Shown one piece after another: positions 1 through 39,278 of a stretch of DNA of 39,278 nucleotides (the stretch's first letter is position 1; every line of letters starts with the position of its first letter). Origin of the DNA: a virus; the IMG/VR virus record IMGVR_UViG_3300047478_000128, positions 1-39,278 of that record; one strand, 5' to 3'. The notes under the pieces were generated by a model. The model was not told the DNA's origin and made no database searches. It saw nothing but the letters and a program-made list of their open reading frames with translations. The translations under genes and the position numbers were made by a program.

Positions 1-59
1 GATTGAAAGTCGGGAGGGGGAGTAAGCTATACTCCTTGACAGAATTTAGGGAATTTCCC

Positions 60-431
60 ATGAAAAAAGCACCCAAACACATCATCAATTACATCCGCGA
101 ACCAGACACATGGGACGCGACTGCTTTTGAGACTCAGATTCGCAGCGAAGTGGAAAGCTCCACAGGCGCTTTGACCGCAAGTGATGAAACGCTGGTGGGA
201 ATGTTGGTGATGACCATGCAAAGTCTGATTGATGCCGAGCGCGTGATTCAGACCCAAGGCATGATTGAGCATTACAACTCTGGCCCTGCCACTTCTCCGT
301 ATTACAAGATAAGAACCGAATGTCTCGACAAAGCAATCAAGATTCTGGCCGAGCTTGCGCTTGTGGCCCGTGGTCGCCCAAAGAAGACATCCACACCCAC
401 CGCCATAGATGAGCTATTCAATACTGCTTGA
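60..431 (+). CDS. terS: Terminase small subunit (P27-like)
   Basis: This 123-residue protein is the likely DNA-recognition subunit of the packaging motor. Its C-terminal part (residues about 75-115), with a TECLDKAIKILAELALVARG stretch followed by a basic RPKK tail, looks like the P27 family of small terminases. I chose ATG 60 over an in-frame TTG at 3 because an AGGGA sequence precedes it at normal spacing and the residues before it look unconserved. It overlaps the large terminase by 23 bases, as is usual for the pair. The assignment rests partly on that position. Its upstream region is cut by the window edge. Confidence 0.8.
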   Translation: MKKAPKHIINYIREPDTWDATAFETQIRSEVESSTGALTASDETLVGMLVMTMQSLIDAERVIQTQGMIEHYNSGPATSPYYKIRTECLDKAIKILAELALVARGRPKKTSTPTAIDELFNTA

Positions 432-2082
432 GCCTGCGTTTAAGTACGCTACTGCCGTAGTTCGCGGCGACCTACTCGCTTGCGAGGATGTCAAGATTGC
501 TTGTCAGCGATTCTTGGACATGGTTGAGCGCAAGGATGCGCCCTACGAGTTCGTCCCCGCCAAAGCTGAACACATCCTCAAGTTCGCCAAGTTCTGCCGC
601 CATGTCAAAGGGCCAGACGCAGGGAAGTCAATTGAGCTTGAGGGATTCCAAGTTCTGTTCCTTGCTGCGGTGTATGGATTCCGCAACAAGTCAGACCACA
701 GCATTCGATGGGTGACGGACGTTATCCTGTTCGTGCCACGCAAGTCGGGAAAGACCACGCTTGCGTCCATCATTGCCTTGTACGAGCTGCTGTTTGGCGA
801 AGCTGGCCCCGAAGTATTCACGTTGGCGACCAACCGTGAGCAGGCATCCATTTGCTTTGACTCGTCCAAGGCCATCATGGAAAGCATGGCCCCTGAACTG
901 CAAAGCCGATTCATTCCATTCCGAAGTGAGCTGAAAAAGGCGGGGGATTCGACATCGACCTACCGCGCCCTGTCCCGTGAGAACCGTAAGACTGGTGACG
1001 GTAAAAACCCATCGTGCGCAATGATTGACGAAGCGGCTCAGATTACCGAGCGTGGCTCCATCGAGGTGTTGCACTCAGGTATGGCTGCTCGTAAGAATCC
1101 TTTAAGGATGTACCTGACGACAGCCAGCTTCACCAAGGAGACAAAGTTCTTTGAGGACTTGAATCACTTTCGCGCTGTGCTGCGTGGTGCTGCGGAAGAC
1201 TCGTTCCGTTGGTTTGGCCTGCTGTATTCGGTAGACCCCGGCGATGAGTGGTCTGACCCCGCCGTATGGGGCAAGGCCAACCCCATGCTTGGCGTGTCGG
1301 TGACGACTGAGGCAATTCAGCACATGGCCGACGAAGCCAAGAGCAAGCCTGCTTCCCTCAATGAGTTTTTGTGTAAGCAGCTCAACATCTATGTCAGCTC
1401 GAATGCTGCTTGGGTTGACCGAAGATATTGGGATGAGTCCGAGGCTCCTTTGCCTGCTGACAAACCAGAAGCCACGTTCATTGGATTCGACTTGGCCCAC
1501 AGCCGAGATTTGAATGCCGTGGTGACGCTACACCGATATGCCGAGGAAGACCTGTACGCCAAGTTCAAATTCTTCTTGCCAGAGGAGTCGATTGAGCTGA
1601 TTCCGAATCACTACAAGTCAATCTTTAGTCAGGCTGTGGCATCTGGCATCCTGCACCTCACGCCCGGCAACGTGACCGACCTGAACGAGATTGAGTCCTA
1701 CATTCGACAAGAGGCCGAAACCTATGAAGTCAAAGAAATTGGCTATGACCCTTACAACGCTGCTGCTCTTGTCGCCAATCTTTTCTCCTATGGCCTTCCA
1801 GTCAAAAAGGTTGGACAAGGCATGGCAGTACTATCCAACCCGTCGAAAACGGCAGAACAGCTCATCCTTAAAAAAGCCATCAAGCACGATGGAAATCCGT
1901 TTGTGGGGTGGCAACTTGGTAACTGTGAGGTATACACCGATGTGAACGGCAACGTAAAAGTGAGAAAAAACGAAGCCGACCCATCCGCCAAGGTGGACGG
2001 AATCATCGCCATGATTATGGCGTTGCACTGCCATTTGGATAACGTATTCGTGTCAGACTCTTATGGACTCAGATTATTTTGA
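409..2082 (+). CDS. terL: Terminase large subunit
   Basis: The 557-residue protein is the ATP-driven motor and nuclease that fills the capsid with DNA. It has a Walker A-type motif (VPRKSGKTT, around residues 109-117), a Walker B motif (MIDEA, D207/E208), and C-terminal nuclease acidic residues in GFDLAHSRD (D361), GYDPYNAAAL (D447) and near DGIIAMI (D530). Order and length fit the Terminase_1 family seen in HK97-like phages. It starts inside the terS end and is followed at once by the portal gene. No truncation or missing motif is seen. Confidence 0.95.
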   Translation: MSYSILLEPAFKYATAVVRGDLLACEDVKIACQRFLDMVERKDAPYEFVPAKAEHILKFAKFCRHVKGPDAGKSIELEGFQVLFLAAVYGFRNKSDHSIRWVTDVILFVPRKSGKTTLASIIALYELLFGEAGPEVFTLATNREQASICFDSSKAIMESMAPELQSRFIPFRSELKKAGDSTSTYRALSRENRKTGDGKNPSCAMIDEAAQITERGSIEVLHSGMAARKNPLRMYLTTASFTKETKFFEDLNHFRAVLRGAAEDSFRWFGLLYSVDPGDEWSDPAVWGKANPMLGVSVTTEAIQHMADEAKSKPASLNEFLCKQLNIYVSSNAAWVDRRYWDESEAPLPADKPEATFIGFDLAHSRDLNAVVTLHRYAEEDLYAKFKFFLPEESIELIPNHYKSIFSQAVASGILHLTPGNVTDLNEIESYIRQEAETYEVKEIGYDPYNAAALVANLFSYGLPVKKVGQGMAVLSNPSKTAEQLILKKAIKHDGNPFVGWQLGNCEVYTDVNGNVKVRKNEADPSAKVDGIIAMIMALHCHLDNVFVSDSYGLRLF

Positions 2083-2112
2083 GTGATAACATCACGGAAA
2101 CTAGGAGCTGAC

Positions 2113-3510
2113 ATGGCTATTCTCGACATTTTCAAGCGCAAGTCCACGCAATCGGACGAAAGCAACAACCTTTTCGGCCAAACGGCTCTAGGTAACAACA
2201 TTGTTTATTCGGGTAGCAATACTCGCCCAACAGTCAACACTCAAGTCCTGTATGTGACGACTGCCAGTACGAATACGGCTGGTCGCACAATCGACATGAG
2301 CCTATTGACGCGCAACAGCACCGTCATGGCTTGCGTTGGCGCAAAAGCAAGAGCCTTGGCTCAGTTGCCAATCAAAATCATGTCAGAGCAAGAGGACGGT
2401 TCGTACCTTGATGCTGTGAAAGACAAGTCTGTTGGCGTTCGTGACAAGAACAAAGCCAAGCAAGTCTCCAAGCTGTTGAACAACCCCAACAACTTCCAAT
2501 CGAAATACGAGTTCTGGTATCAGTGGCTCATGTGGTTGGAATTGTCTGGCGAAGCGTTTACCTTGTGGTGGCGCGAAGACCAAAAGAACCCTTCACAGAC
2601 TCCAATGGAGATGTATGTGTTGGATTCCACGCTGATTGCCGTGACCATCAATCCAGCTCGTTACCCTTCATACCGTTTGTCCACCCCTTCATACGGTTTC
2701 AGCAAAGACGAGCCGTTGGCCGCACATCAAGTGATGCACATTAAAGAGGCAGCATGGCAAGGTTCGGCTGGTTTCAACAAAGGCATCTTGGCTGCTGAAT
2801 TGGTGACGCTCGACCAAGACATCGACGTTTACGCCAACTTCATCATGCTCAATGGCGCAAAGCCAACGGGTATGTTTACGACCGAACAAGTCATCCCTGA
2901 TGGCAAGTACAAGGAATTGGCCTCGCGCTTGAAAGAGGCTTGGTCAAACATGACTGGTAGCCAACGCACTGATGAATCGAAGCCGGGCCAAGGTATGTTG
3001 CTCGACCAAGGCATGAAGTACACACCAATCGACATCCTCACTTTGCAAGACACCCAAGCTGCTGAGTTGAAGATTCAAACCATGAAGCGTATTTGTGGTT
3101 TGTTCGGTGTGCCTCCATCCATGATTGGCATTGGCGACTCCAAGTACAACAACACTCAAACCATGTTGGATGAGTTCTACAAATCAACGATGTACCCAAC
3201 CATCGTGAACGTCCAAGAGAAGTTGAAGCAACAGTTGTTCAATGGCTATCCCTCATTGTGTGTTCAGTTCGATACAGCAAACTTCTTGAAGGGCGCTCCA
3301 ATCGACCAAATGAACTATGTGAAGGCTGGTGTTGATGCTGGCATCCTGACTCCAAACGAAGCGCGTGAATATTTGAACAAAGCTCAGATGGAAGGCGGCA
3401 ACGAGTTGAAGCAAGACACAAAACCAAGCGACCCAATTGCAGGCTCAAGCCCTCAAGACACAGGTGGCGGTGGCGGCAACCAGAAGAATAAATTAAATAT
3501 CGGCAAGTAA
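2113..3510 (+). CDS. Portal protein (HK97 family)
   Basis: The 465-residue protein should form the dodecameric ring through which DNA enters the head and to which the tail connects. The segment TLQDTQAAELKIQTMKRICG, followed directly by LFGVPPSMIGI (about residues 306-336), is the hallmark of HK97-type portals, and the C-terminus is glycine-rich and low in complexity, as often found. A GTG at 2083 would add ten residues, but ATG 2113 has a clear AGGAG site (in CTAGGAGCTGAC) and begins with the typical portal N-terminus MAILDIFKRK. The stop codon overlaps the next ATG (TAATG). Confidence 0.93.
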   Translation: MAILDIFKRKSTQSDESNNLFGQTALGNNIVYSGSNTRPTVNTQVLYVTTASTNTAGRTIDMSLLTRNSTVMACVGAKARALAQLPIKIMSEQEDGSYLDAVKDKSVGVRDKNKAKQVSKLLNNPNNFQSKYEFWYQWLMWLELSGEAFTLWWREDQKNPSQTPMEMYVLDSTLIAVTINPARYPSYRLSTPSYGFSKDEPLAAHQVMHIKEAAWQGSAGFNKGILAAELVTLDQDIDVYANFIMLNGAKPTGMFTTEQVIPDGKYKELASRLKEAWSNMTGSQRTDESKPGQGMLLDQGMKYTPIDILTLQDTQAAELKIQTMKRICGLFGVPPSMIGIGDSKYNNTQTMLDEFYKSTMYPTIVNVQEKLKQQLFNGYPSLCVQFDTANFLKGAPIDQMNYVKAGVDAGILTPNEAREYLNKAQMEGGNELKQDTKPSDPIAGSSPQDTGGGGGNQKNKLNIGK

Positions 3511-3725
3511 TGTCGCTGATTTTTAAGATTATGGTAGCATCGTTGGTAGCAAATAGACCAACGGTTCCGCCGCCTCCAAAGCGCGGTCGGCCACCAAAAA
3601 CAATATACGACATTGATTTATCTAAAGTCGATGAGGTAATCCATGACGCAAAACTTGATGATGGTGTGCGAGGCCAAACTGGTTCTCGAAAAAGCAGGCA
3701 ACGCAGAGCCAACAGGCAATATTGA
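3510..3725 (+). CDS. Small basic hypothetical protein between portal and protease
   Basis: This 71-residue ORF starts in a TAATG overlap with the portal stop and runs 83 bases into the protease gene in another frame. It holds a proline-rich basic motif, PPPPKRGRPPKT (residues 21-32), which looks like an AT-hook (core GRP), followed by an acidic stretch and a very basic C-terminus. I do not recognise a family. Translational coupling supports a real gene, but the long overlap means that the C-terminal part may only reflect the protease frame. A second start at 3531 is possible. Confidence 0.45.
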   Translation: MSLIFKIMVASLVANRPTVPPPPKRGRPPKTIYDIDLSKVDEVIHDAKLDDGVRGQTGSRKSRQRRANRQY

Positions 3726-4443
3726 AGCGGTTGTCACAACTTGGGGGCCACGCGAAGGCGCTGACGGTCGCAAGTTCAACTATCAACCCGAGGCATTTAT
3801 GCAATGGGCAGAGTCGTTCAGCAAAGCTGGTCGCCCTCTGCCAATGTTTGTGAACCATGATGCTGATTCCATCCCTGTGGGTGAATGGACATCATTTGAG
3901 TTTGACGAAACTGGCATGAAAGCCTGCGGTCGCTTGTATGTCAACACCACTCAAGGCTCTGACTTGTATCAAGTTATGAGCGAGTCGCCAAATATGTTTG
4001 GTGGCGTGTCTGTTGGCGCATACGCCGAAGAATATCAATGGACAAAAGAAGACGGCACTCCAATGACCGTTGGTTCTGATGACCCATACGAAGACGGCTA
4101 CTTCCAAATCACCAAAGGTGGTCTGCGTGAAGTTTCAGTCGTGATGTACCCAAACAATCCAATGGCCGAAGTGCAAAAGCTGGAATATTTCCGCGCTGAT
4201 GGCACTGCCGACCTGAAAGTTTTGGAGCAAGCCCTGCGTGATGCTGGTCTATCCAAGAAAGATGCGGTCGCTGCCGCATCTACATTCAAGAAAGTGATCG
4301 AGCAGCGTGATGCTACTCAGGAGCCTATTGAAGCTGCGACGACTCAGAGCGATTCTGATGCGGAAGCGACCAACGCAGCAATTCTCGAAGCTCTTGAGCA
4401 GCGCGAATTGTTAAAACTCCTCGACAAACGCCTGAAAGGTTAA
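3643..4443 (+). CDS. Prohead serine protease (S78/HK97 gp4-like)
   Basis: This 266-residue protein is the capsid maturation protease that removes scaffold segments from the HK97-type capsid protein and then itself. The sequence shows the family pattern of a His in PMFVNHD (H72), a Ser in GGVSVGA (S123) and the downstream block GGLREVSVVMYPNNPMAEV (near residues 159-177). The tail (LEQALRDAGLSKKDAVAAA) is the usual leftover linker and helix of these proteases. A GAGG sequence precedes ATG 3643; ATGs at 3658 and 3661 are alternatives. It lies directly before the capsid gene, its substrate. Confidence 0.92.
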   Translation: MTQNLMMVCEAKLVLEKAGNAEPTGNIEAVVTTWGPREGADGRKFNYQPEAFMQWAESFSKAGRPLPMFVNHDADSIPVGEWTSFEFDETGMKACGRLYVNTTQGSDLYQVMSESPNMFGGVSVGAYAEEYQWTKEDGTPMTVGSDDPYEDGYFQITKGGLREVSVVMYPNNPMAEVQKLEYFRADGTADLKVLEQALRDAGLSKKDAVAAASTFKKVIEQRDATQEPIEAATTQSDSDAEATNAAILEALEQRELLKLLDKRLKG

Positions 4444-4445
4444 TC

Positions 4446-5789
4446 ATGTCAAAAGAAATCATCGAAAAATTGGATGCCATCGAAGCTAAACAAGCTGAGA
4501 GCATCGTGGCTGTTGAAGCCAAAATCCCTGCTGCTGTTGAAGCCGTTAAAGCTGAAATGGCTGAAATGGTTGCTGCTTTGGAAGCCAAAGTTGCCGCTAT
4601 TCCTGCTCCCGCAGTTCACAAAGAAAAAGCCAAGAGCGTTCGCCAAGACGTAAACCGTTCTGTCAAAGAACAACTCAAAGCAATCTCCGAAGGCAAAAAC
4701 ACTCTTGAGAAACAACTGCAAGTTTTCGCAGACGAATCTCAAATGGAAGCCTACATGAAAGAAGCATCGGCTCTGACTGCTGGCGGTAACAACCAAGGTG
4801 GTCGTACTGGCTATGACCCTGTGTTTGCTGCTTTGCGTTTGGCTAACCCAATGCGCGGCGTGTCTCGCACTGTGGCTACCGATGGCTCTAGCTATCAATT
4901 CCGTGTGAAGACCGGCAATGCTGGCGCTGCATGGGGCTACACAATCCAGAACAACGGTTCGGCAACAACTGAAAACACTTCAATCTGGCAATTGGTTTTG
5001 CAAGACTTGAACGTGCAGTTCCCTATCCGTACTGCTGCTCTTGACGACATCGACGGTTTGGAAGCAAACGTGGTTGACGATATGTTGGCTGAATTCGCAC
5101 AAGCCGAAGCTCTGTCAATGATTCAAAACAACGACCAAGGCTTGACCAGCTTGCCATACGGCGGCTCTAACGGTCTGCGCGGTTTGAACCAATACGCTGG
5201 TGCTAACAGCTCTTACGCTGGTGGTACAACTTCCACTGCTGCTTTCGGTAGCTCTGGTACTGGTTCTACAAGCGGTTTGCACAGCTTGGCTACTTATGAC
5301 CAGTTGACTTCCAACACCAACACTGTCGGTGCTGCAAACATCACCTACAAAGACGTTGTGAACTTCATCTACGCCTTGCCACAACAATACTGGACTGAGA
5401 GCGCTAAGTTCATCATTAGCCCTGTCTTGTTGGCTCAAATCCGTGGTTTGACAGATACAAACGGCACTCCTGTGTTCGAGCGTATGTCTCCTCTGGAAAC
5501 CAATGGCATTGTTGGTCGCTTGTTGGGCTTTGACGTTGTTGTGAACAAGTATTTGGACACTCCATCTCAAACCACTACCGCTTCTGCTGGCACAACTAGC
5601 TTGTACCCAATGTACTTCGGTGACTGGTCTCGCGGCCACACCATCATTGACCGTTTGAACATGGTCATGCGTCGTTACGACCAGACAGCCCCCGGCTATA
5701 TCACCTTCTTCGGTGAGAAGCGTTTGGCTACATCTGTGCGTGACCCGTTCGCTATCGTGCGTTACCGCTCGACTGCTACCGCAGCCTGA
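4446..5789 (+). CDS. Major capsid protein 1 (HK97 fold, with delta domain)
   Basis: The 447-residue protein has an N-terminal alanine- and glutamate-rich helical segment (residues 1 to about 105), expected to act as the scaffolding delta domain, followed by the HK97 capsid core. The boundary lies near KEASALTAGG (105-114), a plausible site for the prohead protease. Core landmarks include DPVFAALRLANPMRG, SIWQLVLQDLNVQFPIRTAAL and the C-terminal FFGEKRLATSVRDPFAIVRY. It follows the protease gene after two bases. A strong hairpin terminator lies just downstream, so this gene may be expressed above its neighbours. Confidence 0.93.
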   Translation: MSKEIIEKLDAIEAKQAESIVAVEAKIPAAVEAVKAEMAEMVAALEAKVAAIPAPAVHKEKAKSVRQDVNRSVKEQLKAISEGKNTLEKQLQVFADESQMEAYMKEASALTAGGNNQGGRTGYDPVFAALRLANPMRGVSRTVATDGSSYQFRVKTGNAGAAWGYTIQNNGSATTENTSIWQLVLQDLNVQFPIRTAALDDIDGLEANVVDDMLAEFAQAEALSMIQNNDQGLTSLPYGGSNGLRGLNQYAGANSSYAGGTTSTAAFGSSGTGSTSGLHSLATYDQLTSNTNTVGAANITYKDVVNFIYALPQQYWTESAKFIISPVLLAQIRGLTDTNGTPVFERMSPLETNGIVGRLLGFDVVVNKYLDTPSQTTTASAGTTSLYPMYFGDWSRGHTIIDRLNMVMRRYDQTAPGYITFFGEKRLATSVRDPFAIVRYRSTATAA

Positions 5790-5800
5790 TAGTTGCCTTG

Positions 5801-5827
5801 GATGGGGAGTTCGCTCCCCATCTTTTT
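5801..5827 (+). terminator. Rho-independent terminator between the two capsid genes
   Basis: GATGGGGAG (5801-5809), a TTCG loop, then the exact complement CTCCCCATC (5814-5822) followed by TTTTT form a 9-bp perfect stem with a U tail. It sits 11 bases after the stop of capsid gene 1 and 19 bases before the start of capsid gene 2. It would let most transcripts end after the capsid gene and reduce read-through to the rest of the late operon, or it could stabilise the capsid mRNA 3' end. Confidence 0.85.
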
Positions 5828-5846
5828 AACTCTCATTGGAATAACT

Positions 5847-6863
5847 ATGACTATCACCGAAAAAATCCTGAACGGCATTAAGCAAGCCATTACCGAAGGT
5901 GGCAAAGTCACCATTGACCTGAAAGAAGCCTCTGCAATCACTGGTTCTGGTTCGGGCGTTGGTGGTAATGTTGTATTCGACGATGCGTTTGCCGCCCTGC
6001 GTCAAGCAAATCCACTGCGTCAAGGCTCACGCCAAATTGCCGTGAACGGCTCTGATGCTCAATTCGTTGCCAAGACTGGTAACGCTGCAAACTCCACAAA
6101 CCCTTGGGGTTACGAATTTACTCCCAACTCAGGTTCTCCTGATGTTGATACATCCATTTGGCAATTGCCAGTGCGAGTGTTGGTTGCACAGCTTCCAATC
6201 CGTACTGCCGTGTTGTCCGATGTAAACGCTCTTGACTCTACATTGGTTGAAGACTTGGCACTTGAGTTTGCTCAATTGGAAGGTCAATCAATGGTCTTGA
6301 ACGACGACCAATCTGGCTCTACAACTGACGCAACTGGCGCTGAATACGGCCTGCGCGGTTTGGACAGCTATCCATCTGGTTCCGTGAGCGCCTACGGCTC
6401 AAGCGGCACTGCAATGACCGATGGCTTGCACGACATTGCTACCGTGTCTTTGGGTGGCACTGCTGTAACCTACAACAAGATTGTGGACACAGCAAACGCA
6501 CTGCCTGCTCAGTATTGGTCACTGGAAGGTACGGCTTGGCAAATGAGTCCAGCAATGATTTTGGCTCTGCGTGAGTTGAAAGACAGTTCTGGTATGCCTC
6601 TGTTCTTGGAAATTGGCGATGCTGATGGCGCTGCTGTTGGTCGCGTGTTCGGCTGGCCTGTTATTCCAAACCCATACTTGTCTGCTGATTTCCCTGTCTA
6701 CTTGGCAAACTGGAATCGCTTTTTGACAATCGGTGATACCGAGCAAATGAATGTTCAGATGTATGAGCAAACACAGCCCGGCTTCATTACCCTGTACGCA
6801 GAAAAACGTCTGGTAAGCTCTGTGCGTGACCCGTTTGCGGGTGTTCGTATTAGCGCAGCATAA
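5847..6863 (+). CDS. Second HK97-type capsid protein (short N-terminus)
   Basis: The 338-residue product is a clear paralogue of the upstream capsid protein. They share FDDAFAALRQANPLRQGSRQ, SIWQLPVRVLVAQLPIRTAVL, NALPAQYW, and the C-terminal LYAEKRLVSSVRDPFAGVR. Its N-terminus is only about 25 residues up to KEASAIT, which matches KEASALT at the delta-domain boundary of capsid 1, so nearly the whole scaffold domain is missing. ATG 5847 follows a TTGGAATAACT leader; a TTG at 5793 would read through the terminator and is unlikely. It may be a minor capsid subunit, for example pentameric, or an alternative capsid protein. Confidence 0.88.
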   Translation: MTITEKILNGIKQAITEGGKVTIDLKEASAITGSGSGVGGNVVFDDAFAALRQANPLRQGSRQIAVNGSDAQFVAKTGNAANSTNPWGYEFTPNSGSPDVDTSIWQLPVRVLVAQLPIRTAVLSDVNALDSTLVEDLALEFAQLEGQSMVLNDDQSGSTTDATGAEYGLRGLDSYPSGSVSAYGSSGTAMTDGLHDIATVSLGGTAVTYNKIVDTANALPAQYWSLEGTAWQMSPAMILALRELKDSSGMPLFLEIGDADGAAVGRVFGWPVIPNPYLSADFPVYLANWNRFLTIGDTEQMNVQMYEQTQPGFITLYAEKRLVSSVRDPFAGVRISAA

Positions 6864-6873
6864 GAGGTGACAA

Positions 6874-7545
6874 ATGGCGGCTGATTCACAACTCGGTTAC
6901 TTGAACTACGGCGGGGGAACCCGCAATCCGTTTAACTACGCAAAGACAGAGCAAATCAGTCGTGACATTGCTACCGCTTGGCTGACTCTTGACGAAATCA
7001 CAAATCAGCTAAACCTGTTTGGTGACGAAAGCCAAGATTCTTACTTGGAAGGTCTTGAGTTGGCGGTAAGAATGACAATCGAGGATTTCCTTGGTATGTC
7101 TATCTTTCCAACGTCATATCGCGTTTGGTACAACGAGGCTAGTCTCAACGGAACTCCGTTGACATTGGATTTGCCAGAAGTCAGCCAAAACTTTAACCCA
7201 TCTCAGCCGGGTGTCGTAATCAATGCTGTCAAGTATTGGAATGACAACAACCCGCCTCAGTTGATTACTGTTGCCGTTGACCAGTATTACTACGACCCAT
7301 CTGGCAACAAAGTTGTTGTGGCGACTTTGCCAACGAACCTCAACAGTTCTATGACATCGCCTGTGATTTGCGAGTACACGACAGCAGCAAACCCCTTGGC
7401 GGCTTACCCCGTAATTAAACAGGCTGGTTTGCTGTTGTTGACTCACCTCTACAACAATCGTAGTGACACCACAGGCCCAATTCAGCACAACATCCCTTGG
7501 GGTGTTCAGTGCTTGCTGCGTCCTTACAAACCATTGGTGATGTAA
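6874..7545 (+). CDS. Head-tail connector (gp6-like adaptor)
   Basis: The 223-residue protein is probably the adaptor that docks beneath the portal. The helical segment WLTLDEITNQLNLFGDESQD, continuing to a LELAVRMTIEDFLGMSIF region (about residues 36-75), matches the pattern of HK97 gp6/SPP1 gp15-like connectors. It is longer than the minimal family and carries an extended beta-rich middle region. A GAGGTGACAA leader gives a clear start. It lies between capsid and head-closure genes, the usual place. Confidence 0.8.
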   Translation: MAADSQLGYLNYGGGTRNPFNYAKTEQISRDIATAWLTLDEITNQLNLFGDESQDSYLEGLELAVRMTIEDFLGMSIFPTSYRVWYNEASLNGTPLTLDLPEVSQNFNPSQPGVVINAVKYWNDNNPPQLITVAVDQYYYDPSGNKVVVATLPTNLNSSMTSPVICEYTTAANPLAAYPVIKQAGLLLLTHLYNNRSDTTGPIQHNIPWGVQCLLRPYKPLVM

Positions 7546-7890
7546 ATGGCAATTGCACGTTTCGAGAACATTGCAATCAACAATCTGACTTTCTCTGAGA
7601 GTTCGTTTGGTGAAGGCGCGACGACTCAGACCAAATGGTTTGATACTCGCGCCCGTGTGTCTGACGTTGCCAATAGCTTAAAGATTGCTGACAAATATCG
7701 TCTGTACCAAGAGCTGACTCAGTTCACTCTGAACTACACGCCGAATATGAAACAAATCGTGGATGGGCAAGACCAATACTCAATCACTTGGCGCGGCCAA
7801 GATTGGCGTATTACGGATGTGCGCGAGGCAAACGACCGCATGACCGTCATGTTCCTGTGTTACCGCAACGACCCTGTGACCTCCGTATGA
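7546..7890 (+). CDS. Head closure / head-tail joining protein
   Basis: The 114-residue protein ends with a block typical of SPP1 gp16-like head-completion proteins: QYSITWRGQDWRITDVREAN, then DRMTVMFLCYRNDPVTSV. The first codon follows the connector stop directly. Its role is to close the connector after packaging and offer the tail-binding surface. Its stop overlaps the next start (ATGA at 7887). Confidence 0.82.
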   Translation: MAIARFENIAINNLTFSESSFGEGATTQTKWFDTRARVSDVANSLKIADKYRLYQELTQFTLNYTPNMKQIVDGQDQYSITWRGQDWRITDVREANDRMTVMFLCYRNDPVTSV

Positions 7891-8306
7891 CGACTCAACT
7901 CAATCCAGTTCTGTACGGTAAGGCAATCCAGTATCAACTGGCAAACATTGTCACGCCTGTGCCTGTGTATGCTTCGTTCAACCGCAATTTTGCGAGAGAG
8001 CCGAAGTTCCTCACATGGCAATTGCGTAATGTCCACCAGCCTGTTTATACAGGTCAACAACAAAACAACAAGGGCATCGACCGCCCTGTGTTCCAAATCT
8101 CCATCTTCACTCAGAAGATTGAAGACGGTTTCACTATTTCCAATCAGGTACTACAATCCCTACACGGTTATAGTGGTCAATTTGGTAGTCCGACCGATGG
8201 GTTCTTCATTGCGAAGGCCGATGTGGTTTGGCTATACAACAGCTATGACAACGAGCAGAATTTGGCGCAAGTCTTTTTGGATTGCACAATAGATGTTCCA
8301 GCATAA
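7887..8306 (+). CDS. Tail terminator / tail completion protein
   Basis: This 139-residue protein has the layout of tail terminator proteins (lambda gpU/HK97 gp10-gp11 neighbours, DUF3168-like): an N-terminal helix, a beta segment around PKFLTWQLRN, a polar loop, then a ferredoxin-like beta-alpha-beta core (VFQISIFTQKIEDGFTISNQ) and a late beta strand LAQVFLDCTID. ATG 7887 overlaps the closure gene stop. The assignment leans on order as well as sequence; it would cap the tail tube at the head-proximal end. Confidence 0.7.
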   Translation: MTTQLNPVLYGKAIQYQLANIVTPVPVYASFNRNFAREPKFLTWQLRNVHQPVYTGQQQNNKGIDRPVFQISIFTQKIEDGFTISNQVLQSLHGYSGQFGSPTDGFFIAKADVVWLYNSYDNEQNLAQVFLDCTIDVPA

Positions 8307-8341
8307 GACAGTTACATCAACTCTTTTCAAAGGAAATCAAA

Positions 8342-8866
8342 ATGGCTCTCATCAATAAAGTCTTACCCGGCTACGTTGCAACCCTCTGGTGTCAAACTGG
8401 CGATACGCCAACCCCCCTGACTGACGCTCAATTGGCTACTTGGACAGGTCAAGTTGCTGACATCATCGGTACAGCCGCAGGCGGTACTGGTACTGACGGT
8501 ATCTTGGTTCCAGTGGAAGCTGTGCCTGCCTTTGGTGCTGACGATGCTGTTGCCGCTTACTCCGTGGCAGGCGCTCGTACTGGCGCAAAAATCACCACTC
8601 AAAACCAAGTGACATCTTTGGCTGTTACATCTGCATGGAACCCTGCTGACGAAGCTCAGTTGTTGATTCGTGAAGATGGCTACAACGGCACAATCGTTCG
8701 CACTTACGTTGTTGCTGTGTATGACGGCACTGATACTGTTGCTTACGCTTTCAATGGTATGGTTGGTGGTATGTCTTGGGATATGTCTCCATCTGCCGAA
8801 GGCAAGTTCAACTTCACTATCCACCCCATCGGTGGCAACAGCTACGGTTGGTCTAATAACGCTTAA
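8342..8866 (+). CDS. Major tail tube protein
   Basis: The 174-residue protein lies between the tail terminator and the tail chaperones, where the tube subunit is encoded. It has an N-terminal LPGYVATLWCQTGDTPTPLT, alanine-, glycine- and threonine-rich strands, and a C-terminal GMVGGMSWDMSPSAEGKFNF block typical of beta-sandwich tube proteins. The start is set by AAAGGAAATCAAAATG at 8342. Codon choice is biased like the capsid genes, as expected for a highly expressed structural protein. Confidence 0.78.
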   Translation: MALINKVLPGYVATLWCQTGDTPTPLTDAQLATWTGQVADIIGTAAGGTGTDGILVPVEAVPAFGADDAVAAYSVAGARTGAKITTQNQVTSLAVTSAWNPADEAQLLIREDGYNGTIVRTYVVAVYDGTDTVAYAFNGMVGGMSWDMSPSAEGKFNFTIHPIGGNSYGWSNNA

Positions 8867-8877
8867 TACGACACCAC

Positions 8878-9105
8878 ATGACAGTTACAGTAAAAGACAA
8901 TAGCGACCTTCTGAACTTCCTAGTAACCCAAGCCGAGTCTCGCAAGGACTGGTTTGGGTTCGTTCAGCAGCGCATCACCGCAGTCGCTTTGGCGCATGAC
9001 ATTGCTCGTCATCACGCCGACAAAATGACACCAGAACAAGTGGCCGCATACGCCCTTGAACTGAACGAAGTCATCTACCACAAGATTATCAAAACCACAC
9101 GATAG
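8878..9105 (+). CDS. Small hypothetical protein in the tail module
   Basis: This 75-residue, mostly helical protein (motifs RKDWFGFVQQRITAVALAHD and KMTPEQVAAYALELNEVIYH) sits between tube and chaperone genes. I do not recognise it. The 11-base spacing on one side and 8-base spacing on the other, plus clean coding character, support a real gene. A role in tail assembly is inferred from position only. Confidence 0.65.
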   Translation: MTVTVKDNSDLLNFLVTQAESRKDWFGFVQQRITAVALAHDIARHHADKMTPEQVAAYALELNEVIYHKIIKTTR

Positions 9106-9113
9106 GACTCTAT

Positions 9114-9584
9114 ATGAGCAAGTTATCCTCTGCCTTCGGTAAGAAGTACGAGAGCGCAGTCGCGCAAATCCGAACAAAAACTTTCAGCATTGGCGGTCAC
9201 GAATTTAAGGTTCGTATCCCATTGACGGCTGAAATGAACGCCCTCCAAGAGCGCATTGCGAAGGTCGACGAAGACAAACTGCAAGCCAAGTTTGAGGGTA
9301 TGACAAAAGAGCTTCGTGAAGCTCCTCCCGCTGGCGTTGAAATCACGGCAAACGATGTCGTCATTGACGGAAAATCCACCCGTGAATTAGCGAATGCTGT
9401 TCTAATGATGGAAAGCCGAGTGGTTGAGTACATCCGATTGCTGATTCCTGTGAACGGTACGCTGGACGACATCACCTACGCCGAGATTGAGGAAGAATGG
9501 CCTCTGTCGGTTCAAATGGAGATTGTTGAGCGAATTAACGAAGCAATCCAGCCAGGCTACAAGGACACTCGAAAAAACTCCTAA
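9114..9584 (+). CDS. Tail assembly chaperone (gpG-like, pre-frameshift product)
   Basis: This 156-residue protein corresponds to lambda gpG: an early beta-rich half (TFSIGGHEFKVRIPLTAEMN) and a helical C-terminal half. It should coat the tape measure protein before tube polymerisation. The last codons before the stop contain an in-frame slippery heptamer, so some ribosomes make a longer G-T fusion. Start at ATG 9114. Confidence 0.85.
   Translation: MSKLSSAFGKKYESAVAQIRTKTFSIGGHEFKVRIPLTAEMNALQERIAKVDEDKLQAKFEGMTKELREAPPAGVEITANDVVIDGKSTRELANAVLMMESRVVEYIRLLIPVNGTLDDITYAEIEEEWPLSVQMEIVERINEAIQPGYKDTRKNS
9572..9578 (+). promoter_or_regulatory. Programmed -1 ribosomal frameshift site
   Basis: In the frame of the chaperone gene, codons CGA-AAA-AAC-TCC-TAA end the ORF, so the heptamer A AAA AAC is in the exact register for tandem -1 slippage. 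After slipping, the frame opens into an ORF with no start codon of its own for 75 bases and a typical gpT-like beginning. This is the conserved arrangement of siphovirus tail chaperones. Confidence 0.9.
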
Positions 9585-9931
9585 GGGATAACCGTCAGCA
9601 AGCCCGAGCGTATGTTTGGGCGCATGGTGGTTGTCCCGACAACATACCAGCGAATGAAATGCAGAACATTGAGATTATGTTCAGTGACGGAATCATAGGC
9701 AACAAGGCCACTTTGTTGGCCTTGAGTATGCTTACCACTGGCAACCTCAACTCAAAGCTCAAGCCTAATTCGCCTCCTTTCACAATGAATCATGTGCTTC
9801 CATCAACGCATGAGTACATCATTCCTCCTTTGAGCGATGAGGAGCAAAGAGAGCAGGCCAATCAGAAACTCATGGCATTTATGGCATCTTCGCCTAAAGC
9901 GCCTGAGAGCTTGAGAAAGGCATTCCAATGA
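9578..9931 (+). CDS. Tail assembly chaperone T domain (made only by -1 frameshift)
   Basis: Read in the -1 frame after the slippery site, this part continues LLRDNRQQARAYVWAHGG, then IPANEMQNIEIMFSDGIIG, a pattern common in gpT-like extensions. The T domain adds about 117 residues, giving a fusion of roughly 272 residues; it is thought to bind tube subunits and bring them to the tape measure. An internal ATG at 9659 exists, but the conserved stretch begins well before it, which argues for the fusion rather than independent translation. Its end overlaps the next ATG (9928). Confidence 0.85.
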   Translation, partial: LLRDNRQQARAYVWAHGGCPDNIPANEMQNIEIMFSDGIIGNKATLLALSMLTTGNLNSKLKPNSPPFTMNHVLPSTHEYIIPPLSDEEQREQANQKLMAFMASSPKAPESLRKAFQ

Positions 9932-10398
9932 GTGTAGAAATTTTCAAGGCAGAAGGGTTTGAGGAGCTTGAGAAACAGCTTCTCCAACTAGCCGAGGGAT
10001 TCCGTGGCGACTTGGTTATGCGTAACACCATGACCAAAGCCGTCAATGCCGCCATGCAGCCTGTTTTGGCAAGCGTACAGGCCAGAGCACCTTATGATGA
10101 AGACAACACCGGCCCAATCCATTTGAGAGACACAGCAAGGGCTAATGCAAGGATTCCTACGGCGGCAGATAGGAAGTCTGAGTATGTGTCTCAAACAGAT
10201 GCTGTGATTGGTGTTGTCTCGGTCAAAAAGAGCGCCGTTTCCTTGTCTCAGGAGTTTGGAAACGCTAGAACCGCCGCTCAACCGTATCTGAGAGTTTCGC
10301 TAGAAAGTAATCGCGACAATATCATCAACATACTAAAATCTGAACTGGCTGTGAGCATCCCTGCTTACGCAAAGAAACTAGCCAAACGGAAGATTTAA
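9928..10398 (+). CDS. HK97 gp10-like head-tail/tail component
   Basis: The 156-residue protein opens with a GFEELEKQLLQLAEGFRGDL helix, has the VLASVQARAPYDEDNTGPIHLRDT block (an AP..TG.L.. motif) and the late AQPYLRVSLESNRDNI segment, together typical of HK97 gp10-type proteins. These usually lie near the head-tail joining genes, so its place after the chaperone is slightly shifted. Its start overlaps the frameshifted ORF's stop (ATGA). Tail completion is the likely role. Confidence 0.75.
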   Translation: MSVEIFKAEGFEELEKQLLQLAEGFRGDLVMRNTMTKAVNAAMQPVLASVQARAPYDEDNTGPIHLRDTARANARIPTAADRKSEYVSQTDAVIGVVSVKKSAVSLSQEFGNARTAAQPYLRVSLESNRDNIINILKSELAVSIPAYAKKLAKRKI

Positions 10399-10399
10399 C

Positions 10400-12787
10400 A
10401 TGGCCGCATCACAAAACATCGCTCGACTTGGCATTGTCCTTGGCATGGACTCTGGCGAACTTGTCAGAGAAATTGAGGAAGCTCAGAAAAAGTTTGGCAA
10501 GTTCAAGTCCCAAATCAAGCGTGACAGTGAAGATGCGGCTAAAGAAATTGTGCGCCTTGAGATGGCGACTCGTAACTATGGCAAGACGCTCACAGAAGTC
10601 GAAAAGATTGAGGAGCAGATTCGTCTTGGCAAGTACAAACACCAACCAGATACCATCATCAATGGCTTGAAAGCTCAAGCCGCAGCATACGACAAGGTAG
10701 CTGCCGCAGCTAAAGCCGCAGAGCAGGCCAAGATGGGTAAGGGCGGGATGACCGCCCAACAGCAAGCTGCCCTTGGCTATCAGACAACCGACATCATCAC
10801 CAGCTTGGCTGGCGGTCAAAACCCAATGATGGTTCTGTTGCAACAGGGCGGTCAACTGCGCGACCAGTTTGGCGGCTTCAAGCCTCTATTCCAAGGTATT
10901 GCATCCGCCGTAACGCCTGCAATGGTTGCGTTTACAGGGCTTGCTGCTTCTATGGGGGTTCTTGGTCTTGCCTTCGTAAAGGGCGAGGAGGAATCCAACA
11001 AATTCCGCAACTCAATGATTTTGACTGGTAACTTTGCTGGCATTGCAATTGACAAGTTCAATTCATTGGCGACAACAATCAGTAGCAAATACAACTCTGC
11101 AATTGGCGACTCAAGAGAAATCATGCAGACCTTGGTTGCCTCTGGTCAATTTACAGAGAAAACCTTGTCATCCGTTGGTTCTCTCATCACCAAAGTCGCC
11201 TCCCTTTCTGGCGAGGCTGCTGCTGATGTGGCAAAAGGACTCATCCCATCTTTGGATGGCTCTGCTTCGTCCGCCAAGAAGCTGAACGACCAGTACCATT
11301 TCCTGACCCTTGCTCAATACAAGCAGATTGAGGCGTTGAATCGTCAAGGCCAAGCTCAAGAGGCTATCAAGGTTACGTCTGATGCTTTGCTGGAAAAGTT
11401 AGATTCTCAGGCCAAGAAGCTAGGCTACCTTGAAACCCTTTGGAAGAATCTAAAGAACGCCGCCAGTGGTTTCTGGGATTGGTTGAAAAGCATTGGCCGT
11501 GATGACCCAACAAAGGCCATCAAAGACCTTGAAGACCAAATGGAAAGAACAATGGAGGGTGTTGCTTATAGAAATGGCAACACTAAGCTCTATGACGCAT
11601 TGAAGGCCAAGCGTGACCGAATTAAGGCAGAGCTTGCCGCAGAAACGGCAAAAGTAGAAGCCGACTCCAAATCTGCCGAAAAGAACAAGGAGAAGATTGA
11701 CGCATACTCTGCTGCCGGTGGTTCTTCAAAAGCTATTTCAATTGCACAAAAGACATCGGACATAATTGCCCAAATGGAGTATGAGAAGAAGGCCGCAGGT
11801 CTTCAAAAGATTGCTCAGATTGATCTTGCTGCAACTCGCGATATTGAGATTGCAAAAAATGAAATTGCGAAACGTAATGCCGACGAGCGTTTTGCTATGG
11901 CTGCTTTAAATGCCGATGAATTGGCTGCGCGTATTAAGCAAATTGAGGCAAAAGCAAATCGAGAAAAAGAAGACCTCTACAAAGAGTCTCGCAACAAGTT
12001 CCGCGACTTGGCTCAAACAGAGCAAGACTCGATTGACAAAGAGCGCGAGCGTCTTCAAGTTTACAAAGAAAACATCTTATCCAGTCAACAAGATTTGGAT
12101 ATTGCCTTGTCTCGTCTAAAGACTCAGCAAGAGCTGGTAACGCTCAACAAGCAAGAGAACATGAAGGATGCAGACCGAGAGGCGGCTGCCGCGCGTATTC
12201 AATACCTTGACAAGCAACGTGAAGCGGTCATTATGCAGCGTGAAGAATTGAAGCGCCTGCAAGACATGAATCAGTCCGTGTTTAACAACATGGGCAATGC
12301 CATCGACAACTTCGTTCGCACTGGCAAGTTATCGTTCAAAGACCTGACTCGCAGCATCATTCAAGACCTCATCTCGATTGCGATGAAGGCTCAGATGATG
12401 GCTATGTTCAAGGGATTTAATTTCTTTGGAAATCTTGGTACGGCAATGACTTATGGGACAAATGTTGGCTCGCAGCAAACGTCAATGCTTGCTGCTCAAG
12501 AGGCGGGAATGAGAGCCAATGGCGGCGATGTTCAAGGCGGTATGCCTTACTATGTAGGCGAACAAGGCCCAGAACTGTTTGTGCCACAAGGCGCAGGCAC
12601 AATCATGCCAAACAAGATGCTTGGTGCTATGTCAAACAATCAACCTCAAGTCGTCTACAACGGCCCATACATCGCCAACATGAGCGCAATTGATACTCAG
12701 TCTGCAACGCAATTCTTGGCAAAGAACAAACAGACAATCTGGGCTGTCAATCAGTCTGCCCAACGGTCTTTACCAGTGAGCAAGTAA
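10400..12787 (+). CDS. Tape measure protein
   Basis: The 795-residue protein sets tail length and is ejected with DNA. Evidence includes the TTDIITSLAGGQNPMMVLLQ motif (from residue 129) common in prophage tape measures, a hydrophobic stretch (about 160-195), long coiled-coil segments (about 370-620) rich in K, E, A and Q, and a lambda-H-like C-terminal block with FVRTGKLSFKDLTRSIIQDL (from about 638). By the rule of about 0.15 nm per residue the tail should be near 120 nm. It begins two bases after the previous stop. Confidence 0.92.
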   Translation: MAASQNIARLGIVLGMDSGELVREIEEAQKKFGKFKSQIKRDSEDAAKEIVRLEMATRNYGKTLTEVEKIEEQIRLGKYKHQPDTIINGLKAQAAAYDKVAAAAKAAEQAKMGKGGMTAQQQAALGYQTTDIITSLAGGQNPMMVLLQQGGQLRDQFGGFKPLFQGIASAVTPAMVAFTGLAASMGVLGLAFVKGEEESNKFRNSMILTGNFAGIAIDKFNSLATTISSKYNSAIGDSREIMQTLVASGQFTEKTLSSVGSLITKVASLSGEAAADVAKGLIPSLDGSASSAKKLNDQYHFLTLAQYKQIEALNRQGQAQEAIKVTSDALLEKLDSQAKKLGYLETLWKNLKNAASGFWDWLKSIGRDDPTKAIKDLEDQMERTMEGVAYRNGNTKLYDALKAKRDRIKAELAAETAKVEADSKSAEKNKEKIDAYSAAGGSSKAISIAQKTSDIIAQMEYEKKAAGLQKIAQIDLAATRDIEIAKNEIAKRNADERFAMAALNADELAARIKQIEAKANREKEDLYKESRNKFRDLAQTEQDSIDKERERLQVYKENILSSQQDLDIALSRLKTQQELVTLNKQENMKDADREAAAARIQYLDKQREAVIMQREELKRLQDMNQSVFNNMGNAIDNFVRTGKLSFKDLTRSIIQDLISIAMKAQMMAMFKGFNFFGNLGTAMTYGTNVGSQQTSMLAAQEAGMRANGGDVQGGMPYYVGEQGPELFVPQGAGTIMPNKMLGAMSNNQPQVVYNGPYIANMSAIDTQSATQFLAKNKQTIWAVNQSAQRSLPVSK

Positions 12788-12788
12788 C

Positions 12789-13469
12789 ATGAGTTTGCAA
12801 ACCATCCTCTCAATCAGTGAATCTGTTGGCATCAATGACCAACGCTTTATTGGTCAAACAGTCAGTCGCAACCAAAAGATTACAACGTCAGAGATTCTGA
12901 CTGTGGTTCCTTTTGCGTTTGAACTCAAGCCGATGAACTACCTTCTGTATTCACAGAATCGTGGTGTATTAAATAGCTTGCGTATTCCTGACAAATCCTT
13001 GACACAGTATTTGAACTTTGGCTCGACTGGTTGGTTGAACTACATTCAGTATCAAGGCGACATGAATGCAGGCCAAATTTCTGCCTGTCAATGGCAAACT
13101 TCAAGTGCAAATAAGATTTTGGTGCTTGGCTCTTTGCCTTCCATTTCTAGCTCGGCGTACTTGTTTAAAGCCGGAGACTTTGTTCAGGTTGGACTGTACT
13201 CATACATTGTGACCGCAGATGTTTTGCGAGGTTCTGGAACCACGGTAAACGTGCCAGTTCATCGGAGTCTGATTGATGCGCTTATATCACCTGTTGCCTG
13301 TGTTGCCGGAGAATTCGGGACGACAGTTTCTATGGGCGGCTCAACTTACACAGGCATCACATTTCCTGTTGTGCTTCGCGACTATCCAACATACACTCTG
13401 ATGCCAATCACAAACGACTCCTTTATCAACTGGAGCGGGTCATTTAAAGCGTTTGAAAGTGTCCTATGA
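12789..13469 (+). CDS. Probable distal tail / minor tail protein
   Basis: This 226-residue beta-rich protein follows the tape measure, the place of the distal tail protein. Recognisable segments are LFKAGDFVQVGLYSYIVTAD, RGSGTTVNVPVHRSLI and the C-terminal TFPVVLRDYPTYTLMPI ending with WSGSFKAFE. I have seen similar minor tail proteins in phage but cannot name the family. The next ORF overlaps by ATGA. Confidence 0.65.
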   Translation: MSLQTILSISESVGINDQRFIGQTVSRNQKITTSEILTVVPFAFELKPMNYLLYSQNRGVLNSLRIPDKSLTQYLNFGSTGWLNYIQYQGDMNAGQISACQWQTSSANKILVLGSLPSISSSAYLFKAGDFVQVGLYSYIVTADVLRGSGTTVNVPVHRSLIDALISPVACVAGEFGTTVSMGGSTYTGITFPVVLRDYPTYTLMPITNDSFINWSGSFKAFESVL

Positions 13470-14059
13470 ATGTAATTGCGCCCGTAGATGGAACCAACAA
13501 TATCCGAATTGCGGATTTTGTTCGCATAAATAACGGCACAGACATCTATCGCTTTACTACTGCTCCATCGGATACGCTTGTTCCTGCTGTTGATTCAACT
13601 GCCTTTAGTGCTGTTGGAACTTTGATGAGGGTTGGCGATGTCCAGCGCGACATTAAAAGCACCGCAAACGAAACAACCGTCACGCTTGTTGGCATAGATA
13701 CAACCATGCTTGGATGGGTTCTAAGCCAGAACGTGAAAGGTTCTGCAATCCAGATGTGGCATGGCTTTTACAATGAAAACAACCAACTAATTACCTCTGG
13801 TGGTGCTGGTGGTTTGTATCAATTTTTCAGTGGAATCGTGACATCATTCACAATCTCTGAAACATGGATGGAAGAAGCCCGTGGGTATGTTGGGACAATT
13901 ACCGTTTCGGCATCTGCCATCCAATTGATCTTGCAAAACCGCATCGCAGGCCGATACACAAACAACAACTCTTGGCAATTTTTCAATAATGGTGATACCT
14001 CAATGAATCGTGTGAACTTCATTCAGACTATCAATTACGCATTTGGAAAATCTGCATGA
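13466..14059 (+). CDS. Tail-tip/baseplate hub-associated protein
   Basis: The 197-residue protein has the layout of minor tail proteins that precede J: LVGIDTTMLGWVLSQNVKGS, a MWHGFYNENNQ strand, LYQFFSGIVTSF, and a C-terminal RIAGRYTNNNSWQFFNNGDT segment followed by NFIQTINYAFGKSA. The GR-x-N-S-Q and final WGK/FGK pattern recurs in tail hub proteins of Proteobacterial phages. Start and stop both overlap neighbours by four bases, so it is translationally coupled. Confidence 0.6.
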   Translation: MNVIAPVDGTNNIRIADFVRINNGTDIYRFTTAPSDTLVPAVDSTAFSAVGTLMRVGDVQRDIKSTANETTVTLVGIDTTMLGWVLSQNVKGSAIQMWHGFYNENNQLITSGGAGGLYQFFSGIVTSFTISETWMEEARGYVGTITVSASAIQLILQNRIAGRYTNNNSWQFFNNGDTSMNRVNFIQTINYAFGKSA

Positions 14060-14502
14060 TTGTTCGCCGCGCAAATCCGTTTGACATTCCAGTTTTGCTG
14101 GATATGCTTCGGCGATATAGAAAATTGACCCCTTTGGCATTCTTGGCGGAGGCGGATGATGCGGAGTATGTGACACGGCTTTTAACTGAACTGATGGCTG
14201 GCAAGGGTGTTGTCTTGGTGGTTGAAAACGATGGGGTGGTTGGAATGTTGGCCGCTTCAATCTCTGCAAGCATCTGGTCGCCAAGGCATTTTTTGATGAC
14301 CGAGCTGGCTTATTGGGTTGAGCCTGAATGTCGCGGTGGCACAGCGGGGTATAGATTGCTCGCCGAATACAGAAAAATAGGCGAGCAAATGAAAGAAGAA
14401 AAGCGTATATGCAATTTCTTAATCAGTAAAATGAGCAATAGCCCGAATCTTCAATACCAGAAGTTCGGATTCGACAAACTAGAAGAATTTTGGGTGGCCT
14501 AA
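14056..14502 (+). CDS. GNAT-family N-acetyltransferase
   Basis: The 148-residue protein opens with MIVRRANPFDIPVLLDML, a usual GNAT N-terminus, and has motif A in AYWVEPECRGGTAGYRLLAEY (about residues 88-108, split here only for its acetyl-CoA P-loop RGGTAG). The C-terminal QKFGFDKLEEFW is the usual motif B end (Y.K.GF). The enzyme should transfer an acetyl group from acetyl-CoA to an unknown amine. It is inserted, with four-base coupling, between tail-tip genes, which suggests a structural protein or host-surface target, though that is inference. Confidence 0.82.
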   Translation: MIVRRANPFDIPVLLDMLRRYRKLTPLAFLAEADDAEYVTRLLTELMAGKGVVLVVENDGVVGMLAASISASIWSPRHFLMTELAYWVEPECRGGTAGYRLLAEYRKIGEQMKEEKRICNFLISKMSNSPNLQYQKFGFDKLEEFWVA

Positions 14503-14503
14503 T

Positions 14504-17500
14504 ATGCCGGGTTCAATCATTGTTGCTGCCATCATGGAGGTTGCTGTTGTCGAGTTTACTATCGGCATGACGGTAGCTGCCTTTGCCATTAACATGGTTG
14601 CGTCTTCAATTATCAGTAAAGCGTTTGGGCCGCAAGCTCCAAATGTCAATGATGCAACTCAGAATCCCGGCAACAGGATGCAAATACCCCCCGCTGGAGA
14701 TAATAAGGTTCCAGTGGTTTATGGCTCCGCTTATCTCGGCGGCATCATTACAGACCTAAGCATCACTTCTGATAACCAGAAAATGTTTTATGTCCTCACG
14801 CTTGCAGAAGTCACGAACACTGAGACTGGCGGAACTCCAGACACTTACACATTTGGTGATGTGTATTGGGGTGGTAAAAAATGCGTTTTTGATACAGGTT
14901 CAAATTCCGAGAAAGTCATTGGACTTTTGGATGAATCCACAGGAATTACAGATACGACCGTAGCTGGAAAGATGAACATTTACTTGTTCAGAAACGGCTC
15001 ATCATCTGGTGTAAACACATCTTTGACAGCTATCCAGATAATGCAGACCTCCGGATTGGTCTACACATGGGATTCGACAAAGCTGATGAGCAATGTTGCG
15101 TTTGCAATCATTGAGTTGACTTACAACTCGGAAGCAAACATCACGGGCATTCAGCAAACGAAATTTCAGATTACCAATAGTCGATACAAGCCGGGTGATT
15201 GTTTTAGTGATTACTGGCAATCAGCTCGATATGGTGCTGGCCTTTCTTTGTCTGAAATCAACACGACATCACTTGCCGCGCTGAACGCCTATTGCGACGA
15301 GACATTTACCTACACACCATACTCGGGCGGCTCTGCCACCCAGACTAGATTTCGTTTTGATGGGGTGCTTGACACAAACAACACCATTATGACAAATATG
15401 CAATCAATGGCTTCGTGCTGTGATTGCTTGATTAAGTACAACGAGATTTCTGGTCAATGGGGTGTAATTGTTCAAAAACCGTCCTACACGGTATCAATGG
15501 CAATTGACAATTCAAACATGGTGTCTGCCATTCAAGTGTCGCCAATTGATTTGGCCTCAAGCTACAACATTGCCGAAGTCAAGTTCCCAGACAGCACTGC
15601 TCAAGATAGCTTCAACAGCGCAACATTTGACTTAGCCGTGATTGACCCATCATTGCTTTATCCTAATGAGCCAATCAACAAGCAGACGATCAGCCTTCCT
15701 TTGGTGAACAACAGTGTTCGATCTCAGTATTTGGCAAACCGATTCTTGGAATCAGCCAGAGAAGATTTGCAGATAAAGGTCGATGTTGACTTTTCGGGTA
15801 TTCAACTTGAAGCTGGCGATATTGTTACGATGACGAACCCTAGTTATGGGTGGGTTGCAAAGCTGTTCCGTGTTAGTCAAATTACTGAAAAGTTTGGCGA
15901 TGACGGTACGATCACGGCCTCTTTGACGTTGATGGAATTCAATCCTGAGGTCTATGACGACAAAAACATTACTCAGTTCACTCCGTCTCCAAATACGGGC
16001 ATTGGCTCTCCTTTGGGATTTGGAACCTTATATGCTCCATCTGTAACAAATGTTCAAGCCTCGGCTCCTGTTCCTTCGTTTGATGTTGCAGTCACAGCCG
16101 CAAGCAATGGCATTGTCCAGTACGCAGAAGTTTATTACTCAGCTTACGCATCACCAACCGAGTCTCAACGATTCTTTGCTGGCACAACCGCCGTGAATCC
16201 CGGAGGCAATCCATACACACCCTCTGCCTCTATGGGGGTTGTGACTATCGGTGGAATTCCTCAAGGCGATTGGTATTTCGCTGTCAAATATGTGAACTCA
16301 CTTGGCTCAAGCGACTTTTCGGCATCGTCTGCTGTATTTCAATGGCGGCCATATACGTTCCAGTTTTCTCAGCGTTATCTTTCTGTTGCTTATGCTGACG
16401 ATATTTCTGGTGGTGGGTTCTCTTTGTCTCCAACTAGCAAAGAGTTTTTTGGTTTGCTCAATCAGTCGGATACAACAATTTCAACATCTCCGTCTGCATA
16501 TACATGGTATGACGCAAATCCTGATTTCGCTTTGGACAACTTCTTGTTGTTTGCAAGTCGTCAGAATAGAAAGTTTACGTTTGCGTCTGGAGGCGCTGTT
16601 TATGCAAGTCAAACGGGAACTTACGTCCCATCTGATACGACTACATACGATCAGTCTCTTTGGTCAGCATTGCCTGATGGAACGAATATCATTGATCTTG
16701 ACGCAAGAACTGGTCAATTGATTCGTGTTGGCACATCTGCAATCTCATCTTCTGATGGTTTAATTAAAGTTGTAAACAATCAGACGGGTCAAATCATTGC
16801 CCAACTTGATCGTTTCTTGAACTTTGGTGATGGAGTAAATCAAAAGACATTCCCTGTCTCCGCCTTGACCATTGATGTTTTTGGTCGTGTGGTTGGCGTT
16901 GTTGACCCCGATGAGTTTTTCTTCACATCAAGTGTTTTTGCTGCAGCGGCTGGTCAAACATCTTTTTCCGTTACTCATGTGGTAGGCCAAGTTCTTGTGT
17001 TTAAAAACGGCATATTGTTGAGTTCTTCTGATTACACGGAAACAACATCGACTGTTGTGCTGAATGTCGCCTGCTCCTTAAATGACAGAATTACAATTTT
17101 GAACATGAGGGCAACATCTACATTGGCTTACTATGAGCCTTTGAACATTACTGTTGCTTCTGTTTCTTCATCAACTGTTACTTACAGCTCTAGTTCATCG
17201 CCTTACCAGTACATCAATGCTGGCGATAAAGTGACTTTTGTAAATGCTGGAACCCCAACTCAGTACACGGTAAGCACTGTTAACTATACAACCCGGCAGA
17301 TTACGTTTGCAACATCTCCGACAGGGATTGTCACTGGAACACCTTTGTACCGATATAGGAATGCCGCAACGTCATATACCCCATTTAGTCGTCAAGATAT
17401 TTCCTTGTCTGGCGTATCTAGCTACACCCCGACAGAATGGTCGTTCAGGTCTGGTTTCGAATTGATTTTTATCAACGGCTCTATTTTGAACGAAATTGAT

Positions 17501-17818
17501 TACGATCTGACAAGCGGAACCTTGAGCGGACTGCCGGATTTGACGAGCGGAATCATGTCTGTGATTCAATTCTCGGAAAATAGCTTTAGTGTTCCATGCT
17601 CGGCTGTGACCAACACATTGACAACCACAACCACAGGCCAGAATGTTTACAGCTTTGACCATAACGCCGATGCGTTTGAACTCTATGCAAACGGCGCATT
17701 GCTAACCGATGGTGTTGACTTTACAGAAAACCCCACAACCTTTACACTAGCGTCTACCCCGACGAATAGCTACACGATTCTTCAACAACAAACTTTTGCA
17801 AGGGCAGGTGCGGCATGA
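14504..17818 (+). CDS. Tail tip attachment / host specificity protein (J-like)
   Basis: The 1104-residue protein is the central tail fibre hub. The N-terminal part has KVPVVYGSAYLGGIITDLSI (from residue 68) and later DCFSDYWQSARYGAGLSLSE, WGVIVQKPSYTVS and the gp27-like hub block SGIQLEAGDIVTMTNPSYGW, typical of J proteins. A fibronectin III-like region follows (about 510-625). The C-terminal third holds three copies of a beta motif (hydrophobic strand, NG-x-LL, D-[YF]-T/E) near residues 805-869, 971-1025 and 1045-1098. Host contact is expected in the C-terminal part. It couples to the fibre gene by an ATGA overlap. Confidence 0.88.
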   Translation: MPGSIIVAAIMEVAVVEFTIGMTVAAFAINMVASSIISKAFGPQAPNVNDATQNPGNRMQIPPAGDNKVPVVYGSAYLGGIITDLSITSDNQKMFYVLTLAEVTNTETGGTPDTYTFGDVYWGGKKCVFDTGSNSEKVIGLLDESTGITDTTVAGKMNIYLFRNGSSSGVNTSLTAIQIMQTSGLVYTWDSTKLMSNVAFAIIELTYNSEANITGIQQTKFQITNSRYKPGDCFSDYWQSARYGAGLSLSEINTTSLAALNAYCDETFTYTPYSGGSATQTRFRFDGVLDTNNTIMTNMQSMASCCDCLIKYNEISGQWGVIVQKPSYTVSMAIDNSNMVSAIQVSPIDLASSYNIAEVKFPDSTAQDSFNSATFDLAVIDPSLLYPNEPINKQTISLPLVNNSVRSQYLANRFLESAREDLQIKVDVDFSGIQLEAGDIVTMTNPSYGWVAKLFRVSQITEKFGDDGTITASLTLMEFNPEVYDDKNITQFTPSPNTGIGSPLGFGTLYAPSVTNVQASAPVPSFDVAVTAASNGIVQYAEVYYSAYASPTESQRFFAGTTAVNPGGNPYTPSASMGVVTIGGIPQGDWYFAVKYVNSLGSSDFSASSAVFQWRPYTFQFSQRYLSVAYADDISGGGFSLSPTSKEFFGLLNQSDTTISTSPSAYTWYDANPDFALDNFLLFASRQNRKFTFASGGAVYASQTGTYVPSDTTTYDQSLWSALPDGTNIIDLDARTGQLIRVGTSAISSSDGLIKVVNNQTGQIIAQLDRFLNFGDGVNQKTFPVSALTIDVFGRVVGVVDPDEFFFTSSVFAAAAGQTSFSVTHVVGQVLVFKNGILLSSSDYTETTSTVVLNVACSLNDRITILNMRATSTLAYYEPLNITVASVSSSTVTYSSSSSPYQYINAGDKVTFVNAGTPTQYTVSTVNYTTRQITFATSPTGIVTGTPLYRYRNAATSYTPFSRQDISLSGVSSYTPTEWSFRSGFELIFINGSILNEIDYDLTSGTLSGLPDLTSGIMSVIQFSENSFSVPCSAVTNTLTTTTTGQNVYSFDHNADAFELYANGALLTDGVDFTENPTTFTLASTPTNSYTILQQQTFARAGAA

Positions 17819-19383
17819 CGCAAGCATTTAACTTATCTCAACTGGCTAATGGTGTCGATTCGTCTGGCAAATTAGACCTTTCCACCAACTCAAAAAATCC
17901 ATCTTGGACAACTGATATTGTTGCCAACGGCCTCACAGTAGGCAAAGGCGCTGGCTCCGTAGCAACCAACACTGCGGTGGGTGCTAGTGCTTTGGCGGCT
18001 AATACGACAGGTGCAAACTCGGTTGCTGTTGGCAGCGAAGCATTGAAAAGTCAGACCACAGGCGGGAGTAACTCCGTGGTTGGTCAAGCCGCAATGTTTA
18101 CCAATACGACAGGCTATTACAACGCGGCAATGGGTAACAGCGCCATGTACTACAACACCACAGGCTATCAAAACGTAGCTCTTGGTGTAAACGCGTTGAC
18201 AAACAACACCACAGCCTCTAACAACACTGCTGTGGGTTATCAGGCTGCTTACTCAAATACGACTGGTTTCGCCAACACCTTTATGGGTAAGGCGGCTGGG
18301 TATACAAACACCACAGGATTGGCGCTCTCGGCATTCGGTCAGGATGCTCTCTACAACAACACCACTGGCGGCTATAACACCGCTTTAGGTGTGGATGCAC
18401 TTCGTTCCAACACCACATCCTCTAACAACACTGCTGCCGGTTACCAAGCAGGATACTACTCTCAAGGTGGCGGCTCTGTTGGAAGTGTTTTTATCGGGGT
18501 TGCTGCTGGCTATGGCGATGCGACAGGCTACTACAACACTTACGTTGGACATTTGTCTGGCCCCAATACCGTAACCAATGCAAGCGGTGTGCAAAACACG
18601 GCTGTTGGGCGACAAGCGCTTACATCGGATACCACAGGCTCCTACAACACCTCAGTTGGGGTTCAGTCGGGGTACTCTTGCACCACGGGTTATAGCAACA
18701 CGTTTATCGGAACAGGGGCCGGTTACTCTGTAACTACAGGTCGAGCAAACACCTTCGTTGGCGGTGGTGAATCTGGTTTCGCATATTCGTGCGGTCAAAA
18801 TGTGACCACGGGTATCCGCAACTCATTCTTCGGCGCGTTTTCTGGCTCCGTGATTACAACAGGAAGTAGCAACTCGATTCTGGGTAACTACACAGGCAAC
18901 CAAGGCGGCTTAGACATTCGCACAGCAAGCAACGTCATCGTGCTGTCTGATGGGGATGGGAATCCACGTTTGTTTTTGGGCGACAGTGGATATGTAAATT
19001 GTATTGGTGCATATAACAACACTTCTGCCGCTGCCGCTAACGCAACTTTCAACGCTTCTGGATATTTTTCGCGTTCAACTTCTGCGTTGAAATACAAGCA
19101 AGACATCCGTGACCTTGAGGAAATGGACATTAACCTATTGCGTCCAGTGCGCTACAAGTCAAAGTGTGAAGGCGATGACCAGACTAAAGATCATTTTGGC
19201 TTGATTGCTGATGAAGCTGCTGAAGCAGGATTTGATGAACTTGTCACTCGCGGCGTTGACGGTGAAGTTGAAGGTTTTCAATACGAACGTCTGACTGTCG
19301 TGTTGCTTAAGAAGCTGCAAACACTTTCCGCAAAAGTAGACGCACAAGCTGCTGAAATCGCAGCACTGAAAGGCCAAGCATGA
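17815..19383 (+). CDS. Tail fibre with YadA-head-like repeats and S74 chaperone
   Basis: The 522-residue protein begins MTQAFNLSQLANGVDSSGKL, a tail-attachment-like N-terminus. Residues about 45-390 are made of roughly 14-24-residue repeats of the form NTAVGxxAL..NTTG, like the left-handed beta-roll of YadA-type heads, so a trimeric fibre is expected. The C-terminus (from about residue 420) is a peptidase S74 intramolecular chaperone: STSALKYKQDIRDLEEMDIN, LRPVRYKSK, HFGLIADEAAEAG, then a final coiled coil. A Ser/Lys pair five residues apart (S423/K428 or S421/K426) could perform self-cleavage. It probably binds the host surface. Confidence 0.9.
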   Translation: MTQAFNLSQLANGVDSSGKLDLSTNSKNPSWTTDIVANGLTVGKGAGSVATNTAVGASALAANTTGANSVAVGSEALKSQTTGGSNSVVGQAAMFTNTTGYYNAAMGNSAMYYNTTGYQNVALGVNALTNNTTASNNTAVGYQAAYSNTTGFANTFMGKAAGYTNTTGLALSAFGQDALYNNTTGGYNTALGVDALRSNTTSSNNTAAGYQAGYYSQGGGSVGSVFIGVAAGYGDATGYYNTYVGHLSGPNTVTNASGVQNTAVGRQALTSDTTGSYNTSVGVQSGYSCTTGYSNTFIGTGAGYSVTTGRANTFVGGGESGFAYSCGQNVTTGIRNSFFGAFSGSVITTGSSNSILGNYTGNQGGLDIRTASNVIVLSDGDGNPRLFLGDSGYVNCIGAYNNTSAAAANATFNASGYFSRSTSALKYKQDIRDLEEMDINLLRPVRYKSKCEGDDQTKDHFGLIADEAAEAGFDELVTRGVDGEVEGFQYERLTVVLLKKLQTLSAKVDAQAAEIAALKGQA

Positions 19384-19622
19384 TTAACGCTACGCTGGAA
19401 CTAACTCAAGAAGAACAAATCGCTAAGCACTACGCAGCTTGCATGGACAGCGTGAACCTCATCAACGGTGGCAAGCCTACGCCGCAGGGCGGCTTAGAAA
19501 TCATGTCAGACGCTGAGTGGGCTGATACAGTGGCTCGTAATAAAGAGCATCTTAGAATCATGCTATCCAAAGATTTTTGGACAACAGAAGATTTAACAAC
19601 ATTACAAGAGGCTTGCGAATGA
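19380..19622 (+). CDS. Small hypothetical protein after the fibre gene
   Basis: This 80-residue protein is coupled to the fibre gene (ATGA overlap). It is acidic and helical, with MSDAEWADTVARNKEHLRIM as its central feature. No family is recognised. Position directly after a fibre is where small fibre-assembly helpers often lie, but the sequence does not show this function. Confidence 0.65.
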   Translation: MINATLELTQEEQIAKHYAACMDSVNLINGGKPTPQGGLEIMSDAEWADTVARNKEHLRIMLSKDFWTTEDLTTLQEACE

Positions 19623-19765
19623 CATTACATTTGACCCCAGAAGAAGTAAACATCATTTTGCAATTTATGGCTCAAACCTCAACAGGAAGCGGTTTGTTTC
19701 CTTTGATGATGAAGATTGACGCTCAATTCAAAGAGCAATACAAAGAGCCGGAAGACTCCAAGTAA
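19619..19765 (+). CDS. Short hypothetical protein
   Basis: ATG 19619 overlaps the previous stop and gives a 48-residue protein starting MTLHLTPEEVNIILQFMAQ, a pattern of a short amphipathic helix and a Lys/Glu-rich end. No function is evident. Longer start choices upstream would only extend into the previous gene. Confidence 0.6.
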   Translation: MTLHLTPEEVNIILQFMAQTSTGSGLFPLMMKIDAQFKEQYKEPEDSK

Positions 19766-19781
19766 ACACACGACAAGACAT

Positions 19782-19815
19782 GATTGGCAACCGTTGCTAG
19801 GTAGCAATGGTTAAT
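19782..19815. other. Hairpin in the fibre-cluster intergenic gap
   Basis: AACCGTTGCT, an AGGT loop and AGCAATGGTT pair over ten positions (one G-U), and the outer GATT/AATC extend the stem past a 3-base bulge. There is no T tail, so it may be a factor-dependent terminator, an RNA-processing site or a translational control element ahead of the next gene. Confidence 0.45.
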
Positions 19816-19835
19816 CACCAAGTAACGGGGCTAAC

Positions 19836-21993
<2,158 letters not shown>

Positions 21994-21998
21994 AGAAC

Positions 21999-23048
21999 AT
22001 GAAAATCGCTGTCTACGCAATCTCAAAGAATGAATCTCAATTTGTTGAGAGGTTCTGTCGCTCGGCGAAAAATGCTGATGTGATTCTGATTGCTGACACT
22101 GGCTCAATAGATGACACTGTTGAGTTGGCCCGTTCGCATGGGGCGATTGTTCATAATATTTTTATCAATCCTTGGCGTTTTGACAAGGCGCGTGACGCGG
22201 CTTTATCTTTGATTCCAAGCGATGTTGATGTGTGTATCAGTCTTGATCTTGACGAGGAACTTCAAGAGGGCTGGAGAGAAGAAATCGAGCGAGTTTGGCA
22301 AGAAGACACAACGCGACTTCGTTATAAGTTTGATTGGGGCATGGGGATTGCTTTCTATTACGAGAAAATCCATCATCGCAAAGGCTATCACTGGCATCAC
22401 CCATGCCACGAGTATCCAGTCCCAGACGTTAGAACGAATGAGGTTTGGGCGCATACTGATATGCTTTTGGTTGTTCACAAACCAGACTCAACAAAGTCTC
22501 GCGGTCAATATCTTGACCTTCTTAAAGTCGCTGTCACAGAAGACCCGCGCTGCCCAAGAAATGCCTTCTATTACGCCCGTGAACTCACGTTCTACCGCCA
22601 TTGGAATGAAGCAATAGCAGAGTTAAACCGTTACCTTGCACTTCCAGCGGCAACATGGGAAAACGAGCGTTGTTATGCAATGCGTTTGATGGGTAAATGC
22701 TATGACGAACTTGGCGACTTCAACAACGCTTTGAAATGGCATAGGCTGGCCGTGGCGGAAGCTCCTAACACCAGAGAGCCTTGGGTTGAGCTTGCTATGT
22801 TTGCCTACACAAAATCAATGTGGCTTGAAAGTTATTACGCCGCGACATCTGCCTTGCAAATCGTAAATAAGCAAGATGTTTATACAATGAACCCCGATGT
22901 GTGGACTGAACAGCCACACGATCTGGCAAGTATTGCAGCATGGCATTTAGGGCTGAAAGACAAAGCGGTTGAGCATTGTCAAACAGCCCTTGGATACGCC
23001 CCTGCAAACGAACGAATCCAAAGCAATTTACAAATGATGGTGCAATGA
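21999..23048 (+). CDS. Glycosyltransferase family 2 with TPR-like C-terminal half
   Basis: The 349-residue protein starts with a GT-A fold signature: MKIAVYAISKNESQFVERF, IADTGSIDDT (residues 31-40), and the metal-binding DxD in SLDLDEEL (D83/D85). Residues about 180-349 are tandem helix pairs with TPR spacing (MRLMGKCYDELGDFNNALKW). It should transfer a sugar from a nucleotide-sugar to an unknown acceptor. Lying between fibre and lysis genes, it could decorate virion fibres or alter the host envelope; the sequence does not decide. Confidence 0.83.
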   Translation: MKIAVYAISKNESQFVERFCRSAKNADVILIADTGSIDDTVELARSHGAIVHNIFINPWRFDKARDAALSLIPSDVDVCISLDLDEELQEGWREEIERVWQEDTTRLRYKFDWGMGIAFYYEKIHHRKGYHWHHPCHEYPVPDVRTNEVWAHTDMLLVVHKPDSTKSRGQYLDLLKVAVTEDPRCPRNAFYYARELTFYRHWNEAIAELNRYLALPAATWENERCYAMRLMGKCYDELGDFNNALKWHRLAVAEAPNTREPWVELAMFAYTKSMWLESYYAATSALQIVNKQDVYTMNPDVWTEQPHDLASIAAWHLGLKDKAVEHCQTALGYAPANERIQSNLQMMVQ

Positions 23049-23230
23049 TGGCGACAATCAATTCAACAGAAGCTCGACTCGATACACATGAGGAGGTCTG
23101 CGCTATGCGCTACGAGCAAATCAATGCTCGACTAAAGCGCCTTGAGGCCATCATCATCAAAGCGTTTGGGATTATGACTGTAAGCATGGCTGGAGTAATC
23201 TGGTCAACCTTGCTGCCTCACGTTAAGTGA
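23045..23230 (+). CDS. Small membrane protein of the lysis region
   Basis: From ATG 23045, overlapping the previous stop, this encodes 61 residues: an N-terminal coiled helix (EARLDTHEEVCAMRYEQINA, then RLKRLEAII) and one C-terminal membrane segment (residues about 39-57). The shape recalls XhlA/holin-associated proteins. A role in lysis is plausible but not proven. Confidence 0.6.
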   Translation: MMATINSTEARLDTHEEVCAMRYEQINARLKRLEAIIIKAFGIMTVSMAGVIWSTLLPHVK

Positions 23231-23231
23231 T

Positions 23232-23960
23232 GTGCTTGACCCAATCTCCATTGGCCTAGCAATTAAGGCAATGCAGGGTGCTTTCACAGGCATCCAGTAT
23301 TGCATGGATGCTTTGTCTGATGGCAAGGTTCAAGTCCAGAAAATCAAGAAAGCAGCGGAGGATGCCCAAGCCATCGTAAAAGAGGTCAAGGGTATTTGGG
23401 GAATCATTCGTGGATTGTTCGGAGCAGCTCCACACAAAGCGGAACCAGCTCCACATACTCCAAGCTCACCAAATGAGCCTGCCAAGCCAAAGCCAAAGGA
23501 AGTGTTCATCAAACACATTCCAACCGAGGCTGAGATTGTTCAACAGTTTGTAACCCACGTTGGCGACTTCTATCACCATCATCGAGAGCTGTCTGAGCTG
23601 TATGAAACCAAGTCAGATGAGGTCTATGCAATGGATAGGCCAGACCCCCGCGACATCCTTCTCTTATCTCAAATCAGGCATGAGCTTGATGGGGCATACA
23701 TGAAGCTCAGTGGCATGATGCGCGGCGCTCATGTGCCTCCGCAATTAGGCCCGTTGTGGGACAATTTCCACAAAATATACGAGAACGCAAAAGACAAACA
23801 GGCCGCCAGACGGGAACGTGAACGTATCAGGAAACAGCAAGAGTCATGGCTACGCGAGGAGGAGTATCTGGAAAGGGTAGAGCTAACAGCGGCAGTGTTT
23901 CTGACGTTGCTATTCGTTCTGGAGCTGTGGGCCGTATGGATAAATTCATTTACAGATTGA
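23232..23960 (+). CDS. Putative membrane-anchored structural or lysis-linked protein
   Basis: The 242-residue product starts at GTG 23232 and opens LDPISIGLAIKAMQGAFTGI, a common start of a phage family of unknown function. A P/K-rich linker (about 70-92) leads to a helical middle rich in His, Glu and Arg. The end has a single membrane segment, AAVFLTLLFVLELWAVWI. Family function is unknown to me. The C-terminal 25 bases overlap the next gene's start region. Confidence 0.62.
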   Translation: MLDPISIGLAIKAMQGAFTGIQYCMDALSDGKVQVQKIKKAAEDAQAIVKEVKGIWGIIRGLFGAAPHKAEPAPHTPSSPNEPAKPKPKEVFIKHIPTEAEIVQQFVTHVGDFYHHHRELSELYETKSDEVYAMDRPDPRDILLLSQIRHELDGAYMKLSGMMRGAHVPPQLGPLWDNFHKIYENAKDKQAARRERERIRKQQESWLREEEYLERVELTAAVFLTLLFVLELWAVWINSFTD

Positions 23961-24130
23961 TTGTGGGATTGACTTGTCTGATATTGGCAATCGTCCTCAT
24001 AGTCACTCCAATCGTCACCAAGATGTTCATTGAGATGGATAGGCGCGACAAGCGCATGGCAGAGCTGGAGAAAAGGTTACAGAAAAAGATAGAACAGTTT
24101 GAACAACCTGAACTACCGAAAGGCGAATGA
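23936..24130 (+). CDS. Small single-pass membrane protein
   Basis: The 64-residue product has a strong N-terminal membrane segment (LIVGLTCLILAIVLIVTPIV) followed by a charged coiled-coil-like tail (DRRDKRMAELEKRLQKKIEQ). The start ATG 23936 lies in the preceding gene; an in-frame longer form to 23846 is less likely because it would overlap far more. It could be an inner-membrane spanin-like or holin-accessory protein, but it is short for an i-spanin. Confidence 0.6.
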   Translation: MDKFIYRLIVGLTCLILAIVLIVTPIVTKMFIEMDRRDKRMAELEKRLQKKIEQFEQPELPKGE

Positions 24131-24633
24131 TGCTATCTTTATTTTCTACCCTTGGCGGCTTATTGCTGTCCATGTTCCCCAAGCTGATTGAACTGTTCCA
24201 AAGCAAGGCAGACCAAAAGCACGAAGCTGAATTGGCTCGAATCCAAACCGAACGCGAATTGGCATTGGCCGCTGCTGGTTTTGCATCCCAAGCCAAGGTC
24301 GAAGAAATCCGCACAGACCAGATTTCCATCCAAGCTGATGCCGCCATGACTCAGGCCGCTTATCAGCATGAAGCAAAGGTGCTAGAAAGGGCTGCGCCGT
24401 GGGTTTCAACCTTCGTTGGTACTGTGCGCCCTATCGTCACCTATTTGTTCGTCCTAGAGCTTGTATTCATCAACGCTGGCCTTGGCTACTATGTATGGAC
24501 ACATCCAGAAATGATTAAAAGCGTTGAAGACTTGGTGAAGGTCGGCAATGAGATTTTCAGCGAAGATGAGATGGCTATGCTTGGTGCCATCATCGGCTAC
24601 TGGTTCGGTTCTCGCGGCAACAGCAAGAAATGA
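24127..24633 (+). CDS. Holin, 3-TM (gene-transfer-agent holin type)
   Basis: The 168-residue protein begins with a hydrophobic segment, has a charged coiled coil (SKADQKHEAELARIQTEREL) and ends with two membrane segments (VSTFVGTVRPIVTYLFVLEL region and MLGAIIGYWFGSRG). This layout is that of 3-TM holins related to GTA release proteins. It should make the inner-membrane hole that lets the endolysin out. Start overlaps the previous stop and its own end overlaps the endolysin start. Confidence 0.8.
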   Translation: MMLSLFSTLGGLLLSMFPKLIELFQSKADQKHEAELARIQTERELALAAAGFASQAKVEEIRTDQISIQADAAMTQAAYQHEAKVLERAAPWVSTFVGTVRPIVTYLFVLELVFINAGLGYYVWTHPEMIKSVEDLVKVGNEIFSEDEMAMLGAIIGYWFGSRGNSKK

Positions 24634-25151
24634 AAACCAGCGACAAAGGCATAGAGCTGATGCACAAGTTTGAGGGCTATCGTGATAAGCCCTACCAGTG
24701 CAGCGCCGCCATGTGGACGATTGGGTGGGGTCATGTGATTTACCAAGACCAAATCAAATACCCTATCGTTCGCAAGGAAGGCTACACAGGGATGCTCAGA
24801 CCAGAGTACCCTCTAAGACCTGAACACAATAGAGTTTGGAGCAAGGATGAATTGGTTAAGATTTTTAAAGATGACCTCGGCTCTTTCGAGCGTGGTGTTC
24901 TTAGACTTGCTCCCAATCTTATTGGTCGTCAAGGCGCATTCGACGCTTGCGTTGCGTTTTCCTTCAATGTCGGCTTGGGGAGTTTTCAAAAATCTTCCAT
25001 TCGTATGAAGATTGGAAGGGAAGATTGGGAGGGTGCTTCTGAGGCATTCAAGCAATGGACGAAGGCTGGAGGCAAAGTGCTGAAAGGTCTAGTTCGACGT
25101 AGGGATGCCGAAATAGAACTGTTCAACACTTCTATCGAGAAAGATAGCTGA
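24630..25151 (+). CDS. Endolysin (GH24 lysozyme, E-C-T type)
   Basis: The 173-residue enzyme should cleave peptidoglycan between MurNAc and GlcNAc. It shows the GH24 triad pattern: E15 in KFEGY, C24 in PYQCSAAM and T30 in MWTIGWGH, with 8 and 5 residues between. Cysteine in the aspartate position is a known variant of this family. An insertion of about 30 residues follows TIGWGH. The C-terminal motif VAFSFNVGLGSF is the usual structural block. There is no signal peptide or SAR helix, so it depends on the upstream holin. Confidence 0.9.
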   Translation: MKTSDKGIELMHKFEGYRDKPYQCSAAMWTIGWGHVIYQDQIKYPIVRKEGYTGMLRPEYPLRPEHNRVWSKDELVKIFKDDLGSFERGVLRLAPNLIGRQGAFDACVAFSFNVGLGSFQKSSIRMKIGREDWEGASEAFKQWTKAGGKVLKGLVRRRDAEIELFNTSIEKDS

Positions 25152-25269
25152 GAGCAACCACAAATGCTGTGAGCGCAATGATGGCGACAGCAAAGATGAA
25201 TGCGACTAGGTTAATGATGTTTTCCAATGTTGTGTTCCTTTGCTTCACCCAGTGTGTCGAAGTATTCAT
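25132..25269 (-). CDS. Small membrane protein (end of leftward operon)
   Basis: From ATG 25269, preceded by AAGG at good spacing, this encodes 45 residues with one strong membrane segment (INLVAFIFAVAIIALTAFVV). A TTG start at 25314 is possible but adds residues overlapping the next gene. It is convergent with the endolysin and overlaps its last 20 bases. Function is unknown. Confidence 0.55.
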   Translation of the reverse strand: MNTSTHWVKQRNTTLENIINLVAFIFAVAIIALTAFVVALSYLSR

Positions 25270-25432
25270 CACAGACCTTGCAAAGCCATAGGACTTGTCT
25301 TGTGACTTTTGCAAGGTTTTGTTGTCTACCCTGATAGCCGATTATTACCCTTGAATCTCCCCGTAGTGATGCTACACGCTCTAGATTTGCTGGCAATTTT
25401 CGATTGATTAAGTTGTTCACGGGCTTCTGCAA
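25211..25432 (-). CDS. Small zinc-finger-like protein
   Basis: This ORF encodes up to 73 residues (TTG at 25432; GTG at 25420 is an alternative). Its C-terminus, LCKVCDEYFDTLGEAKEHN followed by IGKHH, has C51, C54, H67 and H72/73, close to a C2H2 zinc finger. The rest is basic. It overlaps genes on both sides in other frames, which makes both the start and the reality somewhat uncertain. DNA or RNA binding is an inference from the motif. Confidence 0.5.
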   Translation of the reverse strand: MQKPVNNLINRKLPANLERVASLRGDSRVIIGYQGRQQNLAKVTRQVLWLCKVCDEYFDTLGEAKEHNIGKHH

Positions 25433-25592
25433 AATAGTCTAAGTCACCAAATAAGTTTAACTTAGGGGATGGAGGTCTGAGCTTTCTTTTCACAGTCTTA
25501 ATCTTAGGCTTCGTCGGCTCCTCCCATTTCGGCCACGGGGCATTCGGAGCTAGAACCGTTTTGTACTTTGGTGATGTTGTCAAATTCTTCAT
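25326..25592 (-). CDS. Hypothetical basic protein
   Basis: The 88-residue ORF from ATG 25592 (weak AAGAAG leader) holds a tryptophan/proline/lysine-rich part (APNAPWPKWEEPTKPKIKTV) and a basic end. It overlaps the MSDGGK-type gene by 89 bases and the zinc-finger ORF by 107 bases, so it may be partly spurious. No family is recognised. Confidence 0.4.
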   Translation of the reverse strand: MKNLTTSPKYKTVLAPNAPWPKWEEPTKPKIKTVKRKLRPPSPKLNLFGDLDYFAEAREQLNQSKIASKSRACSITTGRFKGNNRLSG

Positions 25593-25686
25593 CTTCTTCT
25601 TTTGTCCATTGAATGTTGTCGTAACCGCTTGACCATTTCTTTTGGTTTGTTGGTCGTTGTGTTGAGCCTTTGCCGCCGTCACTCAT
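25504..25686 (-). CDS. Conserved small phage protein (MSDGGKGS type)
   Basis: The 60-residue product begins MSDGGKGSTQRPTNQKKW, an N-terminus I recognise as widespread in phages of Proteobacteria, with the YDNI motif after it. A perfect AAGGAG leader and an ATGA overlap with the upstream gene support it. It ends in an acidic region. Function is unknown. Confidence 0.75.
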   Translation of the reverse strand: MSDGGKGSTQRPTNQKKWSSGYDNIQWTKEEDEEFDNITKVQNGSSSECPVAEMGGADEA

Positions 25687-26012
25687 TTTTTAACTCCTTT
25701 TGGCATCCCCGCTCTTGCGTAGACGTAGAAATCAGTGTTTTCTAATGAGGGCTGTTTAGAACGAGCCAAAGCCCCAAATTTTTTGCCATTTGCTTTTTGG
25801 TCTGCCTCTTTACGGATTGTTGACATGAACTGTGGCATATACGTTTCGACGTAGGCAGGGTGGAATGCGTTGATGCTCATAGCAGCTCCCATCCAAACAC
25901 CAATGACAACCAAAGAGCCTTGCAAAGCAATCCAAGGCCAACAAGGAATAGCGCCGACAAGATGACGCTCCAAACTATATTGAGAAATGATTTCACCAGA
26001 AAATCCAATCAA
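25683..26012 (-). CDS. Hypothetical membrane-associated protein
   Basis: A TTG at 26012 gives 109 residues with one or two hydrophobic segments (IPCWPWIALQGSLVVIGVWM) and a basic C-terminal half. There is no clear Shine-Dalgarno, and the start is uncertain; translation may be coupled to the tiny ORF just upstream, whose stop lies inside this gene. The end overlaps the next start by ATGA. Function is unknown. Confidence 0.5.
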   Translation of the reverse strand: MIGFSGEIISQYSLERHLVGAIPCWPWIALQGSLVVIGVWMGAAMSINAFHPAYVETYMPQFMSTIRKEADQKANGKKFGALARSKQPSLENTDFYVYARAGMPKGVKK

Positions 26013-26067
26013 AAAATGCTGCTGCTACTACGAGCAGAAAAAGAATGTGTGTATCTGTTATTGGCAT
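25993..26067 (-). CDS. Candidate 24-residue membrane peptide
   Basis: ATG 26067, preceded by AAAGGATT, encodes MPITDTHILFLLVVAAAFF plus DWIFW, a single membrane helix. It begins inside the end of the winged-helix gene and ends inside the start of the next one. Size and overlap make it tentative, but its hydrophobic composition and ribosome site argue for it. Confidence 0.35.
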   Translation of the reverse strand: MPITDTHILFLLVVAAAFFDWIFW

Positions 26068-26354
26068 TTCATAATCCTTTGTTGGCGACCCGAACGTCCA
26101 ATCCGTGTGCCTTCTATTTTTATGTAACCCTTCTCCAGAAGCGCTTTGTATCTCGCTGTTACGCTTGAATAGGGGAGCGTGGGGAAAAGTTCTAGAACTT
26201 GGTCGCTTATACATCCGTTGTCTCCAAATGATTTGATGGCTTCATAGACCATCTTTTCTGTTTTTGTTGTGTCGATTTTTTCTGCTGCTTCAAATGATGT
26301 CTGTGGGTCGTTTTTGCGAAAGAGTTTGGCTATGTGTGTTCCGAAATTCATCAT
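26058..26354 (-). CDS. Winged helix-turn-helix DNA-binding protein
   Basis: The 98-residue protein carries a wHTH pattern: KTEKMVYEAIKSFGDNGCIS (helix 1), DQVLELFPTLPYSSVTARYK (helices 2-3, recognition helix with SSVTARYKALLEKGYI) and a basic wing (GTRIGRSGRQQRI). It resembles small phage regulators of the early left operon. The start follows an AGGACAAAAT leader. Which promoters it binds is not shown. Confidence 0.7.
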   Translation of the reverse strand: MMNFGTHIAKLFRKNDPQTSFEAAEKIDTTKTEKMVYEAIKSFGDNGCISDQVLELFPTLPYSSVTARYKALLEKGYIKIEGTRIGRSGRQQRIMKCQ

Positions 26355-26449
26355 ATTTTGTCCTGTCTTATAGGTGGGGTACTCACTGCCTCTGTGTCCG
26401 GCCCATCGGGAACCCCCAACAGCACAGCGTCCGCTTTCCCCCGTGAAAC

Positions 26450-26665
26450 TTACTTAGTTTCTTCCAGTTCCATTTGGTCTGGAGATTTTGCATTCTCAAC
26501 CGAGCAACCTTTGCCGATTGCTTCAACTAAATCATCCTGTGTTGCCACACGGAGAGTTAGCATTGAGTTTGCAACATGAGACAAAGCCTGTGAACGAACA
26601 CTTGCTTTGACCAAACGGATGTCTCCGCTTGGAGTGCCAACGAGGTAGATGCGCTGTGTTGCCAT
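26450..26665 (-). CDS. Conserved small phage protein of unknown function
   Basis: ATG 26665 gives 71 residues starting MATQRIYLVGTPSGDIRLVK, with a conserved core SHVANSMLTLRVATQDDLVE followed by an acidic tail. I associate this with a common small phage protein without known function. A TTG at 26686 would extend it into the secreted-peptide gene and is unlikely. Confidence 0.7.
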   Translation of the reverse strand: MATQRIYLVGTPSGDIRLVKASVRSQALSHVANSMLTLRVATQDDLVEAIGKGCSVENAKSPDQMELEETK

Positions 26666-26667
26666 GA

Positions 26668-26796
26668 TTACACCCCGCAGCCACAAACTTGCTTACCATT
26701 CATGCCGACATAGCAGCGGTATGGGGCGTATTGAGGGCAGGAGGCGGCGGCAATGCCAGAAGCGACCAAGAGAGCGATAGCGATGAGCTTTTTCAT
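26668..26796 (-). CDS. Secreted Cys-rich peptide, possible lipoprotein
   Basis: This gene encodes 42 residues: a classical signal peptide (MKKLIAIALLVASGIAAA) and a mature part SCPQYAPYRCYVGMNGKQVC plus GCGV with four cysteines. An AAASC sequence could serve as a loose lipobox. The leader AATAGGACATCAC gives a good ribosome site. Related short peptides appear in Burkholderiales phages in my recollection. It could be periplasmic or an outer-membrane lipoprotein; an o-spanin role is not supported by proline content. Confidence 0.7.
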   Translation of the reverse strand: MKKLIAIALLVASGIAAASCPQYAPYRCYVGMNGKQVCGCGV

Positions 26797-26804
26797 GTGA
26801 TGTC

Positions 26805-27296
26805 CTATTTGATGGTTAAACGGTCTTTGCGAATAATCTGAGCGCCGCCAATTGCTTCGCCTGCCAAGATTGCATTTTTAATCTTGGTCTTGCTTGGCTC
26901 TGGTGGCTTCGGGTCATTGCAAAGCTCTAGTGGAAAGGTTGCCCCTTCGTCAATCTCAACCGATTCATCTAGGCCAACATACAGCTTCACTTCAAAGGAG
27001 CCATCATCGGCTTTAATCTCTGTGATGCCTGAGACTTTCATGTTGTCAGCAAGGTACTCACGAAGGCGCTTGGCCTTGTTTTCCCTTGATGTTTGGAGAG
27101 CCTTGATACGCTTGATGGCGTTCTTGGCTTGTTCAGCTTCCGACTCGGTGTTTAACACATAGGCCGCAACCTGTGTGATTTTTGCACCAAGCACAAGGCG
27201 GTACGATTCAAACTCAGGCTTGGCTACGCCGTCCTCGTCGAACAGGTCGTCGAGTTGATTGCGAAACTCATGGGTGAGTTGATAGAGGGATGTCAT
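26805..27296 (-). CDS. Siphovirus Gp157 family protein
   Basis: The 163-residue protein has the Gp157 layout: an N-terminal LYQLTHEFRNQLDDLFDEDG, a long coiled coil (AEQAKNAIKRIKALQTSREN, then KAKRLREYLADNM), and a C-terminal LNIK-like block with PPEPSKTKIKNAILAGEAIG. Gp157 proteins are linked to phage resistance in Streptococcus, and in early operons are found beside recombination proteins. Its biochemical role is not established. The gene follows the upstream stop directly. Confidence 0.85.
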   Translation of the reverse strand: MTSLYQLTHEFRNQLDDLFDEDGVAKPEFESYRLVLGAKITQVAAYVLNTESEAEQAKNAIKRIKALQTSRENKAKRLREYLADNMKVSGITEIKADDGSFEVKLYVGLDESVEIDEGATFPLELCNDPKPPEPSKTKIKNAILAGEAIGGAQIIRKDRLTIK

Positions 27297-27899
27297 TTAG
27301 AACCCTTCGCGTGGCATTGCTGCCAACTCTGCGTACTGTGGGGACTTCTTGATGGTGTCAGACAACCAATCAGGCAAAGCCTCAAACACTTGCCAATCTG
27401 GTTTGTCCAAGTTGAACATCACAACTTCATGGTCTGGTTGTGGCTTCAAGTTCTTCATGGAAGATGGCAAAGGAGTGATGGCGGAGATGTTGGTGTACGT
27501 CTTGCCGTCTTTTTCGCTGGTTGTGATGTTCAACATACAGTAAACATTCAAGATATTTGTGATGTCAAAGCCTTCCAGCTCCTCGGTGGTGAAGTCACGG
27601 CCACGCCAAGAGATTAAATCCTTGCGTAGACCAGCCTTTTCATTGAGGGATAGGGTGTAGGTCTTCCCAATGGTCATTTGACGCTGTACGCCGTCAATTT
27701 CGACCGTCAGAGGTGCGCCTGTTTCGTCTTCTCCGAACACTTCCCAACCCAAACGGATTTTGTGTTGAACGGATTGGCCGAACTTTCCATCTGACAACTG
27801 TTCGCCCATGTCCACCAAGAGGTAGCAACGAGCAACGTGAGAGCCAACTGGAATGCGTTTGAAGTCAGCATTACCTTTGTCTTTTGCAATAAATCCCAT
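27297..27899 (-). CDS. Probable phage ssDNA-binding protein
   Basis: The 200-residue protein matches a family that accompanies Gp157 in early operons: MGFIAKDKGNADFKRIPVGS, HVARCYLLVDMGEQ, KTYTLSLNEKAGLRKDLISW, then RGRDFTTEELEGFD. The pattern of beta strands and the central WRGR motif suggest an OB-fold; I call it ssDNA-binding by analogy, with moderate confidence. It would protect recombination intermediates at replication. Confidence 0.65.
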   Translation of the reverse strand: MGFIAKDKGNADFKRIPVGSHVARCYLLVDMGEQLSDGKFGQSVQHKIRLGWEVFGEDETGAPLTVEIDGVQRQMTIGKTYTLSLNEKAGLRKDLISWRGRDFTTEELEGFDITNILNVYCMLNITTSEKDGKTYTNISAITPLPSSMKNLKPQPDHEVVMFNLDKPDWQVFEALPDWLSDTIKKSPQYAELAAMPREGF

Positions 27900-27925
27900 T
27901 TTCTTCTTTCGTTTAAAAACCGCAA

Positions 27926-28132
27926 TTACAGGTCTGCGGAATGACCTTTTTTTATCTGTTCAATCAATTCGCGTTGGCGGTACATGATTTCTTCGGTGTC
28001 TTCAAGGAGGTGGCAAAGCTGTCTGATGGTTGTCTCAAGGTAGCCAACATGGAACCAAGCCTTTGCCAAGCTGTCTTGAGAGTGAAACTCTGCCGCCAAC
28101 TTTGCTTTGTCAATCAAGATTTGGGCATCCAT
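27926..28132 (-). CDS. Hypothetical small helical protein
   Basis: ATG 28132, preceded by GGGGGTAAC, gives 68 residues: MDAQILIDKAKLAAEFHSQD, then SLAKAWFHVGYLETTIRQLC and a charged helix. It is likely an all-helical early protein. A longer start at 28267 would overlap the next gene by 134 bases in another frame and is unlikely. No family is recognised. Confidence 0.65.
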   Translation of the reverse strand: MDAQILIDKAKLAAEFHSQDSLAKAWFHVGYLETTIRQLCHLLEDTEEIMYRQRELIEQIKKGHSADL

Positions 28133-28133
28133 G

Positions 28134-28325
28134 TTACCCCCAAATCTTGAAGAAAAGATAGCCAGCAAGGAAGGCAAGAGCCATGTAGCCCCAAAACTCT
28201 GTCTCAATTTCTTTGGGAGTGTGGGCTTCAAACCACACTGAACGCTCAAGCATGGCGTTGTGTTCAACAGTGTTGGGGAATGCCTCGTCCATTGTGCGTG
28301 GATATGTGCGTGTGGTTTCGTTCAT
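28134..28325 (-). CDS. Small C-terminally membrane-anchored protein
   Basis: The 63-residue protein from ATG 28325 (four-base overlap with the upstream stop) has a polar part with RTYPRTMDEAFPNTVEHNAM and a final membrane segment (WGYMALAFLAGYLFFKIWG). The N-terminal pattern RT..EAFP is common among phage early proteins. Tail-anchored topology is inferred. Function is unknown. Confidence 0.65.
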   Translation of the reverse strand: MNETTRTYPRTMDEAFPNTVEHNAMLERSVWFEAHTPKEIETEFWGYMALAFLAGYLFFKIWG

Positions 28326-28573
28326 GGCTTGTTCCATTCTTCGATTTCTCGCTTCATGTTGACTTCGCAATATTGTTCCACCTCTTGCTGTTCGGATGGA
28401 GTAAGGTATTCCCAAATGTCTTTCTTGTCACGGATGACGCTGATTTCAAATTGGTCTTGTTCACCAACTGATTTGTCACCCTCCATGAAGACGAAGTTCA
28501 CAAGAACGTCAGGGAAGGTTTCTGTTGACCATTCATCAAGGTAGTGAATGAAGCTGCTTTCAAAGTTTTTCAT
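28322..28573 (-). CDS. Hypothetical acidic protein
   Basis: ATG 28573 gives 83 residues, starting MKNFESSFIHYLDEWSTETF, rich in Asp and Glu and with a VIRDKKDIWEYLTPSEQQEV helix. It overlaps the upstream gene by four bases and the downstream one likewise. No family is recognised; a longer start to 28783 is unlikely. Confidence 0.65.
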   Translation of the reverse strand: MKNFESSFIHYLDEWSTETFPDVLVNFVFMEGDKSVGEQDQFEISVIRDKKDIWEYLTPSEQQEVEQYCEVNMKREIEEWNKP

Positions 28574-28830
28574 GCCAACACCTTTGCGTGTGCGGCTGCT
28601 GCAATAGCTTTGAGGAGCAAAGACTCCGAAACAGCTTTGCCAAGCTCCTCGTATGGAGTTGACGTAAACACATCTGGATAACTGATGTAGCCAACGCCAT
28701 ATTGATAGACTTGATAAAGCGCAAATTCTTCGCCTTTTACTTGATACAAGCCAGATGAAGGCCAAGATTTTTTGTCTTGCCAATTTTCTGGACAGCTATC
28801 AACTTGTGTGATTTCAATGATGTATTTCAT
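28570..28830 (-). CDS. Hypothetical protein, first gene of the leftward operon
   Basis: This 86-residue protein begins MKYIIEITQVDSCPENWQDK, is rich in Tyr, and ends with an alanine-rich helix. The leader has AGGA at normal spacing (ACAGGAAACAACATG). It is the first gene behind the leftward promoter candidate at 28866-28893 and so should be expressed early. Function is unknown. Confidence 0.68.
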   Translation of the reverse strand: MKYIIEITQVDSCPENWQDKKSWPSSGLYQVKGEEFALYQVYQYGVGYISYPDVFTSTPYEELGKAVSESLLLKAIAAAAHAKVLA

Positions 28831-28865
28831 GTTGTTTCCTGTTTTTATCCTTATCGGACAGACGT

Positions 28866-28893
28866 AGTATACACAACTAAACAGTCGAGTAAA
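28866..28893 (-). promoter_or_regulatory. Leftward early promoter candidate
   Basis: On the minus strand, TTTACT (28893-28888), a 16-bp spacer and TATACT (28871-28866) form a sigma70-like promoter, with the start expected near 28858 and the first gene at 28830. The -10 contains AGTATA (plus strand), the half site of the nearby palindrome at 28917-28932. So a repressor bound there would cover the promoter. Confidence 0.5.
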
Positions 28894-28916
28894 GTAATCC
28901 CGACTAAGTTGAAGGG

Positions 28917-28932
28917 TCTATACCAGTATAGA
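28917..28932. promoter_or_regulatory. Perfect 16-bp operator-like palindrome
   Basis: TCTATAC-CA-GTATAGA is a perfect inverted repeat with 7-bp arms in the divergent control region. It lies 9 bp upstream of the TATAAT box of the cro promoter and so covers its -35 area. Cro dimers and related repressors bind such symmetrical sites. It is the best operator candidate in the window. Confidence 0.6.
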
Positions 28933-28941
28933 GAAATCAAC

Positions 28942-28947
28942 TATAAT
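28942..28947 (+). promoter_or_regulatory. Rightward cro promoter -10 box, possibly leaderless
   Basis: A consensus TATAAT lies six bases before ATG 28954. No purine-rich ribosome site precedes this ATG. Transcription would then begin at or next to the A of ATG, giving a leaderless mRNA, as for lambda cI from PRM. The -35 region is poor (TATACC at 17-bp spacing), so activation or weak expression is likely. Confidence 0.5.
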
Positions 28948-28953
28948 CCAAGC

Positions 28954-29133
28954 ATGAAAAAAGCAGACGCAATCAAATTGGCCGGCAGTGCCATCAAACT
29001 CGCCAAGGTACTCGGCATCACCAAGGGTGCTGTATCTCATTGGGGTGAGGACATCCCAAAGGGGCGAGAATATGAATTACGATACATCAAGCCCGAATGG
29101 TTCGTGGTTGAAAAACAGAAGGAAGCAGCATGA
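28954..29133 (+). CDS. cro: Cro-like repressor
   Basis: This 59-residue protein is a compact helix-turn-helix DNA-binding protein: AIKLAGSAIKLAKVLGITKG, then AVSHWGEDIPKGREYELRYI and KPEWF. The A-x-LGI-x-KGAVSxW helix pair and the xPxxREYEL...PEWF tail are those of Cro/YdaS-type regulators. It should bind the palindrome between the divergent operons and switch early transcription. ATG 28954 is chosen because the conserved part begins here. Confidence 0.85.
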   Translation: MKKADAIKLAGSAIKLAKVLGITKGAVSHWGEDIPKGREYELRYIKPEWFVVEKQKEAA

Positions 29134-29276
29134 GCGAAGAAACAGAAAAGCCAAGCAGGGAGCAAATAATTTTGGCCTTGATGATAAAAAACAAATTGCA
29201 AGTCAATCCAGACCTGGATTTGAACTATGCTATTTATGAGATTGCGTTGGAACTATTAAAGGATGGTGAAAAATGA
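29130..29276 (+). CDS. Small hypothetical protein
   Basis: A 48-residue gene with ATGA overlaps at both ends: it starts in the cro stop and ends in the MazG-like start. It begins MSEETEKPSREQIILALMIK and has a helix-rich leucine pattern. The double coupling is the main support; no family is recognised. Confidence 0.65.
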   Translation: MSEETEKPSREQIILALMIKNKLQVNPDLDLNYAIYEIALELLKDGEK

Positions 29277-29578
29277 GCTTTGCAGAAGTAGAAATGCGCG
29301 TAATCCAATGGTCTGAGGCGCGGAAGATTATTCCGAACAGCACACCCATTGCCCAATGGAAAAAGGCCGCAGAGGAGTTAGACGAACTGCGTGATGCTTT
29401 GGTAGCCAATGACCTTGCTATGGCGATTGATGGCGTTGGTGACACCGTGGTGTGCCTCATCAACATCTGCGCTCTGTTGGACATTAGCCTGACAGAATGC
29501 TTGAAGGTGGCCTATGAGGAAATCAAAGACCGCAAAGGCACAATGAACGCAGAAGGCATCTTCGTCAAAGAAGTGTGA
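29273..29578 (+). CDS. MazG-like nucleotide pyrophosphohydrolase
   Basis: The 101-residue protein has the MazG-type helical metal-binding pattern: WKKAAEELDELRDALVANDL (EExxE-type), AMAIDGVGDTVVCLINICAL (the DxxGD block), and LKVAYEEIKDRKGTMNAEGI followed by FVKE. Phage MazG proteins hydrolyse NTPs or dNTPs, or lower ppGpp in infected cells. Its start overlaps the preceding stop. Confidence 0.82.
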   Translation: MSFAEVEMRVIQWSEARKIIPNSTPIAQWKKAAEELDELRDALVANDLAMAIDGVGDTVVCLINICALLDISLTECLKVAYEEIKDRKGTMNAEGIFVKEV

Positions 29579-29601
29579 TATAGTTTTTGAAACAGCGGCT
29601 A

Positions 29602-29623
29602 GGTCAGAAGTAATTAGCTGACC
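29602..29623. other. Hairpin in the 109-base gap before the replication gene
   Basis: GGTCAG (29602-29607) and CTGACC (29618-29623) form a 6-bp stem with a 10-base loop. There is no U tract, only an A-rich and C-rich run after it. A role in transcription attenuation or an RNA processing site is possible; nothing else is seen in the gap. Confidence 0.35.
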
Positions 29624-29687
29624 GAAAAGAGTTCCCCCCTTCTCCTGCCGATTGTTTCTTTCAAAGGGGTGCGTTTAAGGTTTGGGG

Positions 29688-30479
29688 ATGCACTACTACC
29701 AATTCAACATTGGTGACTACAAGAGTCACACGGAACACCTTTCCGAAATGGAAGATTTGACCTATCGACGACTGCTCGATTGGTACTACCTCCATGAATC
29801 CCCTATCCCATTGGACATGACCGAAACTGCAAGACAGATTCGTATGCGTTCGCACACCGACTGCATATCAATCGTATTGCAAGAGTATTTCGAGCGTACT
29901 GATGACGGATGGGTTCACCATAGGGCAAATGCTGAGATTTTGAAGGCTGGAGACAAGTCTCAGAAGGCAAGTGAGAGCGCCAAAGCCCGATGGAATAAGG
30001 AAAAGGATGCGAACGCATTGCGAACGCAATCCAAAGGCAATGCTACACATAACACAGAACACAAGACACAAGACACAAAACACAAAGATAAGGTCGCTGC
30101 CGCTCCCGTTGTTTTGCCAGATTGGATGCCTTTGGAAACTTGGGCTGCGTATTTGGCGATGCGGAAGAAAATCAAGAAGCCAGCAACCGACTATGCGATG
30201 AAGCTCTTGGTTGACAAACTGGAGAAGTTCAAGGCGAATGGGCAGGATGTCAAAAAGGTCTTGGAGAAGTCCATCACGGCTGGTTGGCAGGATGTTTTTG
30301 AAATCCATGACAAGCAACCCTTTGCCAACAAATACGATGTAGCGCATAGCACTACACCACCTCCACCGAATCAAGATGCCGCGCTCAAGAAGATTGCGGA
30401 AGACCGAAAGAAGGCTGTGCCAATGCCTGCCGACATCAAGGCGAAGATGGCTGAATTAACAAAGGGGATGAAGGTATGA
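29688..30479 (+). CDS. Replication protein, DUF1376 (YdaU-type)
   Basis: The 263-residue protein starts MHYYQFNIGDYKSHTEHLSE, then MEDLTYRRLLDWYYLHESPI, the hallmark of DUF1376 initiator-like proteins, a winged-helix origin-binding type. The C-terminal two thirds is basic with a helical block (WAAYLAMRKKIKKPATDYAM). It is likely to recruit the host replication machinery. ATG 29688 follows an AAGG leader; the TTG two codons upstream is less likely. Helicase and loader genes are absent, so host ones are presumably used. Confidence 0.85.
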   Translation: MHYYQFNIGDYKSHTEHLSEMEDLTYRRLLDWYYLHESPIPLDMTETARQIRMRSHTDCISIVLQEYFERTDDGWVHHRANAEILKAGDKSQKASESAKARWNKEKDANALRTQSKGNATHNTEHKTQDTKHKDKVAAAPVVLPDWMPLETWAAYLAMRKKIKKPATDYAMKLLVDKLEKFKANGQDVKKVLEKSITAGWQDVFEIHDKQPFANKYDVAHSTTPPPPNQDAALKKIAEDRKKAVPMPADIKAKMAELTKGMKV

Positions 30480-30766
30480 CGGACAAAGAAATGCTAGAGC
30501 TGGCTGCGAAGGCTGCTGGTATTTACATTGAGTTTGACTCAGACGGTAAGTCATACATTGGCAATGACTACGTTAAGCCTTGGAACCCACTAACAGACGA
30601 TGGCGATGCGCTGCGGCTGGCTGTGAAGTTAAATATCTTCAATACGCGCTCAAAAGGGTATGAGTGGCCTGTAATTGAGGTATTTATCGAACACAACGAT
30701 GACCCATACGAAGCAACTCGTCGAGCAATCGTAAGAGCAGCAGCAGAGATTGGAAAGGCAATGTGA
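30476..30766 (+). CDS. Phage ABA-sandwich domain protein
   Basis: The 96-residue protein has a core KPWNPLTDDGDALRLAVKLN found in the phage ABA sandwich family, a small structural fold of unknown function. It is coupled to the replication gene by ATGA. Its role is unknown; it is typical of early cassettes. Confidence 0.75.
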   Translation: MTDKEMLELAAKAAGIYIEFDSDGKSYIGNDYVKPWNPLTDDGDALRLAVKLNIFNTRSKGYEWPVIEVFIEHNDDPYEATRRAIVRAAAEIGKAM

Positions 30767-30769
30767 TGA

Positions 30770-31054
30770 ATGGCGACGAGAAAACCGAAAGAAGCCCCAA
30801 GACTGTTTGGGCCACCACTGGAGCGCCCAAGCACCTACAAAGGCGGGATAACTCAACAAGAGTTGGAACACATGAGGGATTGCGAAGCCCGAGAGTGGAT
30901 AAAAAGATACCGCGAGAAGGTATCGACGAGTGGTGCTATCGAAGCATCGAATTGGTGGCAGCACCATTTAGAACAAATGCAGCGAATCAGAGGAGAGTCC
31001 GCTACTTTGGATTTGAGGCGGCGAATGACTGAACAACAGAGGAAAAAGAAATGA
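30770..31054 (+). CDS. Conserved phage protein (HMRDCEAREW type)
   Basis: The 94-residue basic protein has GGITQQELEHMRDCEAREWI followed by KRYREKV, then WWQHHLEQMQRIRGESATLD. It matches a small phage family that I recognise by this pattern but cannot name reliably. An overlapping frame at 30763 would encode an unrelated protein and was rejected. The last bases overlap the next start. Confidence 0.75.
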   Translation: MATRKPKEAPRLFGPPLERPSTYKGGITQQELEHMRDCEAREWIKRYREKVSTSGAIEASNWWQHHLEQMQRIRGESATLDLRRRMTEQQRKKK

Positions 31055-31446
31055 CACAAGAAATTATCAACATTGACATTAAAGACACTTCATTGCCTGT
31101 AAGGGTTAAGAATTGTTTGGCTGCTGGAAACATTAAAAATGTTGAACAGCTTTTGCAGCTTGAGGCGTGGCAACTTAAAAGAATTCCTAATTTGGGAATC
31201 AAAAGCGCCAAGGAAATTATTGAGTATGTGAATTCGCTTGGGTACGAACTGAAAGGTCAAGATAGCTTTGATAAAAACAAAGCCAAGTTGCCTTGGGTGA
31301 CAAAGTTGATTGATGAAGCTGTGGCTAAAGAGCGTGAGAATTGTTCTGACAGAGTTTGGATGGCCTTAATTAAGCATGGGATTGCTTGGAATGTAAGGCA
31401 GGACGTAACAAGCGCCATCATGTTGAAAGCTCAAAATGAAGATTGA
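31051..31446 (+). CDS. Protein with RNA polymerase alpha-CTD-like domain
   Basis: The 131-residue protein begins with a region (residues 12-62) that aligns without gaps to the E. coli RpoA C-terminal domain: SLPVRVKNCLAAGNIKNVEQ and ELLQ-like helices, then RIPNLGIKSAKEIIEYVNSL. R18, N21, C22, G49, K51, S52 and E55 match E. coli R265, N268, C269, G296, K298, S299 and E302, the UP-element contact set, at the same spacing. D12 matches D259. The CRP-contact 287 determinant is not kept. Residues 80-131 hold a separate AVAKERENC-type region. It may bind DNA or imitate alpha. It overlaps rusA by 11 bases. Confidence 0.8.
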   Translation: MTQEIINIDIKDTSLPVRVKNCLAAGNIKNVEQLLQLEAWQLKRIPNLGIKSAKEIIEYVNSLGYELKGQDSFDKNKAKLPWVTKLIDEAVAKERENCSDRVWMALIKHGIAWNVRQDVTSAIMLKAQNED

Positions 31447-31792
31447 ACTGGACTTTCCTCCTGCCGAACTATTCCCAAACAGAGCCAAGGGAACACATTG
31501 GGCCAAGCTGTACCAAGTCCGTAGTGACTACCGCGACAACTCAACCTTCCTTGCCAAACATCAAATCAAAGATTGGAAGCATGACGGTGGAGACATTCGC
31601 CTCAAGCTGACATTCATCATGCCCGACAAACGGATGCGTGATGCTGATAACTGCCTAGCGGCAGCTAAAGGTGCGTTGGATGGACTATCAGATGCCTTGA
31701 TGGTGAATGACAAGTTCTTTCAACCCATCGAAATCCATCGTCAATTTGGCGATAAATCAACCCGTAAGCTAGTCGTTGAAATAGGAGAATGA
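31436..31792 (+). CDS. rusA: Holliday junction resolvase RusA
   Basis: The 118-residue protein resolves four-way junctions during phage recombination or before packaging. It has the RusA signature RMRDADNCLAAAKGALDGLS with D69, D71 and, further on, D92 in MVNDKFF, corresponding to the catalytic aspartates. The N-terminal FPPAELFPNRAKGTHW is typical. Start overlaps the previous gene. Confidence 0.92.
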   Translation: MKIELDFPPAELFPNRAKGTHWAKLYQVRSDYRDNSTFLAKHQIKDWKHDGGDIRLKLTFIMPDKRMRDADNCLAAAKGALDGLSDALMVNDKFFQPIEIHRQFGDKSTRKLVVEIGE

Positions 31793-31793
31793 C

Positions 31794-32045
31794 ATGACAA
31801 TTCAGAAGACCCTCAAAGCCCGTCAAAAGACACACGGCAACTTTCAAACCCACGCTGTAATCAGTCAACAGCTCAAAGCCGTGATGCGTGAGCATGGCCT
31901 GCTTGAGTTGGCTCCAGACCAGATTGAATCGTTGGAGATGATTGCTCACAAGATTGCGCGTGTACTGAATGGCAATCCAGACCACCATGACCATTGGCAC
32001 GACATCTCTGGCTACGCTGAGTGCGCGGCTGAACGCTTGGAGTAA
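31794..32045 (+). CDS. Conserved phage protein (DUF6378-like)
   Basis: The 83-residue protein has RQKTHGNFQTHAVISQQLKA, then ESLEMIAHKIARVLNGNPDH and a HDHWHDISGYAECAAERLE end, matching a widespread phage family that I take to be DUF6378. It is helical with many histidines. It begins one base after the rusA stop. Function is unknown. Confidence 0.8.
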   Translation: MTIQKTLKARQKTHGNFQTHAVISQQLKAVMREHGLLELAPDQIESLEMIAHKIARVLNGNPDHHDHWHDISGYAECAAERLE

Positions 32046-32048
32046 GCC

Positions 32049-32261
32049 ATGAGCGACAAGATAAGACAGACATACTATGAAAACTTGAAGCTGATGGGTT
32101 TTCCAGAACTCATTGCAGCATCAATTGCTGCTCAAGCAAACAATCCAAAAACATCTCCAGAAAGACGCTCTATGGAGTCTGTAATTTATTCCTTTCGAGA
32201 ATGGACAGACACCAAAGAGGGTGGAGATTTTTGGATTTGGTTCAAGAACTCACTGCCATGA
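32049..32261 (+). CDS. Small hypothetical protein
   Basis: The 70-residue product has YENLKLMGFPELIAASIAAQ followed by a polar middle and FREWTDTKEGGDFWIWFKN at the end. It ends overlapping ninB (ATGA). No family recognised. Confidence 0.7.
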   Translation: MSDKIRQTYYENLKLMGFPELIAASIAAQANNPKTSPERRSMESVIYSFREWTDTKEGGDFWIWFKNSLP

Positions 32262-32677
32262 AGTACAAGCTCTACGAAGAAAAGCAAGCCCACGCCACTA
32301 TGTTGGCGGTGTGGAACATCATCAAGGAATCAATCTATGGCGGCAAGAAAGTCATATTGGAGGTCACTGAGGAGCATCGCAGCGACCCCCAAAACAAAAA
32401 ATTTCACGCCATCATTGGGCAGATTGCGAAGCAGGCAATCCATGCAGGAGCGAAATGGGACGTTGAAGCATGGAAGCGATTGCTTATCGACCAATGGGCC
32501 AAAGACTCAGGGCGTAACCGAGGAGATTTGGTCGCTTCATTGGATGGAGGGGATGTCATTCAACTCGGCATCCAAAGCAGAAAGTTCACCAAAGCAGAAG
32601 GTGCTGAGTTCATTGAATGGCTGCTAATGTGGTCTGCAACCAACGGAATCGACATCAAAGAACCAGATTGGCAATAA
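32258..32677 (+). CDS. ninB: NinB recombination protein
   Basis: This 139-residue protein matches NinB/Orf of lambdoid phages, which helps load recombinases at SSB-coated DNA: SDPQNKKFHAIIGQIAKQAI, WDVEAWKRLLIDQWAKD, and a C-terminal FIEWLLMWSATNGIDI. ATG 32258 is coupled to the prior stop; a longer form to 32201 is not expected. It pairs functionally with RusA in the same operon. Confidence 0.88.
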   Translation: MKYKLYEEKQAHATMLAVWNIIKESIYGGKKVILEVTEEHRSDPQNKKFHAIIGQIAKQAIHAGAKWDVEAWKRLLIDQWAKDSGRNRGDLVASLDGGDVIQLGIQSRKFTKAEGAEFIEWLLMWSATNGIDIKEPDWQ

Positions 32678-32692
32678 CTATGGTATAGTTAT
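32674..32692. promoter_or_regulatory. 19-bp palindrome, operator candidate
   Basis: ATAACTAT-GGT-ATAGTTAT has perfect 8-bp arms over the ninB stop and start of the next gap. It includes TGGTATAG, which also occurs in the minus strand of the 28917-28932 palindrome. It lies 39 bases before the next start. The gap also holds a weak AACCC/GGGTT hairpin (32696-32711). Confidence 0.5.
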
Positions 32693-32730
32693 CTCAACCC
32701 AATCAAGGGTTACACAAGATAGGACAAGAT

Positions 32731-32919
32731 ATGAACAACGCACAACTTCAACAAGCAATTGATTCGGCTCGTAATTTTGTAGCCCTAACTGGAACACCTA
32801 GTGGCCCGTTATGGGAAGCGAGAGCAAAAACAAAATTGTCTCTTGAGGAACTTGAGAAAATTCAAGTGATTCGCGCTGGACTGATGACAAAGCCTAGCGG
32901 CCAATTGGGAGGTAAGTGA
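32731..32919 (+). CDS. Small hypothetical protein
   Basis: The 62-residue product, MNNAQLQQAIDSARNFVALT, then PSGPLWEARAKTKLSLEELE, follows an AGGACAAGAT leader, the same kind of ribosome site seen at 26354. It is preceded by the palindrome at 32674, so it may head its own transcription unit. No function is recognised. Confidence 0.7.
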   Translation: MNNAQLQQAIDSARNFVALTGTPSGPLWEARAKTKLSLEELEKIQVIRAGLMTKPSGQLGGK

Positions 32920-33023
32920 TGAACTGGCCCTTCCCAACACATCCACCAACACCGTGGACAGCAAAGCAAATCAAAGAATACGCGCAACAACAACGCGCAC
33001 AAACAGAGGATGCACTTCTATGA
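32919..33023 (+). CDS. 34-residue hypothetical protein
   Basis: A short gene with TGATG start overlap and ATGA end overlap. Product: MNWPFPTHPPTPWTAKQIKE, then YAQQQRAQTEDALL, a proline-rich start with a helical end. The double coupling and GGAGG leader (ttgggaggtaagtg) support it. Function is unknown. Confidence 0.65.
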   Translation: MNWPFPTHPPTPWTAKQIKEYAQQQRAQTEDALL

Positions 33024-33676
33024 CTAAAGAAGCATTGAAGCTGGCGCTTGAGGCATACATCAAGGCTGGAATTGGAAATAGCACAGACTTTGTTTTGCAA
33101 GGCGCAGCCTACGATTTGGCTGTTGAAGCCTTGGCACAGCCAGAGCAAAAGTACCGCCGTGGTAACCGATTAATATGCCTTGAAACAGAGGAATATTGCG
33201 TTATTCATATTTCAGGAACAGACCGACAATGGGTTAAGTTTCCTGATTCACACATTGGTGTTTATACAAACGAGCAAGTTGCAGAGTTGTTTGAGTTGTT
33301 ACCCAAAGAGCCAGAACAGGAGCCTGTGGCGTTTGTCAAAGGATGCAACAGGGGGCAATGGGAAATATTCCCTGCAAAGGCTCACCAAATATTTGGAATC
33401 GAACAGCCTCTCTACACCACCCCACCACAGCGCAAGCCGCTGACGGATGAGCCAAACCTCTTTTGGAATGACGACGACCCAGAAATGCCGCATAGCAGCA
33501 TTGACGAGTTTTTGAACGATGAATGGTGCAACGGATGCTTAGAAGTTGGTGACGTTCGCACAGTTCAACGAGCAATTCGACTGCCAAACGAAACGGTACG
33601 AGTGACAGTCGTTACCGATGACGGTGACATTGAATACGAAACCATCGAAGCCGCCCACGGAATTACTAAGGAGTAA
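33020..33676 (+). CDS. Phage protein of the MTKEALKLALEA type
   Basis: The 218-residue protein begins MTKEALKLALEAYIKAGIG, has an AVEALAQPEQ linker and the PLYTTPPQRKPLTDE motif, a well-known modular arrangement of variable phage accessory proteins related to DUF551. The C-terminal part (about 145-218) contains RTVQRAIRLPNETVRVTVVT. Start is ATG 33020, coupled to the small gene. Function is unknown. Confidence 0.72.
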   Translation: MTKEALKLALEAYIKAGIGNSTDFVLQGAAYDLAVEALAQPEQKYRRGNRLICLETEEYCVIHISGTDRQWVKFPDSHIGVYTNEQVAELFELLPKEPEQEPVAFVKGCNRGQWEIFPAKAHQIFGIEQPLYTTPPQRKPLTDEPNLFWNDDDPEMPHSSIDEFLNDEWCNGCLEVGDVRTVQRAIRLPNETVRVTVVTDDGDIEYETIEAAHGITKE

Positions 33677-33679
33677 GAC

Positions 33680-33973
33680 ATGAATGAAGATCAATCCTAT
33701 TGGTATGAGCGCGGGCTTCATGCGGGCAAAGTCCTAGCAGCCGAGGCACAAGGATACAAGGAAGCCTACTTTGCTTTAGTGGAAGCAATTGCCAAGAACG
33801 AGGCACTTCTACCACGACAAACTATTTTGATCATGCCACAGCGCACATGGGTTGGGCTTGACCCAGAAGAAATTAGAAAAACCAATCATCACATGGTTGA
33901 TGGGGCTTATCACTACTCATTTAAGCAGGGTGCGGAATGGGCAGAAGCCAAACTCAAGGAGAAGAATACATGA
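33680..33973 (+). CDS. Hypothetical protein
   Basis: The 97-residue protein starts with a strong AAGGAGTAAGAC leader. It has YWYERGLHAGKVLAAEAQGY and HYSFKQGAEWAEAKLKEKN, a helical pattern without a known family. It ends overlapping the next start. Confidence 0.68.
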   Translation: MNEDQSYWYERGLHAGKVLAAEAQGYKEAYFALVEAIAKNEALLPRQTILIMPQRTWVGLDPEEIRKTNHHMVDGAYHYSFKQGAEWAEAKLKEKNT

Positions 33974-34230
33974 ATGATGAAGAATTATGGGATTGCGTAA
34001 AACGAGCTTGCAACCTTCATCCAAACGCTCCAATAAGTGAGCAATTGTTGGCTCAGTTCAGATATGTGACTGAATGTGCAATTCGCTTTCGTGAAACAAA
34101 CAGCATTGAGATTTCTTGGTGTGGGCTTACTGATAGGCAAAAAATCATTTTGATTCGCAACGAGCCAAATTGGACTGCGTTGCAGCTCATTGAAGAAACA
34201 GAGACTACATTGAAAGAAAACAATGCGTAA
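33970..34230 (+). CDS. Hypothetical protein
   Basis: ATG 33970, inside the stop of the preceding gene (ATGA), gives 86 residues: MNDEELWDCVKRACNLHPNA and a late WTALQLIEETETTLKENNA helix. A longer version from 33937 would only extend into the previous gene. Unknown function. Confidence 0.68.
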   Translation: MNDEELWDCVKRACNLHPNAPISEQLLAQFRYVTECAIRFRETNSIEISWCGLTDRQKIILIRNEPNWTALQLIEETETTLKENNA

Positions 34231-34684
34231 ACGATGCCGCCGCCGTGTGTGGTCAACAGAGATTAACGCCGTGGCCCATGCCATTGCGGGTGCTTGTGTC
34301 ACAGACACAAACTCATTGAACCAACTTCGCGTGGGTGAGGTTAAAGCCTTGGAAGCCATGAAGACTGGTGAAGCTGGTGTTCAAGAGTGGCAAGTGCTTG
34401 TGGACATGATGAACATTGCTGAGATGATGGGCAGAAACGGGATTGGCCCCGAAGTCCTCGACCATTGTGAAGCAGCCAATGAAGCACTCCATCGCGCCGC
34501 CAAACGATACGAAGCCACAAAGCGTATGGGATTGTCTGGTGAAGGTCTGAGAGCATTGGGTGACATCATGGAATACCATGACCTACAAAGAACCAGTGTC
34601 TCAAGGGCAAAGTACCAACAGATGATTGAGAAGACCCGTAACTACCTCAAGTCGCATGGCAAGTATGTGACGCACATTGAGTAA
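34223..34684 (+). CDS. Conserved phage protein (MRKRCRRRVW type)
   Basis: The 153-residue protein starts with a very basic MRKRCRRRVWSTEINAVAHA and continues QLRVGEVKALEAMKTGEAGV, DMMNIAEMMGRNGIG and EYHDLQRTSVSRAKYQQMIE. I recognise the layout from many Proteobacterial phage genomes without a known function. The basic start suggests nucleic-acid or membrane contact. Coupled by eight-base overlap. Confidence 0.75.
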   Translation: MRKRCRRRVWSTEINAVAHAIAGACVTDTNSLNQLRVGEVKALEAMKTGEAGVQEWQVLVDMMNIAEMMGRNGIGPEVLDHCEAANEALHRAAKRYEATKRMGLSGEGLRALGDIMEYHDLQRTSVSRAKYQQMIEKTRNYLKSHGKYVTHIE

Positions 34685-34687
34685 ACC

Positions 34688-34960
34688 ATGACACAAGATG
34701 AAATCCTTGAGATGGCTAGACAAGCTGGATTTTTGTATGGAACTATGGGGCCATCAAATGCACGATTTGTCACGGCTATTGGGCATACGTTTATTGTTGA
34801 GCTTGAAACCTTTGCCAAACTGGTAGCAGCTAAAGAGCGTGAGGCGTGTGCAAAACGATGTGAGGAACTTGAAAAAGCATGGGTAAACGCAGGGTTATGG
34901 AAAGTAACTCATGAATACAAAGAATGTTCCGCAGCAATTCGAGCAAGAGGTGAAGCATGA
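34688..34960 (+). CDS. Conserved phage protein (AAKEREAC type)
   Basis: The 90-residue protein has MTQDEILEMARQAGFLYGTM, a FAKLVAAKEREACAKRCEEL block and a final CSAAIRARGEA. The AAKEREAC..AIRAR pattern is a common phage accessory module; a related AVAKEREN region lies at the C-terminus of the alpha-CTD-like protein. Function is unknown. Confidence 0.75.
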   Translation: MTQDEILEMARQAGFLYGTMGPSNARFVTAIGHTFIVELETFAKLVAAKEREACAKRCEELEKAWVNAGLWKVTHEYKECSAAIRARGEA

Positions 34961-35136
34961 CCTCATGGTTGCTGGTTATGTCTCTATACTTTGGAAATAG
35001 TGCAAGCGTTGTTACGGTTCCAAACCTAGCAACATCTGCTGAATGCTTCCGAGTTGCCGAAAGCATCAACCTATTTGCTCCAAGGCGTATGCAATTTAAA
35101 TGCGTTGAGGTTTATAACGCAGAGGTTAAAAAATGA
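34957..35136 (+). CDS. Small protein with hydrophobic N-terminus
   Basis: A 59-residue gene coupled at both ends by ATGA. It begins MTSWLLVMSLYFGNSASVVT, a signal-like or membrane segment, and has two cysteines (C30, C49) and a basic middle. It may be exported; no family is recognised. Confidence 0.62.
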   Translation: MTSWLLVMSLYFGNSASVVTVPNLATSAECFRVAESINLFAPRRMQFKCVEVYNAEVKK

Positions 35137-35498
35137 TGTACCCCAAGCACGAATACGTCCGTAGCCCCAAGCTGCTCAAGGCAGTGAGGACGCTATCTTG
35201 TCAATCCTGTGGCTCAGACTATGGGATTCAGGCTGCTCACACCAATTGGGGAGGAGGCAAGGGTAGGTCAATCAAGGCTGATGACAGCCACATTGCCGCC
35301 TTGTGCCAGACCTGTCATCACGCCATTGACCAAGGCCACCTGTTAAGCCGTGAACAACGAATGAAATTATGGGTTGTCGCCCATTACAGAACCGTGAGAA
35401 AATTGACCCAATCAGGGATGTGGCCTAGTGAAGTGCCAATCCCATTTGACCAACAGTACGAGGACATTTGGAATGAAGAAATATACAGCCAGCATTGA
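35133..35498 (+). CDS. HNH nuclease of the RecA-linked Ref/DUF1364 type
   Basis: The 121-residue protein has zinc-ligand pairs C23/C26 in CQSCGSD and C58/C61 in ALCQTCHHAID, with QAAHTNWGGGKGRSIKADDS between them. This matches phage nucleases related to Ref or DUF1364. It likely acts on recombination intermediates or host DNA. Start is coupled to the previous stop. Confidence 0.82.
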   Translation: MMYPKHEYVRSPKLLKAVRTLSCQSCGSDYGIQAAHTNWGGGKGRSIKADDSHIAALCQTCHHAIDQGHLLSREQRMKLWVVAHYRTVRKLTQSGMWPSEVPIPFDQQYEDIWNEEIYSQH

Positions 35499-35877
35499 AG
35501 CGCAACACAAAGGAGCCGACCCTGTGATGCAATTTGTCATGTGCCTATTGCACAGCGTAACCAATGCTCACATCCTCCATCTGTCCACCACCAGCTACTC
35601 GACCCACCAAGCACTCGGAAATTTCTACTCAGAAATAGGCGACCTTGTTGACGGATTTGTTGAGGCGTTCCAAGGTAAGTACGGCTTACTGACTGATTAC
35701 AAATCTGACTACTCTGTACCGTCCAACCCAATCGACTACATGAACTACCTCAAGGCCGAGGTAGAGAAGCTGCGCCGTGACCCTAAGTTCCCACAGGACT
35801 CAGAGTTGCAGAACGAGGTGGACAACATTGCCAACCTCATCAACTCAACCCTCTACAAGCTGCGCTTCCTTAAATAA
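35473..35877 (+). CDS. Conserved phage protein (DUF5856-like)
   Basis: The 135-residue helical protein has HQALGNFYSEIGDLVDGFVE followed by AFQGKYGLL, matching a ferritin-like phage family I take to be DUF5856. It starts inside the end of the nuclease gene. Its helical bundle form suggests binding or structural function, but no activity is known to me. Confidence 0.72.
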   Translation: MKKYTASIEAQHKGADPVMQFVMCLLHSVTNAHILHLSTTSYSTHQALGNFYSEIGDLVDGFVEAFQGKYGLLTDYKSDYSVPSNPIDYMNYLKAEVEKLRRDPKFPQDSELQNEVDNIANLINSTLYKLRFLK

Positions 35878-35879
35878 CC

Positions 35880-36053
35880 ATGCCACTACGTCACACAAAG
35901 TCTGGATGGATGTGGGGGAGCAAAGGGCCATTCCCCACAAAGGCCAAAGCACTGTCAGTGGCTAGGGCTGCTTATGCAAGTGGTTACAAGGGTGAGCAAA
36001 AAAATAATGAGCCACCTTTGGTGCTGGAGTTTTCAAAAAAAAGTTCCAGCTAG
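35880..36053 (+). CDS. Small conserved phage protein before the right-end block
   Basis: The 57-residue product starts MPLRHTKSGWMWGSKGPFPT and has KAKALSVARAAYASGYKG. Proteins like this tend to come just after DUF5856-like genes. It ends the rightward early operon and is followed at once by a change in base composition. Start follows the upstream stop by two bases. Confidence 0.68.
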   Translation: MPLRHTKSGWMWGSKGPFPTKAKALSVARAAYASGYKGEQKNNEPPLVLEFSKKSSS

Positions 36054-36076
36054 AAATTGGGAGCTAATTTTTTTTT
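36049..36076 (+). terminator. Possible terminator of the rightward early operon
   Basis: AGCT (36048-36051) and AGCT (36062-36065) can pair weakly across the stop, and nine Ts follow (36068-36076). The stem is short, so this is a weak candidate, but its place after the last rightward gene fits. Confidence 0.4.
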
Positions 36077-36371
36077 CCAAAAACCTAGGGTGGGGGTCTG
36101 AAAAATAACCGCTTTTTTCCTCCGTTGGTTAGTTGGTGCTTACTAACTTAATGGCCGATATGCAAGAAACGCGCCCCGCATATTGCACCCTATAACACGC
36201 CACAATCCCCGCTATGCGCCCCAAATTTATTGGCTAGGGGGTTGCATAGGGTTTATCAAAGTAAACGCTTAAAAGGGCTTTAATTCAATCCGCTAACTTG
36301 GTAAGCGCTTACTAACTTAACACCCCCAAAAAATCCCCGCACTAATGGCGGGGAATGCTTGGGGCTGCTAA
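36054..36371. other. 318-base non-coding junction with repeats
   Basis: No gene is seen. It holds the T-rich end of the rightward operon, a direct repeat GCTTACTAACTTAA (36138-36151 and 36307-36320), the 12-bp palindrome GTAAGCGCTTAC (36301-36312), a 7-bp inverted repeat ACCCTAT/ATAGGGT (36187-36193 and 36246-36252) and the terminator of the leftward block. It marks the start of the C-rich right-end composition. It could be an origin, operator or recombination junction. Confidence 0.5.
36327..36354 (-). terminator. Rho-independent terminator of the right-end leftward operon
   Basis: Read on the minus strand, CCCCGC, a 7-base loop and GCGGGG are followed by ATTTTTT (plus-strand A tract 36328-36333). 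It lies 18 bases past the last leftward gene (stop at 36372), a clear intrinsic terminator for that block. Confidence 0.75.
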
Positions 36372-36551
36372 TTAGGCCGTAAAAGAATCAAGCAAAGGCC
36401 AAAAATTATTGGCTACAGTGCATAGCTTGCGCCCGTTTCCTATGTTTTCAAGCGTAAGCGTGGCCCCGTCAATTGACAAAATACGCCACAATCCCGCCAC
36501 GCCATTAGTCAAAGCGCCTACATTACCCGTTTTAATTTCTTGCGTTTTCAT
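36372..36551 (-). CDS. Hypothetical protein (right-end block, gene 1 from the terminator)
   Basis: The 59-residue product MKTQEIKTGNVGALTNGVAG, then LWRILSIDGATLTLENIG, looks like a small beta-barrel protein. The AAAAAGGGGCAAGC leader supports ATG 36551. It is the last gene of the leftward block. No known family. Confidence 0.62.
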   Translation of the reverse strand: MKTQEIKTGNVGALTNGVAGLWRILSIDGATLTLENIGNGRKLCTVANNFWPLLDSFTA

Positions 36552-36563
36552 GCTTGCCCCTTT

Positions 36564-36827
36564 TTAGTGTTCAATTTGAACGGTTACGGCTTCGCCCGAT
36601 AGCTTGCCGATATATAACGTGCCACTATTTGAAAAAATGCAGCAATACACCCGCCGCCACTTGCCCCCATGTTGCACCATGTAGCGCGTGGGTATTTTGC
36701 GCCCGTAACCCGTGGCCGTATACATTAGCCCGCGCTCTTGCCACGGTAACGGCTTCTCTTTAACCGCCACGCTTTGCGTCAAAAAGGGGCCATTTTCCCC
36801 GCCTTTAAATTGTAAATACGCTTCCAT
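36564..36827 (-). CDS. Conserved phage protein (PWQERGL..YTATGYG type)
   Basis: The 87-residue product has LPWQERGLMYTATGYGRKIP and GKWRRVYCCIFSNSGTLYIG, a pattern I recognise as widespread among phage and prophage small genes. The leader is AAGGGGTAAAAA, whose AAGGGG is inside the preceding gene's last codons. Function is unknown. Confidence 0.78.
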   Translation of the reverse strand: MEAYLQFKGGENGPFLTQSVAVKEKPLPWQERGLMYTATGYGRKIPTRYMVQHGGKWRRVYCCIFSNSGTLYIGKLSGEAVTVQIEH

Positions 36828-36830
36828 TTT

Positions 36831-37007
36831 TTACCCCTTGAATTGTTTATTGATAGCCCGCGCCGCTTCTTTATCGGCAAAAAATAGCCAATTTACGGCA
36901 GCGTCTACCGTTTTAAAGCTCTTTAGCTCTTTGGTTTCTTCATTAGAAAGAAGAAAGCCGCCCACGGCTTGCCAAAAATGCCACTTTCCAAAAATTGCGG
37001 GCTTCAT
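36831..37007 (-). CDS. Hypothetical protein (right-end block)
   Basis: A 58-residue gene: MKPAIFGKWHFWQAVGGFLL, then SNEETKELKSFKTVDAAVNW. Its leader is GCAAGGGGCGCAAGC and its own last codons AAG GGG TAA form the ribosome site of the next gene. No family recognised. Its start overlaps the previous stop. Confidence 0.65.
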   Translation of the reverse strand: MKPAIFGKWHFWQAVGGFLLSNEETKELKSFKTVDAAVNWLFFADKEAARAINKQFKG

Positions 37008-37201
37008 GCTTGCGCCCCTTGCTTTAGCTGCCGCGCTTGCGTATCAAGAAAGCGCCCCTTTTCGTCGCTCCGCGCTTGCACGTGGGTGCAACCGTCTAAA
37101 AAAAGCGAAAGCGTAACGCCGCCCGCTTCTTTAGTTTCAATGTACCCGCAAGCCAAAGCGTATGGCGTAAGCCGCCCCGCCTTTGTTTTGAATTTATCCA
37201 T
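37004..37201 (-). CDS. Hypothetical protein (right-end block)
   Basis: The 65-residue product includes GRLTPYALACGYIETKEAGG and VTLSLFLDGCTHVQARSDEK. The leader is AAAGGGGCGAAGC. It overlaps the next gene by ATGA and the upstream gene by eight bases. Unknown function. Confidence 0.66.
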   Translation of the reverse strand: MDKFKTKAGRLTPYALACGYIETKEAGGVTLSLFLDGCTHVQARSDEKGRFLDTQARQLKQGAQA

Positions 37202-37346
37202 GCTTCGCCCCTTTGTTTTGCTCTTTGAACCTTGCCACGGCTTCGCGTTTTGTATACCCCATATATTGCATGGAAACCAGATAGCCGCCCACGATAGCGG
37301 AAACCCGCCACGCGCCTTGCATTGTTTTTTCAGTTGATACCCGCAT
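37194..37346 (-). CDS. Small conserved phage protein (GYxKREA type)
   Basis: The 50-residue product has WRVSAIVGGYLVSMQYMGYT and KREAVARFKEQ. The motif Q-Y-[MI]-GYT-K-R-E-A is common in small phage proteins. The leader AAGGGGTAAAAA lies inside the upstream stop codon region. A different frame in the same span (to 37311) was rejected. Confidence 0.66.
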   Translation of the reverse strand: MRVSTEKTMQGAWRVSAIVGGYLVSMQYMGYTKREAVARFKEQNKGAKHG

Positions 37347-37349
37347 TTT

Positions 37350-37589
37350 TTACCCCTTATAAAACGTAAACTCTAAACACCCGCAAGGCAAAGCAAACGC
37401 AATTGCATCATGCCACGGGGCGAAAAATTCGCTATCCGATACGCCCACGCAAGCGCCCACGGCTTCGCTATCTAGCCACGCTTGCAAGGCTTCGCTTTCT
37501 TCATCCGAAAGCCCGCTTTCGTCGCTATTTATCAAAGGGCAAGCCCAAAAAGCGGGAAGCGTATAGGTAACGGTTTTAATTTTTGGCAT
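37350..37589 (-). CDS. Conserved phage protein (LPAFWACPLINSDESGL type)
   Basis: The 79-residue acidic product starts MPKIKTVTYTLPAFWACPLI and has NSDESGLSDEESEALQAWL with a C-terminal FAPWHDAIAFALPCGCLEF. This resembles a phage family I take to be DUF6926, not certain. ATG 37589 follows AAGGGGTACACC; the earlier in-frame start at 37607 has no such site. Confidence 0.68.
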   Translation of the reverse strand: MPKIKTVTYTLPAFWACPLINSDESGLSDEESEALQAWLDSEAVGACVGVSDSEFFAPWHDAIAFALPCGCLEFTFYKG

Positions 37590-37599
37590 GGTGTACCCC

Positions 37600-37908
37600 T
37601 TAAACAATCAAAGTAGAGCCTACAAAAACGCGGCCCTTTTTGGTTTTAACGTCAAAGCCCAAAGCGCGCAAGCGGCTTTTTGTCGTGTTGGTAGGCCACG
37701 CCGCCAAAGTTACGGGGTTATAGTCAAAACGGTCTAATTCATAAGCGTATGACGCTATGTGGTTGCCGTGTAGATAGATTTTTGCGTACTCTATCCGCGC
37801 CCGTGTAGGTGTATCAAGCGCGGGCAAGTATTCCACTTGTGTGTTGTTTATGGTTTTAGACTTCTTGCACTTGATAGCCGTAAGCATGGTTTTTTCAATT
37901 TGTCGCAT
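37600..37908 (-). CDS. Conserved phage protein (YLHGNHIA type)
   Basis: The 102-residue basic product contains AKIYLHGNHIASYAYELDRF and PTNTTKSRLRALGFDVKTKK, a pattern I know from small phage genes. Leader AAGGGGTAATTT supports ATG 37908. The stop TAA is followed by GGGG, which forms the next gene's ribosome site. Function is unknown. Confidence 0.7.
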   Translation of the reverse strand: MRQIEKTMLTAIKCKKSKTINNTQVEYLPALDTPTRARIEYAKIYLHGNHIASYAYELDRFDYNPVTLAAWPTNTTKSRLRALGFDVKTKKGRVFVGSTLIV

Positions 37909-37918
37909 AAATTACCCC

Positions 37919-38245
37919 TTAAAAATCACGGTAGACAAAGCCGCCCGCAACGTGGCCCACGTAAGCGCCGTTATCTGTTAAACAATCCGCCACGGCTTGC
38001 TCTTTTTCGTCGTCGTCTTCGCAGTCGCTTAAATCTATGTCATACGCTGCCGCTATGTTTTCCGTACTATCTTCTGAAAAGTCGCAACAAAGGGCAATTA
38101 CATCAAGCTCTAATTCTTCGCCCGTATCGGCTTCGTATTGCTCTAAATAATCCCATAAAGCCGATAAACCTTGCCCGCTAAAGTTATCGGGGCGGCATTG
38201 CTCAAAAGCGCGTTTAAAGTCGTAAAAATCAACTGATTGTTTCAT
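37919..38245 (-). CDS. Conserved acidic phage protein (MKQSVDFYDFKRAF type)
   Basis: The 108-residue product MKQSVDFYDFKRAFEQCRPD, then ALWDYLEQYEADTGEELELD and VIALCCDFSEDSTENIAAAY, matches a very widespread phage protein. It is strongly acidic, like DNA-mimic or inhibitor proteins, though that is inference. Its leader is AAGGGGTACACC. Confidence 0.78.
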   Translation of the reverse strand: MKQSVDFYDFKRAFEQCRPDNFSGQGLSALWDYLEQYEADTGEELELDVIALCCDFSEDSTENIAAAYDIDLSDCEDDDEKEQAVADCLTDNGAYVGHVAGGFVYRDF

Positions 38246-38255
38246 GGTGTACCCC

Positions 38256-38372
38256 TTATTTAGTCAAAACGTCAAAGTAGGCAAGTGCAAGCGTTACGCC
38301 TACAATTACGCAAACCGCCGCCGCCGTTACGTTGTAAATAAAATCAACCGTTTTTTGCTCTTGCTTTGTCAT
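38256..38372 (-). CDS. 38-residue single-pass membrane protein
   Basis: A short gene with the leader AAAAAGGGGTTTTTT: product MTKQEQKTVDFIYNVTAAAV, then CVIVGVTLALAYFDVLTK, with a membrane helix. An ATG at 38390 is in frame but the ribosome site favours 38372. It heads the right-end leftward block. Confidence 0.62.
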   Translation of the reverse strand: MTKQEQKTVDFIYNVTAAAVCVIVGVTLALAYFDVLTK

Positions 38373-38396
38373 AAAAAACCCCTTTTTCATGTTTAG

Positions 38397-38411
38397 AGCA
38401 AGCCCCTTGCT
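38397..38411. other. Hairpin between divergent right-end units
   Basis: AGCAAG-CCC-CTTGCT has perfect 6-bp arms and lies in the 38-base gap between the leftward block's first gene and the rightward HNH gene, overlapping the latter's TTG. No T tract follows. It may be an operator or control hairpin for the divergent pair. Confidence 0.35.
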
Positions 38412-38911
38412 TGCCCCATGCTTTGAATTATAGGGGAAAGTTTAGGAAACTATACGGGGGGAAACCATTAGAAAGTGAAAATAGTTTGCCCACGTTACCA
38501 AAAAACAACACTTGCGAAGCGTTACGGTGCAAAGAAGCGCGGGCGCAAGGCTCCGCCTTTTGTGAAACCCACGGGGGCAAGCCAAAGCAAAGCGCCGCCC
38601 GCTATGAAAACAACGCCCCATATAAAACGGCAGCATGGCAAGCCATACGCGCCGCGCAACTATCAAGCGCCCCCCTTTGCGCTTCTTGCCTTTGCCGTGG
38701 CGCTATAACGCAAGCCGCCCATGTAGACCACGTTATCCCGTGGCGCTCTATCGGCCCCGCCGCCTTTAAGCGCAACCTATTTCAAAGCCTTTGCGCTTCT
38801 TGCCATACGGTTAAAACGGCAGCGGAGCAAAAGGGGGTTTTCATTCATTACACCCAAAGCGGGCCAAAGGAATACACCCGCGCCGATTATTTGCAACTCT
38901 TGCCACGCTAG
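38411..38911 (+). CDS. HNH endonuclease, terminase-associated type
   Basis: The 166-residue protein shows a first cysteine set (C35, C40, C51, H54) and a classical HNH core: PLCASCLCRGAITQAAHVDH, then VIPWRSIGPAAFKRNLFQSL and CASCHTVKTAAEQ, with D106-H107, N122 and C128/C131/H132. Such HNH proteins often lie next to TerS and take part in packaging-site cleavage. The start is uncertain: TTG 38411 or TTG 38486, with no clear ribosome site. It reads towards the window end, so it would precede terS if the ends join. Confidence 0.85.
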   Translation: MPHALNYRGKFRKLYGGKPLESENSLPTLPKNNTCEALRCKEARAQGSAFCETHGGKPKQSAARYENNAPYKTAAWQAIRAAQLSSAPLCASCLCRGAITQAAHVDHVIPWRSIGPAAFKRNLFQSLCASCHTVKTAAEQKGVFIHYTQSGPKEYTRADYLQLLPR

Positions 38912-39187
38912 GCCATACCGCGCCCACGCTGCCGCGCCCGCCGCGCCCGCTTTGGCCGCATACACCCCGCAAAACGCCCCGCGCTTGCGCCGCGCCCACA
39001 AAAAGCCCGTTAAATAATACCAAAGTACCTTTTTATGGTGCTTTTGGCATGGCTTGCCCCGCTTTTTGGCATTGCTTGCCCTTTGCCATGCCGCGCCGTT
39101 GCGCCCTTTTCACGCCATACACCGCGCCCCGTATGGCTTGCGACAGCACAAAGCCCGCAAAGCCCCGCAAATAATACACAAAGCAAC

Positions 39188-39200
39188 GCAAACCCGCGCC
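39188..39200. repeat. Direct repeat copy 1
   Basis: GCAAACCCGCGCC occurs here and again at 39229-39241, with the 20-bp palindrome between them. The pair brackets the palindrome asymmetrically (0 and 8 bases away). Confidence 0.7.
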
Positions 39201-39220
39201 TTGCCTTGCTTGCAAGGCAA
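39201..39220. repeat. 20-bp near-perfect palindrome
   Basis: TTGCCTTGC-TT-GCAAGGCAA has perfect 9-bp arms. It directly follows direct repeat copy 1, an arrangement seen at protein-binding sites such as terminase recognition sites; this is an inference. Confidence 0.7.
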
Positions 39221-39228
39221 AAGCGCCC

Positions 39229-39241
39229 GCAAACCCGCGCC
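39229..39241. repeat. Direct repeat copy 2
   Basis: Second copy of GCAAACCCGCGCC, identical over 13 bases to the copy at 39188-39200 and followed by a GCGCCGCGCTCCG run. Confidence 0.7.
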
Positions 39242-39278
39242 GCGCCGCGCTCCGATAAACTAAAACGCCCGCCAACGC

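Follow-up and report, generated by a model that had tools for sequence, protein, structure and literature searches.

A tailed phage encodes a small protein in which the C-terminal domain of the RNA polymerase alpha subunit (alphaCTD), a domain normally discussed as part of the polymerase, stands alone, retains most of the residues that grip DNA in its polymerase counterpart and is fused to a second, helical region. The window, by which we mean the whole stretch of DNA analysed here, is the 39,278-base record of this virus and carries genes for terminase, capsid, an O-like primosomal protein, a MazG-like protein, RusA, NinB and a Gam-like protein, in keeping with the original prediction, made from the sequence alone, of a phage gene amid replication and recombination genes. 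That prediction of a stand-alone alphaCTD with a retained DNA surface and a fused second region is borne out by the alignment to E. coli, the match in fold and the invariance of R265 among viral domains; the roles that it suggested, competition for UP elements, tethering of another factor to phage promoters or activation of transcription, are hypothetical.

Results

The reading frame, strand and boundaries first proposed for the gene proved correct (Table 1). The stop of the 94-aa gene upstream overlaps the start of the alphaCTD gene (ATGA), and the 3' end of the alphaCTD gene overlaps RusA by 11 bases. The 94-aa gene matched neither Pfam nor PHROG, and the RusA gene scored just under the cut-off for Pfam RusA. 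The best isolate match of the window terminase is Methylophilaceae phage P19250A (61%), in which no alphaCTD match was found. Elsewhere in the window, tandem major-capsid-like genes (4446-5789 and 5793-6863, + strand), both matching Pfam Phage_capsid and 41% identical to each other over about 340 aa, represent a capsid gene duplicated within one phage, and a collagen-like repeat protein (20323-21993) adjoins a gene (21999-23048, + strand) with a glycosyltransferase family 2 domain and weaker TPR-like matches.

Table 1. Features of the alphaCTD gene and of the slot in which it lies
Feature	Position in window	Strand	Basis
Stand-alone alphaCTD gene	31051..31446	+	131 aa; open frame, PF03118 52 bits, AlphaFold mean pLDDT 84
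alphaCTD domain, residues 1-69	31051..31257	+	match to E. coli 256-314; pLDDT 93-97 (residues 11-70)
C-terminal helical tail, residues about 86-131	31306..31443	+	degenerate copy of 'EREACA...AIRARGEA'
Conserved 94-aa gene upstream, left edge of slot	30770..31054	+	precedes RusA in most related loci listed
RusA-like Holliday-junction resolvase gene, right edge of slot	31436..31792	+	phrog_34, E 7e-16

The assignment to the alphaCTD family rests on several concordant matches. Against Pfam PF03118 (RNA_pol_A_CTD) the protein gave the significant hit that had been anticipated (E 6e-14 over residues 3-60), its 52 bits lying far above the curated cut-off of 23.8, compared with about 88-96 bits for genuine RpoA. 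A generic helix-hairpin-helix identity was rejected, with HHH_5 at 21.3, HHH_3 at 17.8 and HHH_2 at 12.7 bits, all under the cut-off of 27; the best of the unrelated families, HHH_5, thus matched less well than PF03118. The best sequence matches among solved structures are all RNA polymerase alpha subunits, and residues 9-67 align without a gap to the E. coli domain at an offset of 247, a match slightly longer than the residues 12-62 at first proposed. With a profile built from RpoA only, the real protein scored 59.7 bits and the best of 2000 shuffles 10.3, so that a chance match to RpoA is excluded. The alpha N-terminal domain is absent, full-length rpoA models scoring far under their cut-offs (for example 48.8 against 227.8), and the protein therefore cannot be built into RNA polymerase.

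In RpoA, the 265 determinant (R265, N268, C269, G296, K298, S299 and E302) contacts the UP-element minor groove, K271 is a further residue of the UP-element DNA-binding surface, the 261 determinant contacts sigma70 region 4 and, in E. coli, the 287 determinant contacts CRP. The E. coli alignment places R18, N21 and C22 at R265, N268 and C269, places G49, K51, S52 and E55 at G296, K298, S299 and E302, and sets D12 at D259, confirming the spacing that had been claimed for these residues; N47, the counterpart of N294, is kept in addition, and D259 is also conserved in the two closest relatives of the protein. As had also been noticed, E261 is replaced by serine (S14), the two relatives having P or T there, and E-A-W-Q (residues 38-41) stands in place of 285-288, so that neither the 261 nor the 287 determinant is reproduced; the 285-288 region varies among RpoA as well. 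K271 has become A24, a change that the original prediction missed, yet one that leaves its seven listed residues intact and its term 'near-complete' apt. Judged from these residues, the protein keeps nearly all of the surface that meets UP-element DNA and half of that facing sigma, and has lost the one for CRP. Published work names R265, N294 and K298 as residues that touch the UP minor groove and describes alphaCTD-UP binding as weak but specific (PMC5101437).

An AlphaFold model, whose input alignment combined the window protein with its two relatives and 14 further viral alphaCTD domains, is most confident over the domain (Table 1). In a Foldseek search of the PDB the top matches are alphaCTDs, at an rmsd of 0.7-1.2 Å over about 65 residues, among them 1z3e_B (TMt 0.94, 0.8 Å), the E. 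coli domain solved with CAP and DNA (1lb2_E; TMt 0.90, 1.2 Å) and the alphaCTD of Caulobacter bound to A/T-rich DNA (9zum_B; 0.9 Å). The model accordingly superposes on solved alphaCTDs, DNA-bound ones included, as the original prediction had expected. Given the gap-free alignment and an rmsd of about 1 Å, the seven DNA-contact residues should share one surface, as they do in the solved domains.

The gene occupies a variable position in the genomes of related phages. We compared 39 IMG/VR loci with a related RusA; the same ~95-aa gene precedes RusA in most of those listed, and the slot between the two (L010-L048) holds zero or one small gene. Among the loci listed, the slot is empty in L013, L014, L015, L018, L019, L020 and L047, and elsewhere it can hold one of many unrelated small genes. 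An alphaCTD homologue, 50-57% identical and directly before RusA, lies in the slot at two of the 39 loci, L010 and L022, and a PF03118 search of 26 of the underlying records was positive for these two only. The flanking sequence reaches 96% identity with that of phages lacking the alphaCTD gene, and the GC content of the domain, 37% against 48% for the genome, ranks among the lowest 0.5% when 210-nt windows are compared, a value to which its lysine-, asparagine- and isoleucine-rich sequence contributes. Because carriers are few, empty sites clean, flanks near-identical without the gene and GC low, we conclude that this is an accessory cargo gene and, since it is carried by so few of the related loci, that phages of this kind can do without it.

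The remainder of the protein has relatives of its own. A second region, first placed at about residues 80-131, is indeed fused to the domain and is predicted to be helical, with helices at 81-108 and 112-129 (pLDDT 59-87, less certain than the domain) and the tail proper beginning at about residue 86. Over 43 aa it shares 51% identity with the tail carried by the protein encoded at L033:8343-8645, and the 'EREACA...AIRARGEA' tail recurs on small phage proteins with unrelated N-termini, at loci L012, L014, L015, L022, L033, L037 and L041 and on a further ORF of the window (34688-34960, + strand), for which neither Pfam nor PHROG gave a match. At L037 the slot before RusA itself holds a tailed protein. 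A search of 50,697 phage records with the tail alone came back empty. From these likenesses, the window protein looks like an alphaCTD placed before a shared phage tail.

The combination of a short phage ORF, a PF03118 domain, no alpha N-terminal domain and unrelated joined sequence, all found in the window protein, recurs widely. A DNA pattern for IPN[L/F]GRKS..E matched 31 IMG/VR stretches, which brings to about 30 the virus stretches besides the window with an alphaCTD-like domain outside RpoA; none of the complete ORFs from the pattern matches is RpoA. Most of these ORFs encode 126-171 aa and some up to 252 aa, or 371 aa for phage V16 when the in-frame extension upstream is counted; the domain stands at one end or the other. 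The protein of a plasmid carries the domain together with Sigma70_r4 above the cut-off, and four phage alphaCTD proteins have weaker, sub-threshold HTH matches. A single-protein scan of IMG/VR gave no match, alignment scans returned only the two known relatives, and a scan of genome contigs found only a genuine RpoA and thus no relative in a prophage whose host is named. Four human-gut records labelled 'Bacteriophage sp.' (MT835508, MT836419, MT837142 and MT839537) were rejected as phage, being bacterial contigs with rpoA; the gene is full length in the first three and present only as its end in MT839537, and is followed by a ribosomal-protein-like ORF.

We compared 28 RpoA CTDs, drawn mostly from one phylum, with 28 distinct domains, namely those of the window protein and its relatives, of the pattern matches, of Mazun and Goe8 and of a plasmid protein from Chryseobacterium. 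R265 is invariant in all 26 viral or mobile-element domains in which the position is present; N268 is kept in 22/26, C269 in 15/26, K or R at 271 in 13/26, an acidic residue at 259 in 17/23 and one at 261 in 15/26, the corresponding counts for the RpoA set being 28, 28, 28, 27, 27 and 26. The drop at acidic 261 gives a Fisher p of 0.004, uncorrected for kinship, and C269 and K271 have drifted too. Positions 292-302 are uninformative, having been set by the search pattern, outside which R265 and N268 lie. R265, a surface DNA-contact residue, is thereby singled out as what these domains keep, and the relaxation of 261 across the class, with the loss of E261 in the window protein, argues against a faithful copy of a sigma-contacting alphaCTD. 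A tree of the domain (63 columns) is mostly unresolved, and on it a single capture from RpoA and several captures look alike.

Discussion

The window protein resembles the C-terminal domain of RpoA (PF03118) in its fold, its gap-free alignment and its retention of R265, N268, C269, N294, G296, K298, S299 and E302, and differs from RpoA in lacking the alpha N-terminal domain, in the replacement of K271, E261 and 285-288 and in ending in a phage tail. It is not a one-off, as stand-alone phage alphaCTD proteins are already named in databases: CcrColossus gp133, vB_EliS-L02 ORF 40 and a protein of Rhodococcus phage Finch are annotated with the domain and are likened to it by that annotation and by length, the best BFVD matches being similarly long (128-135 aa). 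In Ruegeria phage vB_RpoS-V16 gp23, Microbacterium phage Mazun gp26 and Bacillus phage Goe8 gp005 an alphaCTD is joined to unrelated phage sequence, and in Morganella phage Mecenats66 ORF34 (L084 3662-4225, annotated DUF2591) NinX is joined to a marginal alphaCTD (24.6 bits, cut-off 23.8); in each of these the partner differs and the domain is only distantly alike. Our literature search on PF03118 and alphaCTD-like proteins in phages found no functional study. Alpha-subunit function is an established target of phage takeover, as exemplified by Rac of phiKMV-like phages, Alt and ModA of T4 and Ogr of P2 (PMC7552054; PMC7824862); these proteins modify, remove or bind the host subunit, whereas the phage described here supplies its own copy of the domain.

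We consider it probable that the alphaCTD protein binds DNA. Detached from the polymerase, the domain would serve as a small DNA-binding module for A/T-rich minor grooves, made together with the replication and recombination genes as an accessory early protein. R18, N21, N47 and K51 would grip A/T-rich, UP-element-like minor grooves and, a lone alphaCTD being a weak binder, the helical tail may add avidity through self-association or by docking on a partner. The main effect would be transcriptional: by occupying UP-like tracts at promoters the protein could block host or early promoters or hold a partner at phage promoters. On balance we give this account, of a minor-groove module with tail avidity and altered promoter use, about as much chance of being right as of being wrong. 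It is favoured by the profile and fold matches to DNA-bound alphaCTDs, by the pattern of retention across the class (R265 invariant, N268 kept in 22/26, acidic 261 reduced to 15/26 against 26/28 in RpoA) and by the recurrence of the domain with DNA-binding partners, Sigma70_r4 and the sub-threshold HTH matches. Against it stand the loss of both K271 and E261 in the window protein, neighbours that are recombination and replication genes rather than known regulators, the scarcity of the gene (2/39 related loci) and the confidence of the tail model, which drops to a pLDDT of 59-75.

Those neighbours invite a different explanation, that the alphaCTD plays no part in transcription and is a generic helix-hairpin-helix DNA module for recombination or replication of the phage; it could, for instance, bring the resolvase or some other early protein to DNA. 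The gene overlaps RusA in the window and directly precedes it in both relatives, and in other phages the domain lies near DNA polymerase A and Hjc-like and VRR-NUC-like nucleases, near a YqaJ exonuclease with ERF and NinB, or near an AAA_24 ATPase with SSB and a Cas4 exonuclease; a relaxed position 261 with R265 kept would suit such a role. Among 22 virus loci whose flanks could be read, roughly a dozen have a replication or recombination gene only a few genes away, a count in which neighbours were named by profile for representatives and by eye from likeness for the rest, several loci are mutually related and early-region clustering is uncontrolled. Most phages group genes of these kinds in their early region, about 8 of the 22 loci have no such neighbour, and in relatives the slot adjoining RusA is occupied by many small genes of other, unrelated kinds. 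The neighbourhood supports this explanation without deciding for it, and we regard it as rather unlikely.

It seems improbable that the protein is instead a decoy, mimicking the alphaCTD to titrate sigma region 4 or host activators away from RNA polymerase. The overall fold is that of a real alphaCTD and D259 survives as D12 here and in the two closest relatives, but E261 and the CRP-contact residues 285-288 are replaced, and across the class it is position 261, not the DNA-contact residue R265, that is relaxed. The rarity of the gene among relatives, its low GC and its degenerate tail end could also describe a recently acquired gene fragment, nearly or wholly without function, that chance has preserved in a cargo slot. 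We find this very hard to credit for an intact frame that overlaps its neighbours on both sides, whose DNA-contact residues, apart from C269 in one case, persist in homologues that share no more than 50-57% identity with it, and whose class recurs in many phages.

Returning to the minor-groove module acting at promoters, a broader proposition can be put forward tentatively, although we incline somewhat to doubt it: phages may repeatedly lift the alphaCTD from RNA polymerase and shuffle it onto modules of their own as a cassette that binds the DNA minor groove, put to use in early DNA processing or in the control of promoters, with R265 kept as the sigma contact erodes, with the tail of the window protein serving as a phage-wide docking or oligomerisation module. 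The shared tail ties the alphaCTD protein to many other uncharacterised small phage proteins, and the phage alphaCTD proteins already annotated gain a concrete hypothesis. A recurring class of phage proteins that keeps the DNA-gripping surface and drops the rest raises the question of whether phages use it to seize promoters or to clamp DNA for recombination.
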